A DNA stretch of 64,000 bases from an uncultured Poribacteria bacterium (GTDB lineage Bacteria; Poribacteria; WGA-4E; WGA-3G): positions 2,892,217 through 2,956,216 of the forward strand of contig OX639992.1 in the NCBI GenBank assembly GCA_951828515.1, written 5' to 3'. The notes under the pieces are model-generated. The model saw nothing but the letters and a program-made list of their open reading frames with translations. It did not search any database and had not been told where the DNA came from. This document shows, in pieces, positions 1-64,000 of this stretch (its first letter is position 1; every line of letters begins with the position of its first letter). A program made the translations under genes and the position numbers.

Positions 1-636
1 AATGAAGATCACCCGATTAGAAGTATCCAACTTAAAAAGTGATGCCGGTGTCGGTGTCGATGTAAAGTCAATATCGCCGTAGCAATCATCTTCAACGATA
101 AGTGTATCGTATTCTTCCGCCAAGGCTAACATCCGGTGTCGGCGCTCAAGCGAGAGAATTGCACCCGTCGGATTCTGATGGTTCGATGTCGTATAGATGA
201 GCGATGGACGGATATTCTGGCGTTTGAGTTCCGCAAGTTTCGCCTCCAGCGCGTCCATATTCATACCATCAGTGTAATCCATCGGCACCCCCACGATATT
301 TGCCTTGAAGTGCCGCATGATTCCCAAGGTGCCGCTGTAAGTATATTCCTCTGTCAGTACCGTATTGCCGGGATTAATCAGCGTCCCGAGTACCAATTCC
401 AGTGCCTGCATGGAGCCTGAGGTAATTGAGATGTTATCAATCGGCAGTGGAACACCCTCGCGTCTTTCAAACCGCATTGATGCCAGTTCCCGCAATCCTT
501 GATAACCTGATTCACCGGGATAGTTAACCAGATCGCCGCCCAACTTACGGAGAGCCTTTTCACTCGCGGCAATTAAACCTTCCGTCGGGAACGTGTACGG
601 ATCCGGTCGTCCGCCTGTAAAACCAAAATCTTTCAT
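1..636 (-). CDS. PLP-dependent aminotransferase, class I/II (N-terminal part, cut by window edge)
   Basis: Reading the minus strand from an ATG at 636 gives an open frame that runs off the window start. Visible in order: an N-terminal GGRPDP segment, YPGESGYQGLRELASMR (family: substrate-side loop), SGSMQALEL (cofactor phosphate region), TTSNHQNPTG (the conserved NPTG region) and VEDDCYGDI (the Asp that contacts the pyridine nitrogen). These are hallmarks of fold-type I aminotransferases of the MocR/LysN-like branch, without an HTH domain at this end. The catalytic Lys lies beyond the edge. A good AAGGAG site stands 5-10 bases before the start. Substrate cannot be told from this part; 2-aminoadipate or aromatic/valine transaminase are the usual names for the branch. 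Confidence 0.85.
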   Translation of the reverse strand, partial: MKDFGFTGGRPDPYTFPTEGLIAASEKALRKLGGDLVNYPGESGYQGLRELASMRFERREGVPLPIDNISITSGSMQALELVLGTLINPGNTVLTEEYTYSGTLGIMRHFKANIVGVPMDYTDGMNMDALEAKLAELKRQNIRPSLIYTTSNHQNPTGAILSLERRHRMLALAEEYDTLIVEDDCYGDIDFTSTPTPASLFKLDTSNRVIFI

Positions 637-739
637 AATATTCTCCTTATTCTTGGCAGATTCCACATGAGTGAATTATAGCAGACTGCTTGAAAAAAAG
701 CAACCCCGATATTAATTGTCAGTTTTTAATAGTTTTCAT

Positions 740-859
740 AGGACTTACGCATGTTGCTCTTTTGTAGCATAACCTGTTAGGTTGTGCCAAAGATATTGAC
801 GTTTTTTTCGGAAACTCACATCTAACAGTGCCTGATAAAATCAAAATTGCGTAAGTCCT
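740..859. mobile_element. MITE-like element, 12-bp perfect terminal inverted repeats
   Basis: AGGACTTACGCA at 740-751 is repeated as its exact reverse complement at 848-859. The 120-bp element holds no open frame of note but contains a small hairpin (GCATAACC, loop TGTTA, GGTTGTGC, 765-786). A second element with the same termini lies at 12344-12476. The size and perfect ends suggest a non-autonomous transposon moved by a transposase encoded elsewhere. Confidence 0.7.
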
Positions 860-860
860 G

Positions 861-888
861 TTTGTAACACAAACCGTTAGTTTGTGTC
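861..888. repeat. Short palindromic repeat (TTTGTA...GTTA...TTTGTG family)
   Basis: ACACAAAC and GTTTGTGT form an 8-bp stem around the loop CGTTA. Sister copies are at 761-788, inside the neighbouring MITE-like element, and at 26309-26325 plus 26441-26454, where the loop is split by another element. Confidence 0.55.
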
Positions 889-914
889 AGCCCCTGTACT
901 CATAAAAACTGCAG

Positions 915-944
915 TTGCGACAGAAAAATCCTATATGGTATAAT
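915..944 (+). promoter_or_regulatory. Putative sigma-70 type promoter for the 1001 gene
   Basis: TTGCGA at 915-920 and TATAAT at 939-944 are 18 bases apart, about 55 bases before the GTG start at 1001. The -10 box is perfect and the -35 box matches at four of six positions. Confidence 0.45.
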
Positions 945-1000
945 AGATAACACCGCCTGACAATGTAACCGCAAAACTTTGAGGAATACCAAAACCGAAT

Positions 1001-1483
1001 GTGGTGAAAGATAAAACGTGCGGGTTGAAGGTGCCCTTGAAAGCGTTTCTGCGCAAAAATCGAGAATTTTGGAAAACGGGAAAAACGAACTTTGCCCTTA
1101 CCGTCGGTCTGATACTCGGAAGCCTCTTTTTAGGCTATGCTATCTATCAGGAAATAAATGCCGGGTGGAAGGGATATAAATCATTGCGTATCGTAATAAC
1201 CGACACATCAGTATTTGTCCCTGTTGGCGGATTAATTGCTGGTGTTTTAACACTCATAGGAGATTTAATGATGTTATGGTCAGACCGATCGGAGAAACGG
1301 ATTCAAGAAGCTGCTGCAAAAGCCGCTGCGGAAGCCGCTGCGGAAGCCGCTGTGAAAGCGAAAGCCGAAGGTATTGAAGAAGGCAAGGCAGAACTCGCGC
1401 AAAAGGTGATCGCTTGGAACATCCGCCGGATGGAGGCAGAAAGGAAAGGTGAACCTTTCAACGAACCGCCGCCAACCGAGTAG
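1001..1483 (+). CDS. Small membrane protein with Ala/Glu-rich coiled-coil tail, function unknown
   Basis: About 160 residues from GTG at 1001 (a second GTG follows at 1004; no better ATG is in frame). Two hydrophobic segments, roughly residues 29-48 (FALTVGLILGSLFLGYAIY) and 66-92 (around VFVPVGGLIAGVLTLIGDLMML), are followed by an Ala/Lys/Glu-rich helix (AAAKAAAEAAAEAAVKAKAE) with a strong coiled-coil pattern and a proline-rich end. The basic N-terminus suggests it starts in the cytoplasm. The helical repeat is coded by near-identical GCTGCGGAAGCC-type units. No family recognised; it could be a structural or scaffold-type membrane protein. rimI follows 23 bases later on the same strand and may be cotranscribed. 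Confidence 0.6.
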   Translation: MVKDKTCGLKVPLKAFLRKNREFWKTGKTNFALTVGLILGSLFLGYAIYQEINAGWKGYKSLRIVITDTSVFVPVGGLIAGVLTLIGDLMMLWSDRSEKRIQEAAAKAAAEAAAEAAVKAKAEGIEEGKAELAQKVIAWNIRRMEAERKGEPFNEPPPTE

Positions 1484-1506
1484 GGCACAGTCCGAAAGAT
1501 ACAAAA

Positions 1507-1986
1507 ATGGCGACCCAAAACCCGCTCCCAAATCTCACCTTTAAACCGATGCGCTTGTGTGATCTGCAGGAGATAATAAAAATCGAAAACGAGTGCTTTG
1601 AGGATCCATGGAGCGAAACTTATTACGCATTGTCTCTGAAGCGACCCCGGTCGTACGAGTATTTTTATCTGGCACGGCGCGAGAACATCATCGTCGGTTA
1701 CATCGTGTTCAGTGTTCTCCATGAGGAGGCACATATCCTGAACCTCGCCGTACCGGTTGCCTATCGGCGACAGGGCATCGGTAAATATCTGATCGCCTCA
1801 GCCTTGGAAATGATACAGACGCATGATGGACGCGAAATTTTCTTGGAAGTCGCCGTCAGCAATCTACCCGCGCAGTATCTCTACCGACAGTTCGGGTTCC
1901 GCATCTGTGGCATCCGAAAAAACTACTACGGACGTTATAAAGACGCTTACGTTTTCCGAAAAGGAGTAGAAATTCATGCTGTTTAA
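1507..1986 (+). CDS. rimI: Ribosomal-protein-alanine N-acetyltransferase
   Basis: A 159-residue GNAT protein, the normal length for RimI, which acetylates the N-terminal Ala of ribosomal protein S18 with acetyl-CoA in the cytosol. The acetyl-CoA loop RRQGIGKYL follows the beta-4 strand HILNLAV, and the C-terminal part has the RimI-typical YRQFGF and RKNYYG. The N-terminus MRLCDLQEIIKIENECFEDPW also fits RimI. The 3' end overlaps the next frame by 11 bases, so the two are probably cotranslated, though no functional link is obvious. No partner of the tsaB/tsaD group that often accompanies rimI is present here. Confidence 0.87.
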   Translation: MATQNPLPNLTFKPMRLCDLQEIIKIENECFEDPWSETYYALSLKRPRSYEYFYLARRENIIVGYIVFSVLHEEAHILNLAVPVAYRRQGIGKYLIASALEMIQTHDGREIFLEVAVSNLPAQYLYRQFGFRICGIRKNYYGRYKDAYVFRKGVEIHAV

Positions 1987-2755
1987 CCTATTAAGTCAAA
2001 CCTTTTCAGCGACGACGAACCTGTCGCTCTCAACCCGCCAACAAGAAGCACGGACGGTTGGCAGAAACGGTTGGCGTGTCATCGAAGAAGAGGTCAATTG
2101 GAATACTTCCGAAACCGCCATCGTTGTTGTTGATATGTGGAACGAACACTGGTCATGGGGCGCAACAGAACGTGTCAACGTAATGGCACCACGGATGAAC
2201 ATCGTACTCGGACGGGCACGGGAGCAGGGCATACAGATTATCCACGCACCATCCGACACCATGGACTTCTACGAGGCACATCCAGCACGCCGTGCGGTCT
2301 TAGAACTCCCGCATGCCGACACACCCACCGAACGCGAGTTACCTGATCCACCCTTGCCCGTTGATGCTTCTGATGGCGGCTCGGATACCGGCGAAACTGA
2401 TGGTTACAAAGCATGGCACCGTCAGCACCCAGCCATTGAAATCTCTGATATAGATGCGATCAGCGACAACGGACAGGAAGTCTATAATCTGCTGGATCAC
2501 AAAGGTATTAAGAATATTATCTTTATGGGTGTTCACACCAATATGTGCGTCCTCGGACGTTCATTCGCCATTAAACAGATGGTGCGTTGGGGCATCAACG
2601 CTGTTCTCGCACGCGACCTCACCGATGCGATGTACAACCCGTTCAAGCCGCCTTATGTCAGCCACGAAGAAGGCACGCAACTCATCATTGAATACATTGA
2701 GAAATTCTGGTGCCCCACAATCCTGAGCGGCGATTTGACGACCCCTAAGATATGA
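1976..2755 (+). CDS. Isochorismatase-like cysteine hydrolase
   Basis: About 259 residues with the isochorismatase/nicotinamidase fold. Catalytic residues visible: Asp53 in VVVDMWNEHW, and the nucleophile Cys191 in GVHTNMCVLGRSFA, preceded by the usual cis-peptide region. The middle segment (residues 115-150) is longer than in nicotinamidases, and the overall layout resembles a group of predicted hydrolases from environmental bacteria rather than EntB. The ATG at 1976 overlaps rimI by 11 bases; the N-terminal 40 residues are poorly conserved in style, so a later start cannot be excluded. Substrate unknown; amide or vinyl-ether cleavage are the family reactions. Confidence 0.82.
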   Translation: MLFNLLSQTFSATTNLSLSTRQQEARTVGRNGWRVIEEEVNWNTSETAIVVVDMWNEHWSWGATERVNVMAPRMNIVLGRAREQGIQIIHAPSDTMDFYEAHPARRAVLELPHADTPTERELPDPPLPVDASDGGSDTGETDGYKAWHRQHPAIEISDIDAISDNGQEVYNLLDHKGIKNIIFMGVHTNMCVLGRSFAIKQMVRWGINAVLARDLTDAMYNPFKPPYVSHEEGTQLIIEYIEKFWCPTILSGDLTTPKI

Positions 2756-2913
2756 TATTCCTCTCGACTGCTAACGACTAAGACGGTAGGGGCGGTTGGT
2801 AGGTGACCGCCTCGGTCAACCCACAATCCTCTGCTGTAGGAGGGCGGAAACACCCTATCAAAAACACTCCGATTCCGGACTGCTGATTGCTGACTGCTGA
2901 CCGCCATATACAA

Positions 2914-2950
2914 AAAATGCCCACGGTAACAAGAACACCGCGGGCATTTT
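2914..2950. terminator. Bidirectional intrinsic terminator
   Basis: AAAATGCCC (2914-2922) pairs with GGGCATTTT (2942-2950), extended inward by CGGT/ACCG across one mismatch. It lies between converging genes and has A-run/T-run flanks on both sides, so it can stop both the 1976 gene and the 2976 gene. Upstream, 2756-2910 holds only repeat-like DNA (GCTGACT units and a GGAGGGCGGAAACACC segment). Confidence 0.8.
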
Positions 2951-2975
2951 AATTTTTTAAGATTTAAGGCGTTTC

Positions 2976-3623
2976 CTACTGACGGCTATCTTTCAGCGCA
3001 CCCCATGTCGTAGCGAGTTTCTGTTTCGGGTCAACGGCTAATGCAGGGATAACCTCTATCCCACTAAACATAGCATTGAGATCTCCGGCACCGGTCTTCG
3101 GATTGCCAGCAAATTCAAGGCTCATAACCTTGTCTTTAACTTCAATGCCCTCGTATCGTATAATATCTATTTCGTGACTACCCGGTGTCACATACTCCTC
3201 TTCAACAATCTCGTCTTCAATGATAATATCGAAACCGCGATTGTTCGGGGACCAATGTTCACCAACGAGATAGGTAACAGTGAACATACCTTTACCGGTA
3301 TTCAGATCGACCTTGACGACATCAGGAAACTGTGCCCAACTCACAGCATAAAAGAGTTCCTTATCGTATCCCTCTTTCTTCGCAAGTTTTTCGGCATCTT
3401 TCGTGAGTTGTATAACCTCTGCTGTGCGAGGCAGTTTTTCAATCCATCCGCCCCACGCTTTCTTTTCGTTCTGTCCACCGTGCCAGATACGGCCGTCGGA
3501 ATCCTTAAAATCATCCATTTTACCGCCCCATACCCGAATCTCTTCGGCTGAACCCGCATCGTGGATGATCGTTACGGCAACATATACCGCAATCAAAACA
3601 ACTAAAAATAAACTTCGTTTCAT
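2976..3623 (-). CDS. Exported malectin-like domain protein with KLATTWGALK C-terminal tail
   Basis: Started at ATG 3623, where a GGAGAAAA site stands just upstream; a longer frame to 3671 has no such site. Residues 1-25 form a signal peptide (MKRSLFLVVLIAVYVAVT...GSA). The mature part begins EEIRVWGGKMDDFKDSDGRIW and includes a beta-sandwich type core with HEIDIIRYEG and GIEVIPA, as in predicted malectin or carbohydrate-binding domains fused to poribacterial-type secreted proteins. Function inferred only: periplasmic or surface carbohydrate binding. The last residues, KLATTWGALKDSRQ, closely match the tail of the LamG protein at 57007-57855, which suggests a shared sorting or anchoring tail. 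Confidence 0.6.
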   Translation of the reverse strand: MKRSLFLVVLIAVYVAVTIIHDAGSAEEIRVWGGKMDDFKDSDGRIWHGGQNEKKAWGGWIEKLPRTAEVIQLTKDAEKLAKKEGYDKELFYAVSWAQFPDVVKVDLNTGKGMFTVTYLVGEHWSPNNRGFDIIIEDEIVEEEYVTPGSHEIDIIRYEGIEVKDKVMSLEFAGNPKTGAGDLNAMFSGIEVIPALAVDPKQKLATTWGALKDSRQ

Positions 3624-3700
3624 GTTTTTCTCCTTATTGTAAAAAGGTAAACATATTAAAAGATAACACATTTACATTACAATTGCAAGATTTTTTCGCG

Positions 3701-5308
3701 TCACTCCTCGCGCTCAACCACAACAATCCGCTGATTCGCTCGTACATCATTCAACGTTTGCACAATGCCGCTCGGCCACCGAATAACAATTCGATCCACT
3801 GTCTTGTGGTGTGAAAGCCCGAACTCAACATCGAGACTGCTCTGAGAAAGATAACTGTCGCCTGCCGCCACCTGTTGAATCTGATGGAGATCGCCAGCAC
3901 TCACCTTCACAAGTGCGCCAACGCCGTCCCGATTGCTCACGGTACCGACCGTGCGAATCTGAAGCCACTGCTGTTGATTCCCACCGTCGTTTCGGAGCAA
4001 CATCGGTTTCCCCCCACTGTTGACGATAAAGATGTCCAGATCGCCATCGGCATCGTAGTCTCCAACCGCGACACCTCTACCAACCCCATACGAGTCGGAT
4101 TGCCGAAGCCCCACAACCTCGGAAATATCCGTGAAGGTGCCGTCACCATTGTTATCGAGGAAAACATCCGCTTGCCCGTGTGCTTCCCACGAAGCCGGGT
4201 CAATGTGTCCTGCCGAAAAAAAGAGATCCAAATCCCCATCGTTATCCGCATCAAACAACGCAGTCCCCCAGCATGTTTTACCAAGTCCCGACTCAAAAAC
4301 ACCACTCTGTGCAGAAATATCCGTAAAAGTGCCGTCACCGTTATTTCTATAGAGGACGTTGTTTTCATCTAACCAGTTCGTAACAAAGAGATCCATATCG
4401 CTATCACGGTCATAGTCGCCCCAAGCAATACCCATACCACTTCGTATGTCACCCGTGCGACTCCTCGCATCTGGACGGTTCGTATTCGTGAATGTTAACT
4501 CCCCATCGTTGCGATAGAGGATATTCTGGTCAGTATCATTGGCGAGATAGAGATCCAAGTCGCCATCGGCATCGTAATCCGCCGCCGCGACCCCAAGGGT
4601 CAGATGAAATCCGCCATTCGCTTTGGCGGCATCCGTAATGTTGATGAAACCGCCATCTCCTTTATTTAAATAGAGAACGTTCACCTGCCCAAAGAAATCA
4701 TACGGGAAGAAAACTTCATCACCTTGTGGAACTTTGGTATATTCAATATAGTTCCCGATGTAAAGGTCAAGGTAACCATCGCGATCATAATCGCCCCAAG
4801 CGATCCCCGCACCGAAACCCTCGTGACCAACGCCACCAGCCCCAGACGAGAAGCGTTTGAAAGTCCCATCGCCGTTGTTCCGATAGAACTGATTTGCCTT
4901 ATAGTTTGTGACATAAAGGTCGGTGTCCCCATCGTTATCATAATCTGCGAAGGCGCACCCCATCCCCCAACCGGTATCACCAACCCCAGCGGCATCCGTT
5001 ACATCGGTGAAAGTCCCGTTACCGTTATTCCGATAGAGCGCGTTTTTCGGTAGCACCGCTCCCGATGCCGGTCTTACCAAGGTACTGTTGACAATGTAAA
5101 GGTCTAATTTTCCATCGTTGTCGTAGTCGCGCCACGCCGCACCCGAACCGACGAGCGCAGGCACCACACGCAAGTCGATACCACCGGCATGCTCAAAGTG
5201 GATACCCGCCTGTTCAGTGACATCCACAAATTGGATGTCAGACGCATAACTGCTGAAAATAAACGTAAGACTCAAGACCGCAATAGCCTTTCGCAACCTA
5301 TTGTGCAT
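3701..5308 (-). CDS. CRTAC1-type exported protein, FG-GAP/VCBS repeats plus ASPIC/UnbV domain
   Basis: 535 residues. A signal peptide (about 1-22, ending SSYAS) leads into at least seven repeats of the form WGDYDxDGxLDLYxxN...LYRNNGDGTF, the calcium-binding FG-GAP/VCBS blade that builds a beta-propeller. The C-terminal 80 residues (NRDGVGALVKVSAG through DRIVIRWPSGIVQTLNDV) form the ASPIC/UnbV domain that closes such CRTAC1 proteins. Expected to be periplasmic or surface-exposed and involved in adhesion or matrix contact; the substrate is unknown. Asp/Asn-rich loops (DYDNDGDTDLY) are intact in every blade. It is divergent from the HNH gene downstream on the other strand and separated from the 2976 gene by about 80 bases. 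Confidence 0.88.
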   Translation of the reverse strand: MHNRLRKAIAVLSLTFIFSSYASDIQFVDVTEQAGIHFEHAGGIDLRVVPALVGSGAAWRDYDNDGKLDLYIVNSTLVRPASGAVLPKNALYRNNGNGTFTDVTDAAGVGDTGWGMGCAFADYDNDGDTDLYVTNYKANQFYRNNGDGTFKRFSSGAGGVGHEGFGAGIAWGDYDRDGYLDLYIGNYIEYTKVPQGDEVFFPYDFFGQVNVLYLNKGDGGFINITDAAKANGGFHLTLGVAAADYDADGDLDLYLANDTDQNILYRNDGELTFTNTNRPDARSRTGDIRSGMGIAWGDYDRDSDMDLFVTNWLDENNVLYRNNGDGTFTDISAQSGVFESGLGKTCWGTALFDADNDGDLDLFFSAGHIDPASWEAHGQADVFLDNNGDGTFTDISEVVGLRQSDSYGVGRGVAVGDYDADGDLDIFIVNSGGKPMLLRNDGGNQQQWLQIRTVGTVSNRDGVGALVKVSAGDLHQIQQVAAGDSYLSQSSLDVEFGLSHHKTVDRIVIRWPSGIVQTLNDVRANQRIVVVEREE

Positions 5309-5348
5309 TCAAAATCCTCTCAGATTAGAACGACTCCACGCCTTCGCT

Positions 5349-5370
5349 GGCGAGGTTTCCTAACCTCGCC
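5349..5370. repeat. GGCGAGGTT/AACCTCGCC palindrome
   Basis: GGCGAGGTT (5349-5357) and AACCTCGCC (5362-5370) form a 9-bp stem with a TCCT loop. A related palindrome with a longer loop is at 41270-41310. The rest of 5309-5604 shows nothing else I can support. Confidence 0.55.
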
Positions 5371-5604
5371 TACCTCACAGATGTTTTACAGACATTATAC
5401 ACAAAACCCTACGTCAGGTGTATCTTTATTTTTTCTGTCGGTGAGTTCTCCGTTTCCAGATGGCTGGCTTATCGCCCCTTGATAGCGGGAGTTATGGGGT
5501 TTCTGGCAACTGACAACTGAGATTTTAGTTGCAATTAGACTAAAAATATGTTAGAATTGATAAGAATTAGTGTGGTTAAAGCCAGTTATTTAAGGTTAGA
5601 GGGC

Positions 5605-6123
5605 ATGCCAGTGGAAATATCTGTCTTAGTACTGAACGCCAGCTACGAAGCAATCAACGTTTGCAACCTCAGGCGCGCTATGAAAATGGTTTTTAAGGGC
5701 ACTGCACAGACTGAAGAAGTCTCTAATGTTGAGATTCATTCACCAAGTGCCGCCGTGAAAGTCCCACATGTAATTCGGTTAGTAAACTACGTCCATGTCC
5801 CGCGCAGCGTCGTCAAATTTTCACGGAGGAACGTGCTCGTCCGAGACGAGTATACGTGTCAATACTGTCATAGCGTGTTCCCAGCAGCGCAGCTCACGAT
5901 GGACCATGTGATACCCGTCTCTCGCGGTGGAGAAACAACATGGGAGAACGTCGTGACTGCCTGCAAGAAGTGTAATAACAAAAAGGGCAGTAAAATGCTC
6001 TACGAGGCACGACTGAAACTGCACCGTCAGCCGAAAACACCATCAATTTTGACCTATTTGCAACTCAATCGTCACTTTCGCGGGTGCCACCCGTCGTGGA
6101 GAAAATACCTGTATATCAACTAA
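5605..6123 (+). CDS. HNH endonuclease family protein
   Basis: About 172 residues from ATG 5605; an ATG at 5548 in the same frame gives a 19-residue extension not typical of the family, whose members begin close to VLVLNASYEAINV, as here. The C-terminal half has a zinc CxxC pair (CQYCHSVF and CKKCNNKKG) enclosing the HNH core TMDHVIPVSRGGETTWENVVTAC. These chromosomal HNH proteins are widespread in bacteria, usually single genes of unknown biological role; nuclease activity is inferred from the motif. It occupies the place just before rnpA where rpmH (L34) normally lies, with only 3 bases between its stop and rnpA, suggesting cotranscription. Confidence 0.82.
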   Translation: MPVEISVLVLNASYEAINVCNLRRAMKMVFKGTAQTEEVSNVEIHSPSAAVKVPHVIRLVNYVHVPRSVVKFSRRNVLVRDEYTCQYCHSVFPAAQLTMDHVIPVSRGGETTWENVVTACKKCNNKKGSKMLYEARLKLHRQPKTPSILTYLQLNRHFRGCHPSWRKYLYIN

Positions 6124-6126
6124 ATC

Positions 6127-6525
6127 ATGCAAGATCCGAAAAAACTGAAAAAGCGTTGGGAATTCCAGCGTGCCTATCAGAAGGGCAGTAAGTATTGGAA
6201 TCGCTATTTTGTTATATACGTGTTCCACACCCATCTCAAGAACCCCCGATTGGGAATAACCGTCAGCAAAAAAGTCGGAAAAAGCGTTCAGCGGAATCGC
6301 GTCAAAAGACTCATTCGTGAATCGTTTCGGCAGTTACGTCCGTCGGTAAAAACTGAATACGACATTGTGGTCGTCGGAAGAACACAAGCGCGCCGCCTCA
6401 CGTGTCAAGAAGCAAAAGATGGGTTGTTTCGCCTCTTTCGGAAAGCATCTATTTTAAACAATTCAGCCAGTGACACTCTAAGACAAGGTAGAAACTACGA
6501 CGGTCAGTCAACTACCCAAGTCTGA
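6127..6525 (+). CDS. rnpA: Ribonuclease P protein component
   Basis: The protein subunit that helps RNase P RNA cut 5' leaders from pre-tRNAs. The signature RNRVKRLIRESFR is complete (residues about 56-69), preceded by LGITVSKKVGKSV. The start ATG lies 4 bases after the HNH stop. The true domain ends near SILNNSA (residue about 115); the last 15 or so residues, including GRNYDGQSTTQV, are coded by the left end of the IS200/IS605-like remnant, which also supplies the TGA stop inside its palindrome. So the C-terminus appears to have been rewritten by an insertion, probably without harm because the tail is outside the conserved fold. Gene order with yidD, yidC, jag and mnmE is classical. Confidence 0.93.
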   Translation: MQDPKKLKKRWEFQRAYQKGSKYWNRYFVIYVFHTHLKNPRLGITVSKKVGKSVQRNRVKRLIRESFRQLRPSVKTEYDIVVVGRTQARRLTCQEAKDGLFRLFRKASILNNSASDTLRQGRNYDGQSTTQV

Positions 6526-6935
6526 AGACTTGGGCTTGTGCGAATCGTAGCCAGCGTCCACTCCACAAGTTAAACGGTTTTCTACACACAATATCGCGGT
6601 ATCTCGGCGTGGCAGCCGGAACAACGTTAGAAAAGGTCTACATCTGTGGTGGATGTAGATTCAAGGATGCTCCCCAAGTCTCTATCAACCTTGGATACTG
6701 TGATGTGGAAGGGGAAACATACAACCCGAGAGGGAGATTACCAAAAAATCTTTTGGTAGGACACCGGGTCAGGTCGGATCGGAGATGGTGACAGCACTTC
6801 CGAAAAGAAGCAGCCCCATCTGAATCCAAACACCCACTGTGCAGGTGGTGTTAAAACAGCACTCTTTCTAAAAACTACAAAAGGAGGCGGGCATTCCTCC
6901 CACATCTAAAGAAGTGGGTCTCCTGCCCGAAGATA
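6501..6935. mobile_element. IS200/IS605-like remnant without transposase genes
   Basis: The left part carries a perfect palindrome, CCCAAGTCTGAAGACTTGGG at 6515-6534, preceded by GTCAGTCAACTA. The right part (about 6884-6928) has an imperfect hairpin made of GGCGGGCATTCCTCCCAC and GTGGGTCTCCTGCC. Both resemble subterminal hairpins of IS200/IS605 (tnpB-type) elements as I remember them. Between them are no intact TnpA or TnpB frames, but several more hairpins: TCTACATC/GATGTAGA near 6637-6661 and TACCAAAA/TTTTGGTA at 6739-6758. It may be a decayed or non-autonomous palindrome-associated element, or contain a relict guide-type RNA. Its left end overlaps the rnpA stop. Confidence 0.6.
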
Positions 6936-6969
6936 GATGATTGACGACGCTACGTTGAGGGGACATCCG

Positions 6970-7353
6970 ATGAAAACCGTTTTTGCCCTTTTAATACTCT
7001 TTTGTGGGATCGTGGTGCCAGCACTCGCTGAATTGACAGACGCTGATCTTGATAAAATCCGCTTGATTGTCAATGAAGAACTCAAGACAGAGATCACTGC
7101 CGTCAAGCAGGAACTCAAGACAGAGATCGCTGCCGTCAAGCAGGAACTCAAGACAGAGATCGCTACCGTCAAGCAGGAACTCAAAGCAGAGATTGCCAGT
7201 TCCGAAAAAAGAATGAAAGATCACATCGATCTCAATATTCAAAACGTTGACAAACGATTAGGGACTTACAACTGGGTCATATACGTCCTAACGCCTCTTA
7301 TTGTCGCTGCTATCGGTGTACCTACCGCCATCATGGCATGGCGCAGTATGTAA
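6970..7353 (+). CDS. Exported or membrane coiled-coil protein, apparently frameshifted near the 3' end
   Basis: Start at ATG 6970 behind TTGAGGGG; an earlier in-frame ATG at 6937 lies in IS-like DNA. Residues 1-20 look like a signal peptide or first membrane segment (MKTVFALLILFCGIVVPALA), then a coiled coil with 11-residue repeats (VKQELKTEIAA), then a C-terminal hydrophobic segment (WVIYVLTPLIVAAIGVPTAIMAW). The frame stops at TAA 7351. In the +1 frame the codons from 7352 to TGA 7429 read [19 protein letters not shown], then KQILNP, a natural coiled-coil continuation. This suggests a one-base insertion or a +1 shift. The tail's TGA overlaps the yidD ATG (ATGA at 7426-7429), which fits an originally longer gene. 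Function unknown. Confidence 0.6.
   Translation: MKTVFALLILFCGIVVPALAELTDADLDKIRLIVNEELKTEITAVKQELKTEIAAVKQELKTEIATVKQELKAEIASSEKRMKDHIDLNIQNVDKRLGTYNWVIYVLTPLIVAAIGVPTAIMAWRSM
7081..7190 (+). repeat. In-frame 33-bp tandem repeat within coiled-coil gene
   Basis: Units of 33 bases begin at 7081, 7114 and 7147, with a partial fourth from 7180. Each codes for the 11-residue unit LKTEIAAVKQE with one or two base changes. Near identity at DNA level points to recent slippage or unequal recombination. Confidence 0.85.
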
Positions 7354-7425
7354 AGACAGTAATCAAGAAAAGAAGATTCAAGAGCTCACGCAGGAAATAG
7401 AAACGCTGAAGCAGATTCTAAACCC

Positions 7426-7722
7426 ATGAGGAATAAAGGCGTGCCACATTATAAGCACCGCGAAGAAGGTATCAGCGAAAATAGAAGCCAATGGATACGC
7501 AATAAATTGGACGGGACAGTGATACTTCTGCAACCCATCCGCTTTTATCGACGCTTTATTTCGCCATTCTTGCCACCGTCCTGCCGATTCTATCCGACAT
7601 GCTCGCAATATGCACTCCAGGCGTTAAAACGCTACGGTGCCCTCAAAGGGTGTTGGCTAACAATTAAACGACTTTCAAAGTGCCATCCGTGCCATCCGGG
7701 GGGCTTTGATCCTCTAAAATAG
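7426..7722 (+). CDS. yidD: Membrane protein insertion efficiency factor YidD
   Basis: The C-terminal 70 residues carry the full signature: [30 protein letters not shown], with the three Cys residues of the family, and [12 protein letters not shown] at the end. YidD is a small amphipathic membrane-associated protein that assists YidC-dependent insertion. The frame from ATG 7426 gives 98 residues, about 28 more than the usual start just before [10 protein letters not shown]; the TTG at about 7506 or the GTG at about 7519 are alternatives, but neither has a clear ribosome site, whereas the ATG at 7426 overlaps the preceding shifted frame (ATGA). The position between rnpA and yidC is canonical. 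Confidence 0.9.
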
Positions 7723-7810
7723 CAGGGATGCCAATTGGCAGTCAGTCATCAGCAATCAGTAAAGAGGTTTTTGTCTAACACGCTTTACTTCTTAAAATAG
7801 CATCAAAACC

Positions 7811-7846
7811 GGTAGCCTGCAACACCGGCGCAGGCGGATATGAGGG
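7811..7846. repeat. Dispersed repeat, GTAGCCTGCAACA family, copy 1
   Basis: A segment with GCCTGC and GCAGGC as inverted arms (GTAGCCTGCAACACCGGCGC at its start, ending GGCGGATATGAGGG) recurs at 38128-38162 and 55430-55460. In copies 1 and 3 it is followed within about 60 bases by CCGCAAGG plus an A-rich tract. The remainder of the 7723-7949 gap holds further repeat-like DNA and no gene. Confidence 0.65.
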
Positions 7847-7949
7847 ACGCACGTCAACATCGAAACGCACAGCCTTCCTCCGCAAGGTAAAATTAAAAAT
7901 CCGCAAGGAAAAATTAAAAAACACAAAAAGTGAGGAGCATCTAATCTCC

Positions 7950-9788
7950 ATGGGAGCACGTTACATTCTTGCATTGGTTCTAATGATTGCTGTGATGATC
8001 GGATGGAGCCTATTTTTCGGCAAACGTTTTACCCCGCAACCCGATGAAACCGTAACTACCGAAACACCAGCAGCCTCAAGTCCAAACGAAACACAATCGG
8101 ATACCGCGGCGCAGGAAGCATTCGATGGAGCCGATGCATCTGTGAGTCCTGACCTCTGGACACCAGTCGAGGAGAGTCCAGACGATGCAAAAGTCAATGT
8201 CCAAACCGATAACTATAGTATCGTCTTTAATGAAAAACTCGCAATCGCTAAACAGTGGCGATTAAATCACTTTCCAGACCGAACAGATACCGACAAAAGC
8301 CCCTTGAACCTGATCCCAGAAAATGCTTTGCGTTGTCTCAAACTTGAGTTCGGAAATTCGCAGCTGCAACTCGATTCACTCCGTGCCAGATGGAAGGCTA
8401 ACAAATCCGAAATTAACATCACAAACGGGCAACAGACGGACACACTCATCTTCGGAACAACAATTGGAGAAAAATTACAAATAGCAAAGCAGTTCACCTT
8501 CAATCCGGACAGTTACTTCGTTGACATGACGCTAATCTTCAAAAATGTTTCTGACGAACCATTGTTGATGGGCGGAACTGAACCCACAAACGGATACCAA
8601 CTTCAGTGGGGACGCGGTATCAATGCCGATCTGCTTCCACATGAAAAGAAAAGTGGCAAACGTGGACGACGCGGCACAGAAGGCTCGAAAGCATACATCG
8701 GTGAGGACAAGCCGAGGCGTGAATTCAAACCTGAACGGGCTTTAGCTACAGTGCTCTGGGCAGGATTAGACAGTCAGTACTTCGGCGCATTGATGATTCC
8801 GGACCCTCAACTTGCCGCTACATATAGATTTATAGAGACACCACAGGCAAATGTTACGACCGACATCACTGTCACCGCACCAACGGAGACTGCGGCACTC
8901 GTCGTCCCGAGTTTTTATCTCGCAGCACACGGGAAAACGACGCATGTTTTCCGGCTCTACGTCGGACCGAAAAACGATACGATTCTAAAAAGTATAGAGG
9001 CACCGAATGCGTCTGATGAAAACCCTGTGCGTCTCTCGAAAATCATTGATTTCGGATTCTTCTGGCCCCTCGCATGGGGGATGCTCTGGATATTTAAGGG
9101 CTTGCACGGTATCTTTGGAAACTACGGGATCGCAATTATCCTTCTGACGGCTTTGGTGAAGGTCATCTCTTATCCCTTCACCCGCAAAGCACATAAATCT
9201 ATGAAGGAGATGCAGAAACTTCAACCACAGTTAGTCGAATTGAAGGAGAAGTACAGGGATGACCCACAGAAACTCAATCGAGCCACAATGCGACTTTACA
9301 AGGAACACGGCGTCAACCCGTTAGGTGGCTGTATACCGTGGCTTCCACAAATTCCGATTTTTTGGGCACTCTTCGCACTTCTTGGAAGCGCGGTCGAACT
9401 CCGTGGGGCACCCTTCCTGTTATGGATCGATGACCTTTCTGCCCCTGATACTTTAGTCGATCTACCTTTCACGATTCCATTGATTGTCACACAGATAGAT
9501 GCCGTCCGACTATTGCCTATAATAAACGGTTTGACAACCTGGCTCCAACAGAAATTTGTCGGCAATATGGCACCAACAACGGACAACATGCAAGCAAAAT
9601 TGATGCAGTTTATGCCGCTCATTTTTATCTTCATCTTCTATAATTGGGCATCCGGGTTTGTGTTGTATTGGTTGTGCAATAACGTTTTCACAATAGCACA
9701 ACAATACTTACAAAACCGAAGTGAAGCTGACGAAGATCAATCCGCACCAGCAGACACGAAAAAAAGAAACAACTCCAAACGAAAATAA
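7950..9788 (+). CDS. yidC: Membrane protein insertase YidC
   Basis: 612 residues, the length of Gram-negative YidC. Layout: N-terminal membrane segment (ILALVLMIAVMIGWSLFF), an acidic linker, a large periplasmic beta-supersandwich domain (about 85-345), then the conserved insertase core from GFFWPLAWGMLWIFKGLHGIFGNYG with the following helices, KVISYPFTRKAHKSMKEMQKLQPQL, and PIFWALFALLGSAVELRGAPF. The Arg of the hydrophilic groove is seen in SYPFTRKA. The tail ends in a basic stretch (KKRNNSKRK), which often helps ribosome contact. A GAGGAG site lies about 13 bases before ATG 7950. Works with YidD and, for some clients, SecYEG. Confidence 0.97.
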   Translation: MGARYILALVLMIAVMIGWSLFFGKRFTPQPDETVTTETPAASSPNETQSDTAAQEAFDGADASVSPDLWTPVEESPDDAKVNVQTDNYSIVFNEKLAIAKQWRLNHFPDRTDTDKSPLNLIPENALRCLKLEFGNSQLQLDSLRARWKANKSEINITNGQQTDTLIFGTTIGEKLQIAKQFTFNPDSYFVDMTLIFKNVSDEPLLMGGTEPTNGYQLQWGRGINADLLPHEKKSGKRGRRGTEGSKAYIGEDKPRREFKPERALATVLWAGLDSQYFGALMIPDPQLAATYRFIETPQANVTTDITVTAPTETAALVVPSFYLAAHGKTTHVFRLYVGPKNDTILKSIEAPNASDENPVRLSKIIDFGFFWPLAWGMLWIFKGLHGIFGNYGIAIILLTALVKVISYPFTRKAHKSMKEMQKLQPQLVELKEKYRDDPQKLNRATMRLYKEHGVNPLGGCIPWLPQIPIFWALFALLGSAVELRGAPFLLWIDDLSAPDTLVDLPFTIPLIVTQIDAVRLLPIINGLTTWLQQKFVGNMAPTTDNMQAKLMQFMPLIFIFIFYNWASGFVLYWLCNNVFTIAQQYLQNRSEADEDQSAPADTKKRNNSKRK

Positions 9789-9887
9789 AACTATTTTAAC
9801 GAGAACGCAGCCATATGTAAAGGCACGTGAAATCATTAACCTGCTTGACCGAACCGCAAGGTATAATTAAAAAAAGGATTTTAACCT

Positions 9888-10511
9888 GTGCAGCACTACA
9901 TCGAAACCGAAGGCGATACAGTGGAGGAAGCAATTGAACTTGCACTGACTGAACTTGAGGCAACTCGAGAGCAGGTCACAATCGACATTGTCAACGAACC
10001 TACGAAAGGGATTTTGAATTTCGGTGCTAAACCGGCGAAGGTTCGGGCAACGCTCAAACAAGATGTCTCTACCGCACCCGATACAATCCTAAAGGAGATG
10101 CTCAATCGGATGAGAATTGATGCTGAGATCGAATCGAGTTTTGTCGATGGTAGCACTCACCTCAATATCGCCACCGACAGTCCCGCACTCCTCATTGGGA
10201 AACACGGGCAGACGCTCGATGCAATTGAACGTTTACTTAATTGTATCGTCAACAAAGCCTCGCTTGTAAAAAGACGCGTTTTCGTCAACACAGAAGGCTA
10301 TCGAGAACGTCGAGAAGAACGACTCGTCGAAATGGCACATCAAGTCGCTGAAAAGGTCAGATACACCGAGCGGGAGGTCGTCCTCGCTCCGATGTCCGCA
10401 CGCGATCGGCGTATCATTCATGTTACCTTGAAAGGGGATGCGGTCGTGTCTACCTACAGCCAAGGCGAGGGTGAAATGCGACGCGTCGTCGTTACAACGC
10501 AACAACCTTAA
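9888..10511 (+). CDS. jag: RNA-binding protein Jag/KhpB (SpoIIIJ-associated)
   Basis: About 207 residues from GTG 9888 with AAGGA 10 bases upstream. Three domains are visible: Jag-N (1-50, GDTVEEAIELALTELEATREQVTIDIV, with the family's GILNFGAKPA), a KH domain (about 75-145, with LIGKHGQTLDAIERLLN as the GxxG loop region), and R3H (about 150-205, around APMSARDRRIIHVTLKGD). It binds RNA and in several phyla affects cell elongation and translation. It is the standard partner downstream of yidC. Confidence 0.93.
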   Translation: MQHYIETEGDTVEEAIELALTELEATREQVTIDIVNEPTKGILNFGAKPAKVRATLKQDVSTAPDTILKEMLNRMRIDAEIESSFVDGSTHLNIATDSPALLIGKHGQTLDAIERLLNCIVNKASLVKRRVFVNTEGYRERREERLVEMAHQVAEKVRYTEREVVLAPMSARDRRIIHVTLKGDAVVSTYSQGEGEMRRVVVTTQQP

Positions 10512-10603
10512 AATGGCAATTAGTGGTCAGCCGTCAGGCGGATTTTTTCAAAAAATCCTTTCAGCGATCAGTTAAGAGGATATCGTTTAACGAAGGTCTC
10601 TTT

Positions 10604-10638
10604 GCTGACTGCTGACTGCTGACTGCTGACTGCTGATA
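10604..10638. repeat. 7-bp tandem repeat (GCTGACT)
   Basis: Four exact GCTGACT units and a fifth, GCTGATA, end 8 bases before the mnmE start. Similar runs appear at about 2880-2904 and, degenerate, at about 21745-21770, in each case in intergenic DNA, together with ATCAGCAATCAGTAAAGAGG-like segments. Confidence 0.8.
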
Positions 10639-10646
10639 ACTATTCT

Positions 10647-12035
10647 ATGGAATTCCACGATACGATCGCAGCTATCGCAACAGCACGGGGTGAAGCCGGC
10701 ATCGGCATCGTCCGAGTGAGTGGTGACCTCGCACTACCGATTGCCGCTGAATTGTTCCGATCACCGCGCGGTGTGTTTCCAACAGAACTCGCAACGCATA
10801 CGCTCACTTATGGACACATCGTAGATACAAACGCCGCTGATGAAGTCATCGACGAAGTGTTACTCGGTGTCATGCACGCACCGAAGACATATACCGGTGA
10901 AGACATCGTCGAATTTAACTGCCACGGCGGTCCAGTGACACTCACAGCCGTGTTAAACTTGGTAGTGAAGAGCGGGGCGCGGGTCGCCGAACCCGGAGAA
11001 TTTACAAAACGTGCCTTCCTCAATGGAAGGCTGGATTTGGCACAAGCGGAAGCAGTTGCTGAACTCATCGCTTCAAAAACAGATCTTAACCGAAAAATCG
11101 CTATACAGGCACTCGCCGGAAAACTCTCTAATACTGTAAATTCCCTCAGCGACCAACTCGCTGACTTGCTCGCAGAGATTGAGGCATCCATCGACTTCCC
11201 CGAAGAAGATTTGGATTTCATGAAGGTGGAGACACAACTTGAGGCGGCGCGTGCTGTTCAGACCGACTTAACGGCACTGCTCGACACTGCCCACGAAGGG
11301 AGAATTATCGCAGAGGGTGTTAATGTCGCTATATTGGGTAAACCGAACGTCGGAAAATCAAGTCTGCTCAACGCACTCGTTGGCGCGACACGCGCAATCG
11401 TTACAGACATACCCGGCACGACACGCGATACAATTGAGGAAACGATTAACGTCAGCGGCATCCCCTTGAAACTCATTGATACCGCCGGAATTCGACAGAC
11501 AGATGACATTGTAGAACAACAAGGCGTTCAACGGAGCAAAGCGGTGCGTGACAGAGCAGAACTGTTACTATTGGTGTTCGATGCCTCACAACCGCTGAAC
11601 AACGCGGACTTGGAACTCTTACAGACAGCACAATCAACCAAGGCAATTCTTATTCTCAACAAGGTGGATCTACCGGTTCTGACGCCAGCAACGACATTGC
11701 TTATGCACTGTCCTAAAAAACAGGTTGTCGAGACAGCCATTCCTGAGGGTAAGGGGCTTGAAACCCTAAAATCTACGATTTGTGAGGAATTGCTTGGAGG
11801 CGAATGGGTCGTCGGTGAATCACCGATTGTGACAAACGCTCGCCACCAAGAAGCGCTCCGACGCGCAGACGAAGGACTCAATTATGTGATAGAGAGTCTC
11901 GAAAACGGTATGCCTCCGGACCTTGTCGCAGTCGATCTACGGATCAGTTTGGACGGGCTCGGAGACATTGTCGGTAAAACAACAACTGAAGATATTTTGG
12001 ATAGAATTTTCTCTCAGTTCTGCGTCGGAAAGTGA
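10647..12035 (+). CDS. mnmE: tRNA modification GTPase MnmE
   Basis: 462 residues, normal for MnmE (TrmE). N-terminal folate-binding domain opens with DTIAAIATARGEAGIGIVRVSG; the G domain inserted in the helical domain shows G1 GKPNVGKSS, G2/G3 DIPGTTRDT and DTAG, G4 NKVD; the protein ends in the obligatory FCVGK, whose Cys is catalytic. With MnmG it makes the 5-carboxymethylaminomethyl group on wobble uridine 34. It closes the rnpA-yidC-jag-mnmE block. No ribosome site is clear because the region before it is tandem repeat DNA. Confidence 0.97.
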   Translation: MEFHDTIAAIATARGEAGIGIVRVSGDLALPIAAELFRSPRGVFPTELATHTLTYGHIVDTNAADEVIDEVLLGVMHAPKTYTGEDIVEFNCHGGPVTLTAVLNLVVKSGARVAEPGEFTKRAFLNGRLDLAQAEAVAELIASKTDLNRKIAIQALAGKLSNTVNSLSDQLADLLAEIEASIDFPEEDLDFMKVETQLEAARAVQTDLTALLDTAHEGRIIAEGVNVAILGKPNVGKSSLLNALVGATRAIVTDIPGTTRDTIEETINVSGIPLKLIDTAGIRQTDDIVEQQGVQRSKAVRDRAELLLLVFDASQPLNNADLELLQTAQSTKAILILNKVDLPVLTPATTLLMHCPKKQVVETAIPEGKGLETLKSTICEELLGGEWVVGESPIVTNARHQEALRRADEGLNYVIESLENGMPPDLVAVDLRISLDGLGDIVGKTTTEDILDRIFSQFCVGK

Positions 12036-12128
12036 TGAATGAGAACTTTTACTGTGATTCGGTGTGTCTATTTCTGCACACAAGCAGAGGGCATTGATTC
12101 TGGACATAACATCACAAAGGAGTGAATC

Positions 12129-12329
12129 ATGTTAGGAGCAAAACAACAGTGGTGCCCTCGCTGCCAAAGGCACGTACAAACAGAGCAGAAGCGGTCCTAC
12201 GTTGGCAGACAGAAGGAGCTTGTTAAAATTATTATTACCTGTTTCAAGTGTCGGACGACGCTATCGAGCAAAACAACCAGTGCAGCCGCACTTGAGCAGA
12301 GTGAGGAAGAGACTCCAACTGAACAGTAG
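12129..12329 (+). CDS. Small zinc-ribbon-like protein, unknown function
   Basis: 66 residues from ATG 12129 with AAAGGAG 8 bases upstream. Two Cys pairs, CPRC (9-12) and CFKC (38-41), separated by a basic segment, make a plausible zinc ribbon; the C-terminus is Ser/Glu-rich and looks disordered (SAAALEQSEEETPTEQ). I recognise no family. It could bind nucleic acid or be a zinc-binding accessory protein. It stands alone between mnmE and a MITE-like element. Confidence 0.6.
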   Translation: MLGAKQQWCPRCQRHVQTEQKRSYVGRQKELVKIIITCFKCRTTLSSKTTSAAALEQSEEETPTEQ

Positions 12330-12343
12330 CGCAAACACCTTAT

Positions 12344-12476
12344 AGGACTTACGCACTTCCCCGGTAGGTGCGGAATGTAATACAAGGAATGGATTTAGTC
12401 TATCCCCAGACTAAATCCCCTAACCGCACCGATTGCGCTGTAATAGACTGAATTCTTTGATGTTTGCGTAAGTCCT
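12344..12476. mobile_element. MITE-like element, copy 2 of the AGGACTTACGCA family
   Basis: AGGACTTACGCA at 12344-12355 and its exact reverse complement at 12465-12476 bound a 133-bp segment. The termini equal those at 740-859, but the interior differs: it carries GGTGCGG (12373-12379) and its partner CCGCACC (12424-12430). Sharing ends but not middle is typical of non-autonomous elements cross-mobilised by one transposase. Confidence 0.72.
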
Positions 12477-12558
12477 GCCTTATTTATGAGACGCTCTGCT
12501 GAAATTAATTGAAATCGTAAATAAATTAAGGCGTTATTAACAAAAAAGGAGAAAAATA

Positions 12559-13473
12559 ATGTTTAATTCTGTTTTTCGCCGCATATCACTCGGCGTCCTG
12601 CTCCTGATGGTATGCACAATACCCGCGCTCATCGCGAGTGAAGAGGTCCAATGGAGTAAGTCAATCGAAGAGAGCATGTCAGCAGCCAAAACGACCGGCA
12701 AACCGATGATGATGGACTTCTACACCGATTGGTGAGGGTTCTGTAAGCGGCTGGATGCCGAAACGTTTACGGATACACATATTATCGAGCTCTCTGAGAA
12801 GTTTGTTCCCGTCAAAGTGAATCCAGAAGATAAGGAACGTCCCATCAATGAAGAGACGCGGAGTCGGTACGGTGTCACTGCTTATCCAGCAGTCCTGTTC
12901 GTCAGTCCAGATGGCGGTCTCATCCAAAGGGCTTCAGGATTTCTCACACCGGAACAGTTTTCACCGATTATGCAAGATGCCCTGAAAAAAGAGGCGGCAT
13001 TCCAAGAGAAATTGGAAGAATTGAGGGCGAAATCGGATGATGCCAAACTTAACGCGCAGGTCGCGCTTACCTATCTCGAACGGAAGCAGCTTGAAGAAGC
13101 AGTCTTGTTCAGTGAGAAGGCGTTTGAGCACGACCCGAAAAACCGTACGAAGCTCATCCCGGACCTGCATAACCAATTGGGACTCGCTTACGGCGCGCTC
13201 GTTGAAGCGGCTATGCTTGCAAATACCGAAGAAGCGGAGACCCACTTTGAAAAGGCTGTATCGCATTTCAAAATCGTCATAGACGCATACTCGAACAGCA
13301 AAGCCTATGAACCCGCTCAATACTACCTCGGCGTGACATACGCCATCAAAGGGCATTATGAAGATGCGGTCTCGGTGCTTGAGAACTTGTCCCACCATGC
13401 TAAGGACAAGAACATAAGGCAGAGTGCCGAAGGGATGCTGGAGCGGGTCAAAGATTTGGCGAGTTCCAACTAA
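12559..13473 (+). CDS. Exported thioredoxin-like/TPR protein with in-frame TGA at the active site: candidate selenoprotein
   Basis: ATG 12559 follows AAAAAGGAG. Residues 1-26 form a signal peptide (SLGVLLLMVCTIPALIA). A thioredoxin-like domain follows: EEVQWSKSIEESMSAAKTTGKPMMMDFYTDW, then TGA at codon 59 (12733-12735), then GFCKRLDAETF. Family members read WCxxC here, so the stop stands exactly on the first active-site Cys, giving U-G-F-C if read as selenocysteine. The frame stays open to 13473 (304 residues), with cis-Pro region VTAYPAVLF and TPR-like helices after residue 160 (EAVLFSEKAFEHDP, AQYYLGVTYAIKGHYEDAV). A hairpin follows the TGA directly. Alternative: a simple Cys-to-stop mutation and a broken gene, but the rest shows no decay. 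TGA is an ordinary stop elsewhere in the window, for example mnmE. Confidence 0.72.
12741..12773 (+). promoter_or_regulatory. Putative bacterial SECIS hairpin after the TGA codon
   Basis: Five bases after the TGA (12733-12735), CUGUAAG (12741-12747) can pair with UUUACGG (12766-12772), and CGGC (12748-12751) with GCCG (12757-12760), leaving loop UGGAU and a five-base bulge AAACG on the 3' side. The apical loop starts 16 bases after the TGA and contains G residues, as in known bacterial SECIS elements, where SelB binds. This is a hand fold; bacterial SECIS elements vary, so support is moderate. Confidence 0.5.
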
Positions 13474-13482
13474 TAATTTCCA

Positions 13483-13626
13483 GTAGGTACGGTTTCTAAT
13501 GTTCTGTCAACCTTGAAATGACGGTTTAGGTGGCATAAGCTCCCGAAACCTCCCCTGTAGGAGCGAGTTGTACTCGCGATCTTTATACTGTCAACTGTGG
13601 TGTGACACAGCACTAACCGTACCTAC
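13483..13626. mobile_element. MITE-like element with 12-bp GTAGGTACGGTT ends, touching the rRNA pseudouridine synthase stop
   Basis: GTAGGTACGGTT (13483-13494) and AACCGTACCTAC (13615-13626) are perfect inverted repeats 144 bp apart overall. The interior includes a small palindrome (GCGAGTTGTACTCGC, about 13562-13576). Read on the minus strand, the right end supplies the TAG stop of the pseudouridine synthase gene. Confidence 0.6.
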
Positions 13627-14336
13627 ACCACCATCAACTTTGAGATCTCCTCTGGTGTTAGAAGTCGATACTGTCCTAACGGAAGATTGCCTAACCCCAA
13701 ATTGCCGATTCGGGTCCGCTTCAAACGGATTACCGGATGCCCCACGGCTTTAAACATTAAACGTACCTGCCGTTTCTTTCCCTCGTGAATCACGACCTCA
13801 AATTTCGTTGACGTGTCGTCCTTATTTTCTCTCAAACGCTTGATCTTTGCAGGTGCCGTTGTTCCGCTCGGAATCGTGACACCCTGACGCAACCGTTGAA
13901 TCGCGTCGTCGCGTAGCACACCTTTCACCCACGCGAGATAGGTTTTCTCTACTTCATGGCTTGGATGTAACAACCGATAGGCAAAATCTCCATCGTTTGT
14001 GAAGAGAAGAAGTCCCTCAGTTTCCAAGTCTAAGCGTCCGACAGGATAGATGGTATCGGGTAGATCCGCGACAAGCTCCATGACCGTAGGGCGTCCGCGT
14101 TCATCACGACGCGTCGTCAGGTAGCCTGCGGGTTTGTTCAGCATCAGATAGGTGCATTCTGCTAACGGCTCGACCTGTTTCCCCTCAAATTCAACAACAT
14201 CAACTCCCTCTTCAATCGGGTGTCCCGGGACCAAAATAGATTCGCCGTTGACGGTAACAGCCCCATCTCGGACGCTCTTTTTTACCGATCGCCGTGAGGC
14301 GATTCCTGAGGTAGCAATATACTTTTCAAGTCTCAT
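13623..14336 (-). CDS. Pseudouridine synthase, RsuA/RluB/RluE/RluF family
   Basis: 237 residues from ATG 14336, which forms an ATGA overlap with the upstream HAD gene; a TTG at 14351 is less likely. N-terminal S4 RNA-binding domain (MRLEKYIATSGIASRRSVKKSVRDGAVTVNG), then the synthase core with the catalytic Asp in YPVGRLDLETEGLLLFTNDG and NKPAGYLTT earlier. These enzymes isomerise single uridines in 16S or 23S rRNA; which one cannot be told. The final codons run into the GTAGGTACGGTT repeat end, which gives the stop codon. Confidence 0.92.
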   Translation of the reverse strand: MRLEKYIATSGIASRRSVKKSVRDGAVTVNGESILVPGHPIEEGVDVVEFEGKQVEPLAECTYLMLNKPAGYLTTRRDERGRPTVMELVADLPDTIYPVGRLDLETEGLLLFTNDGDFAYRLLHPSHEVEKTYLAWVKGVLRDDAIQRLRQGVTIPSGTTAPAKIKRLRENKDDTSTKFEVVIHEGKKRQVRLMFKAVGHPVIRLKRTRIGNLGLGNLPLGQYRLLTPEEISKLMVV

Positions 14337-14974
14337 TTTTCTATCTGCCAACCCTTTTCTGTCGCGATACGCCTAAGCTGTCGGTCTGGGTTGACGGCAA
14401 CCGGATGCCCAAACAATTCCAGTTTGTGTGCATCCGTATGGTGGTTTCCGTACGCATAGGAGGCACTCAAATCAAACCCATGTTCAGTTGCGAGTTGCTG
14501 GGCAAGTTTCGCTTTGTTTTCTGCGAAAGGATGCAATCCGATGCGTTGTCCCGTGAACCTTCCGTCAGTTACTTCCAACTCGTGAGCGACCATCATATCG
14601 GTTTGGAAATGCTCATGAAACGACTGAACGAGGAACGACAACGAACCCGACATGAGAATAACTGTTCGTCCTTCGGCTTGGTGTGCATGGATTAATTCAG
14701 AAATGTGGGGCGCGATACTCGCACGCAGTGGGTCAACAAAACAACGGCGTGCGATTTCGTGGATGTGATCCTCTTCTAAACCGCGAAGATAGATTTTGTT
14801 GGACTTCGCTACTGGTAGGGACTTAACCCTCAGAAAATTGGATGTCCACGCAAGCAGGTTCGCTATAGGGATCTCGCCGTGGTTCAGTAGATGTGTCAGA
14901 AAAATCTGCTCTGAGGAGAGACGGATAATCGTGCCATCTAAATCGAAAATGGCACATGTTTTGGATTCTGTCAT
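14333..14974 (-). CDS. HAD-IB family phosphatase (SerB-like)
   Basis: 213 residues. Motif I FDLDGTI (nucleophile and acid/base Asp near residues 10 and 12), motif II MSGS, motif III Lys in AENKAKL, and motif IV YGNHHTD, which departs from the usual GDxxxD by one residue (Asn in place of the first Asp). The helical cap fits the HAD-IB class, which includes phosphoserine phosphatases and related phosphatases of unknown substrate. Coupled by 4-base ATGA overlaps to pdxJ upstream and the pseudouridine synthase downstream, so the three genes form a tight unit. Confidence 0.85.
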   Translation of the reverse strand: MTESKTCAIFDLDGTIIRLSSEQIFLTHLLNHGEIPIANLLAWTSNFLRVKSLPVAKSNKIYLRGLEEDHIHEIARRCFVDPLRASIAPHISELIHAHQAEGRTVILMSGSLSFLVQSFHEHFQTDMMVAHELEVTDGRFTGQRIGLHPFAENKAKLAQQLATEHGFDLSASYAYGNHHTDAHKLELFGHPVAVNPDRQLRRIATEKGWQIEK

Positions 14975-15723
14975 GTTGTCTGTTGCCCCAGCGCACGTCG
15001 ATAGGCTTTAACAGCGGCTTCCAATCCGATATAGAGCGCGTCTGCCATCAGATGATGCCCAATAGAAACCTCAAGGAGTCCCGGTAATTTCTGCATCAAT
15101 GGTAGGTTTTCAAGATTCAGATCGTGTCCGGCGTTGACACCAAGCCCTAAATCCGCTGCTTTTGCCGTCGCAGTTTCCAGCAACGCGAACTCGCGTTCGA
15201 TCTCTGTCTTTGTCTGTGCCATCGCATAAGGGGCAGTGTAAAGTTCAATTCTATCTGCCCCGATGTCACGCGTCCTTGCTATCTGTTCCACATCTGCTCC
15301 ACTAAATAGACTCACACGGATATCCGCGTTTTTCAACGTTTCGATGATCGGTTTCAATATATCGCCATCTTTGCGAATATCCCAGACGGTGTGGCTCGTG
15401 ATCTCACCTACGACAACAGGGACGAGCGTACATTGCGTCGGTTTTGTGCGTAGCACCATATCAATGAGATCCGGTCTCGGATCGCCTTCAATGTTATATT
15501 CAATGTTAAGTCTTTTTTCGGTATTGATTTCTATTAACCGTTCAGCTACGTCTTGCACATCTGCAGGTCTGATATGGCGTTGATCTTCACGCGGATGCAC
15601 AGTGATACCTTGTGCCCCAGCGGCGACGCAGGTATCGACAGCCGTGATAATATCCGGAATATCACCACCACGGGAGTTTCGTAATGTTGCGATTTTATTT
15701 ACATTTACACTTAATGCTATCAT
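14971..15723 (-). CDS. pdxJ: Pyridoxine 5'-phosphate synthase
   Basis: 250 residues; joins 3-amino-2-oxopropyl phosphate and 1-deoxyxylulose 5-phosphate to make pyridoxine phosphate, last step of the DXP-dependent vitamin B6 route, in the cytosol. Visible: SVNVNKIATLRNSRGGDIPD at the start, GITVHPREDQRHI (catalytic His and Glu region), NIEYNIEG, CTLVPVVVGEITSHT, and GVNAGHDLNLEN with IGHHLMADALYIGL at the end, all diagnostic for PdxJ. It leads the three-gene minus-strand unit. The 15724-15895 gap behind it has no gene I can see. Confidence 0.95.
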   Translation of the reverse strand: MIALSVNVNKIATLRNSRGGDIPDIITAVDTCVAAGAQGITVHPREDQRHIRPADVQDVAERLIEINTEKRLNIEYNIEGDPRPDLIDMVLRTKPTQCTLVPVVVGEITSHTVWDIRKDGDILKPIIETLKNADIRVSLFSGADVEQIARTRDIGADRIELYTAPYAMAQTKTEIEREFALLETATAKAADLGLGVNAGHDLNLENLPLMQKLPGLLEVSIGHHLMADALYIGLEAAVKAYRRALGQQTT

Positions 15724-15895
15724 TTTTCTCCATTAGCCATCGCTCGAATGTCTTAGGCTTTTTGAGCGACCCTGTTCGTAAGGATACCCAGAATTTTGTT
15801 ACATTGTACAATTTGATAGAGGGTCAAATCAACGTGCAGGCACTTTTCCGCCAATTTCGGGATTCTTCAGAAATAACGAGATCCATCCATTCCGT

Positions 15896-17317
15896 TTACG
15901 GAAAAATACCCAACTGCATATAGGATTTCGCAATTCTGTGAATAGCATTGATAAATGCCGCCGTTCGGTAATCTATAGCCCCGTTTTTGCTGTTATATTC
16001 CATGCGAGTTTCCCGCATTTCCTGATAGGCATTTATCATCGTATCTTGAAGACTGGAGTTTACGAGATCTTCCTCATCGGCACCGTGTATCAACTCAAGT
16101 TCATCTTCTGAGAACTTATAGCCAGTTGCTTTCTCAACCACATGGCGCATCGCGTGTTGCGTTTGGTCCTCAAACCTTTTACCGAGCCTCCCCAATTGTA
16201 CATGCGATAGATTCCGAAGCCACTCGAAATAAGAAACGGTAACACCCCCCGCGTTGAGGAAGGTATCCGGTATAACCAGAATCCCCCGTTCTTGGAGAAT
16301 TTCATCGGCAGCCGGTGTCGTGGGTCCGTTCGCCGCTTCAGCAACAATAGCGGCTTTAATTCGGGGCGCGTTTTCTGCTGTAAGTTGGTTTTCAAGTGCG
16401 GCTGGCACGAGGATGTCACATTCTAACTCCAAACCGTCGTTCGGATTCTCAATAGGTTTCGCACCCGGATATCCACGGATTGATCCGGTTTCGGCACGAT
16501 GCATAGCGACTTTTTCGACATCAAACCCCTTCGGGTTATAGATACCACCATTTCGCTCAATAATCCCGATGACGCGGGCATCCGCCTCCATTAGAAACTT
16601 CGCAGCATGGTATCCGACATTACCGAAACCTTGGATAACGGTGCTTTTTCCGTGTAAACCGGCGGATAGCCCAAGCGGTTTCATATCCTCTGCAAAACTG
16701 CATGCTTCTTCTAAACCGAAAACAACGCCGCGTCCGGTAGCCCCTCTCCGCCCATGAATTCCATTTTGTTCAATCGGCTTGCCTGTTACACATGCGGTAG
16801 CATTGAGTTTATCAGGTGCCATTGTGATATAGGTATCAAGAATCCATGCCATTTCGGTTTCGCTAGTCCCAAAATCAGGTGCCGGCACGTCCACACCGGG
16901 TCCGATGTAATTCTTCTGGATCAATTCATACGTGTAACGGCGCGTAATGCGCTCCAATTCACTTTCCGAATATTCGCGTCTATCGAGTTGAATGCCACCT
17001 TTGGCACCCCCGAACGGGACATCAACAATCGCGCATTTGTATGTCATCAATGCCGCAAGTGCCATTATCTCGTCTTCGTTAACAAGCGTGCTGTAACGGA
17101 TACCACCTTTCGTTGGGAGACTGTGGTGACTATGCTCCGCGCGCCATCCATGAAGGGTTTGAATCGTTCCGTCATCCCGTTTTATAGGAAATGTGAAATG
17201 GCACGAGCTATTACAAATCTTTATCTGCTCCAAAAGCCCGCGCGGATACGCCGTGAATTGAGCCGCCTTGTCAAAATCCCTATTCACTTTCTGGAAAAAT
17301 GAGAAACTTTCTGCCAT
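15896..17317 (-). CDS. Glutamate dehydrogenase (Glu/Leu/Phe/Val dehydrogenase family)
   Basis: 473 residues, in range. The glutamate-binding motif VDVPFGGAKGGIQLD contains the catalytic Lys region; substrate contacts PAPDFGTSETEMAWILD and TGKPIEQNGIHGRRGATGRG are intact; the Rossmann loop QGFGNVGYHAAKFL begins the cofactor domain. The enzyme interconverts glutamate with 2-oxoglutarate and ammonia; whether NAD or NADP is preferred cannot be read with confidence. No typical ribosome site stands before ATG 17317. Nitrogen-related glnE is 1 kb upstream on the same strand. Confidence 0.93.
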   Translation of the reverse strand: MAESFSFFQKVNRDFDKAAQFTAYPRGLLEQIKICNSSCHFTFPIKRDDGTIQTLHGWRAEHSHHSLPTKGGIRYSTLVNEDEIMALAALMTYKCAIVDVPFGGAKGGIQLDRREYSESELERITRRYTYELIQKNYIGPGVDVPAPDFGTSETEMAWILDTYITMAPDKLNATACVTGKPIEQNGIHGRRGATGRGVVFGLEEACSFAEDMKPLGLSAGLHGKSTVIQGFGNVGYHAAKFLMEADARVIGIIERNGGIYNPKGFDVEKVAMHRAETGSIRGYPGAKPIENPNDGLELECDILVPAALENQLTAENAPRIKAAIVAEAANGPTTPAADEILQERGILVIPDTFLNAGGVTVSYFEWLRNLSHVQLGRLGKRFEDQTQHAMRHVVEKATGYKFSEDELELIHGADEEDLVNSSLQDTMINAYQEMRETRMEYNSKNGAIDYRTAAFINAIHRIAKSYMQLGIFP

Positions 17318-17376
17318 AATGTTGCGCCTGAATGTAGGAACAGGCGAGGCACAGAGACCTCGCCCTTTTACTGATC

Positions 17377-18237
17377 CTACCGTTGCCGAATGAATTTTTG
17401 AAGCCGTGCATCCGCCTGAACTTCACCGACGTATATATCGCCGTGCGAATCCAGCCAGATACCGTGTGGGCATGCCATAAATTCACCGGGGACGGCACTG
17501 CCGGGTTCACTGCCCCATTGAGAGACAACCTCGCCATCCAGCGTCATGATGGTGATACGTTGATCCAGTTCAGCGATATAGACGAGTTCTTCTGCGTCAA
17601 TGTAGATTGTGTCTGGATGCAACAGATCTCCCCATTCTTCAATGTACTCACCATCAAGGGTAAAGAATTGGATGCGATTGTTTTCCCTGTCGGCGACCAT
17701 AAGTCTATTGCGCGGATCAACCCTGACACAGTGCGGGAGGTCAAACTCACTGGGACCTGTGCCCGGTTGTCCCCACGATTTAATCAGCTCACCATCAGGT
17801 GAGTATTTGTGAACGCGGGCATTACCGTAACCGTCGGTGATATACATTTCGCCATCGGGTCCGACTGCCAAATCTGTCGGCTTATTGAAGGGGTCACCTT
17901 CCGCACCGGGGACATCCGGTGTGCCGAGCGTCATCAGCAACTCACCGTCCGTAGTGAACTTCCGTATAACGTGTGTATCACGTTCTGTACAATAGATATT
18001 ATCATCGGCATCGATGAAAATCCCGTGTGCATCCTTGAGAATATCGTCGCCCCAAGAGTTGATGAAATTGCCGTCTCGGTCGAAAATGACCATCGGGTGT
18101 TCACTTCGACTGTAAACATAGACGCGATCCTGTGAATCAATGCCAACAGCGGGGACCCAACCGAATTCCCAACCCTCTGGAAGTGTCCACCAATTCTCTT
18201 GCACAGTATATTGATGTGTACCTTGTCCGTAAACCAT
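17377..18237 (-). CDS. NHL-repeat beta-propeller protein
   Basis: 286 residues from ATG 18237, preceded by GGGAG at good spacing; a longer frame to 18300 lacks such a site. Contains about six NHL repeats of the type GIDSQDRVYVYSR...VIFDRDGNFINSWG, DLAVGPDGEMYITDGYGNARVHKYSPDG, CVRVDPRNRLMVADRENNRIQFF. Resembles the propeller of peptidyl-alpha-hydroxyglycine lyases and of many environmental NHL proteins. No signal peptide is obvious, so location is uncertain. Function not established; binding of proteins or RNA, or a lyase role, are possibilities. Confidence 0.85.
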   Translation of the reverse strand: MVYGQGTHQYTVQENWWTLPEGWEFGWVPAVGIDSQDRVYVYSRSEHPMVIFDRDGNFINSWGDDILKDAHGIFIDADDNIYCTERDTHVIRKFTTDGELLMTLGTPDVPGAEGDPFNKPTDLAVGPDGEMYITDGYGNARVHKYSPDGELIKSWGQPGTGPSEFDLPHCVRVDPRNRLMVADRENNRIQFFTLDGEYIEEWGDLLHPDTIYIDAEELVYIAELDQRITIMTLDGEVVSQWGSEPGSAVPGEFMACPHGIWLDSHGDIYVGEVQADARLQKFIRQR

Positions 18238-18351
18238 AAATTTCTCCCTACTCCAAAAAGAATTGGCATCTATTTTAGCAGGTTCATCGCTATTTCTCAA
18301 GGATTTTAATTGTTCCTTGCGGTTCGGTGAGACGTATTGGATGAATAATGT

Positions 18352-21300
18352 TCATTTGACAAGAATCTCGTTGAAAAGAGCACGGGTCGTCTCGGTCCAC
18401 TTTCCGTAATCCTGTAAAAACGCTTCTGCGGCGGGGTTATCGTCACTTCCCGCATATCCAAGACGGCGTGCCAACTGTCCGAGTTCCGCACGATTTTTGG
18501 GAAGCGCATCCAACGCCCGATCATGGACAATCCGTAAGGCATTTTCGACGCGTCTCAGGAATTGATACGCTTCCGCTAATCCGTCGCGCTGTGCCTCTGT
18601 TAGCACACCAATCTTGTGCAATTTATCAATCGCGAGGGGCGTGTTTTGCACACGTACAGAAGTGGCACTACCGCCATGCACCAATTGAAGCGTTTGGACA
18701 GCAAATTCAATATCCACAAGTCCGCCGTATCCTGACTTGACATTGACTGTAGATGTCTGTGCTTTGCCACCCCTTCTACGTCGAGTAGATGTCCTTCGGG
18801 TCGCTTGTGCTTCCTTTCGTTGACGTGTATGCACAATCTTAGCGATCTCCTCAGACGTTAGGGCATCCGCATAACAGAAGCCGTGGGCGATTTCCAAAAA
18901 CCGATTTCCGAGGCGTTCTATGTCTCCAGCGACAACGCGTGCGCGTGTTAATGCCTGACGTTCCCAAACTTCTGCAGTGTTATCGTAGTAATTCTGATAG
19001 CCTGCCAACGGCAGCGCAATCGCGCCACCGGTCCCGTGCGGACGGAGCCGCAGATCAACTTCATAGATGCCCATCCCTTGATTTCCGGCAAGTCGATTGA
19101 CTAACTCCAAACCGACAGCTGAAAAATACTCCACATTCGGCATACCTTCTGTCGTCTCACCCTCTGCTGAATAGACGTACATAACATCTAAGTCTGAACT
19201 AAAATTCAATTCACGTCCACCAAACTTACCCATGGCGATAATAGCGAACGTTACAGGTGTTCCGTCGGGAGCAAGTGGCGTGCCATGCGCCTCGCGGAGT
19301 TCTGCTTCGATTTCTGGATAGATGGCTTGCAAAGTAGCCTCGGCTAAATCAGAGAGTTCTTGTGTCGTATCTGGCAATGACGCGTTTCCGAGAATATTTC
19401 GCAAGGCGATACGCCAAATCTCATCGTTCTTATACCGCCGCAACATAGACAGCATTCTGTCTTCCGGTGCCTGCTCGACCACTTGTAAAACCTCTGTTTG
19501 TTTTTCAGCGAGCGTCTTGGAACGTTCTATCAACGTAGGGACCGTCAGCAGATCAAAGAGTTCGGGACTCGCGATCAGCATATCTGCGAGATATAAACTC
19601 GAACCACAAACACGAGTGAGGGCTTCAAGTGTTGACGGTTTTTCAGCGAACATTGTGTAGTAACTACTCCGCGCGCCCACTTTATCTGTAAATGCCGAAA
19701 GGTAACGGAGTGCCATGTCCGGATTAGGCGAGTCGCGTAAGACATTTAGAAGCGTCGGGGCGAGTTGAAAGAAGGTGCGTCGTACGCTTGGTGAGAATTG
19801 TATACCGTCCCCGCCGTTCGCGAGTTGCCTTAAAAGACGTTGCGCGTTTCTTACATTTTCAAAACGGAACGTACTCAAGAACGTTTCCAGCTGTTGTGGA
19901 TCCTCCTCGGAAAGTAAAATAGCGATGTCAAGCCCGTCTTCAGACTGGATCGAAGTCGCAGTAATCTTCTTAAAAATGCTGCGCACCTGTTCAGTATGGA
20001 TGCGATAATCTTCTCGAAATGCCTCCAGTGCATCGCTTTCTGCGGTATGTTGGTATCCCACGCGCCGCGCAAGTTCCCGTGCCTCTGTTTCTCTTTCTGG
20101 AATCAGGTAACGCTGCTGATCCGCTTCAATTTGAATGCAGTTCTCAACGGTGCGTAAAAACCTATACGCCGCCATGAGCGCGTCCGCATCCTCCGCGCTG
20201 AGCAGTGTACTCGCTTTTAGTGCCGCAAGCACTTCCAAGGTGTTGTGTGAGCACAGTGATTTTCGCTTGGCACCATGAATCATCTGAAGACATTGTACGG
20301 TGAATTCAATATCACGAATAGCACCCGGACCGAGTTTTACATGTTTCTCAAGGTTCGCACCTTCACTGACGAGCCGTTCCTCTATTCGCGCTTTGGTACG
20401 TCGAATGTCTGCCTTAATCTCGGTGAGCGTCACACCATCTAAGTAACGCTGATAGACAAACGGCTGAATCATGCGAATGAACTCGTCGCCAAAAGCCATA
20501 TCCCCAGCGACAGGACGCGCCTTAATTAAAGCCTGACGCTCCCACAAATCGCCCCATCCTTCATAGTAACTTTCGTAACTCTCCATAGAGCGAATAATAA
20601 CACCTGCGCTACTTTCCGGACGCAAACGAATGTCAACACGAAAAACATAGCCTTCTGGTGTTATCTCACTCATCGCCTTGATGATAAATTCGCAAAGACG
20701 AGAGAAGTACTCGCTATTGTCAATTCCCATATCAGTCCGCGCGTCGTCTGAGTATACAAAAATGAGATCTATGTCGGAGCTAAAGTTGAGTTCATAGCCG
20801 CCTAACTTTCCCATTCCGATGATAGCGAAACGGCACGGAGCAGTGTCTTCTTCATTCATGGGTGTCCCGAACTTCGGTTTCATCATCTGGTCGCGCCCGA
20901 TTTCATAGCAGTGTTGGAGTGCCGCTTCTGCCAAATTGCTCAACTCTAACGTCGTTGTTTCAACATCTGCCATCTTAAGTAGGTCGCGTAATCCAATGCG
21001 AAGCGTCTCCCGTCGTTTGTATCGACGCAGGATACGGAGTTTTTGCTCTACAGAAGCGAATCGAGATATTGATTGAGCAAGTTCCTGATACATCATCTCG
21101 GAGGTCTTCTGCATCCCCATCACGTTCGGATCCGTGATGTCATAGAAGTATTCAGGGGTGCGAATTAGGATCTCGGACAAATAGGTGGACGCACCGAAGC
21201 TTAAGATAACGGGATGTATGAGAGGGGGGGCATCTCGTAGCAGTTGGTAGAGCGATCTACGATTGGACGATGCCGCTGCAAAACGTGAAAAATGATTTAA

Positions 21301-21522
21301 AGCGGCTTCAGGGTTGGGTGAGTTTATAGAGGCTTTCAACAAGCGAATCACGATGTCCGCGAAGCATGCTTGGAGGTCTGCATCGTCGCTGGTGAGTTCT
21401 TGGAGACTTCGCAATATAGATGCGCTATCTACACTACCGGCTCTATCCGAAGCATTGGATAAAATCCGATGAATTTCTTCTTTCTGACGTTGGGGGAGTG
21501 ACAATTCTGTATAATTCATCAT
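18352..21522 (-). CDS. glnE: Bifunctional glutamine synthetase adenylyltransferase/adenylyl-removing enzyme
   Basis: 1056 residues with two nucleotidyltransferase domains in tandem. N-terminal (adenylyl-removing) motif GMGKLGGYELNFSSDIDLIF about residues 237-256; C-terminal (adenylylating) motif AMGKFGGRELNFSSDLDVMY about 766-785; each is followed by a GlnD-type helical regulatory domain (REIEFTVQCLQMIHG-like and VDIEFAVQTLQLVHG). It attaches or removes AMP on glutamine synthetase in response to PII. Longer than E. coli GlnE by about 110 residues, with a basic insert (TRRTSTRRRRGGKAQT) near residue 920. ATG 21522 has GGAG 11 bases upstream. Neither glnA nor glnB is in the window. Confidence 0.95.
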   Translation of the reverse strand: MMNYTELSLPQRQKEEIHRILSNASDRAGSVDSASILRSLQELTSDDADLQACFADIVIRLLKASINSPNPEAALNHFSRFAAASSNRRSLYQLLRDAPPLIHPVILSFGASTYLSEILIRTPEYFYDITDPNVMGMQKTSEMMYQELAQSISRFASVEQKLRILRRYKRRETLRIGLRDLLKMADVETTTLELSNLAEAALQHCYEIGRDQMMKPKFGTPMNEEDTAPCRFAIIGMGKLGGYELNFSSDIDLIFVYSDDARTDMGIDNSEYFSRLCEFIIKAMSEITPEGYVFRVDIRLRPESSAGVIIRSMESYESYYEGWGDLWERQALIKARPVAGDMAFGDEFIRMIQPFVYQRYLDGVTLTEIKADIRRTKARIEERLVSEGANLEKHVKLGPGAIRDIEFTVQCLQMIHGAKRKSLCSHNTLEVLAALKASTLLSAEDADALMAAYRFLRTVENCIQIEADQQRYLIPERETEARELARRVGYQHTAESDALEAFREDYRIHTEQVRSIFKKITATSIQSEDGLDIAILLSEEDPQQLETFLSTFRFENVRNAQRLLRQLANGGDGIQFSPSVRRTFFQLAPTLLNVLRDSPNPDMALRYLSAFTDKVGARSSYYTMFAEKPSTLEALTRVCGSSLYLADMLIASPELFDLLTVPTLIERSKTLAEKQTEVLQVVEQAPEDRMLSMLRRYKNDEIWRIALRNILGNASLPDTTQELSDLAEATLQAIYPEIEAELREAHGTPLAPDGTPVTFAIIAMGKFGGRELNFSSDLDVMYVYSAEGETTEGMPNVEYFSAVGLELVNRLAGNQGMGIYEVDLRLRPHGTGGAIALPLAGYQNYYDNTAEVWERQALTRARVVAGDIERLGNRFLEIAHGFCYADALTSEEIAKIVHTRQRKEAQATRRTSTRRRRGGKAQTSTVNVKSGYGGLVDIEFAVQTLQLVHGGSATSVRVQNTPLAIDKLHKIGVLTEAQRDGLAEAYQFLRRVENALRIVHDRALDALPKNRAELGQLARRLGYAGSDDNPAAEAFLQDYGKWTETTRALFNEILVK

Positions 21523-21620
21523 CTTTTTTTCTCCTATGCCACGCTACAATTAACGTTATTTTAGCACACTCTTGCCCGCATTGCAAGCCAATTCTCCAAA
21601 CATTACGGATGTTCATTTCT

Positions 21621-21772
21621 CTTGTAGGAGGGAACTCCGATTCCCGACAATATTGGCTATCGGCGAAGAGGCGATCGGCAATCAGTAAAGAGGTGTTTTG
21701 GCTTGGGTGTTTCCCCTCGTTTAACGACACCCACTTGCTGGCCGTCGATTGCTGACTGCCGATAGTTGACTA
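21621..21772. repeat. Intergenic repeat DNA between divergent genes
   Basis: The 326-bp gap 21523-21848 holds a 28-bp segment (21621-21648, starting CTTGTAGGAGGGAACTCC) identical to 62917-62944, then a GGCAATCAGTAAAGAGGTGT segment and GCTGACTGC-like units at its end. These belong to the dispersed families seen near 2870, 7740, 10560 and 55370. No gene is seen; promoters for the flanking genes must lie here but none is clear. Confidence 0.6.
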
Positions 21773-21848
21773 CCACCTAAAATCCTGCTTGCCATTAACA
21801 CCACGCTGTGCTAACATATCGGGAAAGTTTCAAAGGAGAGATATAACT

Positions 21849-22721
21849 ATGTTTAAACTCGGCGTTATCAACGACGAAGTTTCACAAGACTTCGCCACCG
21901 TTGTCAACTTTGTAAAAGAATTCAATCTACACTCTATAGAAATTCGCTCTGTCTGGGATAAACTCCCGCATGAACTCACTGACACTGACATCGACGAGAT
22001 AAAACGCTTACTCGACGGCACCGACATTGAGATTATTGGGGTCGCATCTCCGTTCTTTAAATGCGATATGGACAACGCTGCAGAACGGAAAGAACATCTC
22101 GATATACTCAAAGGGTCCATCCAGACCGCAAAGGCGTTTGATGCCAATCTCATCCGCACTTTCGTTTTCTGGGACACCGGTGAAACCGAGGAACGGTGGG
22201 ACGAGATTATCGCATCCTACGATGAACCGCGCAGAATGATAGACGGCGAAGGCATCGTCCTCGGCATGGAAAACGAATCCACCACCTCGCTCCGTACCGC
22301 CAAACTCACAGCAGAATTTATCGAGCAAATTGATGCGCCAAACATCCGCGGTATCTGGGATCCCGCCAATGAAGCACACGCAAAGGGTGGTGAAACGCCG
22401 TATCCCGATGCATACAATCGTATGAAATCGACGATGATCCACGCACATCTCAAGGACGCAGGACCGGACCCCGATACAGGCGAAATAGAATCCGTTCCCG
22501 TCGGCGACGGCATCATCGACTGGCAGGGGCAACTGCAAGCCCTCATTGACGACGGTTACGAAGGGCATCTTACCCTTGAGACGCATTGGCGACCCTCACT
22601 GAAAATTGACGAAGCTATCCTCAACCGTCCAGCAGGTCAAGCCTTCTCTGAAGCCGGTGAAGAAGCCTCACGCATCTGTATCCAAAACTTACTGGTGATG
22701 ATCGAGAACTTAAAGCAATAG
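21849..22721 (+). CDS. Sugar phosphate isomerase/epimerase, TIM-barrel family
   Basis: 290 residues from ATG 21849, with AAAGGAG 11 bases before it; a longer frame from 21789 has no such site. Typical xylose-isomerase-like barrel: IEIRSVW near the N-terminus, GMENESTTSLRTAKLTAEFIEQ with the metal-binding Glu, IWDPANEAHAKGG, HAHLKDAGP and GYEGHLTLETHW carrying later metal ligands. Such enzymes isomerise or epimerise free or phosphorylated sugars, inositol derivatives or keto acids; the substrate is not recognisable. It is 10 bases before the enolase-superfamily gene, so the pair is an operon. Confidence 0.87.
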   Translation: MFKLGVINDEVSQDFATVVNFVKEFNLHSIEIRSVWDKLPHELTDTDIDEIKRLLDGTDIEIIGVASPFFKCDMDNAAERKEHLDILKGSIQTAKAFDANLIRTFVFWDTGETEERWDEIIASYDEPRRMIDGEGIVLGMENESTTSLRTAKLTAEFIEQIDAPNIRGIWDPANEAHAKGGETPYPDAYNRMKSTMIHAHLKDAGPDPDTGEIESVPVGDGIIDWQGQLQALIDDGYEGHLTLETHWRPSLKIDEAILNRPAGQAFSEAGEEASRICIQNLLVMIENLKQ

Positions 22722-22731
22722 GCGAAATCTA

Positions 22732-23817
22732 ATGAGAATTAAAGCAGTTCGGACATCTTTATACGACATCCCACCTGAAGTTGAACGCGTCGATGCCATT
22801 CAAACTTTCGTTTCTATGGAATTTCCCTTCATTGAGATTGAAGACGCAGATGGCGTTGTAGGTACCGGATTCTCTTATACGATCGGTAAGGGCGGGGAAG
22901 CGATTAAGCAGACGATGGATGCTTATCTCACACCTATCCTGCTTGAAGAAGACGCTTCCAACATCGACCGGATTTGGAATCGGATGTGGATGGAGACACA
23001 TTGGGTGGGCAGAGGCGGCATCGTCGGTTTAGGTATGGCAGCGGTAGACATTGCGCTCTGGGACCTCATGGCAAAACGTGCGGGATTACCGCTCTACCAA
23101 CTCCTTGGTGGCGCAAGATCCGCTGTCCCCGTTTACAATACGGATGGCGGCTGGCTACACCTTTCCGAGGAGGAACTCGTTAGGCAATCCGTGGAATTTG
23201 TAGAGCAAGGCTTCAAAGGTATCAAGATTAAGGTCGGACGAGATAGCCTCTATGAAGACGTGGCACGCATCTTCGCCGTCAGAAAGGCGATCGGGCAGGA
23301 ACCTTACCTTATGATTGATGCCAATATGAAGTGGAACGCCCGCGAAGCCATTCAACTCGCATGTCGTGTCGAAGAAGCAGACCTCTTCTGGTTTGAGGAA
23401 CCCATCGAGGCAGACGATGTGGACAGTCATGTGACACTGCGCGAGAAGACGACTATCCCAATCGCTGTTGGTGAGACGATTTATAATAAATACGTCTTTA
23501 AGGAATACATCGCACAAGGCGCGGCGGATATCCTACAAGTTGACGCCGTCCGCGTCGGCGGTATCTCTGAATGGATGAAGGTGGCGCATACAGCGGAATG
23601 CTTCGGACTCTCCGTCTCACCACACTTCCTGATGGATTTGCACGTTCATCTCTCGGCGGCAGTGCCACATTCGCTTTTTGTTGAATATATCCCTTCGCTT
23701 GACCCGGTCCTGGACGATACCTTGACACTCAGGGACGGACACTTTTCGCCGCCTGATCGTCCGGGACACGGCATTCTGTTCAATAAAGAGAAACTCGCAC
23801 CCTATCAAATATTTTAA
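22732..23817 (+). CDS. Mandelate racemase/muconate lactonizing enzyme family protein
   Basis: 361 residues of the enolase superfamily. Capping domain 1-120, then the barrel with KxK base GIKIKVG, metal ligands in MIDANMKW (Asp), FEEP (Glu) and AVGET (Glu), and the Asp-His dyad (DAVRVGG; SPHFLMDLHVH). The GTGFSYTIGKGG loop fits the mandelate racemase subgroup acting on sugar acids. Expected reaction: abstraction of the proton alpha to a carboxylate, giving dehydration or epimerisation. Works in the same operon as the isomerase and probably the SDR that follows. Confidence 0.9.
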   Translation: MRIKAVRTSLYDIPPEVERVDAIQTFVSMEFPFIEIEDADGVVGTGFSYTIGKGGEAIKQTMDAYLTPILLEEDASNIDRIWNRMWMETHWVGRGGIVGLGMAAVDIALWDLMAKRAGLPLYQLLGGARSAVPVYNTDGGWLHLSEEELVRQSVEFVEQGFKGIKIKVGRDSLYEDVARIFAVRKAIGQEPYLMIDANMKWNAREAIQLACRVEEADLFWFEEPIEADDVDSHVTLREKTTIPIAVGETIYNKYVFKEYIAQGAADILQVDAVRVGGISEWMKVAHTAECFGLSVSPHFLMDLHVHLSAAVPHSLFVEYIPSLDPVLDDTLTLRDGHFSPPDRPGHGILFNKEKLAPYQIF

Positions 23818-23917
23818 TTTTACCTTGCGGAGTAATGGAGTGAGTTTCCTATTTAACGTGTTTTTCTCCTATGATAAATCAATCACCTAATTTAACGCCT
23901 TGCGAGTAACTAAAATT

Positions 23918-24628
23918 ATGAAACTTGAAAATCGTGTCGCAATTATCACAGGTGGCGGACGCGGGATCGGTCATTCGACTGCCTTAGCGTTTGCCAAAGA
24001 AGGGGCAGATATCGTGCTTGCCGCACGGACTGACACCGAGATAAACGCCGTCGCCGAAGAGGTAAGGCAACTCGGCAGACGCGCACTCCCCATCAAAACC
24101 GATATCCAGTTGAAAACGGATGTTGATGCCATGGTTGCCCAAACACTCGACACCTTCGGTAAGGTGGACATCCTTGTCAATAACGCAGGTATCGCAATCC
24201 ACAATCCGATTCCGAAGATCCGAGAAGAAGATTGGGACCTGACAATGGCAGTCAATCTCAAGGGCGTGTTCCTCGGTACACAAGCCGTTTTCAGCCACAT
24301 GTGCGAGCAGAAATATGGACGCATTGTCAACGTCTCCTCGGTCTCCGGCAAATTTGGGCACGTCAACGGCGGCGCGTATTGTGCCTCTAAATTCGCCGTT
24401 GTCGGTTTCACCGAGACAACGAACAATGAAGGTAGACCACACGGTGTGAAGGCGTCGGTTGTCTGTCCCGGTCCCGTGGATACTAAGATGCGCCGCGATA
24501 ACCATCCAGACGATGTGATTGAACATCTCACACTTCCAGAAGATGTCGCGGATCTCATCCTATTTCTGGTAACACAGCCATCCCGCGCACACACGCTTGA
24601 GACCGTTATCCGCACGCCTTTGATGTGA
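23918..24628 (+). CDS. Short-chain dehydrogenase/reductase (SDR)
   Basis: 236 residues from ATG 23918; the frame extends to a TTG at 23900 but MKLENRVAIITGGGRGIG is the usual beginning. Cofactor loop TGGGRGIG, DILVNNAGIAI, catalytic Ser in VNVSSVSG, and YCASK for the Tyr-Lys pair; PGPVDTKM follows. Classical SDR that oxidises or reduces a hydroxyl/carbonyl with NAD(P). The 100-base gap before it contains CCTTGCGG and TAACGTGTTTTTCTCCTAT, segments shared with 38040-38210. Substrate not recognisable; context suggests a sugar-acid route. Confidence 0.9.
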   Translation: MKLENRVAIITGGGRGIGHSTALAFAKEGADIVLAARTDTEINAVAEEVRQLGRRALPIKTDIQLKTDVDAMVAQTLDTFGKVDILVNNAGIAIHNPIPKIREEDWDLTMAVNLKGVFLGTQAVFSHMCEQKYGRIVNVSSVSGKFGHVNGGAYCASKFAVVGFTETTNNEGRPHGVKASVVCPGPVDTKMRRDNHPDDVIEHLTLPEDVADLILFLVTQPSRAHTLETVIRTPLM

Positions 24629-24694
24629 ACTTATCTGGCTTAACAGGCGAGGTTACAGACTGCGTCGGTGAAATACACCGGGCTTGGGATTCAA

Positions 24695-25459
24695 ATGCTT
24701 ATTGACTCACACGCACACATTCAACTTTCCCAATTTGACCGTGACCGCGACGCAGTGCTAAAACGCGCCCACGAAGCTTCAGTCTCCGATATTCTTGTCA
24801 TAGGGTTCGACATGAAAACCAGTCTCGGTGCTGTGGAATTGGCAGAGGAACATACGCATATCTATGCCACCGTTGGGATGCATCCGCACGATGCGAAGGA
24901 TCTGACCCCCGATGTACTAAAGGCTTTTCGTGAACTCGCCGCACATCCGAAGGTGATCGCACTCGGTGAAATGGGATTAGACTATTACCGCAACCTCTCG
25001 CCGCGTCCGGTGCAAAAAGAGGCATTTGAAAAACAGTTGGATCTCGCCGAAGAGATGCAGATGCCGATTATTATCCACAATCGAGATGCCTATATTGACA
25101 TCCTTCCCATTTTAGAAGCACGGCACGGGAAAATCCGAGGTGTGTTGCACTGCTTTACCGGTGATGTCGAATTGATGCACAGGAGTCTCGCTATCGGAAA
25201 CCTTCATATCGGTATCGGGGGGATTGTAACATACCCGAATGCCAAAGATGTTCAAGCAGTAGTACGGGAAGTGCCAGCGGATAAACTGCTCATAGAAACC
25301 GATTGTCCGTGGCTGACCCCGCAATTTCGACGCGGGAAGCGGAACGAACCCGCGTATGTTCATGCTGTGGCAGAAAAGATCGCGGAACTCCGCGGCACCA
25401 CTATAGAAGCAATCGGCGAAACAACGACACGAAATTTCCATGAACTTTTTGCACATTAA
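24695..25459 (+). CDS. TatD family metal-dependent hydrolase/DNase
   Basis: 254 residues from ATG 24695; an upstream GTG at 24668 would add nine residues before the universal start MLIDSHAHIQL. Metal ligands HAH, Glu in ALGEMGLDYY, His in IIIHNRDA, His in HCFTGD and Asp in LIETDCPWLTP are all in place. TatD proteins are cytosolic 3'-5' exonucleases or deoxyribonucleases implicated in DNA repair and quality control. The C-terminus NFHELFAH is normal. Likely cotranscribed with the lipoprotein 23 bases downstream. Confidence 0.93.
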   Translation: MLIDSHAHIQLSQFDRDRDAVLKRAHEASVSDILVIGFDMKTSLGAVELAEEHTHIYATVGMHPHDAKDLTPDVLKAFRELAAHPKVIALGEMGLDYYRNLSPRPVQKEAFEKQLDLAEEMQMPIIIHNRDAYIDILPILEARHGKIRGVLHCFTGDVELMHRSLAIGNLHIGIGGIVTYPNAKDVQAVVREVPADKLLIETDCPWLTPQFRRGKRNEPAYVHAVAEKIAELRGTTIEAIGETTTRNFHELFAH

Positions 25460-25482
25460 CCCGCAGCATGGGAGGAATTGCG

Positions 25483-26295
25483 ATGGAACGAAACAACCGA
25501 TTGGTCGCTACAATGCATAGAGTCCTGAAGAAAAATTATCTCTGCTACCTTTTCCTACTCTTTCCGATGCTGGCTGTGTTTTCCAGTTGTGCGATAAAGC
25601 ATACCTTTGAAATGGCAGGATTCATGAAGGATATGGTAGCACAGCTGAAGGAAAGAGAAGCGTTCTTAATGGAATCTGCGGAAAAACCTTTAACGGAAAG
25701 TCAAGAAGAACTCTTAACGCAACTTCTTGAAGAAAAAGAGGGTTTGGATACGGTTTTGTCGAGTCAACCGTATTTGACGTATCTGGAGGAGCAGATCGGC
25801 GCGGCTCATAAGGATTATCCGACCTATCTTGCCGCTGTTCCCACCACCGAACAGAAATCGACCCTCCTATTTACGTTTAAAGAAATTCTGCCGCCAGAGG
25901 CAACAGATGTGCAAATCCAAATCTCTATGAACTTCTATTTCCAATTCTGTGAACTGATCGTGAACGAACCGGATGTTGCCTACGAATCAGAGGAGATGGA
26001 GACATTCATAAAGATACACCTGATTGATCCGTTGATGGATACGTATCCATCAAAAATGTCCACTTCCGATGCAATTGAAGTAATGAAGGTAGCTGCGGTG
26101 CCGAGTGGTATGGCTCCACTGGATACAGAAGTATTTCGTAAAATCTGGCTTAAGCAGCTGGAGGTTTACGGTTCCCGGGAAGGGTTGCCGCGTTGTGCGA
26201 TCTTAACACCTGGCGAATTTGCTCTAACGCGTTCGTTTTTTGAGAATGCCGCTGCCCTTGAAGAATGGATTAGGCTTCCACCCAAGCAGAAGTAA
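25483..26295 (+). CDS. Putative lipoprotein, unknown function
   Basis: About 270 residues from ATG 25483, which has GGAGG eight bases upstream. The N-terminus has basic residues, a hydrophobic stretch (YLCYLFLLFPMLAVF) and a lipobox-like end, FSSC, so it may be anchored by Cys36 in the outer or inner membrane. The mature part is helical and acidic (ESQEELLTQLLEEKEGLDTVL), with no catalytic motif that I know. The family is not recognised. Confidence 0.6.
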   Translation: MERNNRLVATMHRVLKKNYLCYLFLLFPMLAVFSSCAIKHTFEMAGFMKDMVAQLKEREAFLMESAEKPLTESQEELLTQLLEEKEGLDTVLSSQPYLTYLEEQIGAAHKDYPTYLAAVPTTEQKSTLLFTFKEILPPEATDVQIQISMNFYFQFCELIVNEPDVAYESEEMETFIKIHLIDPLMDTYPSKMSTSDAIEVMKVAAVPSGMAPLDTEVFRKIWLKQLEVYGSREGLPRCAILTPGEFALTRSFFENAAALEEWIRLPPKQK

Positions 26296-26325
26296 TGTCT
26301 GACATGTTTGTAGCACAAACTGTAT

Positions 26326-26441
26326 GAAGTTTCACTAAATATTTCGGTAATTTGATATGTTCTCCAAACCCGGTAGGTGCGGTTTGCAACCGCACCGGGC
26401 ATCATTCGGAAATTACCGAATTAAATTCTGAATCTTCATTT
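26326..26441. mobile_element. MITE-like element with about 30-bp imperfect inverted repeats, nested in a palindrome
   Basis: The ends begin ATGAAG and, inverted, end CTTCAT; the inner parts TTCGGTAATTT (26345-26355) and AAATTACCGAA (26412-26422) are perfect inverses. The core is a strong hairpin, GGTGCGGTT-TGC-AACCGCACC (26378-26398). It splits a TTTGTAGCACAAACTGT...TTTAGTTTGTGTC palindrome (26309-26325 and 26441-26454) of the family at 861-888. Confidence 0.6.
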
Positions 26442-26535
26442 AGTTTGTGTCCTTTTGGTGGACGATAACGAAGACCTTAGGAACTGTTTGAAGGTGTCCA
26501 ATTAATTCTAAAATCTACTATAAAATCCTTTCCAC

Positions 26536-27651
26536 ATGAAGCATCTAAATCTCCGTATGTACGCGATGGTGCTCGCCCTCGTCTGTGTTTGGGTGATTTT
26601 CACATTGCTAACTGGCGGCACCTTCCTCAGTACTCGAAACCTATCCAATCTCTCTCGCCAAGCCGCGGTCACCGCTATTCTCGCCGTTGGCATGACTTTA
26701 GTCATCGTTTCTGCGAATATCGATCTCTCTGTCGGTTACGGGGCTGGATTGCTCGGTGCCATTGCCGCGATTATACACGTGTGGTGGGGGCAACCGATCC
26801 TCTTGACACTCATTGCCGTCTTATGCATCGGGATTCTGATGGGGTTGATGCAGGGTTACCTCGTAGCGTATCAGCGAATCCCAGCGTTTATCGTCACATT
26901 AGGCGGATTTTTGGCGTATCGCGGTTTGATGTTAGCCTTCACCAGAGGCGAGACCATCCTACTTCCAGACAATTGGCTCAAGGCAATCGGGAACGCCTAT
27001 CTTTCGTCAGCACTTGGATGGGGACTCATGATTGTTGGATTGGGCATCAACGGATACCGCTTTTACCGACAGCGAACCGCCCAACTACAGTACGGTACTG
27101 AGCAAACATCCTTGAGAACTCTTCTATTGAAGGTAGTCGGAACATCCGCACTCATTATAGCGTTCATCTCCGTAATGAATACTCACAAAGGGATTCCGTT
27201 TCCAGTCTGCATTCTATTTGGATTAGCGTTCGTATTCCATTTCATCGCCAACCATACCCGTTTCGGACGTTATGTGTATGCAGTCGGTGGAAACGCGGAA
27301 GCAGCGTACCTCTCCGGTATCAACGTCCGCGGGATTACGCTGCGGGTGTTTGCAACGATGGGTGCGTTAATGGCGATCGCTGGGGTTGTGATGACATGCC
27401 GTGTCGGGAGTGCCAGTCCAGAGGCGGGACGACTGCTGGAGTTGGATGCCATCGCTGCGTGTGTGATCGGGGGTGCCAGTTTAATGGGTGGACGCGGGAG
27501 TATCTTCGGTGCAATCTTAGGCGCGTTCGTCATGGAAAGCCTCAATAACGGAATGAGTATGGCAAACATGGACGCTTCATGGCAAGACATAATCAAAGGG
27601 ATCGTACTTGTCGCAGCAGTCGGATTTGATATGGCATCACGGCGGCGATAA
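26536..27651 (+). CDS. Sugar ABC transporter permease (RbsC/XylH type)
   Basis: 371 residues, polytopic, with about 10 hydrophobic segments. Family marks: NLSNLSRQAAVTAILAVGMTLVIVSANIDLSVGYGAG, GFLAYRGLMLAFTRGET, YAVGGNAEAAYLSGINV and DAIAACVIGGASLMGGRG. It is the membrane unit of importers for ribose, xylose and similar sugars (BPD_transp_2 family). The central cytoplasmic loop (residues about 175-205) resembles the XylH layout. No binding protein or ATPase gene is adjacent; those subunits must be elsewhere if the transporter works. A few bases of upstream DNA hold the MITE of 26326-26441. Confidence 0.9.
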   Translation: MKHLNLRMYAMVLALVCVWVIFTLLTGGTFLSTRNLSNLSRQAAVTAILAVGMTLVIVSANIDLSVGYGAGLLGAIAAIIHVWWGQPILLTLIAVLCIGILMGLMQGYLVAYQRIPAFIVTLGGFLAYRGLMLAFTRGETILLPDNWLKAIGNAYLSSALGWGLMIVGLGINGYRFYRQRTAQLQYGTEQTSLRTLLLKVVGTSALIIAFISVMNTHKGIPFPVCILFGLAFVFHFIANHTRFGRYVYAVGGNAEAAYLSGINVRGITLRVFATMGALMAIAGVVMTCRVGSASPEAGRLLELDAIAACVIGGASLMGGRGSIFGAILGAFVMESLNNGMSMANMDASWQDIIKGIVLVAAVGFDMASRRR

Positions 27652-27744
27652 AAGGTCCCTACGACAAGCAGTGTTCACTAAATTCCGCTATCCACAGAAA
27701 ATTTTTAAACCTTTTCCCCAAAAATCCCCCTCTTTATAGTCAAG

Positions 27745-27782
27745 TCTAATTGGGCAAATCTAATTGGGCAAATCTAATTAGG
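27745..27782 (+). repeat. 14-bp direct repeats just upstream of the fusion gene
   Basis: TCTAATTGGGCAAA occurs at 27745-27758 and 27759-27772, and a partial third copy, TCTAATTAGG, at 27773-27782. The last unit ends nine bases before ATG 27792 and contains its probable ribosome site (AGGA). Could be a regulatory site array or slippage; not established. Confidence 0.7.
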
Positions 27783-27791
27783 AATTTATCT

Positions 27792-30700
27792 ATGCAATAC
27801 GATTCATCGACGTACACAGACCTGACAGATGGTGAGCTCATCCAACTCGTGCAAGATGGAGATGAGGAGGCGTTTGCCCAACTCGCTGCCCGCCACAGTT
27901 CCAGAATTTGGCAACTGGTCGTTTTGAACTCCCGTCAGATCCGCGATGCTGAAGAGATTTTTCAAGATATTTGGATGGCAGTCTGGGAAAACATCAGGGG
28001 TTTACGCGAAGTCAGCAGTTTCGGTGCTTGGCTCAGGAAGATAGCCTACACGACTTGCAGAAGATATTACACCGCCAACTCGCACACAAGAGGTGAAATC
28101 CTTCAGAGCGCAGAGGAGCTTGCTCAAACTATCGATCGGGATGTGCTTGCTCGGTTTCGAGAAACGGAACTTCTTGCAGCGGTAACGGAAGCCGTACAGG
28201 ATCTTCCAGAGAAAGTTCGAGCGATCGCGGTGCTCTACTACTTGGAGATGTGGACGATCAAAGAGATTGCAACCGAGCTGGGTTTGGCGGTTGGAACCGT
28301 CAAGACAAGGCTCAGCCAAATTCGGGCACTCCTGCGCGAGGAATTTGGCGTTGAAGAAATTAAGAGGGGAAGAACTATGGCGCATCAAAAAGAGGTATCC
28401 AAGCCAGCACGGGACAAAACTAAGGTTTTCGGTGTCGGCGACGCAGGTGGCAACGTCGTCAAACGGATGATTGCCGCCGGTTTCAAAGGCGTTGAATTTT
28501 ACGCTGTGAATACAGATGTGGAGGCACTCCGCACATGCGATGGAGCGACACAGGTGCAGATCGGTGCTGAAACCACACAAGGACTTGGTGCGGATACAAA
28601 CCCTGAAATCGGCAGAGCGGCGGCTGAAGAAGATTTAGAATCGCTCAACGCCATCGTTGCCGACACACGTATGGTTTTCGTTACTGCCGGCATGGGCGGC
28701 GGAACAGGAACAGGTGCCGCACCCTTAATCGCATCTATCGCCCGGGAACAAGGTGCTTTAACGATAGGTGTTGTGACACTTCCACTTGATTCCGAGGAAC
28801 AACGCTGCGCCGAACACGCACAACTGGGGCTCCATGAACTGCGAGAGAACACTGATGCCGTTATCGTAGTCCCGAATCAGCGGCTTCTTGAGACTGTGGA
28901 CGTGGAACTAACATCAAACGAAGCGTTCCGCATGAGCGATGAAACCGTGTTACTCGGCATTAAAACTGTCGCCGATATTATTGTTGAGTCAGGCGAGATT
29001 AACATTGATTTCGCCGATATAGAGAGTATCATGAAGGATGCTGGCACGGTGTTGATGGGCGTAGGGCAAGCATCTGGTGAAAATAGGGCGCGAATCGCTA
29101 TGGAAAACGCTATCACTTCACCGCTGATGGATGGGAAAAGCGTCGGGAGTGCAACTGGTCTGATCACAAGGATTAGTGCCCCACCGGACTTCATGATGAA
29201 TGAGTTGGATATGGCAATGGGCGTGCTCCAAGACGAAGCATTTGACACACAAATTATATTTGGGCTGGTCTACAGAGATGACGATCCTGAACCCGATGAC
29301 AACATTATTGTCACTGTCCTGGCAGCCGGGATCGAGGCAGGAAGCGGACCCACTGTTGCACCGTCCACCCAGCAGCGTGGAGGCTCTCCTGGAGGCGGCA
29401 CTCGCGTCTCATCTACAACCACGTCCGAATTTGTTCATCTACACAACCACAGCGAATATAGCATGCTTGATGGTGCCTGCCGAATCTCAGATATGGTGGA
29501 TTGGGCGGTTGAAAATAGCGTACCTGCTGTCGCACTCACCGATCACGGCAACATGTTCGGCGCATGGGAATTGTACAACAAGGCGACAGAAGCGGGAGTC
29601 AAGCCTATCATCGGTTGTGAGGTGTATGTCGCACACGGTGGTCGAAAGACGCGTGGGCAAGAACGCGGAGATCCGTATCACCTCACGCTGCTCGCGGAGG
29701 ATGTGACCGGTTATCGGAATCTCTTGGAGTTGGTATCACTTGGATACACAGAGGGCTTCGAGCGCAAACCACGTATTGATATGGAAATCTTACGCGAACA
29801 CCGAGATGGGATTATCGCACTAACCGGATGTATCCAAGGACAGGTGCCACAACTCCTTTGCGCAAATCGGCGCGACGAAGCGATCCAGAACTTCAAAACG
29901 CTAATGGAGATAATGGGGAAAGGTAATCTCTATGTCGAGCTGCAAAACCACTACATTGACGAGGAGCTTAAAGCGTATCCAGTGATGGCACAGTTGGCAA
30001 ACGAGTTCAGTCTTCCCATCGTTGGTACAAACGATTGCCACTACCTCCGCAGATCAGACCACGGGATGCACGACATCCTCCTCTGTATCCAGACGCAGAA
30101 AACTGTCAACGACCGAGAGCGGCTCCGCTATGATAACCATTTCTACTTCAAAAGTGTTGACGAGATGCAAGAAGCACTGAAGGATTACCCGCCGGAGGCT
30201 ATCAGCAACACACTTGAAATTGCGAATCGGGGCAACCTTGAACTCGACTATCAACAGGATCCGGTGCCGAAATACGAGGTCCCCGAAGGGCATACACACG
30301 ACAGTTATCTCAAAGAATTGTGCTATCAAGGCTTACGTGAAAGGTACGGTCAACTCTCCGAACCCATCCGACAGCGGGTTGATTACGAACTGGATATCAT
30401 CAGACAAGGGAACCACGCTAACTATTTTCTGATTGTGGCAGATTATGTCAACTATGCCCACAAACAAGGGTATCCGCTATCCGCTCGCGGTTCTGCCGCC
30501 GGGAGTCTGGTGCTCTATGCGCTCGGTGTAATTAGTTTTAATCCGATGGATCACGGGTGTCTGTTTGAACGATTTTTGAACCTTGAACGTCTCAGTGTTC
30601 CGGATATTGATATTGATTTCGCCGACCGTGCACGTGAACATGTAATTGCGTATCTCGCGAAGAAATATGGAGCGGATTCTGTCGGCAAAGTCGCTACTTT

Positions 30701-31850
30701 TGCGACCTTGAGTGCCAAAGCTGCTATTAAAGATGTCGGTCGCGCACTTGATATACCTTCCCAGACTGTTGAAAAGTTGACAGAACTCATTCCGGGTATT
30801 CCGTACATTACGCTTGATGAAGCCTTGGAACAGGTCCCCGAATTTCAGGCACTCGCTGAACTCCCAGAAAATAGGGAGTTGATTGAGATTAGCAAATCAG
30901 TCGAAGGTATGAAGCGACACGTCTCCTGCCATACCTCCGCAATTGCCGTTTCAGACGGTCCGTTGACAAATTACGTCCCGCTGTTCAAGGACAGACATGA
31001 CCAAATCGCGACACAGTTTGAAGGGAAAACCGTCGAAGATGTCGGTATCGTCAAATTTGATTCTCTCGGCTTACGGAGCCTCAGCGAGACGCATGACTGT
31101 CTTCAGATGATTGAGGCGAACCGCGGTGTCAAAATTAAGCTCGAAGATATTCCTTTTGACGATGAGAAAACCTATTCCTTGGTTAGCAACGGACTCATCG
31201 CTGGTTTATTCCAGTTGGAGACCTCTCCCGGTATGCTTCAAGTTGTCACGGAACTCAAACCCGACAACTTTGAGGAGTTTTCTGCAATTACTGCCCTTTA
31301 TCGTCCAGGACCGATAGAAAATGGCGATATGCAGCGGTACATAGATCGAAAGAATGGGAGGCAGCCCATAGAATATATACATCCCTCGCTTGAGGGTGTA
31401 CTCAAAAGTACCTACGGTCTGTGCCTCTATCAGGAACAGTTGATGCAGATTGCTCACGACATGGCAGGCTTTACGCTTGCTGAAGCGGACATACTCCGCT
31501 CCGCGATAGGTAAGCGAAATGAAACACTACTTGCCGCACAACGTGAGAAATTTGTTGAAGGGTCGATGAAAAAAGGATTCGATAAAGAAGAGGCTGAGAA
31601 GGTATTTGAGTTACTTGAACCTTCTGCACGCTGTGCCTTTAACAAGTCTCATACCGTTGCTTATTCCATGTTAGCATATCGCATGGCGTACCTAAAAACG
31701 CACTATCCGCACGAATTTATGACGGCGGTGATGACTGGCACAGCAAGTGACTCAGCAAAAATTGCCTACTACCGAGAGGAGTGTAAAAAACTCTCTGACT
31801 TCTTAGGTGTAGAAACCGATCCGCCTCCGCTTGCCGCAAATGAATCTTGA
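27792..31850 (+). CDS. Triple fusion: ECF sigma factor - FtsZ GTPase domain - PHP/polymerase part of DnaE
   Basis: One uninterrupted frame, 1352 residues from ATG 27792 (a TTG at 27750 is less likely). Residues about 10-190: ECF sigma with region 2 (DGELIQLVQDGDEEAFAQLA, DAEEIFQDIWMAVWENI) and region 4 (LYYLEMWTIKEIATELGLAV). About 210-525: FtsZ, with FGVGDAGGNVVKRM, the tubulin signature GGGTGTG (302-308) and T7 loop NIDFAD (404-409). About 526-546: Gly/Ser/Thr linker. From 547: DnaE PHP domain (FVHLHNHSEYS; metal ligands look intact), then catalytic DIDID (938-942) and KFDSLGLR (Asp about 1090). It stops after KIAYYREECKKL plus 22 residues, so the helix-hairpin-helix, OB and tau-binding parts of DnaE are absent. 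Met196 (28377) has a GAGGGG site and could start FtsZ alone. Likely a paralogue; the housekeeping genes would be elsewhere. Confidence 0.85.
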   Translation: MQYDSSTYTDLTDGELIQLVQDGDEEAFAQLAARHSSRIWQLVVLNSRQIRDAEEIFQDIWMAVWENIRGLREVSSFGAWLRKIAYTTCRRYYTANSHTRGEILQSAEELAQTIDRDVLARFRETELLAAVTEAVQDLPEKVRAIAVLYYLEMWTIKEIATELGLAVGTVKTRLSQIRALLREEFGVEEIKRGRTMAHQKEVSKPARDKTKVFGVGDAGGNVVKRMIAAGFKGVEFYAVNTDVEALRTCDGATQVQIGAETTQGLGADTNPEIGRAAAEEDLESLNAIVADTRMVFVTAGMGGGTGTGAAPLIASIAREQGALTIGVVTLPLDSEEQRCAEHAQLGLHELRENTDAVIVVPNQRLLETVDVELTSNEAFRMSDETVLLGIKTVADIIVESGEINIDFADIESIMKDAGTVLMGVGQASGENRARIAMENAITSPLMDGKSVGSATGLITRISAPPDFMMNELDMAMGVLQDEAFDTQIIFGLVYRDDDPEPDDNIIVTVLAAGIEAGSGPTVAPSTQQRGGSPGGGTRVSSTTTSEFVHLHNHSEYSMLDGACRISDMVDWAVENSVPAVALTDHGNMFGAWELYNKATEAGVKPIIGCEVYVAHGGRKTRGQERGDPYHLTLLAEDVTGYRNLLELVSLGYTEGFERKPRIDMEILREHRDGIIALTGCIQGQVPQLLCANRRDEAIQNFKTLMEIMGKGNLYVELQNHYIDEELKAYPVMAQLANEFSLPIVGTNDCHYLRRSDHGMHDILLCIQTQKTVNDRERLRYDNHFYFKSVDEMQEALKDYPPEAISNTLEIANRGNLELDYQQDPVPKYEVPEGHTHDSYLKELCYQGLRERYGQLSEPIRQRVDYELDIIRQGNHANYFLIVADYVNYAHKQGYPLSARGSAAGSLVLYALGVISFNPMDHGCLFERFLNLERLSVPDIDIDFADRAREHVIAYLAKKYGADSVGKVATFATLSAKAAIKDVGRALDIPSQTVEKLTELIPGIPYITLDEALEQVPEFQALAELPENRELIEISKSVEGMKRHVSCHTSAIAVSDGPLTNYVPLFKDRHDQIATQFEGKTVEDVGIVKFDSLGLRSLSETHDCLQMIEANRGVKIKLEDIPFDDEKTYSLVSNGLIAGLFQLETSPGMLQVVTELKPDNFEEFSAITALYRPGPIENGDMQRYIDRKNGRQPIEYIHPSLEGVLKSTYGLCLYQEQLMQIAHDMAGFTLAEADILRSAIGKRNETLLAAQREKFVEGSMKKGFDKEEAEKVFELLEPSARCAFNKSHTVAYSMLAYRMAYLKTHYPHEFMTAVMTGTASDSAKIAYYREECKKLSDFLGVETDPPPLAANES

Positions 31851-31985
31851 TTTCTATAAGCAATATTAGGTTTTGAGGAAGGGCGGAAGCACAGGAAGAT
31901 TGGAAGAATCGCTATGTTCGCTATCTTCCAACCTTCCATCCTTCCAACTTTCCAATCCAATTGCGGATTCAGAACTTGAGCGTTA
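31851..31985 (-). repeat. 130-bp dispersed repeat, copy A
   Basis: Begins right after the stop of the fusion gene. On the minus strand it reads GGAAAGTTGGAAGG... then CTTCCAATCTTCCTGTGCTT and CCCTTCCTCAAAACC, and matches 54324-54455 on the plus strand over about 125 bases with small gaps. Its GGAAG and CTTCC arms can fold back. The other part of this gap shows no gene. Confidence 0.7.
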
Positions 31986-32005
31986 ATACTTAAACTTGTT
32001 TAAGA

Positions 32006-33388
32006 TTATCTTGCCAGGTTGCGTGCCTCTTTGAACTTCTCTTTAGCGAATTGGCCCCATTCCTTGATTTTTTCATTGCGGACAGTTGGATCTTTCCATG
32101 CCCCACCTGCCAACTCCATGGCTTCTTCTTCGGTTATCGGCATCTTCGTTAAAACCGCAATCGCTGCGTCACGTTTCGCCGGGTCTTTACACTTTCGGAT
32201 TGCCTTCCATGTGTTGACGAGATCCTTGTGCGAATCAATAATCAAAACACCGAAGAGGCCGTTAACGATATCCCATCGCTCGCTGCCTTTATCTGAGTTA
32301 TATTGGAAGGGAGCCCCCTCCATAGCGAATGGATTTGGGACCGTGCATCGCTCGCCTAATTTGTCATAAAGTGCTGGTAACACACTCGCACGGTTCAAAC
32401 CGCCCTTCCATTTAGGTCCCTCTGAATCAGTGTCGCGGAGCATCCAGAGTTTCTGTGCGTCTGCGGATAAAACGAATTCAAGGAACTTTTGTGCAACGGG
32501 AAGATTCGGGGCACCTTTGAGGATCGCAATCGGATCAGCATTGATGACCGCACCGTCGGCTGGAACGATGTATTTGATCTTATCCGCACCCACAACAGCG
32601 ATTTGACCGTACGCGTAAAAATCGATTGCGAGTCCATAAATGACTTGTCCTGCGACGACATCTGTCGGAATAGCGTTGGCACCAGCGGAGAAACCGCGAA
32701 CGTTACCACCCATCTTTGTCAGGAGGGCGAACCCTTCTTCCCATCCGAGCGTTTGAAGGATGATTTCATACACCATGTGCGCCGAACCACTCTCTCTTGG
32801 ATCGGCTGCGCCAATTTTACCGAGCAACGTCACGTCACCCAAATCCTGCCATGCCGTGGCTTTCGGGAGACTGAGCATTTCGCGCAACTCCTCATTGTAC
32901 ATGATGCCGAAACTTGATAACGCCGCACCATACCACTGATATTCGGCATCATAAAGCGGGATACCTTGAAACGATTGCGTCATCTGCTCAAGTTGTGCTT
33001 CAGGGAGTTTGTAGGTGTTCAGCCAACCGTTATTTGACAGGCGGAGATAATTGTCAGTACCACCGCCAAAGAAAATATCGACACCGATGCTCTCTGGCAC
33101 GCGCTTAAACTCCGATTCGATGAACCGATAGTTGGAAGAGGTGCCACCCACATCTCGCCAGTCGGTTTTGACTGTTCTGCCGGTTTCTTCCGCGTACCAC
33201 TTCTCAAAATTGGTTCCAAACTCTGTCTCAATTCCCTCTGGATGTGGTGAAATAATGATAAGTTCGTCCTGTGCAAACAAGACAGCAGGTAGTGCCAAAA
33301 GACATAATACAATCCCCCACGTCGCAAGATGTACGCTGCAACGTCCGAGAGGTTTTAAATAGGGCATGTTTGGGTTCTCCTTTTTCAT
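32006..33388 (-). CDS. ABC transporter substrate-binding protein, iron(III)-binding-like
   Basis: 460 residues. A signal peptide follows a longish basic lead (hydrophobic core ATWGIVLCLLALPAVLFA, mature part from QDELIII). The pattern LIIISPHPEGIETEFGTNFEKWYAEETG and the hinge region with GGGTDNYLRLSN fit the family of periplasmic binding proteins for ferric iron, spermidine and related ligands (SBP_bac). The ligand is not readable. It has no permease or ATPase beside it, so partners are elsewhere. It may carry a helical C-terminal extension (VRNEKIKEWGQFAKEKFKEAR). Confidence 0.82.
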   Translation of the reverse strand: MKKENPNMPYLKPLGRCSVHLATWGIVLCLLALPAVLFAQDELIIISPHPEGIETEFGTNFEKWYAEETGRTVKTDWRDVGGTSSNYRFIESEFKRVPESIGVDIFFGGGTDNYLRLSNNGWLNTYKLPEAQLEQMTQSFQGIPLYDAEYQWYGAALSSFGIMYNEELREMLSLPKATAWQDLGDVTLLGKIGAADPRESGSAHMVYEIILQTLGWEEGFALLTKMGGNVRGFSAGANAIPTDVVAGQVIYGLAIDFYAYGQIAVVGADKIKYIVPADGAVINADPIAILKGAPNLPVAQKFLEFVLSADAQKLWMLRDTDSEGPKWKGGLNRASVLPALYDKLGERCTVPNPFAMEGAPFQYNSDKGSERWDIVNGLFGVLIIDSHKDLVNTWKAIRKCKDPAKRDAAIAVLTKMPITEEEAMELAGGAWKDPTVRNEKIKEWGQFAKEKFKEARNLAR

Positions 33389-33415
33389 ACCGGTAGCAAT
33401 ACTGAAGACATGTAG

Positions 33416-34390
33416 TTAAGGTGAAAACGTTGGTCGCTGATCTAAAATATATTTAATCGGGTTCACCCATCTCTCTTTTTCTATATCATAAACACCATAG
33501 TGTAGGTGTGCACCCGTGCTACGACCGGTATTCCCGACGTAGCCGATAATCTGATAACGCGTCACTTTTTGCCCAACTTTGAGGCCGTCAGCGTAATCTT
33601 TCAAATGTGCGTATAACGTTTTGAACTCGTCTCCTTCGTGGTCAATCTCAATTATCTTTCCTAAATAGCCGCTTCTTTCAATCTTCACAACTTTTCCATC
33701 AGCAGCAGCGATAACAGGAACCCCGGATCGGGTTTTGATATCCAATCCTTGGTGAAATCCGCGTTTCTTCGTCAATGGGTGGGTGCGCCACCCAAAACCG
33801 GAAGAATACCAATAACCGTATTTCTCCCCGTTTTCCTGTTGAAGTTTCACAGGTAGAATCGAAGGATGTCCATCAAGTTTTTTTTCATGTTCACTGACAT
33901 AGTCGTAGAGAGATAGAATTTCATGCTTCAAGAGACTCGGCTTTAGAACTTCCTGTTTTTCGCGTGTATCGTCTGAGGTGCCACCAGTTGCTGAGGTATT
34001 TTCCTGTTGCGTATCAGCTGATCCCTCAATTCCTTCGGGTACCCCAGAAGCACTACTACCCCCACCGCCTTGCCCGAGGATCCCTAAAGCTTGCTGAATC
34101 TTTTCTGCCATCTGGCGGATATCTTTCATCTCTTCATTAACACCAGCGAGTTCCAATTCAACTTGGAGTTTTGCCTGCGCTAATTGCTCAAAATTTTCCA
34201 GATTTGCCTGTAGTCTTTGTTCGGAACCCGCTTGATGGAACTTCTGGAAAAGTCCATAGCCAATCCCGCTGATCCCTACTAAGAATAAAGTTGAGATAGT
34301 GAAAACGAAGAATAGAATTTGCACTTTACTGATTGCATGCTGGCGAACTGAATTTCCACGAGATGACATCAAGATAACAGTGTACATCAA
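33416..34390 (-). CDS. M23 family metallopeptidase with N-terminal membrane anchor and coiled coil
   Basis: About 324 residues. One membrane segment near residues 25-48 (LFFVFTISTLFLVGISGIGYGLF), a coiled coil (about 55-105) and a low-complexity Ser/Gly/Thr linker lead to a LytM/M23 domain: GFHQGLDIKTRSGVPVIAAADGKVV contains the HxxxD zinc ligands and AHLHYG the HxH. All ligands present, so it is probably an active peptidoglycan endopeptidase of the periplasm, rather than an EnvC-like activator. The end KYILDQRPTFSP is short. AAAGGAGG lies before the start, which is at TTG/ATG 34390-34387. Confidence 0.9.
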   Translation of the reverse strand: MMYTVILMSSRGNSVRQHAISKVQILFFVFTISTLFLVGISGIGYGLFQKFHQAGSEQRLQANLENFEQLAQAKLQVELELAGVNEEMKDIRQMAEKIQQALGILGQGGGGSSASGVPEGIEGSADTQQENTSATGGTSDDTREKQEVLKPSLLKHEILSLYDYVSEHEKKLDGHPSILPVKLQQENGEKYGYWYSSGFGWRTHPLTKKRGFHQGLDIKTRSGVPVIAAADGKVVKIERSGYLGKIIEIDHEGDEFKTLYAHLKDYADGLKVGQKVTRYQIIGYVGNTGRSTGAHLHYGVYDIEKERWVNPIKYILDQRPTFSP

Positions 34391-34658
34391 GTTAATCCTC
34401 CTTTACGATTTAAAATCTCTTTTAAAATCTCTAAGGTATGCGAAAATCATAAAACTAAAATGAGTAGCGGTTGATGGCATTCTTCGTAGGACTCGCGTAG
34501 GTCGCCTATTTTTGAGCATCGCATAGAGTCGTTCAGTTCGAGATATACCTATAACTAACCCATTCTGATGAATTTTGTCCAACCTTATTTGAAAATGCGA
34601 TGTAAGCAATCATGATAAAAAGTCATGTGTCTCTTCAATATACGTCCATAAGATTGTT

Positions 34659-34793
34659 TTACAAGCGCGAAACAATCGCGGGCATTTTCCAGACGAGAAC
34701 GATGATACTACCAAGTAAAATAAGGTACCATGCAATCAACATTCGAATACGTGTTCCTTTGAAAATGCGATGTTGGGAGCGTCTCAATTTCAT
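34659..34793 (-). CDS. Tiny single-pass membrane protein (44 residues), unknown function
   Basis: ATG 34793 follows AAGGATGG, ten bases after the stop of the CBS protein gene. The 44 codons give a basic N-terminus (MKLRRSQHRIFKGTRIR), one hydrophobic helix (MLIAWYLILLGSIIVLVW) and a short tail. Inside-positive topology predicts the N-terminus in the cytoplasm. Coding is supported by ribosome site, operon spacing and amphipathic make-up, but I recognise no family. The remaining gap up to 34390 shows no other gene. Confidence 0.5.
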   Translation of the reverse strand: MKLRRSQHRIFKGTRIRMLIAWYLILLGSIIVLVWKMPAIVSRL

Positions 34794-34802
34794 GATCCAT
34801 CC

Positions 34803-35684
34803 TTAGTTCTTTGCGACTTTTTTCATAACCTGAAGTCGAGAAATACCGTACTCGAAGATGTCCTCTATATTAAATTCATAACCTTCATATTCAATTTTTT
34901 CACCTTTTTGTGGAAGGCGCCCGAGCAGTATAAGAATAAAGCCGCCAATGGTGTCACACCAGTCCGTAGGAATTTGGGTGTTTAACGATATATTAACATC
35001 GACAATTAACGCTCGCGCATCAATACGCCACTGATTGTTTCCAAATTTTTCAATGGAAGGCGTATTCCGTTTGCGATTAGACGTTATGGAGCCTACAACC
35101 TTCTCTAAAATATCTATCAATTCTACAATCCCTACACAACTTCCGTGCTCGTTAACTACAATAGCAGCTGGTATTTTGGATTGGCGCAGTTCACCCAATA
35201 AATCCATAGCAGACTTCAGGGGTGGCACATAAGGCAGGCTCCTTACAAATGACGATAAATCAGCGGAATGTTGCTCGGTGGTAAGGATTTCCATAGCATC
35301 AACGACACCGAGCAATCGGTCAACACGTTCGCTATAAATAGGGATATAATGATAGTTGAACTCACTACAAAAATTGGGAACCTCAGAAGGTGATGATTCT
35401 ACTCTCAGCAGATTGATTTCTGACAGCGGCATCATTACTTCCTGTGCTGTCAACGCTTTCAGATCGAACACCGCGCGCAATAATCGGGCTTCATGTTCCG
35501 GAAATACCTGAATGTTCTCCAGAAGTAGCGTCCCAAGTTGCTCGCGTGTCGGACTTGTCTTTCGTTTCAAGTTCCCTATGAGTCCCCTTTTGTGAGCTTT
35601 CACTTCTTCTTCGTTGTAGACAACAAGTGCGTTAGATTTGACCAACTCTGTTTTCCCACGGTTTTGCTTATTGGTAGTGGCCAT
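34803..35684 (-). CDS. CBS domain protein, CorC/HlyC-like without membrane domain
   Basis: 293 residues from ATG 35684, behind AAAGGA; a longer frame reaches 35738. After a basic N-terminal segment come the helical lead (VFDLKALTAQEVMMPLSEINLL), a pair of CBS motifs (FNYHYIPIYSERVDRLLGVVDAMEIL and SKIPAAIVVNEHGSCVGIVELIDILEKVVG) and a CorC_HlyC domain (about 215-290; WRIDARALIVDVNISLNTQIP, DTIGGFILILLGRLPQKGEKI). This is the cytosolic part of the CorC/CNNM-type magnesium-related proteins lacking the DUF21 membrane region. It probably senses adenine nucleotides. Followed closely by the tiny membrane protein. Confidence 0.85.
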   Translation of the reverse strand: MATTNKQNRGKTELVKSNALVVYNEEEVKAHKRGLIGNLKRKTSPTREQLGTLLLENIQVFPEHEARLLRAVFDLKALTAQEVMMPLSEINLLRVESSPSEVPNFCSEFNYHYIPIYSERVDRLLGVVDAMEILTTEQHSADLSSFVRSLPYVPPLKSAMDLLGELRQSKIPAAIVVNEHGSCVGIVELIDILEKVVGSITSNRKRNTPSIEKFGNNQWRIDARALIVDVNISLNTQIPTDWCDTIGGFILILLGRLPQKGEKIEYEGYEFNIEDIFEYGISRLQVMKKVAKN

Positions 35685-35721
35685 GTAGTCATCCTTTGTT
35701 TTCTGATTGTTTGAAGGTTCT

Positions 35722-36540
35722 CTACGTTTGAGCAACAAGCATCAGTTCCGTTTTGCCACCGAGTCCTGCAACAACGGGAAACGTTTTCTCCGCGGGCTTT
35801 CCATCTTTCGGAACATACCGGACTTGCGGTGAGAAGTAGGCATATAACGCAGTGTTCCGAGCGTTAGGCGTCGTGTTTGGTCCGGAACCGTGTACCATTA
35901 AACTATGGAAAAATAGGGCACTTCCTGCAGAAAGTGGGACATCCATCTGTTGTTCCGCGACTTCTTTCCGATCCGTCAGCTCTGCCCCCTGCTGACGTGC
36001 AATGTGTCCCCACGACTGCACTCCCCACAAGTGGCTTCTTGGAATTACCTTGAAACAACCGTTTTCAGGCGTAGCGTCGTTGAGGGCAATACTTACGGTA
36101 ACAAGGCGCGGGGGCTCCATGGGCCAATATGCGGAGTCTTGATGCAACCCGTGTGAAGATCCATGAAACGCCGGTTTGAACATCAGCGTGCTTCTAAAGA
36201 GTAGCAGGTCTGTTCCAATGAGCCCTTGAACGACTCGAATGAGTTTCGGATGTTGTGCGAGATCCCGAAATACTTCGGAGTACTGACGCGTATTTTCTGC
36301 CTTCCGCAGCACAGGTAGACTGTTCCCTTGTGTTTCATCTTTCGCAAACGGTTCGTGCTGTACGTGCCGACGTGCGATCTCTGCCCGCTCCTTTTCTGAG
36401 TCGGACTCCTGTCCTGCAGCAAACTGATGCAAATGATGAATTTCCGCTTGGCATGTTTCGACTTCTGTGGCCGATAACAGGTTCTCAACGACGAGATAAC
36501 CTTCCTTTTCAAAAAACGCTTTTCGCTCCTTCAAATCCAT
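35722..36540 (-). CDS. Phytanoyl-CoA dioxygenase (PhyH) family protein
   Basis: 272 residues of the non-haem Fe(II)/2-oxoglutarate dioxygenase fold. Iron ligands HxD in GLHQDSAYWP and the distal His in LMVHGSGPNTTPNAR, with the Arg of the 2-oxoglutarate site in the same segment (NARNTALYAYF). The start MDLKERKAFFEKEGYLVVENLLS fits. These enzymes hydroxylate diverse small molecules and are strongly expanded in sponge-associated bacteria, from memory. Substrate unknown. It is 1 base from the transporter gene at 36542, suggesting cotranscription on the minus strand. Confidence 0.9.
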   Translation of the reverse strand: MDLKERKAFFEKEGYLVVENLLSATEVETCQAEIHHLHQFAAGQESDSEKERAEIARRHVQHEPFAKDETQGNSLPVLRKAENTRQYSEVFRDLAQHPKLIRVVQGLIGTDLLLFRSTLMFKPAFHGSSHGLHQDSAYWPMEPPRLVTVSIALNDATPENGCFKVIPRSHLWGVQSWGHIARQQGAELTDRKEVAEQQMDVPLSAGSALFFHSLMVHGSGPNTTPNARNTALYAYFSPQVRYVPKDGKPAEKTFPVVAGLGGKTELMLVAQT

Positions 36541-36541
36541 T

Positions 36542-37972
36542 TTAGCCTCCGGTTAATTGTTTAACTTCCCAGATCATACTTGAAATCGCAAATCCGATAT
36601 AGACGCATGAAGCGATTACCATCATGAAGGTAGAAAGCCGTTTCGGTTTTGCGAAATCAGGTAGAAAACGGTAGTTCATGTAAAGCGTGAGCGGCACATA
36701 AATCGCCATAGCAAAGCCGCCCATGTACGCCGCATTAAAGAGAAATCCTAATTCACTGACGTTTAACTGCTCCATAACGAAGGTGATTACACACCCACCG
36801 ACAATCCAAATGCCTGCGATGAGGAGGTACCACCAACTTAAACTTCGTTTTTGTGCCCCTCGAAAGTTAGTGTAGATAATATCAGAAATAGAGCGTGACA
36901 CACCATCAACCAGCGCGAGTTGCGTGCCAAAAAGCGTCGCAACGCCAACCAATAAGAAGATTCTTTGCCCCGCCACACCCCAGATTTCGCCTAATATCCG
37001 CGCTTCATCATAGATGAGTTTGCCTTGTTCAGGGACAATGCCTTGCGGGTGTAAAACCGCGAGCGCGCCGAAAATAAAAAGCAGAATCGTGAACGTGTTG
37101 AGTGCCCAAAAAAACAGTATCTGGTCTTTTTTTATATATTGCCACCATTCAATGAAGCGTTTTCGGTTTTCCTCCGTCGCCTCAAAGAGAAACCCCGTCG
37201 CAGGTACCTTTTCGCTCCTGCCCCGAAGCGGGTTCTGTAGTCCCGGCAACTGTGCACCCATCCCAATGTTTTTATCCCGTAGGTAGAACGTGTAAAAGAG
37301 ATTTGCTGTTCCCCCCGCGCCTGCGAAAACTAACGCACTAAACAATTTTTTTACCGACATGCCTGGGTCTATGTATCCAACATTTATCAAACCAGAACCG
37401 AGTTTCTGCCATGTTTCCATTGAACCGACAGCGATTGCGACCAGAATCAACCCAATTGTTACAATGGCGACGAGCACTTCAACCGTCCTTTCGACGGATT
37501 GGTAAATCATCTTCGGTCCGAAGAGGATGAGCGCGACTCCAGAAAACGTCACTATTGTCCAAAAGGTGTCAGAACCCCAGCCACCAGGTCCAAGCAGGAG
37601 TGCTTTGAGGGCAAGCCCCGATGTCCGTGCCCATCCCGGTGCTATCCAACCCACCACGGTCAGCAGGATGAACAAGGGGGCAAAACCTCGCCAGATACGG
37701 CTGTATCCCGTGTACACTGTTTCGCCTGTAGCAATTGTCCAGCGGCCCACTTCAAAGTTTATCCAGAGTTGAAGGAACACACCGAGCACCGCCGCCCAGA
37801 TCATGCTCCCACCATACTCAGCGGCGATGAGAGGCCAAATCACGCTCTCACCCGCACCAATGGACAGACCGACTAAGATAGCACCAGGACCCGCAATTTT
37901 CCAAAAAGGTAACTGTTTCTCTGGCAATTCGACGATCCTGAAATCGTCGAGTGGTTGATAAATCTTAGACAT
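36542..37972 (-). CDS. Nramp-like divalent metal transporter
   Basis: 476 residues with about 11 hydrophobic helices. The first helix begins FWKIAGPGAILVGLSIGAGESVIWPLIAAEYGG, the place of the DPGN motif in true Nramp proteins; here it is GAGES, a variant common to Nramp-like proteins of several environmental phyla. A later helix holds LFGTQLALVDGVSRSISD, similar to Nramp helix 6/8 regions. Whether it carries Mn, Fe or something else cannot be told without the motif. It sits in tandem with the PhyH gene; the cytoplasmic start MSKIYQPLDDF is preceded by poor ribosome signals and repeat DNA. Confidence 0.78.
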   Translation of the reverse strand: MSKIYQPLDDFRIVELPEKQLPFWKIAGPGAILVGLSIGAGESVIWPLIAAEYGGSMIWAAVLGVFLQLWINFEVGRWTIATGETVYTGYSRIWRGFAPLFILLTVVGWIAPGWARTSGLALKALLLGPGGWGSDTFWTIVTFSGVALILFGPKMIYQSVERTVEVLVAIVTIGLILVAIAVGSMETWQKLGSGLINVGYIDPGMSVKKLFSALVFAGAGGTANLFYTFYLRDKNIGMGAQLPGLQNPLRGRSEKVPATGFLFEATEENRKRFIEWWQYIKKDQILFFWALNTFTILLFIFGALAVLHPQGIVPEQGKLIYDEARILGEIWGVAGQRIFLLVGVATLFGTQLALVDGVSRSISDIIYTNFRGAQKRSLSWWYLLIAGIWIVGGCVITFVMEQLNVSELGFLFNAAYMGGFAMAIYVPLTLYMNYRFLPDFAKPKRLSTFMMVIASCVYIGFAISSMIWEVKQLTGG

Positions 37973-38224
37973 TTTTTAATTTTTCCTTGCGGGGTATTGT
38001 CCCGCAAGCCTCTATAGGAGACCTGCGCTAGGGGAGTTTCTCGGCTAACGTGTTTTTCTCCTATCCGCCCTCCATTCCATTACGGGCTTACGGTTTCGTT
38101 TTACTTTTACTTTCCTAACCGAAGACGGTAGCCTGCAACAGCGGCGCAGGCGGATATGAGGGAAACCATCAATAAACAAATGACTTCATTTAACGCCTTG
38201 CGAACCATTAAAAAACCTTGCGAA
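37973..38224. repeat. Composite repeat region between minus-strand genes
   Basis: Contains CCTTGCGGGG near 37985, TAACGTGTTTTTCTCCTAT near 38046 (also at 23857), a GTAGCCTGCAACAGCGGCGC segment near 38129 (also 7811 and 55430) and CGCCTTGCGAACC near 38194 (as at 23897). It is a mosaic of the families seen before other genes; no coding frame is supported. Confidence 0.6.
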
Positions 38225-41158
38225 TTATTCAAAAACCGCCTCATGTAAAATTTCAACCGGGTGTTTCGGTTGCACACCTGTCCCATGTTCCAGTTGATGT
38301 CTACAAGAAAAGCCAGCAGCACTTAGCGCAAAACTGCCCGGTGGTTTTTCACGGACAGCCTCAAAGAGTCTCAATTCACCAATTTTCATAGAGAGATCGT
38401 AGTGTATCTTCTCATATCCGAACGCACCCGCCATACCACAACAACTCGAATCAATCACAGTGACATTATGTTCCGACGGCAAACTTAACATCTTCACAGT
38501 TGTCTGAATACCGACGAGTGCTCGCTGATGGCAATGTCCGTGCAGCAAGATGTCACGCGGTTCTGTCGAGAGTTCCAAGGGCAATTCATCCTCTTCAGTA
38601 AGTTGGACGAGAAATTCCTCAAACGAATAGGTCGCCTCCGCAACACGTTTCGCGTTGGACGTACCGATCAACTCAACGTAGTCATCAGTGATGGCAGAAG
38701 TACAACTCGGTTCACATCCAATAATTGGAATTCCCGCGTCAGCATAACCGAGAAGCGCGTCAATATTGTAACTCGCATTCGCAACGGCTCGGTCAAGCAT
38801 GCCCTCGGAGATGAGGGGCCGTCCACAACACCTTTTTTTCGGCAGTAACACTTCAAATCCACACGCTTCAAGTAACTCCACGGCAGCCTTGCCAATGGAA
38901 GGTTCGCTGTAGTTCATAAAGGTATCGGGAAAGAGGACGACCTTCTTGTCCGATGTGCGTCGGGACTTTCGCTTTCGGAACCACTGTTCATAGGTAGGAC
39001 GTACAAAGGTTGGCATATCGCGTCGCCGATCGACACCGATGAGTTTCTCGGCAATCCATTTGGAAAGCCCGTTGTTGACTGCCCAATGAGAGAAAGGTGA
39101 GAACATCGATCCTAAAGGCGCGAGCGCGCCGATTTCACCGAACAAACGCCGATGCAAAGGTAAGCCGTTTGCTTTGTGATAATGGGCAAGAACTTCATAC
39201 TTAATCTTCGCCATATCTACGTTAGATGGGCATTCCGCCTTGCACGCTTTGCATCCCAAACATAAGTCTAACACGTCTTGGAGTCGTTCACCTGTAAGTT
39301 CCGTATGTGGCAACGCCCCTGAAATAATAGATCGGAGCGCATTTGCACGCCCACGTGTTGAGTGCTCCTCTTCACGTGTAGCGATAAAGGATGGACACAT
39401 GGTGCCAGTCAATGTCTTTCGACACGCACCGACACCGTTGCACATTTCAATTGCCCCACCAAATCCATCTTGGTTGGAGAAATCGAAGTAAGTATCAATC
39501 TTAATGGTGTTGTAGTCTGTACCGAATCGGAGATTCTCTGTCATCGCTGGCGCATCAACGATCTTACCCGGATTCATAATCCCGTTCGGATCAAACGCTT
39601 GTTTCACCTCAGCAAGTGCTTGATATATCTGTGGACCGAACATGCTTTCTATCCACTCACTGCGGACGAGCCCGTCACCGTGTTCACCGCTCATAGCACC
39701 ATCTAATTCCATGAGCAGATCTCGAACCTCCCGGGCAATGTTGTGCATTTTCTGAATATCGGTTTCGGATTTGAGGTTGACAATAGGACGGTTGTGTAGT
39801 AACCCGACACTCGCATGCGCGTAGTAGGCAGCGGTGGTATCGTATGATGTCACAATCTCGTCAAATCGGCGGACGTATTCCGGTAAATGCTCTATCGGCA
39901 CTGCAGCGTCTTCGACGAAACCAACCGGCTTGGCATCGCCCTTCATACCCATCAACAAGCCAAGCCCGGCTTTCCGCGTCTCCCAGACGCGTGCCTTCTC
40001 CTCAGCGGTCAAACAGCGCACGAATGCATAGCCGGAACCCGTACTTTTCAACGTTTTTTCGAGTTTATTTAACTGAGACTCCAATTCCGCTCGTGTTTCA
40101 CCGTAAAATTCAACAGCAAGCAACGCAGCAGGTTCACCTTGTATGAAAGTGGTAAGCCGTGAAAATTCCAACGAATCCCGCGCCATATCAAGGATTGTCT
40201 GGTCTATAAGTTCTACGGCAGTCGGGTTACACGCCAGGATAGGTTGCATCGCCTCCATAGAGCCGACAAGTGACTCAAAATGGACGACACACAGAGCGGT
40301 TAATTTCGGGATCGGAACGAGGTTCACCGTTGCCTCGATAGTCGTTGCGAGTGTACCTTCAGAACCGACAAGGATTTTCGTCAAACTAAACGGATGATCT
40401 TCATCGCATCCATCGCGACGATAAGGCGTAACCTCTTTTGAACCGGCATTTGGAATAAACTCATCAAGGTTGTAACCCGCAACGCGACGCAGAATACGAG
40501 GATAACGTTTACGGATCTCGGTTTCGTTGTCCGCACACACGCGACACAGTTCACGATAGATGTTTGCCTCTAATGTGTTTTCCTGTTTTTTTCTCTCTAA
40601 TTCTGCAAGCGGAATGGGGGATGCTGTAATTTCATCGGCGTTGGAAAGCACTAAGTCCAGCGACATGACGTGATCAATGGTTTTACCGTAGATGAGGGAA
40701 TGCGAGCCCGCAGAGTTGTTTCCAATGGTGCCGCCGACGTTCGCGCGACTGCTCGTGGCAACATCAGGTGCATACATCAACCCGTGAGGCTTTAACTTAT
40801 GGTTCAATTCGTCTAAGACAATACCGGGTTGCACACGCGCCCAACACTCGGCAACATTTACCTCAAGAAGTTGATTCATGTATTTGGACATGTCCAACAC
40901 GATCGCTTCGCCGACGCTCTGTCCAGCGAGACTCGTACCGCCACCGCGCGGAAGGATTGGAATGTTACCTTCTGCTGCGATTTGCACAGTCTTAATAACA
41001 TCTTGACTATCTTTGGGGATGACAACGCCTATCGGTTGTATTTGATAGAGACTCGCGTCTGTGCTATAGAGTGCCTTAGAATACAGATCAAAGCGAACCT
41101 CACCTGCAAGCGTATTAGATAATTGTTGTTCGAGGGTTTCCGATGTAGAAGGATCCAT
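38225..41158 (-). CDS. FAD-linked oxidase with Fe-S and CCG domains (YdiJ-like dehydrogenase)
   Basis: 977 residues. Order: FAD-binding PCMH domain (VVIPKDSQDVIKTVQIA..., with ILPRGGGTSLAGQSVG and GTIGNNSAGSHSLIYGKTIDHV), FAD-oxidase C-terminal domain (HASVGLLHNRPIVNL and SGEHGDGLVRSEW), a 4Fe-4S motif CLGCKACKAECPSNVDM near residue 645, and a C-terminal CCG domain with CCGRPLIS and SSCCGMAGAFGYE. The whole matches YdiJ/GlcD-GlpC-type enzymes that oxidise 2-hydroxy acids such as D-lactate, glycolate or D-2-hydroxyglutarate and pass electrons to the chain. An extra CNGVGACRKTLTGTMCP cluster near 555 is also Cys-rich. Length near E. coli YdiJ (1018). Confidence 0.9.
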   Translation of the reverse strand: MDPSTSETLEQQLSNTLAGEVRFDLYSKALYSTDASLYQIQPIGVVIPKDSQDVIKTVQIAAEGNIPILPRGGGTSLAGQSVGEAIVLDMSKYMNQLLEVNVAECWARVQPGIVLDELNHKLKPHGLMYAPDVATSSRANVGGTIGNNSAGSHSLIYGKTIDHVMSLDLVLSNADEITASPIPLAELERKKQENTLEANIYRELCRVCADNETEIRKRYPRILRRVAGYNLDEFIPNAGSKEVTPYRRDGCDEDHPFSLTKILVGSEGTLATTIEATVNLVPIPKLTALCVVHFESLVGSMEAMQPILACNPTAVELIDQTILDMARDSLEFSRLTTFIQGEPAALLAVEFYGETRAELESQLNKLEKTLKSTGSGYAFVRCLTAEEKARVWETRKAGLGLLMGMKGDAKPVGFVEDAAVPIEHLPEYVRRFDEIVTSYDTTAAYYAHASVGLLHNRPIVNLKSETDIQKMHNIAREVRDLLMELDGAMSGEHGDGLVRSEWIESMFGPQIYQALAEVKQAFDPNGIMNPGKIVDAPAMTENLRFGTDYNTIKIDTYFDFSNQDGFGGAIEMCNGVGACRKTLTGTMCPSFIATREEEHSTRGRANALRSIISGALPHTELTGERLQDVLDLCLGCKACKAECPSNVDMAKIKYEVLAHYHKANGLPLHRRLFGEIGALAPLGSMFSPFSHWAVNNGLSKWIAEKLIGVDRRRDMPTFVRPTYEQWFRKRKSRRTSDKKVVLFPDTFMNYSEPSIGKAAVELLEACGFEVLLPKKRCCGRPLISEGMLDRAVANASYNIDALLGYADAGIPIIGCEPSCTSAITDDYVELIGTSNAKRVAEATYSFEEFLVQLTEEDELPLELSTEPRDILLHGHCHQRALVGIQTTVKMLSLPSEHNVTVIDSSCCGMAGAFGYEKIHYDLSMKIGELRLFEAVREKPPGSFALSAAGFSCRHQLEHGTGVQPKHPVEILHEAVFE

Positions 41159-41269
41159 ATTTGTTATCCAAAAACTGCCAACGTCGCGGGAGATAATCGC
41201 GACCGTTATTTTTTATAGTAAAGCCCGAAAATACTTGCACGCTCTTGAAAACACAAAACCCACATTGCT

Positions 41270-41310
41270 GGCGAGGTGTTTTTGATAGGGCGTTTCCCCC
41301 TAACCTCGCC
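41270..41310. repeat. GGCGAGG/AACCTCGCC palindrome, long-loop copy
   Basis: GGCGAGGTG (41270-41278) and AACCTCGCC (41302-41310) pair around a loop with GATAGGGCGTTTCCCCC. The loop sequence also occurs, inverted, near 2839-2862. Relative of the 5349-5370 palindrome. Confidence 0.5.
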
Positions 41311-41367
41311 GCATTACAGAGTGTAAACTTAATTATGGGTTTTACTATAAATCCTCCCCAAAAAAAT

Positions 41368-41396
41368 TTGACATTGTTACCGAGGTAAAGTATAAT
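41368..41396 (+). promoter_or_regulatory. Consensus sigma-70 promoter for tRNA-Leu
   Basis: TTGACA (41368-41373) and TATAAT (41391-41396), both perfect, 17 bases apart, with the tRNA starting 13 bases after the -10 box. Ideal for a stable RNA gene. Confidence 0.9.
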
Positions 41397-41408
41397 TAAC
41401 CATACAAT

Positions 41409-41492
41409 GCCCCTGTGGTGGAATTTGGTATACACAGCAGGTTGAGGGCCTGTGCCTTAATTGGCATGCTGGTTCGAGTCCAGTCGGGGGCA
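41409..41492 (+). tRNA. tRNA-Leu (anticodon GAG)
   Basis: Acceptor GCCCCTG/CGGGGGC, D-arm with GG pair, anticodon loop TTGAGGG, a long variable arm typical of Leu, T-arm GCTGG-TTCGAGT-CCAGT and discriminator A at 41492. CCA is not encoded. Confidence 0.93.
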
Positions 41493-41535
41493 TCTTCTCT
41501 TTCCTTATTTTCAGATTCTAATTCCAGCCACTAAC

Positions 41536-42687
41536 CTACGAAGCATCATCAAGCAACTCCTGATACGCCTGATACGTCTGCTCCGCAATCGTTTCCCAAG
41601 TAAAATCCTTGACGCGATTAAGCCCTCGCGCAATCAAATCGTTCTGTAGACAGGTATCGTGTGCGATACGATGTATCCGTTCTGCCAGAGCCTCTATGTC
41701 ACCCTCAGGAAAGATAAGTCCCGCCCTATCAATCACGTGCGGAATTTCGCCAGAATCTGAACCGACAACCGGCACTTCGCATGCCATTCCCTCAATGAGC
41801 ACCCTACCGAAGAATTCTACCCATCCGGGTGTCGTCCGAGAAGGCAGAACCAGTGTATCCATACAATTAATATAGGCGGCTACTTCTTCAGGGGGCACCG
41901 CGTCTATCCACACAATATGTCCAGAAATTCCAAGGGTTTCAGCAGTTTTTTGAAAACTCGGTTTATCTTCACCTTGCCCGACGATTAAGAGCTTGTATGT
42001 ACGAGTCTTATCTTGGCTTACGAGGTGCGCTAAGGCTTCAAGAAGCGTATCTATTCCCTTCATCTGAAGCAATCTACCGACGTAACCAACAACAAAACAG
42101 TCGCTAAGCTGCAATACATCCTTCTCCTTGCTGACATCCATTTTATAGAAATGCCGTACATCAACGCCATTCGGGAATGGGATTTGTTGTCCGGTATAAC
42201 CCCGTTGGGTTAGAATCTTGCCAGCATTTACACTCAGCGGGAAAGCTCTATCCGTTTCTCGAAAGACACGGCGTTCAATCCACACGGGCAAAAAGCCAAA
42301 CCGCTGCTTAGTCGGGATACTCAGTGATGTGCGAAAGATAAAACGACTGTTTGGACAATATTTCCGTTTCAACCGAACTGTTTGTAGCGCATTGAGGCTC
42401 CACGCCTCTTCCTCTAAGTGGATAATATCCGGTTGAAAATCTCGGAAGTGGGACTTCACGCCATGGCGATAGTAAAAGCGACTGCCGTATCCCGAAAATC
42501 GAATTGGACACGGGAATTCTTCGCACGACGTCTCCGAGTCTGGTTCAAAGACAATATCTTGGAAACTTTCATACCAACGTGCAGGAACCACAATCCGTAA
42601 TGTGACATCCGGACGTTCTCCAATGAGAGCGAACTTTCGTCGGTACGGCTTCATAATATAAGAATGAGAAAGGACTAAGACACGCAC
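41536..42687 (-). CDS. Glycosyltransferase family 4-like protein
   Basis: About 383 residues from GTG 42687. Two Rossmann-like halves; the N-terminal half starts MRVLVLSHSYIMKPYRRKF; the C-terminal half holds FVVGYVGRLLQMKGIDTLLEAL, LIVGQGED, GHIVWIDAVPPEEVAAYINCMDTLVLPSRTTPGWVEFFGRVLIEGMACEVPVVGSDSGEIPHVI, the GT4 donor-binding pattern with the E(x)7E pair (E in EFFGRVLIEG). A retaining transferase of sugar from a nucleotide donor, perhaps in surface glycan or lipopolysaccharide work. It lies 14 bases from the coiled-coil gene on the same strand. Confidence 0.88.
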   Translation of the reverse strand: MRVLVLSHSYIMKPYRRKFALIGERPDVTLRIVVPARWYESFQDIVFEPDSETSCEEFPCPIRFSGYGSRFYYRHGVKSHFRDFQPDIIHLEEEAWSLNALQTVRLKRKYCPNSRFIFRTSLSIPTKQRFGFLPVWIERRVFRETDRAFPLSVNAGKILTQRGYTGQQIPFPNGVDVRHFYKMDVSKEKDVLQLSDCFVVGYVGRLLQMKGIDTLLEALAHLVSQDKTRTYKLLIVGQGEDKPSFQKTAETLGISGHIVWIDAVPPEEVAAYINCMDTLVLPSRTTPGWVEFFGRVLIEGMACEVPVVGSDSGEIPHVIDRAGLIFPEGDIEALAERIHRIAHDTCLQNDLIARGLNRVKDFTWETIAEQTYQAYQELLDDAS

Positions 42688-42701
42688 GAGTAATTAAGTC
42701 T

Positions 42702-43103
42702 CTATACGCCCGCAAAGCCTCTGGGAACCACTGATTCTTCAACTTCAGTTGCCTCCGCGTCCGATTCATCATGATCCACTTTAAAATCGATTTCATCCTC
42801 TGTATCTACTGGATCTTCATCTGAGGCAATGAGAACATCCATTAAGCCCTCAAGTCTCTCGCGAATTTCTGATCGCTCATCCGAAGTTGCTGCACGCTCT
42901 GAGTCAAGCTCGTCACTAAGGTCACTATTACGATCTTCAAGATCTTGAATCTGGGCATGGCGTTGCAGTAAGTCACTGTTGAGCCGGGCAACTTCAGCCT
43001 CAAGTTCCAACTTTTCTGCTCTCAATTGCTGAACGGTTGAAATCGCAAGTTCAACACGTTCTTCCAGCAGCGATACAATGCTTTGTTCTAATGCGTCAGA
43101 CAT
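42702..43103 (-). CDS. Acidic coiled-coil protein, unknown function
   Basis: 133 residues with GGAGGAATT upstream of ATG 43103. Residues 1-70 form one long coiled coil (LEERVELAISTVQQLRAEKLELEAEVARLNSDLLQRHAQIQDLEDRNSDL style heptads), the rest is very acidic (ASDEDPVDTEDEIDFKVDHDESDAEATEVEESV). The shape is like ZapB or other small division or scaffold proteins but there is no diagnostic residue. Lies between an OGG1-type repair gene and a glycosyltransferase. Confidence 0.6.
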   Translation of the reverse strand: MSDALEQSIVSLLEERVELAISTVQQLRAEKLELEAEVARLNSDLLQRHAQIQDLEDRNSDLSDELDSERAATSDERSEIRERLEGLMDVLIASDEDPVDTEDEIDFKVDHDESDAEATEVEESVVPRGFAGV

Positions 43104-43130
43104 ATTAATTCCTCCAAAGTGGTATGTTTA

Positions 43131-44051
43131 TTAATTCGCAGTGGATTTACGATTCTCCACCCCAGTAATAACACTTGTTTCAATCAGCGATAGGTGCTCA
43201 GCGTCTGCCCAATCTGAACATTCATGAACGTAATGGAAAAGGTACTGCTGCGCGTACCCCACGCGATCCCCGAAATAGGCGTGCGCAAACTCACGTATCT
43301 CACGATACGTAGCACGCCGACGCAAATAAAGTGTCTCAAAGATTCGTTTTATCCAAACATCAATCGGTAGTGCCCCAAGATGTCCAAGCGAAAATAGACA
43401 GATACAATCGGCGACCTTCTCACCTATACCTTTTCGGCGCATTAATTCACGCTTTGCCTCAGGATACGGCATCTCCTTCACCGCCATGAGCGCAAGTTCA
43501 CCACTCACAACTGCTTGCGCAGCATCTCGAAGATAACTTGCTCGATAACCGACACCACAAGCGAGAAGTTCATCCTCTGTTGTAGTTGCAATCGCCTCTG
43601 GACTCGGGAAACTATAGTCCACGTAACCCGCAAACGCCAACCGTTCACCAAAACGCTTGGAAAGCCGACGGATAATCCCACGAATCCGGGATACATTATT
43701 GTTCTGAGATAGAATAAACGATGCCACCGTTTCCCAGAGTTCTTGGTTGAGAATACGCATCCCCCAAAGTTTCTCAATTGTTCGATGCATATAGGCATCA
43801 TTGCTTACTTCAGTAAGGATCTTTGGAACATCGCGTCCAAGGTCAAGATAGTGTTGGAGAAATGGTACGAAAGTAGTTTTGTCCTCGGTGGCAGAACTCT
43901 CAACACACAAGGTAGTTCCTACTTGGCAAATTTTGAGGATGCGACCCTCAACGACACCGTAATAGGCATCATCTATTCGATTCCATCGAAACGACTGTCC
44001 CGATTCTAAGGTATATTTCAAACTAAAATCTGTTGCATCCCGAATCTGCAT
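43131..44051 (-). CDS. 8-oxoguanine DNA glycosylase/AP lyase, OGG1 type
   Basis: 306 residues. OGG_N-like first domain (DATDFSLKYTLESGQSFRWNRIDD, with the FRW typical of OGG1) and an HhH-GPD domain: RRKGIGEKVADCICLFSLGHLGALPIDVWIKRI, in which Lys212 is the Schiff-base Lys and Asp231 the helper acid; SQNNNVSRIRGIIRRL is the OGG1 N-N-N-I-x-R motif. Removes 8-oxoguanine from DNA and cuts the strand. Uncommon in bacteria, which mostly use MutM; distribution is patchy. Start ATG 44051 lies across from a divergent promoter for ppiD. Confidence 0.9.
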   Translation of the reverse strand: MQIRDATDFSLKYTLESGQSFRWNRIDDAYYGVVEGRILKICQVGTTLCVESSATEDKTTFVPFLQHYLDLGRDVPKILTEVSNDAYMHRTIEKLWGMRILNQELWETVASFILSQNNNVSRIRGIIRRLSKRFGERLAFAGYVDYSFPSPEAIATTTEDELLACGVGYRASYLRDAAQAVVSGELALMAVKEMPYPEAKRELMRRKGIGEKVADCICLFSLGHLGALPIDVWIKRIFETLYLRRRATYREIREFAHAYFGDRVGYAQQYLFHYVHECSDWADAEHLSLIETSVITGVENRKSTAN

Positions 44052-44188
44052 CGTGTGTTTGCTGAGTTTTTGATAAGGACACGCAAGCGACGCCCTTGAT
44101 GTTTGCTAATTAGTATATAGCAAATTCCAAAAATTAGCAAATTTTTATTCCCGATCTCCCAAATCTACTTTATTTTCAGCGATCTGAT

Positions 44189-44217
44189 TTGACATACGCC
44201 CCGTTTGTGTGTATAAT
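44189..44217 (+). promoter_or_regulatory. Consensus sigma-70 promoter for ppiD
   Basis: TTGACA (44189-44194) and TATAAT (44212-44217), 17-base spacer, about 98 bases before ATG 44315. The leader between them holds an imperfect hairpin-like segment TTTGGTCTGCAGATAGACCAAA (44252-44273). Confidence 0.85.
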
Positions 44218-44314
44218 ATTAACACCTTTATCTTAAAAGCAATAGAAGCCGAATTTGGTCTGCAGATAGACCAAATTCATTCCTTGTATTACATTCGGGA
44301 GATACCTTTAAAAC

Positions 44315-46273
44315 ATGATTATCTTTCTACGAGAAAAATTTATTGCACAACTCTTTATGTGGATAATCGCCATTGTGTTCCTTGTCGGGACAGTGTTCCT
44401 CTACAGCAATACGCGGGGCGGAGGTGAAGGTCCTGAAGGGGAAGTCGTGCTCAGGATTAATAACACAGAAGTCAAACGCGGAGAATTTGAAAGCGCCGTC
44501 GCCAATGCCTTAGAATCTCAAAGACGAGACCAGAGGTTCGGCACGCCTGATCGAGAGGAAACCCAAAAATCGGTAATCGACCGTTGGGTGCAACAAACCA
44601 TTCTTGGAAGTGTAGATATTGGTTATACTGAAATAGAACGCTACATCCGAAGTGACACAAGCCGAGTCGAGCAGTACAATCTTTATCAACAATTCGGGGC
44701 AGTAGACCTCTATACAGAGAATGTTCGTTTGCAACTCAGTTCCACTGCACTTCGAGATAGCATTCAATCGCTTGAGTTGGTAACCGATACGGAAGCAGAG
44801 CAAGCATATCGGCTTGAATCGGATAAGGCAAAACTTAAATTTATTGAATTTAAGCATGGCGATTATACCGCAGCAACTGAAGTAAATGAAGCAGAAGCAG
44901 AGGCGTACTTTGAGGAGAATCGGGATAACTATAAATCGGAAGAACAGGTGAATGTGAAATTTATCAGGGTGAATCCTGCCGATCTCGTTTCAGACGAAGA
45001 GATAACTACGTATTATGAGGAAAACAAAGCGGAATTTACGGTACCGGAAGTGGTTAAAGCACGCCATATCTTGAAACAGTTTCCTGACAACGCAACCGAT
45101 GAACAAAAGGCAGAAACCAAAACTGCTGCAGAGGAGCTCCTTAAAACCGTCAAGGCAGAACTCACCGCAGGCGCGGATTTCGCAGAACTCGCGACGACGC
45201 ATTCAGAGGGACCTTCCAGTGCCCAAGGCGGAGCATTGAGAGGCAGAAACCCAAAACTTCCACCCGGAGACTACTTCGCACGGGGGGATATGGTCAAACC
45301 CTTTGAGGAAACAGCCTTCGATGTCTTGGAACCAGGAGAAGTCAGCGATTTAGTCGAAACACAATTTGGGTTTCACATCATCAAGTTGGAGGAAAAGAGA
45401 GCACCAGAAGTTCAACCTTTCGACCAGGTCCAATACGAAATCCGACAAAAACTCGTTCAAGTCAGCGGCGTTGATGAGGCAAAGAAGGTTGCCTCTGATC
45501 TTCTGTATGAAATTGAAATTCAGGACTATGAAGCGGCTCTTGCGCTTGAAAGATATCAGGAACTTTCCCTCATCGCGCTGGAAACTGGGTTCTTCAGCCG
45601 TGATGTTACAACTATCCCACAGATTGGCGCAAGATGGGGTTATCAAGGATTAATCGAAGAAATCTTTGATATGGAAGTGAACGTAATAAAAGTTATTGAG
45701 GCAAAAAAATCGGATGGGGAACGGGTGGAAGCCTATTTTATCGCCACCGTTCTTGAGAAAAAACCGGCGAATATTCCACCTTTTTCGGAAATCAGACCAC
45801 AAGTCTTCAGTGATCTGAAGACAGAAAAGTCCAAAGAGCGTGCCTTTACGGATGCACAAAACCTCTTCAATAAACGGGCAGACACCACATCCTTGGATGC
45901 CTTATTGGAGAAGTATGATGTTCCTGAAGGCTTAGCGACAGACAGGCTTTCCGTCCAAGAAAGCAACTTATTCGTGCTCAGTCCAAACAGCGATTACATT
46001 GCCGGTATGGGAAGTTCGGCTGAAACTATGTTTGCCGCATTTCAGATGAAGGTTGATGAGATGGGTGGTCCCTTCAGAGGGAACAACGCTGTCTATATTG
46101 TTCAACTCATTGAAAGGGAAGAGCCTGACATTGAAACATTCCAAATGGATCCAGCTGAGAAAGCTCGACATCGTCAAGCCCTCATTCAAGCAAAGAAACG
46201 GGAAACATATTTGAATTGGTTCGCCGCACGCAAGAAGGCAAGCGAACTCTGGATCCATCCAGATTATCGTTGA
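44315..46273 (+). CDS. ppiD: PpiD/SurA-type peptidyl-prolyl isomerase and periplasmic chaperone
   Basis: 652 residues. N-terminal membrane anchor (FIAQLFMWIIAIVFLVGTVFLYS), SurA_N-like helical chaperone domain (INNTEVKRGEFESAVANALESQ), a parvulin rotamase domain around residues 240-345 (VKARHILKQFPD..., AGADFAELATTHSEGPSSAQGGALRG, VSDLVETQFGFHIIKL), and a C-terminal region with further helices. PpiD helps fold exported proteins at the Sec exit. Length matches E. coli PpiD (623). Start ATG 44315 follows GGGAGATACC, and the promoter above fits. Confidence 0.9.
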   Translation: MIIFLREKFIAQLFMWIIAIVFLVGTVFLYSNTRGGGEGPEGEVVLRINNTEVKRGEFESAVANALESQRRDQRFGTPDREETQKSVIDRWVQQTILGSVDIGYTEIERYIRSDTSRVEQYNLYQQFGAVDLYTENVRLQLSSTALRDSIQSLELVTDTEAEQAYRLESDKAKLKFIEFKHGDYTAATEVNEAEAEAYFEENRDNYKSEEQVNVKFIRVNPADLVSDEEITTYYEENKAEFTVPEVVKARHILKQFPDNATDEQKAETKTAAEELLKTVKAELTAGADFAELATTHSEGPSSAQGGALRGRNPKLPPGDYFARGDMVKPFEETAFDVLEPGEVSDLVETQFGFHIIKLEEKRAPEVQPFDQVQYEIRQKLVQVSGVDEAKKVASDLLYEIEIQDYEAALALERYQELSLIALETGFFSRDVTTIPQIGARWGYQGLIEEIFDMEVNVIKVIEAKKSDGERVEAYFIATVLEKKPANIPPFSEIRPQVFSDLKTEKSKERAFTDAQNLFNKRADTTSLDALLEKYDVPEGLATDRLSVQESNLFVLSPNSDYIAGMGSSAETMFAAFQMKVDEMGGPFRGNNAVYIVQLIEREEPDIETFQMDPAEKARHRQALIQAKKRETYLNWFAARKKASELWIHPDYR

Positions 46274-46351
46274 ACCCCCAGGTCCGTGATACGATAAAAA
46301 ATAGTGTTTGCCAAATTAACCCGATTTGCTATCTTAGGTTTTTCTCTGTAG

Positions 46352-46372
46352 GGGTAGGTCTTGTACCTACCC
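46352..46372. terminator. Palindrome GGGTAGGT/ACCTACCC followed by T-run
   Basis: GGGTAGGT (46352-46359) and ACCTACCC (46365-46372) enclose CTTGT, followed by TTTTCC, so it may terminate ppiD transcription. The same family recurs at 61444-61464. Confidence 0.45.
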
Positions 46373-46393
46373 TTTTCCTTTGTTGAAGTCATA

Positions 46394-47830
46394 TCACAGG
46401 TAAGAATAAGTAGCATCAGGTTGATAATCCGGCAGCAAGGCATCATGCCTTTGCCCCGCTATGAGATTTGTACCATCAGTGAAGCCTTCCGGACGGTGAC
46501 GGAGAAACTCGATCAAACGATTCCGCCAAGGGATTAGGAGGGGTTCCGATCCAGCCAGATCGTGTGTTTCGTGCGGGTCATCCTGCAAATTGAAGAGATG
46601 TTCCCGACCGGTTTGGGAATACCATACGTATTTGTGCCGCCCGTCGGTTACATAGTGATTACCATGATTGTACTCGTAACAACCAGAGTGCTCTCCGTGC
46701 AGATAGTCCCTCACTCGGTCAGTATCCCCTCGCATGACGGGCAGTAGACTTCTACCAGTGCAGGTACTGGGAACTTCAACACCAGCCGCGCCCAAAATGG
46801 TGGGCATGATGTCCTGTAGACCAACGGGACTTTGACAGACAGATTCTTTCGGGTAGCTCCATTGCGCCGGTGCCCGTACCAAAAAAGGCACTCGTGCCGA
46901 AGCTTCGTAGGGCCAGGTTTTACGGTACAAGTTGTGGTCGCCCAGCATCTCACCATGGTCGGAGGTGAAAACGATCAAACAGTCCGCCAGCCCGTCCATC
47001 GACTGAATTAAGCGGCCGATCTGATCGTCGATAAAATTGATCATCCCATAATAAGCCGCACGAGCACACTGCATGTCGTAGTCGTCGAGGCAGATTTCCC
47101 AAGCGTTTGGATCCAACCCTTTCTCAGCTCCTTTGAATTCGGGTGCCCAGTCACCTACCACGGGTGAAGGAAGATCCCGTTGGATATAGCGCTCGTAATA
47201 GTGTGCCGGTGGCGTTAGCGGTGGATGCGGATCTATAAAAGAGATGTTGAGAAAAAAGGGCACCGTTCGGTCACGTTTTTGCAGAAAATTGAGGGCGCGG
47301 TCGATGCACCAAAAAGTGTGCATCTGCTCTTCCGGTAGATGATGCGGGCGACCGACCCACCCGTTAGCGGAGACACCGTGGGCAACCCCCGGATGGACAT
47401 CGTTGCGGCGATGATATTGCTGCAACCAATCGACATAGTCGTTATCATTACCACGGGTGGCATCAGCGAGTTGGAGATGATCGAAACCGTACCGTTTACG
47501 CGATGGGGTCAGGTGGAGTTTACCAATCATCTCGGTTTGATAACCAGCAGCAGACAACTCGCCTGCCAAGGTATGCGGTGGGTTCCATGGTGCTCCTTTA
47601 AATCCAACCCCGCCGTTAGCAGCTGGCGCGGTACCTGTCATCAAACTGCGTCGAGCCGGAATGCAACTCGGACATTCAGCATATCCGCGGCGAAAATGCG
47701 TGCCAGTGCGACCGATCCAATCCAAGTTTGGCGTCTGTAAGCAGGCGGGCCCGTCGGGGTCCAAGCCAAGGCAGTCACCACGTTGTTGGTCGGTGGTGAT
47801 TAAAAGAATATTGGGACGAATATCAGGCAT
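46394..47830 (-). CDS. Sulfatase (formylglycine-dependent)
   Basis: 478 residues. The sulfatase signature CIPARRSLMTG contains the C-x-P-x-R (Cys56) that a formylglycine-generating enzyme converts; Asp14 in ITTDQQRGD and TSDHGEMLGDHNLYRK supply the calcium site. PNILLITTDQQR is typical for choline-sulfatase and related type I sulfatases. Substrate not identified; the YxxG region and His-rich C-terminal part (EHSGCYEYNHGNHYVTDG) match carbohydrate or alkyl sulfate enzymes. No signal peptide is seen, so it may be cytoplasmic, or the start is wrong. The divergent order with ppiD is separated by a T-run hairpin. Confidence 0.93.
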   Translation of the reverse strand: MPDIRPNILLITTDQQRGDCLGLDPDGPACLQTPNLDWIGRTGTHFRRGYAECPSCIPARRSLMTGTAPAANGGVGFKGAPWNPPHTLAGELSAAGYQTEMIGKLHLTPSRKRYGFDHLQLADATRGNDNDYVDWLQQYHRRNDVHPGVAHGVSANGWVGRPHHLPEEQMHTFWCIDRALNFLQKRDRTVPFFLNISFIDPHPPLTPPAHYYERYIQRDLPSPVVGDWAPEFKGAEKGLDPNAWEICLDDYDMQCARAAYYGMINFIDDQIGRLIQSMDGLADCLIVFTSDHGEMLGDHNLYRKTWPYEASARVPFLVRAPAQWSYPKESVCQSPVGLQDIMPTILGAAGVEVPSTCTGRSLLPVMRGDTDRVRDYLHGEHSGCYEYNHGNHYVTDGRHKYVWYSQTGREHLFNLQDDPHETHDLAGSEPLLIPWRNRLIEFLRHRPEGFTDGTNLIAGQRHDALLPDYQPDATYSYL

Positions 47831-47901
47831 CTCAAACTCTAAGTAAGGGAATCTTAATTTGACGGTTCGGCACTTTGTCGGTTAGAAGGTGCCAGTGGTA
47901 A

Positions 47902-48969
47902 TTAATTAAGGTATTCGTAGAAGAAGTTGCGACGTTTGGGAGTGTAACCCAGCTCGGCTATAGTACGTTCGATCTCCTCAATCGGCATGCAATAGACCGT
48001 TCCAGCCTTGCTGACGACGTTCTCCTCTATCATCGTCCCACCCATATCATTCGCACCGAATTTAAGCGATAATTGTCCGATCTTCGGACCTTGGGTTACC
48101 CATGAAGATTGAAAGTTGTCGAAATTATCCAAGAACAATCGCGAAATAGCAAGTGTTTTAAGATATTCAAAACTTCCTGCCGGCGGTATATGATCCATAC
48201 GGGTATTAGCGGGTTGTAGCGACCAGCAAATAAACGCTGTGAATCCACCCGTCTCATCTTGCAAATCACGCAGCCTGACGAGGTGCTCAACACGTTCGGC
48301 GTAACTTTCTACATGCCCATACATCATCGTCGCGCTCGACTTGAGTCCAACCAAGTGTCCCTGACGCATGACCTCCAGCCATTCATCAGCGGTGCACTTC
48401 TTAGGACTAATCTCATTGCGGGCATGGTCAGTGAGGATCTCTGCCCCGCCGCCAGGGATCGAATCAAGCCCAGCGTCTCGCAACCGGATAAGCATCTCTC
48501 GCAACGACATACGGTTTATCTTGGCAAACCAGTCCAACTCTGGGGGAGAAAACCCATGGATATGAATCGGGTAATTTGCTTTGATCCAACGGAGGAGATC
48601 TTCGTACCAGTCAAGTTTGAGTTTCGGATGCAATCCACCTTGCATGAGAATTAACTCACCGCCAAGGTCGAGTGTTTCCTGTATCTTTTTCCCCAGTTCT
48701 TCCCGCTCCATAACATAAGCGTCAGAATCTTGACGATGACGATAGAAAGCACAAAAATCACAGTCAACATAACACCAATTGGTATAGTTGATGTTTCGGT
48801 CAACAATGTAAGTGACGTAGCCTTCCGGATGCTTGCGTTGACGGACAATATCCGCGGCGTGCCCGAGAGCAAGTAGATCGTGGCTCTTGAAAAGCGTCAG
48901 GCAGTCGTCAAAGTCTAACCGTTCCCCCGTAAGCGATTTCTCAAGAATAGGTTGGATGTTTGTATCCAT
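47902..48969 (-). CDS. mqnC: Cyclic dehypoxanthinyl futalosine synthase
   Basis: 355 residues, a radical SAM enzyme of the futalosine menaquinone pathway. Cluster Cys66, Cys70 and Cys73 in CYVDCDFCAFYR; QGGLHPKLKLDWYEDLL and HIHGFSPPE fit MqnC; PGGGAEILTDHARNEISP and KFGANDMGGTMIEENVV are family-specific. Converts dehypoxanthine futalosine to its cyclic form. Implies menaquinone as electron carrier, consistent with the multihaem cytochrome and the YdiJ-like dehydrogenase. Other mqn genes are not in the window. ATG 48969 faces an open gap that leads to the rpoZ promoter. Confidence 0.93.
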   Translation of the reverse strand: MDTNIQPILEKSLTGERLDFDDCLTLFKSHDLLALGHAADIVRQRKHPEGYVTYIVDRNINYTNWCYVDCDFCAFYRHRQDSDAYVMEREELGKKIQETLDLGGELILMQGGLHPKLKLDWYEDLLRWIKANYPIHIHGFSPPELDWFAKINRMSLREMLIRLRDAGLDSIPGGGAEILTDHARNEISPKKCTADEWLEVMRQGHLVGLKSSATMMYGHVESYAERVEHLVRLRDLQDETGGFTAFICWSLQPANTRMDHIPPAGSFEYLKTLAISRLFLDNFDNFQSSWVTQGPKIGQLSLKFGANDMGGTMIEENVVSKAGTVYCMPIEEIERTIAELGYTPKRRNFFYEYLN

Positions 48970-49074
48970 TTACAAATTTCCTCGGTGTAATTCATGAAAA
49001 CATATTGGTGCTGAATCTAATATTCCAATTCTAACATTTTAGAACCTATTTGTCAACTCTTCTGCCATTTTAAT

Positions 49075-49103
49075 TTGACTTTTGGGAGGAATTTAGGTAT
49101 AAT
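49075..49103 (+). promoter_or_regulatory. Sigma-70 promoter for rpoZ
   Basis: TTGACT (49075-49080) and TATAAT (49098-49103) with a 17-base spacer, 45 bases before the rpoZ start. Confidence 0.8.
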
Positions 49104-49147
49104 TATATACGCTTAGTCTGAATCTGTATCTAATGAGGAGAAACAAA

Positions 49148-49492
49148 ATGAGCGAAGTGGTTTACAACGAGGACTTAGTGAAACGCGTAGCAAATAAATA
49201 CCTGGCGGTGAATGTTGCCGCAAAGCGTGCCAGAGATATAAATGCAGACGGTTTACCTATCGCACCTTCAAGCACTGCAGATAAGAAAAAGAAACCTGTT
49301 GCCGTGGCAACACAAGAATTGGTTGAAGGTAAACTTCACTTTGAAAGAAGCGAAGTCAAAGCACCGGCTCAAAATACACCGTCTATTTTTACCGACTCGC
49401 AAGATTCAGAAGACGGAAGTGATATATTCGGTGAAGAACTCCTTGAACGCGAGGTCGATGCTGAGCCAGAGGAGCGCGAGGAAGGCCTGTAA
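49148..49492 (+). CDS. rpoZ: RNA polymerase omega subunit
   Basis: 114 residues from ATG 49148, preceded by GAGGAG; the frame also has an ATG at 49133, which lacks that site. Omega signature: NEDLVKRVANKYLAVNVAAKRARDIN; the C-terminal half is charged and probably disordered, with a long acidic end. Stabilises the beta-prime subunit of RNA polymerase. Followed by a strong tRNA promoter. Confidence 0.85.
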   Translation: MSEVVYNEDLVKRVANKYLAVNVAAKRARDINADGLPIAPSSTADKKKKPVAVATQELVEGKLHFERSEVKAPAQNTPSIFTDSQDSEDGSDIFGEELLEREVDAEPEEREEGL

Positions 49493-49556
49493 ATCTCGTC
49501 AGTGGCGGAGATTGCTCCTACCCAAACAACCTCTCACTAAAAAAATCCAAAATCAC

Positions 49557-49585
49557 TTGACAATTACCAGTAAAGTGGGTATAAT
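49557..49585 (+). promoter_or_regulatory. Consensus sigma-70 promoter for the tRNA cluster
   Basis: TTGACA (49557-49562) and TATAAT (49580-49585), both perfect and 17 bases apart; the first tRNA starts 10 bases after the -10 box. Confidence 0.9.
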
Positions 49586-49595
49586 TAAAAATGCT

Positions 49596-49667
49596 GCTGA
49601 CGTGGCTCAATGGTAGAGCAAGTGATTTGTAATCACTAGGTTGGAGGTTCGATTCCTCTCGTCAGCT
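49596..49667 (+). tRNA. tRNA-Thr (anticodon TGT)
   Basis: Acceptor GCTGACG/CGTCAGC, D-arm GCTC/GAGC, anticodon stem AGTGA/TCACT with loop TTTGTAA, T-arm GGAGG-TTCGATT-CCTCT, discriminator T. Confidence 0.93.
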
Positions 49668-49675
49668 TTTTTAAT

Positions 49676-49757
49676 GGGGGCATGCTAGAGCGGTCAAATA
49701 GGGCAGACTGTAAATCTGTTGGCTATGCCTACGGTGGTTCGAATCCATCTGCCCCCA
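49676..49757 (+). tRNA. tRNA-Tyr (anticodon GTA)
   Basis: Acceptor GGGGGCA/TGCCCCC with discriminator A, anticodon arm GCAGA-CTGTAAA-TCTGT, long variable arm typical of Tyr, T-arm GGTGG-TTCGAAT-CCATC. CCA not encoded. Confidence 0.93.
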
Positions 49758-49906
49758 TCTGCTTTTGTAGGAAGCAGTATCGCAGCGGGAGCTGATCAAG
49801 GGACAAGTCTACGGAGCAGCTTACAGATTTTCCATACTACAAAGTGTATTCGCTGTAGATTCCAAATTACCATGCCTCAGTAGTATGGCAGTTCCCCTTG
49901 AATTAT

Positions 49907-49979
49907 GCGGGAGTAGCTCAGCTGGTAGAGCATTGGCCTTCCAAGCCATGTGTCGCGGGTTCGATTCCCGTCTCCCGCT
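49907..49979 (+). tRNA. tRNA-Gly (anticodon TCC)
   Basis: Acceptor GCGGGAG/CTCCCGC with discriminator T, anticodon loop CTTCCAA, T-arm GCGGG-TTCGATT-CCCGT. The 150 bases before it, between the Tyr and Gly genes, show no gene. Confidence 0.93.
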
Positions 49980-49999
49980 TGTTGACGTGTTTTATCTTT

Positions 50000-50075
<76 letters not shown>

Positions 50076-50099
50076 CTTATTGAAAGTAGAGTACTTATT

Positions 50100-50252
50100 A
50101 TGCCCAGAGACATTGTGATATTAGCATGTGATGCATGTAGTCAGCGGAATTATGTGACGACCCGGAACCGCCGGACAAATCAAAACCGGTACGAACGGAA
50201 AAAATACTGTCGCTTCTGCCGAAAGCATACATCCCACAAGGAAACGCGATAA
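50100..50252 (+). CDS. rpmG: 50S ribosomal protein L33
   Basis: 50 residues from ATG 50100. Zinc-type L33 with two Cys pairs, CDAC and CRFC, and the typical [15 protein letters not shown] core. Lies between tRNA-Thr and tRNA-Trp in the order rpmG-trnW-secE-nusG that is standard in many bacteria. No strong ribosome site is visible; translation may start on a short leader behind the tRNA. Confidence 0.92.
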
Positions 50253-50342
50253 CTTTTAAGTAGGGGACGCCGATAACACCGCTCTAACCGTTAAATTAAG
50301 TTAGGTAGGTGTTGGGTGTGCAATCTCCTACGCGGGACTTGC

Positions 50343-50416
50343 AGGCCAGTAGCTCCAACGGCTAGAGCGTCGGTCTCCAAAACCGAATGTTGGGGGTTCG
50401 AATCCCTCCTGGCCTG
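50343..50416 (+). tRNA. tRNA-Trp (anticodon CCA)
   Basis: Acceptor AGGCCAG/CTGGCCT with discriminator G; anticodon loop CTCCAAA; T-arm GGGGG-TTCGAAT-CCCTC. Directly precedes secE, as in many genomes. Confidence 0.93.
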
Positions 50417-50432
50417 CCTTTTAATCTTACTT

Positions 50433-50855
50433 ATGATAGCTCGTTTCAAAAATTACATTCAGGGAATTAATCAAGAATGGCAGAGAGTGTCTAAACCGGA
50501 TGCCAAAGAAGTCCAAGGTAGCACTATTACTGTTATTGTCGCTTCCGCCGTGTTAGGACTTTTCATCGGCTTGGTTGATGGCAACTCCGCTTTTCCGAAG
50601 TGGAACAACCCGCTGGGTTGGATCTTTCTGGTCGCTCTCCCAATTCTTGTTTTCTTTATTGTCCGAAGTTGGGAAAATCAGCCACAAAGTAGTAGAGAAG
50701 CCGAATCGTCTGATGGGGATGAGGGAAGTCGAAAAGTGATAGCGGCAGTAATAGCTTGTATCCCTTTAATTGCTGTGCTTGTCAGCCAATATGTCCTGAA
50801 TAATTCCCTTGAAGGGTTCGGTATGGCTTTTCTCAGAACCCTCTTTATTCGTTAA
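50433..50855 (+). CDS. secE: Preprotein translocase subunit SecE (long form)
   Basis: About 140 residues from ATG 50433; a frame upstream runs through tRNA-Trp and is not real. The conserved part is INQEWQRVSKPDAKEVQGSTITVIVASAVLGLFIGLVD, whose amphipathic helix plus first membrane segment is SecE-like. Two extra hydrophobic segments follow (LGWIFLVALPILVFFIV and VIAAVIACIPLIAVLVSQYVL), so the protein has about three, not one. SecE clamps SecY in the translocon. Position between tRNA-Trp and nusG supports the call strongly. No good ribosome site is seen near the start. Confidence 0.85.
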   Translation: MIARFKNYIQGINQEWQRVSKPDAKEVQGSTITVIVASAVLGLFIGLVDGNSAFPKWNNPLGWIFLVALPILVFFIVRSWENQPQSSREAESSDGDEGSRKVIAAVIACIPLIAVLVSQYVLNNSLEGFGMAFLRTLFIR

Positions 50856-50886
50856 CGATAATTTTCATACACTGGTGAATCGGAAT

Positions 50887-51453
50887 ATGGATGGATACTG
50901 GTACGTCGTTCAAATATACACTGGACATGAGAAAAAGGTTAAACTTAACCTCGACAACATGATCACGAGGGAAGAGTTACAGGAAGAAATTCTGCAAGTT
51001 AATGTTCCAGAGACTGAGGTTGTGGAGATTAAAGACAGTCAACGGAAAGTTAGCCTCCGACCTTCTTATCCGGGTTACGTCCTTGTGAATACCACCCATG
51101 AACTCGGTCCACATGTCGACAATCCGATTGGGCAAAGGAGTTGGACTCTTATACAAGAGACACCGGGAGTCATGAACTTCTTGGGGCCTACCTCACATCC
51201 GTCGCCACTGAGTCCTACTGATGTCGAAGCGATGCTCCAGATGTCAACCGAGGAAGAGGAGACTCTACCAGTACCCGCAATGGAATATGAAATAGGTGAT
51301 AAGGTCAAGGTGATAAACGGTCCGTTTAGTGGATTCCCCGGCGAAATTGAGGAAATTGATATGGAACACCAACGGTTACGACTCAGCATTTCGATGTTCG
51401 GTCGCTCCACCTCCGTTGACTTGGGCTTACTCGAAGTGGAAGAGTTGAATTGA
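50887..51453 (+). CDS. nusG: Transcription termination/antitermination protein NusG
   Basis: 188 residues from ATG 50887 (frame extends upstream to 50809 but MDGYWYVVQIYTGHEKKVKLNL is the true N-terminus). NGN domain with RPSYPGYVLV and PGVMNFLGP; C-terminal KOW domain: IGDKVKVINGPFSGFPGEIEEID. Binds RNA polymerase and Rho/S10. It follows secE by about 31 bases and leads rplK. Slightly longer than E. coli NusG (181). Confidence 0.94.
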   Translation: MDGYWYVVQIYTGHEKKVKLNLDNMITREELQEEILQVNVPETEVVEIKDSQRKVSLRPSYPGYVLVNTTHELGPHVDNPIGQRSWTLIQETPGVMNFLGPTSHPSPLSPTDVEAMLQMSTEEEETLPVPAMEYEIGDKVKVINGPFSGFPGEIEEIDMEHQRLRLSISMFGRSTSVDLGLLEVEELN

Positions 51454-51555
51454 ATTCGGACGACCTTCTTTAAATAAAGAACCATCATTGTGAGCTCGCG
51501 CCTCTTTACTGTAAAATGTGCTTCGGACGCTCACAACCCAAAATAGGAAAGAGCA

Positions 51556-51978
51556 ATGGCAAAGCAAGTAGCAGGTGAAGTTAAACTCCAGTTAGTATCC
51601 GGACAGGCGACGCCACAACCGCCCGTTGGTCCCAGTCTCGCACCGTATATGATTAATCTACAGGAGTTTATCAAATCGTTTAATGCCCAGACGCAGCATC
51701 AAACCGGAATGGTAGTGACAACCGTCATTACCTGTTATAGCGATCGATCGTTTAGTTTCGACGTAAAGTCACCACCTGCCGCAGTCTTGCTCAAGTCCGC
51801 AGCAAAGATTGCCAAGGGTTCTGGTGAACCCAATCGGAACAAGGTTGCTTCCGTTACAATGGAGCAAATTCGAGAAATCGCACAGACAAAATTACCTGAC
51901 TTAAATACAACAGATTTAGATGCAGCAATGCGGATGGTAGAAGGAACCGCTCGTAGCATGGGACTAACGATTAATTAG
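51556..51978 (+). CDS. rplK: 50S ribosomal protein L11
   Basis: 140 residues. Starts MAKQVAGEVKLQLVSGQATPQPPVGPSLAPYMINLQEFIKSFNAQT; the usual GQATPAPPVGPALG pattern of L11 is present with small changes. C-terminal GTPase-center RNA-binding half ends GTARSMGLTIN. Preceded by an AAAGAG site. Standard position after nusG. Confidence 0.97.
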   Translation: MAKQVAGEVKLQLVSGQATPQPPVGPSLAPYMINLQEFIKSFNAQTQHQTGMVVTTVITCYSDRSFSFDVKSPPAAVLLKSAAKIAKGSGEPNRNKVASVTMEQIREIAQTKLPDLNTTDLDAAMRMVEGTARSMGLTIN

Positions 51979-52072
51979 CGGGCTTATCCATCTGACGAAG
52001 CAGAGCATTATTGATATACGGATAAGTTCACTTTGAAACGGGGCTATAGAGTTGTGCCCCATGGAGAACAAC

Positions 52073-52771
52073 ATGGCGAAAAGAGGGAAGCGATACCGCG
52101 GTATCAACGAACACGTAGATAGACTACAGCTTTATACGGTAGACGAGGCTGTCTCGTTGGTCAAAAAAACAGGCAGCGCGAAGTTTGATGAAACCGTGGA
52201 TTTAGCATCACGTCTCGGTATAGATGCCCGACAGTCAGACCAAAATATTCGGGGCACTGTTGCACTACCACACGGAACAGGAAAATCTGTCCGTGTTGTC
52301 GTCTTCGCCCAAGGCGATCTCGCACGGCAAGCCGAAGAAGCCGGGGCGGATTTCGTTGGAACAGACGATCTGGTTGATAAAATTGTTGACGGATGGCTCG
52401 ATTTTGATGCAACAATTGCAACACCGGATCTGATGCGGAGTATCATGCCTAAACTCGGACGAGTTCTTGGACCACGAGGCTTGATGCCTAACGCTAAAGC
52501 AGGTACCGTTACAACAGATGTTACCGAAACCATCCAAAGTATAAAAGCGGGACAAATCGAATATCGAGTAGAACGCTCCTCCGGGGTCGTTCAGGTCCCA
52601 ATCGGCAAGGTTTCATTTGAGGAAGAAAGTATTAAACAGAACCTCAACGCAGTGATGGGCGCACTTGTTGCCGCTCGTCCGTCCGCGGTGAAAGGTCGGT
52701 ACATTCGGAGCGTTGCTATATCAGCAACAATGGGGACTGGTATCCGGATAGATCCACAGCAATTTGCATAA
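52073..52771 (+). CDS. rplA: 50S ribosomal protein L1
   Basis: 232 residues from ATG 52073, behind GGAG; an upstream ATG at 52061 and a TTG at 52052 are weaker. MAKRGKRYRGINEHVDRLQLYTVDEAVSLVK is L1-like; the core contains RLGIDARQSDQNIRGTVALPHGTGKSVRV and MPKLGRVLGPRGLMPNAKAGTV. L1 forms the stalk by the E site and often autoregulates the rplKA messenger. Confidence 0.97.
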   Translation: MAKRGKRYRGINEHVDRLQLYTVDEAVSLVKKTGSAKFDETVDLASRLGIDARQSDQNIRGTVALPHGTGKSVRVVVFAQGDLARQAEEAGADFVGTDDLVDKIVDGWLDFDATIATPDLMRSIMPKLGRVLGPRGLMPNAKAGTVTTDVTETIQSIKAGQIEYRVERSSGVVQVPIGKVSFEEESIKQNLNAVMGALVAARPSAVKGRYIRSVAISATMGTGIRIDPQQFA

Positions 52772-52799
52772 TTCGTATAGGATACGATATGGAATAGCT

Positions 52800-52959
52800 T
52801 TACAACTGAATAGAGTCGTAGAACGTAGGTGCCGTTGGCTTAATTGCCTACCGAGGCTTGAATGGAACAGAACGAGTGATGTACGATTGATGCATCCCTA
52901 AAATCTCGCTGTTCGCTCCTCTTTGGAATGTGAGCCTCCAGGTACCTGGAGGCTTTTTT
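52800..52959 (+). promoter_or_regulatory. L10 leader: autoregulatory attenuator of rplJL
   Basis: The 280-base gap between rplA and rplJ contains the phrase TTAATTGCCTACCGAGGCTT (52840-52859), which matches the conserved part of the bacterial L10 leader RNA. A perfect intrinsic terminator, GCCTCCAGGT/ACCTGGAGGC (52934-52953) with TTTTTT after it, follows. L10(L12)4 binding to such leaders causes premature stop and sets L10/L12 level. The gap after the terminator, up to 53050, shows no other feature that I trust. Confidence 0.75.
52934..52959 (+). terminator. Intrinsic terminator in the L10 leader
   Basis: A 10-bp perfect stem GCCTCCAGGT/ACCTGGAGGC at 52934-52953 with no loop bases beyond the palindrome centre, then six T. 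Part of the attenuator. Confidence 0.85.
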
Positions 52960-53050
52960 CATGCAATCGTATACCTAATTAACAGGTTTATAGACAAACC
53001 AAGGTCCCGCGCTATGGTACTATACAACCTACATAGAAAGGAACTGAAAC

Positions 53051-53617
53051 ATGCCGAATCAGGCAAATGTTCAGCAAACAGAACAAATTCGTGAGATTTT
53101 TGACAATGCCGATGTTGTTCTGCTAACAGACTTTCAGGGGCTGACTGTCGCAGAAATTAACGAACTGCGGAACCAGCTCCGAGCCGCTGATATCGGCTAT
53201 AAGGTCTGTAAGAATACACTGATAAACGTCGTCGCTCAAGAAAGAGGTATTGATGGCTTGGCACCTTATCTGAAAGGCAATACAGCCCTCGCTACTGGTA
53301 CAGATCCGGCGACATCTTCAAAAATCTTGATTGAATTTGAAGAAGAACACGAAAACTTTAAGGTTAAAGGTGGCATTCTTGGAACACAAATAATCGATGC
53401 AACAGGCGTTGAAGCCCTGAAAGATATGCCATCAAGAGATGTTTTGATCGCTCGCACTGTTGGGATTATCGGCGCACCTCTCACCGGACTTGTCAATACC
53501 TTAAATCAGGGTTCACCTATTACAGGAATGGTGAACGTACTTAGTGGAACGATACGTCAGGTAACCTCTGTACTGACACAGGTTGCCGACCAAAAGAAAG
53601 AGGCGGAAGACGCCTAA
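53051..53617 (+). CDS. rplJ: 50S ribosomal protein L10
   Basis: 188 residues from ATG 53051 with AAAGGAACTG before it. N-terminal half LRNQLRAADIGYKVCKNTLI and TDFQGLTVAEINELR are L10 marks; the C-terminal helix that binds L7/L12 follows NTLNQGSPITGMVNVLSGTIRQVTSVLTQVADQKK. Coded with rplL; between them a hairpin ACTTGAT.../...ATCAAGT (53670-53696) may stabilise or process the messenger. Confidence 0.96.
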   Translation: MPNQANVQQTEQIREIFDNADVVLLTDFQGLTVAEINELRNQLRAADIGYKVCKNTLINVVAQERGIDGLAPYLKGNTALATGTDPATSSKILIEFEEEHENFKVKGGILGTQIIDATGVEALKDMPSRDVLIARTVGIIGAPLTGLVNTLNQGSPITGMVNVLSGTIRQVTSVLTQVADQKKEAEDA

Positions 53618-53729
53618 CACAAAGCGCATACCACGCTTATATCAATATCGCAGGGTAAACCCTTGTACGACTTGATTAAGAAATCTCTTATCAAGTTAAT
53701 TTGATACTACCTATAGAGAGGATACAAAC

Positions 53730-54131
53730 ATGGCCGCAGATTTGGAAAAATTGATTGACGAAATTAGCAATATGACCGTTCTGGAACTTTCTGAACTGGT
53801 CAAAGCCTTAGAGGATAAATTCGGAGTCAGTGCATCAGCCGCACCGGCAATCGCTATGCCTGGGATGACGCCAGCAGCCCCTGCTGCAGATGGAGAAGAA
53901 GCCGCCGAAGCTGAAGAGAAAACAGAATTCGACGTTCAGCTCAAAGACTTTGGTTCCAAAAAGATTCCTGTTATCAAAGAGGTTCGCGCTATTACTGGGC
54001 TTGGATTGAAGGAAGCGAAAGACAAAGTCGAATCCGCACCCGTCGTCATTCAAGAAGGCATTGCCAAAGAGGACGCCGAGAAAACGAAAGAACAACTCGA
54101 AGCTCTCGGTGCCGAAGTCGAAATTATATAG
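53730..54131 (+). CDS. rplL: 50S ribosomal protein L7/L12
   Basis: 133 residues. N-terminal dimer part [29 protein letters not shown], Ala/Pro hinge, and C-terminal [42 protein letters not shown], the factor-binding domain. Preceded by AGAGAGGA. In most bacteria rpoB follows; here the operon ends in a terminator. Confidence 0.97.
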
Positions 54132-54189
54132 ACGGAAGCATACCGTCTTACATCACAAACCGCGCGTATTTAAACCGCGCACGATAGGT

Positions 54190-54266
54190 AAACCCATTAT
54201 GGTTCTTGACATAGCGATGCTCCAATTCATCGCTGCGCGGCGAACTATAATGGGTTTCCGTTTTTT
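54190..54266 (+). terminator. Large intrinsic terminator after rplL
   Basis: AAACCCATTAT (54190-54200) pairs with ATAATGGGTTT (54247-54257), with an inner hairpin AGCGATG/CATCGCT, followed by TTTTTT (54261-54266). It would end the ribosomal-protein transcript. Confidence 0.75.
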
Positions 54267-54323
54267 GACGAAACTTAATGATTTAATCTTCATTAAGCAA
54301 CTTTAAGTATTAAAGTCCAAGTT

Positions 54324-54455
54324 TTGCATTCACAATTGGAATGGAAAGTTGGAAGATGGAAAGGTTGGAAGATAAGGGATACGGTGTTTCTTCCAGTCTT
54401 CCTGTGCTTCCACCCTTCCTCAAAACCTGATATTGATTTCTTAATATTGCTTAGG
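54324..54455 (+). repeat. 130-bp dispersed repeat, copy B
   Basis: Matches the minus strand of 31851-31985 over most of its length, with GGAAAGTTGGAAGATGG arms and CTTCCTGTGCTTCCACCCTT. Both copies lie at the 3' side of genes. It ends about 18 bases before the next start. Confidence 0.7.
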
Positions 54456-54472
54456 AATAGGTCCTTTATTGG

Positions 54473-55315
54473 ATGTTTAGTATCCTTGATGTCTTTTATC
54501 TTGTTTTCAGTCAACTTGCAGTTGGTGGGTTTGCCCTCCTCCTCTTGGTCCCAAAAGGATTAGTGGGTGCGAATTTCTACCGTTTGATGGGTAGCATCTA
54601 TCTACTTGTAGGCGGGTTATCACGGTGCGCAAATCTTGCGCTCCATCAGCAACCTGTTACATTTCGCAACTTCTTCGGGGCTTGGCAGAATCCTGAGTCC
54701 ATTTCTGTCATCTGTTTCGTTCTCATTGTCCTTATCTATACACTGAGTTGGTGGTTCAAGACACCACGCCTTACACGACTCCTCTTTTTTGCTGGTTTTA
54801 TTTCCGGTGTGACGTGGTTGATTTTGAGTGCTGGGCGGTATTTTCAAGTCATACAACTTCCCGGTGAAGTGTTCTTGTTACCCCTTCAATTCCTGACCGC
54901 CGCCGCACTCCTCGGTGCAGTCCACAGCGGGATGTGGTTTGGTCATTGGTACCTCGTGGTGCCTGATTTACCGGTAGTCTACCTGAAACGGTTTAATACC
55001 GTCCTACTCTGTACGCTTTCGGGTATGGCACTGCTGCTCTGCCTAAACCTCTTTTTCAGACAGCAATCCACAGATACCATCTCCTTTAACCTTTTCTATC
55101 AAATCATCTTCAGCATGCGGGTACTTATAGGTATCGGTGGCACCTTGTTCCTCTACTTCATTACATGGGACTGCTTACGTCCGAAATCTGTCGCCCGCGA
55201 TGTACTCGGCGCGACACGAGCTGCGACCGGTTTCCTCTTTATCGCCATCATCACTGTGCTTCTCGGCGAGTTCTGTAGTCGATTGTTGTTTCTGGAAATG
55301 CGATTTATATTCTGA
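54473..55315 (+). CDS. Polytopic membrane protein, unknown function
   Basis: About 280 residues with 7-8 hydrophobic segments (for instance LDVFYLVFSQLAVGGFALLLLV, ISVICFVLIVLIYTLSWWF, FLLPLQFLTAAALLGAVHSGMWFG, IIFSMRVLIGIGGTLFLYFIT). The repeated aromatic and Gly residues and AGRYFQV recall membrane anchors of respiratory enzymes, but no haem or quinone ligand pattern is certain. No obvious ribosome site stands before ATG 54473. Family not recognised. Confidence 0.6.
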   Translation: MFSILDVFYLVFSQLAVGGFALLLLVPKGLVGANFYRLMGSIYLLVGGLSRCANLALHQQPVTFRNFFGAWQNPESISVICFVLIVLIYTLSWWFKTPRLTRLLFFAGFISGVTWLILSAGRYFQVIQLPGEVFLLPLQFLTAAALLGAVHSGMWFGHWYLVVPDLPVVYLKRFNTVLLCTLSGMALLLCLNLFFRQQSTDTISFNLFYQIIFSMRVLIGIGGTLFLYFITWDCLRPKSVARDVLGATRAATGFLFIAIITVLLGEFCSRLLFLEMRFIF

Positions 55316-55429
55316 GTTATGTTGACAGCACCTAAGTCGGAGGGGTAGCAGTCGATTGTTCAGTTATCAGTTCTCAGTAAAAAGGTTTTCGTCTCACAAG
55401 GGGTTTCTCTTCTGATACCCTCAAATCCC

Positions 55430-55460
55430 GTAGCCTGCAACAACGGCGCAGGCGGATATA
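55430..55460. repeat. Dispersed repeat, GTAGCCTGCAACA family, copy 3
   Basis: Starts GTAGCCTGCAACAACGGCGC; GCCTGC and GCAGGC are inverted arms. It lies in the 267-bp gap 55316-55582 with CCGCAAGG plus an A-rich tract at 55498, as in copy 1. The gap has no gene. Confidence 0.6.
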
Positions 55461-55517
55461 AGAAAGGTCCCTAAAAGTCTAAAACGACTTCGTTCCTCCG
55501 CAAGGAAAAATTAAAAA

Positions 55518-55547
55518 TTGTAATTTAGATTTTAGGTATGCTAAAAT
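55518..55547 (+). promoter_or_regulatory. Putative promoter for the zinc dehydrogenase operon
   Basis: TTGTAA (55518-55523) and TAAAAT (55542-55547) with an 18-base spacer, 36 bases before the start. Moderate match. Confidence 0.4.
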
Positions 55548-55582
55548 AACTACATTCATCACAGAACTTAAGGAGGCGGATA

Positions 55583-56653
55583 ATGAAATCCCAAATTTTC
55601 TATGAACCCGAATCAATGAGCCTTGAAGATCGACCCGTACCAGCAGCCGGTGACAGCGACCTGCTTGTCCAAGTCCGTTCGGTAGGTATCTGTGGTTCGG
55701 ACGTAGCTTATTATTTTGGCAATAGTTCGCTTGAAACCGGCGACGGGAAAGGACCACTTATCCTTGGACACGAATTTACGGGTGAAGTCGTCGAAGTTGG
55801 CGACGAAGCAGGAAAAACAGGTGGATTCAAAGTAGGAGATCGGGTTGTCGTCAATCCTGTTCAATCAAATCCAGATTCCTTCTGGAGTCAGAAGGGATTG
55901 TCCAACTTATGTCCCGAAAAACGTGTCTTAGGTGTGGGCGTTGATGGGGGATTTGCGGAGTATGCAGTCTCAGACTATCGTTGGACAGTCAAGTTACCCG
56001 ACAACGTGACCTATGACCAAGGGGCACTCACTGAACCGCTCGCATGTGGACTTTATGCAGTCAACAATCTCAATGCCGAAGAAGGGCAAACTGCTGTGGT
56101 CTTCGGACCGGGACCCATCGGCTTGATGATGGTGCAAGTCCTAAAAAGTCGCGGCTTGAAAAACGTCCTGCTTGTTGGAACCCGTGATTATCGTTTAGAC
56201 TGTGGCAAGGATCTCGGTGCTGACGTGGTCGCCAACGTTAGTGATACCAACTCTCCGCATTATGTCGAAGACTTGGGTGCTATGATTCAGGAACTCAACG
56301 ACGGCGAATTGGCAGATCGGGCAATTACGGCGACCAGCTCGCTCGACGCGATTCACACCGCCTTAGAAGTTACAGGCAGACATGCCACTGTCGTTATCTT
56401 TGGACTTCCCGGCGATACAGATATAATGCAGGTTCCCATCCTTGATACGATCCTTATGGATAAAACCATTCGGTTCTCTTGGCTGGCACCTGACACGTGG
56501 GAAGAAGCAGTACAGCTTATTTCGAGCGGCGATGTCAACATGGACAAAATCATCAGCCACGAGTTCTCACTCGAATCACTTGTTGAGGGGATAACAAAGG
56601 TACGCAATCGCGAAGACGGTTGTACGAAGGGTTTAATAAAAGTTTCTGATTAA
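55583..56653 (+). CDS. Zinc-dependent medium-chain dehydrogenase (sorbitol/threonine dehydrogenase-like)
   Basis: 356 residues from ATG 55583, behind AAGGAGG. Catalytic zinc ligands Cys37 in VGICGSD and His-Glu in LGHEFTGEV; NAD(P) loop FGPGPIGLMMVQ, Ala/Gly pattern. The structural-zinc Cys cluster is largely absent (only one Cys in the segment SFWSQKGLSNLCPEKR), as in several polyol-type enzymes. Oxidises a polyol, alcohol or amino alcohol; substrate unknown. May be cotranscribed with the next small membrane gene. Confidence 0.9.
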   Translation: MKSQIFYEPESMSLEDRPVPAAGDSDLLVQVRSVGICGSDVAYYFGNSSLETGDGKGPLILGHEFTGEVVEVGDEAGKTGGFKVGDRVVVNPVQSNPDSFWSQKGLSNLCPEKRVLGVGVDGGFAEYAVSDYRWTVKLPDNVTYDQGALTEPLACGLYAVNNLNAEEGQTAVVFGPGPIGLMMVQVLKSRGLKNVLLVGTRDYRLDCGKDLGADVVANVSDTNSPHYVEDLGAMIQELNDGELADRAITATSSLDAIHTALEVTGRHATVVIFGLPGDTDIMQVPILDTILMDKTIRFSWLAPDTWEEAVQLISSGDVNMDKIISHEFSLESLVEGITKVRNREDGCTKGLIKVSD

Positions 56654-56665
56654 TCTGTAAATAAC

Positions 56666-57010
56666 ATGGGCATCCCATTTTTCATCCTTTTTGTCCTTTC
56701 AATCGCTTTCTTATCTCTTGGGATAACTGGGTGGGGTGGCTTCGTTTCGGTGGAATGGCCTCAGCAGGACTCCTCCGACGCAAAGAGCAACACTGTTGCT
56801 GTCACCCCTTACCTGAGTGTTCAACCAAACTACTGGGCAATTGCACAGTGTGTCGCAGGGTTTTTCCTGTTTTTAGCGAGTCTCTATTTTATGGGATTTT
56901 TTCTTTACCTTGAGGAACGAGAAAGCGGCAGAATCATGAAAAACGTTAAAAGTTTCGCCAAACTACGGCAATTTCTTGAACGACACCAGAAGGGGGACCT
57001 CACACAATGA
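56666..57010 (+). CDS. Small membrane protein with two membrane segments, unknown function
   Basis: 114 residues. Two hydrophobic helices (IPFFILFVLSIAFLSLGITGWGGF, and AIAQCVAGFFLFLASLYFMGFFLY) separated by a polar loop, then a basic cytoplasmic tail (EERESGRIMKNVKSFAKLRQFLERHQKG). The stop overlaps the start of the LamG gene by 4 bases (ATGA, 57007-57010), so the two are translationally coupled. Family not recognised. Confidence 0.6.
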   Translation: MGIPFFILFVLSIAFLSLGITGWGGFVSVEWPQQDSSDAKSNTVAVTPYLSVQPNYWAIAQCVAGFFLFLASLYFMGFFLYLEERESGRIMKNVKSFAKLRQFLERHQKGDLTQ

Positions 57011-57855
57011 ATTTTTTCACAAGATTCCTTGCTAATAAATCGAATCAGTATTGGATGCTGATAGGCTTCGGGTTTGCGTTCTTCACGCTATACTGTGCTA
57101 CGACAAGTAACGCCAAAATTGATCCAAAGACAGTCGCTGGAATCTGGCTTTTTGATGAAGGTAATGGAAAAATTGCTGAAGATTTATCCGGGAACGGCAA
57201 CGATGGCGAACTCAAGGAAGGCACGAAATGGGAAGACGGACAATTCGGGAAAGCCGTTATATTTGATGGAAAAGATGATTACGTCGAGATCGCACCCTCA
57301 CCCCTGTTCAACCCAGAGGTTTTCACAGTTACTTTCTGGATGCATCCAACGACTATTGGAGGCAACAATCCAGGGGGTAAAGGGTCAGCCACTCTCATCA
57401 TCGCAAATGGTAACCCAGGGGACGGTGGTGGCGCGAATTGGTGGTTTGAGTACTGGAACGGTGGTAACTTTGAATTCAAAAGTTGTCAAGCCGGTTGTGC
57501 CGCCGCGAACACACCGGTAAATACACCAAATGAATGGTATTTTGTCGCCGGTATCTACAACGGCACTGAATACGAACTCTACATTGATGGCGAATTTAAG
57601 GCGAAGGGACCCAATAAGGTCGGGGAACCAGAGAAAGGCTTACTCATTGGCAGTGGACTCTGTCCAGCAGGCCACGGATGTGACGGTGGCTACTTCAAAG
57701 GTATTGTCGACGATGTGGCGATGTTTAGTGATGCCTTGAGCGAGGCGGATATCAAAACGCTTATGGATGAAGGTGTAGGCAAAGTTCTTGGGGTCGCTCC
57801 AGTGGAACCTACAGGCAAATTGGCGACGGTGTGGGGCGATTTAAAAATGCGCTAA
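57007..57855 (+). CDS. Exported LamG/concanavalin A-like protein with KLATVWGDLK tail
   Basis: 282 residues. Signal-type N-terminus (MLIGFGFAFFTLYCATTSNA near 18-37), then a LamG jelly-roll: IAGIWLFDEGNGKIAEDLSGNGNDG-like opening, FDGKDDYVEIAPSP, FTVTFWMHP, NEWYFVAGIYNGTEYELYIDGEF, GIVDDVAMFSDALSEADIKTLM. Likely carbohydrate or matrix binding outside the inner membrane. Extra Cys pairs (CQAGC, CPAGHGC) may form disulphides. The last residues KLATVWGDLKMR match the tail of the 2976-3623 protein. Starts inside the stop of the gene before (ATGA). Confidence 0.85.
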   Translation: MNFFTRFLANKSNQYWMLIGFGFAFFTLYCATTSNAKIDPKTVAGIWLFDEGNGKIAEDLSGNGNDGELKEGTKWEDGQFGKAVIFDGKDDYVEIAPSPLFNPEVFTVTFWMHPTTIGGNNPGGKGSATLIIANGNPGDGGGANWWFEYWNGGNFEFKSCQAGCAAANTPVNTPNEWYFVAGIYNGTEYELYIDGEFKAKGPNKVGEPEKGLLIGSGLCPAGHGCDGGYFKGIVDDVAMFSDALSEADIKTLMDEGVGKVLGVAPVEPTGKLATVWGDLKMR

Positions 57856-57874
57856 AGAGGTAATTCTGACCCGT

Positions 57875-58954
57875 ATGAAACGACAATTAAAAAATGACTT
57901 ACTTCTTCGCGCAGCGAGATGCCAACCGGTAGAACGCGTCCCAGTGTGGATGATGCGACAAGCAGGCAGGTCAGATCCCGTTTATCGGCAGATTCGACGT
58001 GAGCTTAACCTCCCATTGGAACAACTCTTCCGGACCTGTCCCGCACCGATGTCTCAAACAGAAGTCGAATCAGCGGTCAAAATATCACTTCTGCCCAAAC
58101 GTATTGGTGTTGATGCCATCATTGTTTATAAGGACATTCTTACCCCTCTTGCACCTATGGGGGCACATTTTCGATTCGATCCAGGACCCATTTTAAACCC
58201 GCCTATCCGCACGCAAGCACAAGTAGACGCGCTCCGACCTGTCGATGAACCCCCTACACAATTAGCATTCACAGGAAGTGTCATTCGCAAACTACGCGAA
58301 ACCTTGAACGAAGAACTACCCCTCATCGGTTTCGCTGGGGCACCTTTGACGCTTGCTTTTTTTCTTATCGCAGGAGAAAGCCCGATCAAACGGGGTTCAG
58401 GAGTATCTGAAAAAGCAGCCCCTGTCTTCCGAATGATAGAAGAAGCACCAGAACTCTTACATCGCCTACTAAACAAATTGACCGAAATGACTATTAACTA
58501 CTTGAACTACCAAATCAGCGAGGGTATTCAAATAGTGCAACTTTTCGAGTCTATCGCCGATGTCTTACCGAGGCGAATATATGAAGAGTTTGCTTTTCCT
58601 TACCATCAACAAATCTTTGCCGGACTCAATCCAGAGGCACCAGGAATCCTGTTCGCAAAAGAGTGCAACTATGTGGATTTAATGCATCAGAGCGGGGCAA
58701 ATGTCCTCAGCGTTGGGAAATGCGTAGATCTTGGCAAAGCCAAGGCAAACACAAATGGTGCTGTTGCCTTCCAAGGAAACGTCGATAACGACATCCTTCG
58801 TGATGGTACACCTGCCGATATAACTACAGCCGTTGAGACCTGTCTAAAGCAAGGCGGAAAAACTGGACATATTTTGAACTTGAGCCACGGTCTGCACAGA
58901 GATACGCCATTTGAAAATGTTAAGCATTTCGTACGCATCGCAAAAACACTATAG
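57875..58954 (+). CDS. hemE: Uroporphyrinogen decarboxylase
   Basis: 359 residues; removes four carboxyls from uroporphyrinogen III to give coproporphyrinogen III. PVWMMRQAGR holds the substrate-binding Arg; YKDILTPLAPMG holds the key Asp; FAGAPLTLAFFLIAGE and ILNLSHGLHRDTPFENV are diagnostic near the end. The N-terminal motif departs from RQAGRYLPEYR: the Tyr-Leu-Pro-Glu part is Ser-Asp-Pro-Val here. First gene of the haem set hemE, MBL-TPR, hemH, hemY. ATG 57875 comes about 20 bases after the LamG stop. Confidence 0.93.
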   Translation: MKRQLKNDLLLRAARCQPVERVPVWMMRQAGRSDPVYRQIRRELNLPLEQLFRTCPAPMSQTEVESAVKISLLPKRIGVDAIIVYKDILTPLAPMGAHFRFDPGPILNPPIRTQAQVDALRPVDEPPTQLAFTGSVIRKLRETLNEELPLIGFAGAPLTLAFFLIAGESPIKRGSGVSEKAAPVFRMIEEAPELLHRLLNKLTEMTINYLNYQISEGIQIVQLFESIADVLPRRIYEEFAFPYHQQIFAGLNPEAPGILFAKECNYVDLMHQSGANVLSVGKCVDLGKAKANTNGAVAFQGNVDNDILRDGTPADITTAVETCLKQGGKTGHILNLSHGLHRDTPFENVKHFVRIAKTL

Positions 58955-58962
58955 GAAAATTG

Positions 58963-60420
58963 ATGAGAAATATTCTCGAAAATCCCTTTGCACCACGACA
59001 ATACGGACAACTCGTTAAAGTGACGGAACGGGTGTATCTCTTTCGCAATATTGTGAACTCTTCTATTATCATTGGAGATAAAGGGGTTGCGGTAGTTGAT
59101 ACACAGGTAAACCAGATGATGGCACGACGGTTGCGTAACGCAATCCGTACTATTACGGATAAACCAATACTATACGCAATTAACACCCATTACCACTGGG
59201 ATCATACCAATGGAAATACTATTTTTCATGAAGCTGGAGCGACCGTTGTCGCTCGCGAGATGACCAAAGATTTTATGGTGAACAGATCACCACGACAGGA
59301 AGCGTTCCTGCGTTCCCGCGGCTTCGCACTCGGTGACCCGCCCTTTCTACCACAACAGACGTTCACACACGAAACCGAACTCGATTTGGGGAATCAACCG
59401 CTACACCTCGTTCACTTAGGAAAGGCAGAAACGGATGATGCCACTGCTATCAGGATCCCATCGGAAGGTTGTATCGTCTCTGGTGATACCGTTATGACGG
59501 GGAGTTTCCCCATCTTTGGACAGCCTGTTATGAATGAAGGACTCATGGCGAACCACGATTGGATCAACACAATTAAGGAACTCCGGACTTATGAACCTAA
59601 ATCTGTCTTACCGGGACACGGACCCTTAGCACGAGATGCCGAAATTGACGTGTTGCTTGAGATCGAGTTATATTTCCTAACAGAAGTCCGAAAACGCGTT
59701 GAGCAGGGTATGTCCTTAAACACACTGCTCGCCGAAATGGAAGCCAATTTACCCGATTGGATTCGCTCTATTGCTGAGGTGTGGGGGACACCCCGTTACG
59801 CGATTTTAAGAGTATATCGTGGGTTAATCGACGATCCAGAACCGGGTTGGCAACACCTGAAACCTTCGGTTATCCCGACTGCAGATACCGAAAAATTTCA
59901 CCAAAAAACACACACACTTGAAGACTTTCAGTCTTACCGAGAAACCGCCGAAGAGGTCGCGGAAGGCAACGACTTTGGTTTAGCAATTGCCATTTTGAAA
60001 ACCGCAACCGAAAAATATCCGAATCTACCTGACGCGTGGACAGCATACGCAGATTTGCTCACACAAGCGTCCCGTACCGTGTCAAGTGTCCTCGAGAAGG
60101 GAGACTTCTTCGTCGAAGCCAAAAAAGCACTCAATATTGCCCTTGAATTGGACCCTGATCACGCACCAGCATATTTGTTGCGTGGCTACAACTATATTCT
60201 CTCTGCCTATCGCAACGGCGACGAAACAAAAACAGGGCTCGAATCCATCTATAAAGCACTCGTCATCGGAATTCAGGGGACGCAACTCTCACAAGCCTAC
60301 TTCTGTATCGGACTCGCACATCGCACAAATGGAGATGAAACACTCGCACGTGAAGCTTTCGCGAAGGCGATCGCTGCTGACGCAAGGTATATGCCAGCAC
60401 AGTTAGCGAATATGGCATAG
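58963..60420 (+). CDS. Metallo-beta-lactamase-fold hydrolase with C-terminal TPR-like region
   Basis: About 485 residues from ATG 58963. N-terminal MBL domain: zinc ligands His76, His78, Asp80 and His81 in NTHYHWDHTNGN, later SGDTVM (Asp ligand) and PGHGP (His ligand). The C-terminal half is helical with TPR-type pairs (NDFGLAIAILKTATEKYPNLPDAWTAYADLL, AKKALNIALELDPDHAPAYLLRGYNY, GLAHRTNGDETLAREAF). No substrate assigned. Embedded between hemE and hemH with 8- and 9-base spacings, so it may serve in haem metabolism or simply be carried in the operon. Confidence 0.82.
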   Translation: MRNILENPFAPRQYGQLVKVTERVYLFRNIVNSSIIIGDKGVAVVDTQVNQMMARRLRNAIRTITDKPILYAINTHYHWDHTNGNTIFHEAGATVVAREMTKDFMVNRSPRQEAFLRSRGFALGDPPFLPQQTFTHETELDLGNQPLHLVHLGKAETDDATAIRIPSEGCIVSGDTVMTGSFPIFGQPVMNEGLMANHDWINTIKELRTYEPKSVLPGHGPLARDAEIDVLLEIELYFLTEVRKRVEQGMSLNTLLAEMEANLPDWIRSIAEVWGTPRYAILRVYRGLIDDPEPGWQHLKPSVIPTADTEKFHQKTHTLEDFQSYRETAEEVAEGNDFGLAIAILKTATEKYPNLPDAWTAYADLLTQASRTVSSVLEKGDFFVEAKKALNIALELDPDHAPAYLLRGYNYILSAYRNGDETKTGLESIYKALVIGIQGTQLSQAYFCIGLAHRTNGDETLAREAFAKAIAADARYMPAQLANMA

Positions 60421-60429
60421 GAGGAAAAA

Positions 60430-61380
60430 ATGAAATACGATAGCGTCTTACTCGTGGCATTCGGTGGACCAACACCCGGATGCTGTCAAAAATACAATAA
60501 AGACATGTGTCCCGGTGAAGCCTATTGTTTTGTCGAGGGAATTGCTGGGGCAGCTGAATCTCAAAAAGAACGCGTAAAAGACATCTCAGCCCACTACGTA
60601 AAATTGGGCGGATTTTCGCCATTCAACGAATTGACTTTCAAACAAGCCGATGCGTTAGAAACCGCACTGCAAACGCGCAATCTACCCCTTCCTGTTTACA
60701 CTGGATTCAGGCATTGGAATCCCTATTTAAAAGATGTCATCGCAGAAATGGCACAAAGGGGACACCGCGAAATACTCGGCATTATCATGGCACCCCACCA
60801 GTCCAAAGTCAGTTGGGAATGGTACCAACAAGCAGTAAAAAAAGGGATCGACGCAGTCGATGGTGAAAAACCGACTGTCGATTATCTCGACCCGTGGTAT
60901 ACACACAAGGGTTACGTCGGTGCCATTGCCGAAATCATCGAAACCGCATGTGGCGACAAGTTGGCACGCGCTGAACTTGTTTTCACGGCACACGCAGTTC
61001 CGCAATCAGTGGCGGATACTTCACCCTATACACAACAATTTGGAAAAACTGGCGAGGCAGTCGCTAAACAAATTGGAAAGACACGGTTCGGTTTAGCATA
61101 CCAGAGCGAGGTAGAAAGTAGTCCTATTCCATGGACACAGCCGGATATCAATGATTGGCTTAAAGCCGAAAAGGAAGAGGGTGTTGATACTGTCGTCGCT
61201 TCACCGATCGGTTTCCTCTGCGACCATGTCGAGGTACTCTACGATTTGGACATAGAGGCGACAGAAACCGCCGAAGCCTGTGACATCGATTTCATTCGGG
61301 CAGGCACGGTCGGGGACCATCCCAAATTCATCAATATGTTAGCAGACTTTGTCTCTGAAAAAGCGGCGGAAGAGAAATAA
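60430..61380 (+). CDS. hemH: Ferrochelatase
   Basis: 316 residues; inserts Fe(II) into porphyrin. Catalytic His region FTAHAVPQ, IGFLCDHVEVLYDLD, and N-terminal LLVAFGGP. Unusual: after GGP, the usual negatively charged helix (about EDVxPFLxN) is replaced by PGCCQKYNKDMCPGEAYC, with Cys18, Cys19, Cys27 and Cys33, which could bind a metal or Fe-S cluster. A single domain of about standard length. Lies 9 bases behind the MBL gene; its ribosome site (AGGAGG) overlaps that gene's end. Might use coproporphyrin or protoporphyrin; with HemY in the operon, both the protoporphyrin and coproporphyrin routes are possible. Confidence 0.92.
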   Translation: MKYDSVLLVAFGGPTPGCCQKYNKDMCPGEAYCFVEGIAGAAESQKERVKDISAHYVKLGGFSPFNELTFKQADALETALQTRNLPLPVYTGFRHWNPYLKDVIAEMAQRGHREILGIIMAPHQSKVSWEWYQQAVKKGIDAVDGEKPTVDYLDPWYTHKGYVGAIAEIIETACGDKLARAELVFTAHAVPQSVADTSPYTQQFGKTGEAVAKQIGKTRFGLAYQSEVESSPIPWTQPDINDWLKAEKEEGVDTVVASPIGFLCDHVEVLYDLDIEATETAEACDIDFIRAGTVGDHPKFINMLADFVSEKAAEEK

Positions 61381-61399
61381 GTTAGAACGTACGTACTTC

Positions 61400-61464
61400 G
61401 TTGGTAGGTGTGGTTTGAAACCGTACCGAGCCGATGTCTGTAGGGGTAGGTCTTGTGCCTACCC
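61400..61464. repeat. Palindromic repeats GTAGGT and GGGTAGG family
   Basis: GGTAGGTGTGGTTTGAAACC followed by GTACC (61403-61427) and GGGTAGG/CCTACCC (61444-61464) lie between hemH and hemY. Relatives at 26371-26401, 13483-13626 and 46352-46372. Confidence 0.5.
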
Positions 61465-61483
61465 TATCACCCTATCATAGGTT

Positions 61484-62902
61484 ATGTCGAAAAACTCGGG
61501 TAGAAAGCATGCTATTATTATCGGAGGCGGTATCACAGGTTTAGCCGCCTGCTACCGCTTACAGCGCGAGGCTACTGCGCGCGATATTCCGCTGGACATT
61601 ACACTCCTTGAGGCGGGTGGACGTGTCGGTGGTGTTATTCAAACCGAACACCGTGATGGGTTTCTCATTGAGCACGGTCCCGATGCTTTTATTTCGACTA
61701 AACCAGCGGCAAAGGCATTATGTGAGGAAATTGGTATTGCAGATCAATTCATTGGGACCAACCCAAAGGTCCGCCGGAGTTTTGTAATCCGGGATGGGAC
61801 GTTGCATCCCGTCCCTGAAGGTTTTTATCTGATGGCACCGGGGTCGTTCAAGCCGTTTTTAAAAACGCCGCTCTTCAGTTGGCGAGGGAAACTGCGGATG
61901 GCACTCGACCTCTTTATTCCGCGCAGGGAAAGAGATACGGACGAAGCTGTCGCACACTTCGTCCGGCGTCGCCTCGGCACTGAAGCTTTCACACGGATGG
62001 CACAACCTATGATAGGAGGCATTTATACCTCAGATGCCGAAAATTTAAGCCTACAGGCAACATTCCCAAGATTCCTGGAAATGGAAAAAGCGCACGGCAG
62101 TATTATCAAGGCACTCCGTGCGCAGAAAAAGCAAGCCGCCCAAACCAGTCGAGACACAAGTGGACCTCGCTACAGTCTTTTTCTCTCGTTTAAATCTGGA
62201 ATGCAGACCCTGACCGATACACTTACCCAAGCTGTATCCAGCAGTATCAGATTAAATGCGAAAGTAGAACATATTCAACAAACGAGCGATGGGAACAGGT
62301 GGCATGTTTCGCTCGCTAACGGAGAAACGCTAAACGCCGAACTTCTCTGCATTGCCCTTCCAGCACCACATACAGCAGCACTCATCGGAGACCTATCAAG
62401 TCCACTTACCTCAAAACTCAACGCGATCCCCTACGCCTCCTCGGCAACAGTCAATTTAGCATTTCGCCGTGAAGATATCACACACCCATTGGATGGCATG
62501 GGATTCGTTGTCCCTGCTACGGAAAACCTATCTCTCATTGGCTGTTCTTTCAGTAGCATTAAATTTGAAAGCCGCGCGCCAGCCGACCATGTTCTGTTGC
62601 GCGCTTTTGTTGGCGAACCCACGTCGAAAAAAACTGAAATGGAACTCATCGAATTGTGTCAGGCAGATTTAACACCCCTTCTTGGGCTCAAAGATGCCCC
62701 ACAGTTTGCCATCGTTAGTAAACATTCACAAGCAATGGCACAGTATCAGGTAGGACATCAAGATGTTGTCAGTAGTATAGAGCAGTTCACGAGCGAATTG
62801 CGAGGATTAGCCCTCGCAGGAAATGGTTACCATGGCGTCGGCATTCCAGACTGTATTCAGAGCGGAGAAGAGGCAGCACTTACACTCTTAGATGCACTAT
62901 AG
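61484..62902 (+). CDS. hemY: Protoporphyrinogen/coproporphyrinogen III oxidase, HemY/HemG FAD type
   Basis: 472 residues; FAD enzyme that aromatises the macrocycle with oxygen or another acceptor. FAD loop IIIGGGITGLAACYRLQ, EAGGRVGGVIQTEHRDGFLIEHGPDAFI, and C-terminal FAD part LALAGNGYHGVGIPDCIQSGEEAA are diagnostic. Follows hemH by about 100 bases that contain two palindromes, so cotranscription is not certain. Together with hemE and hemH most of the late haem pathway is here. Confidence 0.95.
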   Translation: MSKNSGRKHAIIIGGGITGLAACYRLQREATARDIPLDITLLEAGGRVGGVIQTEHRDGFLIEHGPDAFISTKPAAKALCEEIGIADQFIGTNPKVRRSFVIRDGTLHPVPEGFYLMAPGSFKPFLKTPLFSWRGKLRMALDLFIPRRERDTDEAVAHFVRRRLGTEAFTRMAQPMIGGIYTSDAENLSLQATFPRFLEMEKAHGSIIKALRAQKKQAAQTSRDTSGPRYSLFLSFKSGMQTLTDTLTQAVSSSIRLNAKVEHIQQTSDGNRWHVSLANGETLNAELLCIALPAPHTAALIGDLSSPLTSKLNAIPYASSATVNLAFRREDITHPLDGMGFVVPATENLSLIGCSFSSIKFESRAPADHVLLRAFVGEPTSKKTEMELIELCQADLTPLLGLKDAPQFAIVSKHSQAMAQYQVGHQDVVSSIEQFTSELRGLALAGNGYHGVGIPDCIQSGEEAALTLLDAL

Positions 62903-62916
62903 GGTTCTTTAGTTTT

Positions 62917-62977
62917 CTTGTAGGAGGGAACTCCGATTCCCGACTTCCCTTTGTAGGAGCGAGCGCCAGTTCGCGAT
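62917..62977. repeat. TGTAGGAG repeat block before the cytochrome gene
   Basis: 28 bases from 62917 are identical to 21621-21648. A following TGTAGGAGCGAGCG...TCGCGATA segment (62951-62978) is related to TGTAGGAGCGAG...CTCGCGATC at 13555-13581. They sit just before the ATG at 62983. Confidence 0.6.
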
Positions 62978-62982
62978 ACTTT

Positions 62983-63993
62983 ATGAGAACGTATCGACGC
63001 AGAGTTACCATAGGCTTCGGACTATTCGGATGCGTGTTGGTGGTGTTAATTGGAAACCTCGCCCCTCATGCTAAGGATACTACAAATCGTGTCGAAGAAG
63101 CCTATCAGGGATTTCAGGAAGGAAAGTGTAAAAGTTGTCACCCCGCAATCTGGAGAGAATGGGAAAATTCGATGCACGCCAAGGCATGGGTTGACGAAAT
63201 TTATCAGGAGGTTGCAAATCAAATTAAGGATAGAGAAGCCAAATGTGACCAGTGCCATGCCCCTCAACCGATCCTCATCACGGGCATTGGAGAAATGCCG
63301 AAACTTAGAAATAAACAACGAGAAGCCGGTGTTTCATGCCTCGTCTGTCATCTTGATGCCGAAGGCGCAATGCACGGACCACCAGCGAGCGCAGAAACCT
63401 ATTTCCACGCGAATGTAACCAATCCTATCTATACCGCACCAACAACGCTCTGTAGTACCTGCCATGGTCAACCGACCGTTCCTGAACACGACCAGGTTTC
63501 CAGTTTTCTGGAGAGTAAATTCGCCGAGGGAGATAAGAGTTGTGCCACGTGCCACATGCCAGTTGTAAACCGACTCCAAAGCACAGCCAGTTATGAAAGC
63601 ATCAAAGGCAGGAAGCATACATGGCGCGGCAGCCGGAGTGTCGCACAACTCAGGCGTGCTGCAGCACTTCAACTTGAAATCGCACCTGAGAAAGTGAATG
63701 TAATGCTACAGAGCAAAACGGGTCACATCTTGCCGGGTGGCACATTGCGCACCATCATTCTTGAAGTAAAACTTCTTTCTCCAAAAGGCACCCAACGGCA
63801 AAAAGAACAAATCTCAATTTCGGATAAGAAGCAAAACCGTCTGCTCCCAAATGAGGAGAGAACTTACATTTTCGACACTTTATCCAGTGCGATTGGGGAC
63901 ACAGTCACAGTCCGATTGATGTACCAATTGACACCGAACACACCTGAATCCGAATGGATATTGATGGCAGAAAAAATTCACATTGTCCGTTGA
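62983..63993 (+). CDS. Five-haem c-type cytochrome (cytochrome c554-like)
   Basis: 336 residues. Membrane anchor or uncleaved signal in the N-terminus (ITIGFGLFGCVLVVLIGNLA-like). Five CxxCH motifs: CKSCH, CDQCH, CLVCH, CSTCH, CATCH, at residues about 48, 87, 118, 156 and 185. Spacing and the KSCHPAIWREWENSMHAKAW motif resemble cytochrome c554/hydroxylamine-type and multihaem electron carriers. The haem-free C-terminal third looks like a beta domain (TGHILPGGTLRTIILEVKLL). Likely periplasmic, receiving electrons from quinol or other carriers. No downstream gene is visible in the last 7 bases. Confidence 0.9.
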   Translation: MRTYRRRVTIGFGLFGCVLVVLIGNLAPHAKDTTNRVEEAYQGFQEGKCKSCHPAIWREWENSMHAKAWVDEIYQEVANQIKDREAKCDQCHAPQPILITGIGEMPKLRNKQREAGVSCLVCHLDAEGAMHGPPASAETYFHANVTNPIYTAPTTLCSTCHGQPTVPEHDQVSSFLESKFAEGDKSCATCHMPVVNRLQSTASYESIKGRKHTWRGSRSVAQLRRAAALQLEIAPEKVNVMLQSKTGHILPGGTLRTIILEVKLLSPKGTQRQKEQISISDKKQNRLLPNEERTYIFDTLSSAIGDTVTVRLMYQLTPNTPESEWILMAEKIHIVR

Positions 63994-64000
63994 GGTACTA

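Follow-up and report, generated by a model that had tools for sequence, protein, structure and literature searches.

A gene in the genome of a sponge-associated member of Candidatus Poribacteria, represented by a single contig of 5.85 Mb, almost certainly incorporates selenocysteine (Sec) at codon 59, where an in-frame TGA aligns with the first Cys of a thioredoxin CxxC motif. The best explanation of the evidence as a whole is an exported thiol-disulfide reductase that carries a tetratricopeptide repeat (TPR) tail and whose Sec59/Cys62 pair is recharged by DsbD, and we consider this explanation probable. For the detailed function, meaning the reductase mechanism set out below, we regard the chances as evenly balanced.

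An intact reading frame with TGA at the active site

The gene resides in a 64-kb stretch of DNA (the window), and its features are listed here in window coordinates. The closest named relatives of the genome belong without exception to Candidatus Poribacteria.

12546..12551, + strand: ribosome-binding site AAGGAG, 7 nt 5' of the ATG, read directly
12559..13473, + strand: predicted selenoprotein gene, 304 codons plus TAA (ATG at 12559, TAA at 13471-13473)
12559..12639, + strand: probable signal peptide, type I, about the first 27 codons (sequence reading by eye and alignment A1)
12649..12969, + strand: thioredoxin-fold domain of the DsbD-gamma / Trx_7 / Trx_2 type, codons 31-137 (Pfam, Foldseek)
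12733..12735, + strand: predicted Sec codon TGA (U59) in the motif W-U-G-F-C
12742..12744, + strand: putative resolving Cys62 (TGT), invariant among the orthologues in alignment A1
12748..12760, + strand: candidate bacterial SECIS hairpin CGGC-UGGAU-GCCG with a 4-bp stem (bSECIS model)
13045..13467, + strand: all-helical TPR domain at the C-terminus, codons 163-303 (Pfam TPR_1/TPR_2; AlphaFold2 pLDDT mostly >90)

The preliminary description of this DNA had pointed to a TGA on the first Cys of a CxxC motif, to an otherwise intact 304-codon frame with a ribosome site, and to a TPR end, and all three observations hold. The TGA is the single internal stop read from the sequence and its translation, and the alignment of the Pfam domain places it on the catalytic Cys in the context DFYTDW-U-GFC. 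Both thioredoxin models match over their cut-offs of 27: Thioredoxin_2 (PF13098) at residues 43-137 (7.6e-14, 52.4 bits) and Thioredoxin_7 (PF13899) at residues 31-117 (1.3e-13, 51.3 bits). PHROGs returns a generic thioredoxin match only. Cys62 is the sole Cys besides Sec59 in the translation of the mature protein, and Pro110, which occupies the cis-Pro loop position, is invariant in alignment A1. The TPR end is supported by Pfam matches at residues 169-195 and 253-275, whose scores barely exceed the cut-offs (29.0 bits for PF00515 and 28.8 bits for PF07719), and by an all-helical AlphaFold2 model; the tail is a constant feature of the protein family. At the N-terminus, an Arg-containing start and a hydrophobic core lacking a lipobox Cys can be recognized by eye. 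These features are kept in most orthologues, some of which carry AHA|E there in alignment A1, and residues 1-27 are disordered in the AlphaFold2 model (confidence <50).

Two other observations concern the window. A scan for additional TGA-interrupted frames yielded 102 mechanical candidates, and in a quick energy screen none among those listed folded as strongly after the TGA. Also, two short elements (window 12344-12476 and 740-859), one of them just upstream of the selenoprotein gene, are delimited by the perfect inverted repeat AGGACTTACGCA, which has 4 matches versus 0.24 expected. These elements look like MITEs.

Selenocysteine machinery and the meaning of TGA

The preliminary description had suggested looking for selA, selB, selC and selD, and all four are present in the genome at scores over the curated cut-offs. 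The protein genes score 594.3 bits (selA), 347.5 bits (selB) and 359.4 bits (selD), and tRNA-Sec (selC; 78.1 bits, cut-off 47) sits 183 bases past the selB match. The selD gene (L069, G000:C1:4977400-4979200) carries an in-frame TGA of its own (TVKCAGUASKL), and its product is itself a predicted selenoprotein. More broadly, selB is over the cut-off in 76 of the 85 genomes of the phylum, and SelA and SelB have been found together in the majority of bins of sponge symbionts from various phyla (PMC5649159).

UGA might conceivably be read as some other amino acid (e.g., Trp), whether by suppression or because the code has changed. Nothing specific favors such a reading beyond the fact that read-through by itself would be enough to maintain an open frame. 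TGA is the ordinary stop of 5 of 12 neighboring genes (rnpA, mnmE, pdxJ, glnE and another), and a changed code is therefore rejected. Moreover, the TGA affects the catalytic Cys position alone, homologues have Cys at that position, and the full Sec system is encoded, all of which makes decoding as another amino acid scarcely credible.

A short SECIS hairpin follows the codon

The candidate SECIS hairpin starts 12 nt past the UGA, and its apical loop UGGAU (5 nt, with GG) lies at 12752-12756, 16 nt past the UGA. The bSECIS model describes a loop of 3-9 nt with a G in the first two positions, a stem of 4-16 bp, and a loop located 16-37 nt after the UGA (PMC13188914). The hairpin falls within these ranges for loop, stem and spacing, with its short stem (4 bp) and its spacing both at the lower limit. 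Rfam reports no SECIS family match at the gene, only a chance sR53 match below threshold.

Comparative data from the extracted sequences show synonymous-site constraint on this hairpin. Excess synonymous conservation at codons R64-L65-D66-A67 reaches 0.94, 1.00, 0.83 and 0.67, respectively, compared with a median of 0.15 over 82 conserved columns. All four pairs of the stem form in 45 of 51 sequences, versus 12% expected under synonymous resampling. Seven sequences with CAGCTGGATGCTG exhibit a two-sided compensatory change, in which a G-C pair becomes A-U (CAGC-UGGAU-GCUG) by way of an Arg-to-Gln substitution and a silent Ala change, but these seven may belong to one clade and hence represent one event. 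Overall folding energies computed for three single Poribacteria sequences are less informative, being only modestly better than under synonymous resampling (z of -1.8, -1.7 and -0.2).

Conservation of the TGA codon across the phylum

Of the 85 genomes sampled from the phylum, 76 give a match to the family at a threshold of 1e-10, and in 73 of these the match is this same protein, with an in-frame TGA. These 73 genomes comprise 38 of the same genus, 20 of the same family, 14 of the same order and 1 of the same class, and family members in the phylum range from 33 to 100% identity. Copies extracted across the site number 51, and every one of them has its TGA exactly at the U59 position, including the most distant (33% identity), which comes from another family of the class. 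The earlier judgment that a stop would be unlikely to occur by chance on precisely this codon is borne out by these counts. Likewise, the alignment of homologues that had been suggested reveals TGA at the same codon in orthologues and Cys in more distant relatives. Neither of the two observations named beforehand as speaking against Sec, namely missing Sec machinery or a plain Cys in close relatives, was made, and no Cys orthologue was found within the 85 genomes.

If the TGA were a real stop, the gene would either be broken or encode a 58-residue product together with a separately started C-terminal piece. Translation table 11 does split the frame at this point, and a 218-residue ORF might begin with a GTG at 12817. 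Yet the frame downstream of the TGA is intact in 73 genomes, with conserved Cys62, Arg64, Leu65 and TPR, and the conserved residues and hairpin just past the TGA would go untranslated under this reading, which we judge to be exceedingly improbable. Because an in-frame TGA is kept in 72 sampled relatives, the gene is best viewed as encoding a genuine selenoprotein. Sequencing error, a chance stop and a pseudogene are likewise rejected by the conservation of the TGA in 73 genomes.

A few genomes merit individual mention. The family piece in G013 is at a contig end and does not cover the site. The same is true of a contig-end piece in G009 (L066, G009:C55), a second copy that is 73% identical from residue 64. 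There, the 24 bases upstream do not yield a UxxC motif, and CTT replaces CTG as the loop codon; it is possibly an assembly artefact. G076 has no match except a DsbD-sized protein, and G047 encodes a distantly similar protein of 799 residues that has a Cys motif (L067, G047:C6; 28% identity), whose frame opens like an ECF sigma factor, continues with a thioredoxin/TPR part of the Cys type and ends like a beta-propeller. A second copy with a TGA is present in several genomes of genus g20. Separately, frames of approximately 1000 residues that match the thioredoxin domain and contain either one or two in-frame TGAs occur in two genomes (G043:C10:15374-15772 and G048:C858:20433-20837), and these possibly represent a second selenoprotein of a DsbD-fusion type.

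The gene order yidC-jag-mnmE-gene-rluB-HAD-pdxJ-gdh is kept at nearly all loci with enough flanking sequence. We rejected an operon logic based on this synteny, since the conserved order reflects vertical descent only. The neighbors yidC, jag, mnmE, rluB and pdxJ are housekeeping genes and are uninformative regarding the substrate.

Cys and Sec forms in a second phylum

A search for CxxC homologues, another of the checks suggested at the outset, uncovered a protein from an Aminicenantes MAG (L100) with the same thioredoxin and TPR architecture and a plain Cys, DFYTDWCPPCKRL. We sampled 149 genomes of the GTDB phylum of this MAG, and at 1e-20 the family profile has matches in 59 of them, although many of the matches are DsbD-type proteins that have only the thioredoxin domain in common. 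The set extracted from this phylum contains Cys forms as well as Sec forms, the latter having TGA at the same position (e.g., KFYADWUGACKKLD). Four tandem Sec genes are present on one contig (L119, G231:C101:25500-33000), with strong hairpins right after the TGA that are of the type ACTGCTCGGTGAGCAGT and bear GGU/GGT in three of the four. Whereas selB is over the cut-off in 6 of 7 genomes with Sec forms, it does not exceed the cut-off in the Aminicenantes genome that encodes the Cys form. Some other genomes with Cys forms also carry selB, and therefore the correlation between the Sec form and selB is one-way.

Proposed function and competing explanations

Sequence evidence shows the Sec codon, Sec machinery, SECIS hairpin and domain architecture. 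An AlphaFold2 model built on 23 aligned sequences (mean pLDDT 89.3, pTM 0.83) exhibits a thioredoxin fold followed by the helical TPR tail. The best PDB match found by Foldseek is DsbD-gamma (1uc7; E=1.8e-6, TM 0.73 by target), and the next are DsbH and the Bacteroides protein 2kuc. A full-length Cys-type DsbD is encoded in the same genome (L068), and its DFYxxWCxxC context resembles that of the selenoprotein. DsbD gamma is part of the membrane protein DsbD, whereas the selenoprotein is a separate, putatively exported protein with a TPR tail and Sec. From the DsbD-gamma-like fold, the presence of Sec59 and Cys62 alone, and the genome-encoded DsbD, we infer an exported reductase that uses a Sec59/Cys62 pair. 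The direction of the reaction and the part played by DsbD as donor are proposed by analogy.

In this proposal, SelB and tRNA-Sec would read UGA 59 as selenocysteine with the aid of the short SECIS hairpin, and the product, in which a DsbD-gamma-like thioredoxin domain is followed by a TPR domain, would be exported. Sec59 and Cys62 would form a selenenylsulfide/selenol-thiol pair, in which Sec59 might attack disulfides or oxidized cysteines of exported proteins and Cys62 might resolve the intermediate. The TPR tail could serve as a docking surface for a client or partner protein, and the membrane electron carrier DsbD would then recharge the pair.

The main rival to the reductase reading is a chaperedoxin-like role, in which the protein would act mainly as a holdase: the TPR domain would bind unfolding exported proteins, and Sec59 would shield their cysteines as reversible mixed selenosulfides, much as in CnoX/YbbN but outside the cytoplasm. 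CnoX joins a TPR holdase to redox protection (PMC8129009), its thioredoxin domain likewise precedes its TPR domain, and Foldseek aligns the selenoprotein with both domains of E. coli YbbN (3qou; 299 columns, E=2e-5). However, the packing of the two domains differs (rmsd 21.5 A, TM 0.26 over both domains), and the thioredoxin domain is of the DsbD-gamma type. CnoX is a cytoplasmic protein with a double five-helix TPR and GroEL as partner, whereas the selenoprotein has a signal peptide-like N-terminus and a Sec/Cys site, lacks a third Cys equivalent to Cys63 of E. coli CnoX, and could not partner with GroEL if it is exported. Predicted export, domain packing and the missing Cys63 led us to reject membership in CnoX itself, and we consider a holdase of this kind rather unlikely, if still worth keeping in mind. 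A fuller version of the idea, to which we give slightly less credence, envisions a selenium chaperedoxin outside the cytoplasm that is vertically inherited in one order, with no Cys reversion seen, whose TPR would hold damaged exported proteins while Sec rescues their oxidized cysteines, and which has Sec relatives, including the four-gene array, in the second phylum.

Sec often favors peroxide chemistry, and the relatives of the Trx_7/Trx_2 domain in the PDB include DsbH and 2kuc, the latter named a disulphide isomerase. Perhaps, then, the protein is an exported disulfide isomerase or a peroxide-reducing enzyme instead of a general reductase. This seems doubtful to us, given that the closest fold, DsbD-gamma, belongs to an electron donor and that a peroxidase signature motif is absent.

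Relationship to known selenoproteins and implications

A review from 2026 catalogues 119 families or subfamilies of selenoproteins (PMC13188914). Its closest entry is the Sec thiol:disulfide interchange protein (PF13098, UxxC; Table 1), which, as here, has a Thioredoxin_2-type domain with Sec first in UxxC. This entry is defined by the thioredoxin domain alone, and no TPR-tailed or Poribacteria entry was found; indeed, the terms TPR, tetratricopeptide and Poribacteria do not occur in the text of the review. No selenoprotein family in NCBIfam matches over its curated cut-off. The best score, 72.8 bits over residues 8-140 versus a cut-off of 805, is to the C-terminal DsbD-gamma-like segment of the rhodanese/DsbD fusion-like protein TsoB (NF045694). 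TsoB is a 572-position fusion with a listed UxxxxU motif (PMC13188914), and the selenoprotein matches only its last quarter. The Trx7/PDZ (seleno)protein NF041199 (28.6 bits versus 300) and the VPGUxxT thioredoxin-like NF041383 (32.1 versus 275) demonstrate that Thioredoxin_7-like domains exist as selenoproteins, but with other motifs and another partner domain. Thus, neither the 119 review entries nor NCBIfam contains a family that joins a UxxC thioredoxin to TPR. In the open-licence literature, we found no paper linking Poribacteria with a selenoprotein, and a prior description elsewhere is possible.

Given that the nearest catalogue entry is the PF13098 UxxC protein, the kind of protein, a UxxC thioredoxin-fold selenoprotein, is known, and it is the architecture and the host that are new within the literature searched. 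The gene would add an uncatalogued Sec architecture in a candidate phylum for which that literature holds no selenoprotein, and one in which Sec is retained at the U59 site in every extracted copy. Conventional gene prediction would stop at codon 58 and lose the active site in all TGA-bearing genomes. Because the one architecture occurs in Sec and Cys forms in two phyla, what selenium adds to this protein is directly testable.
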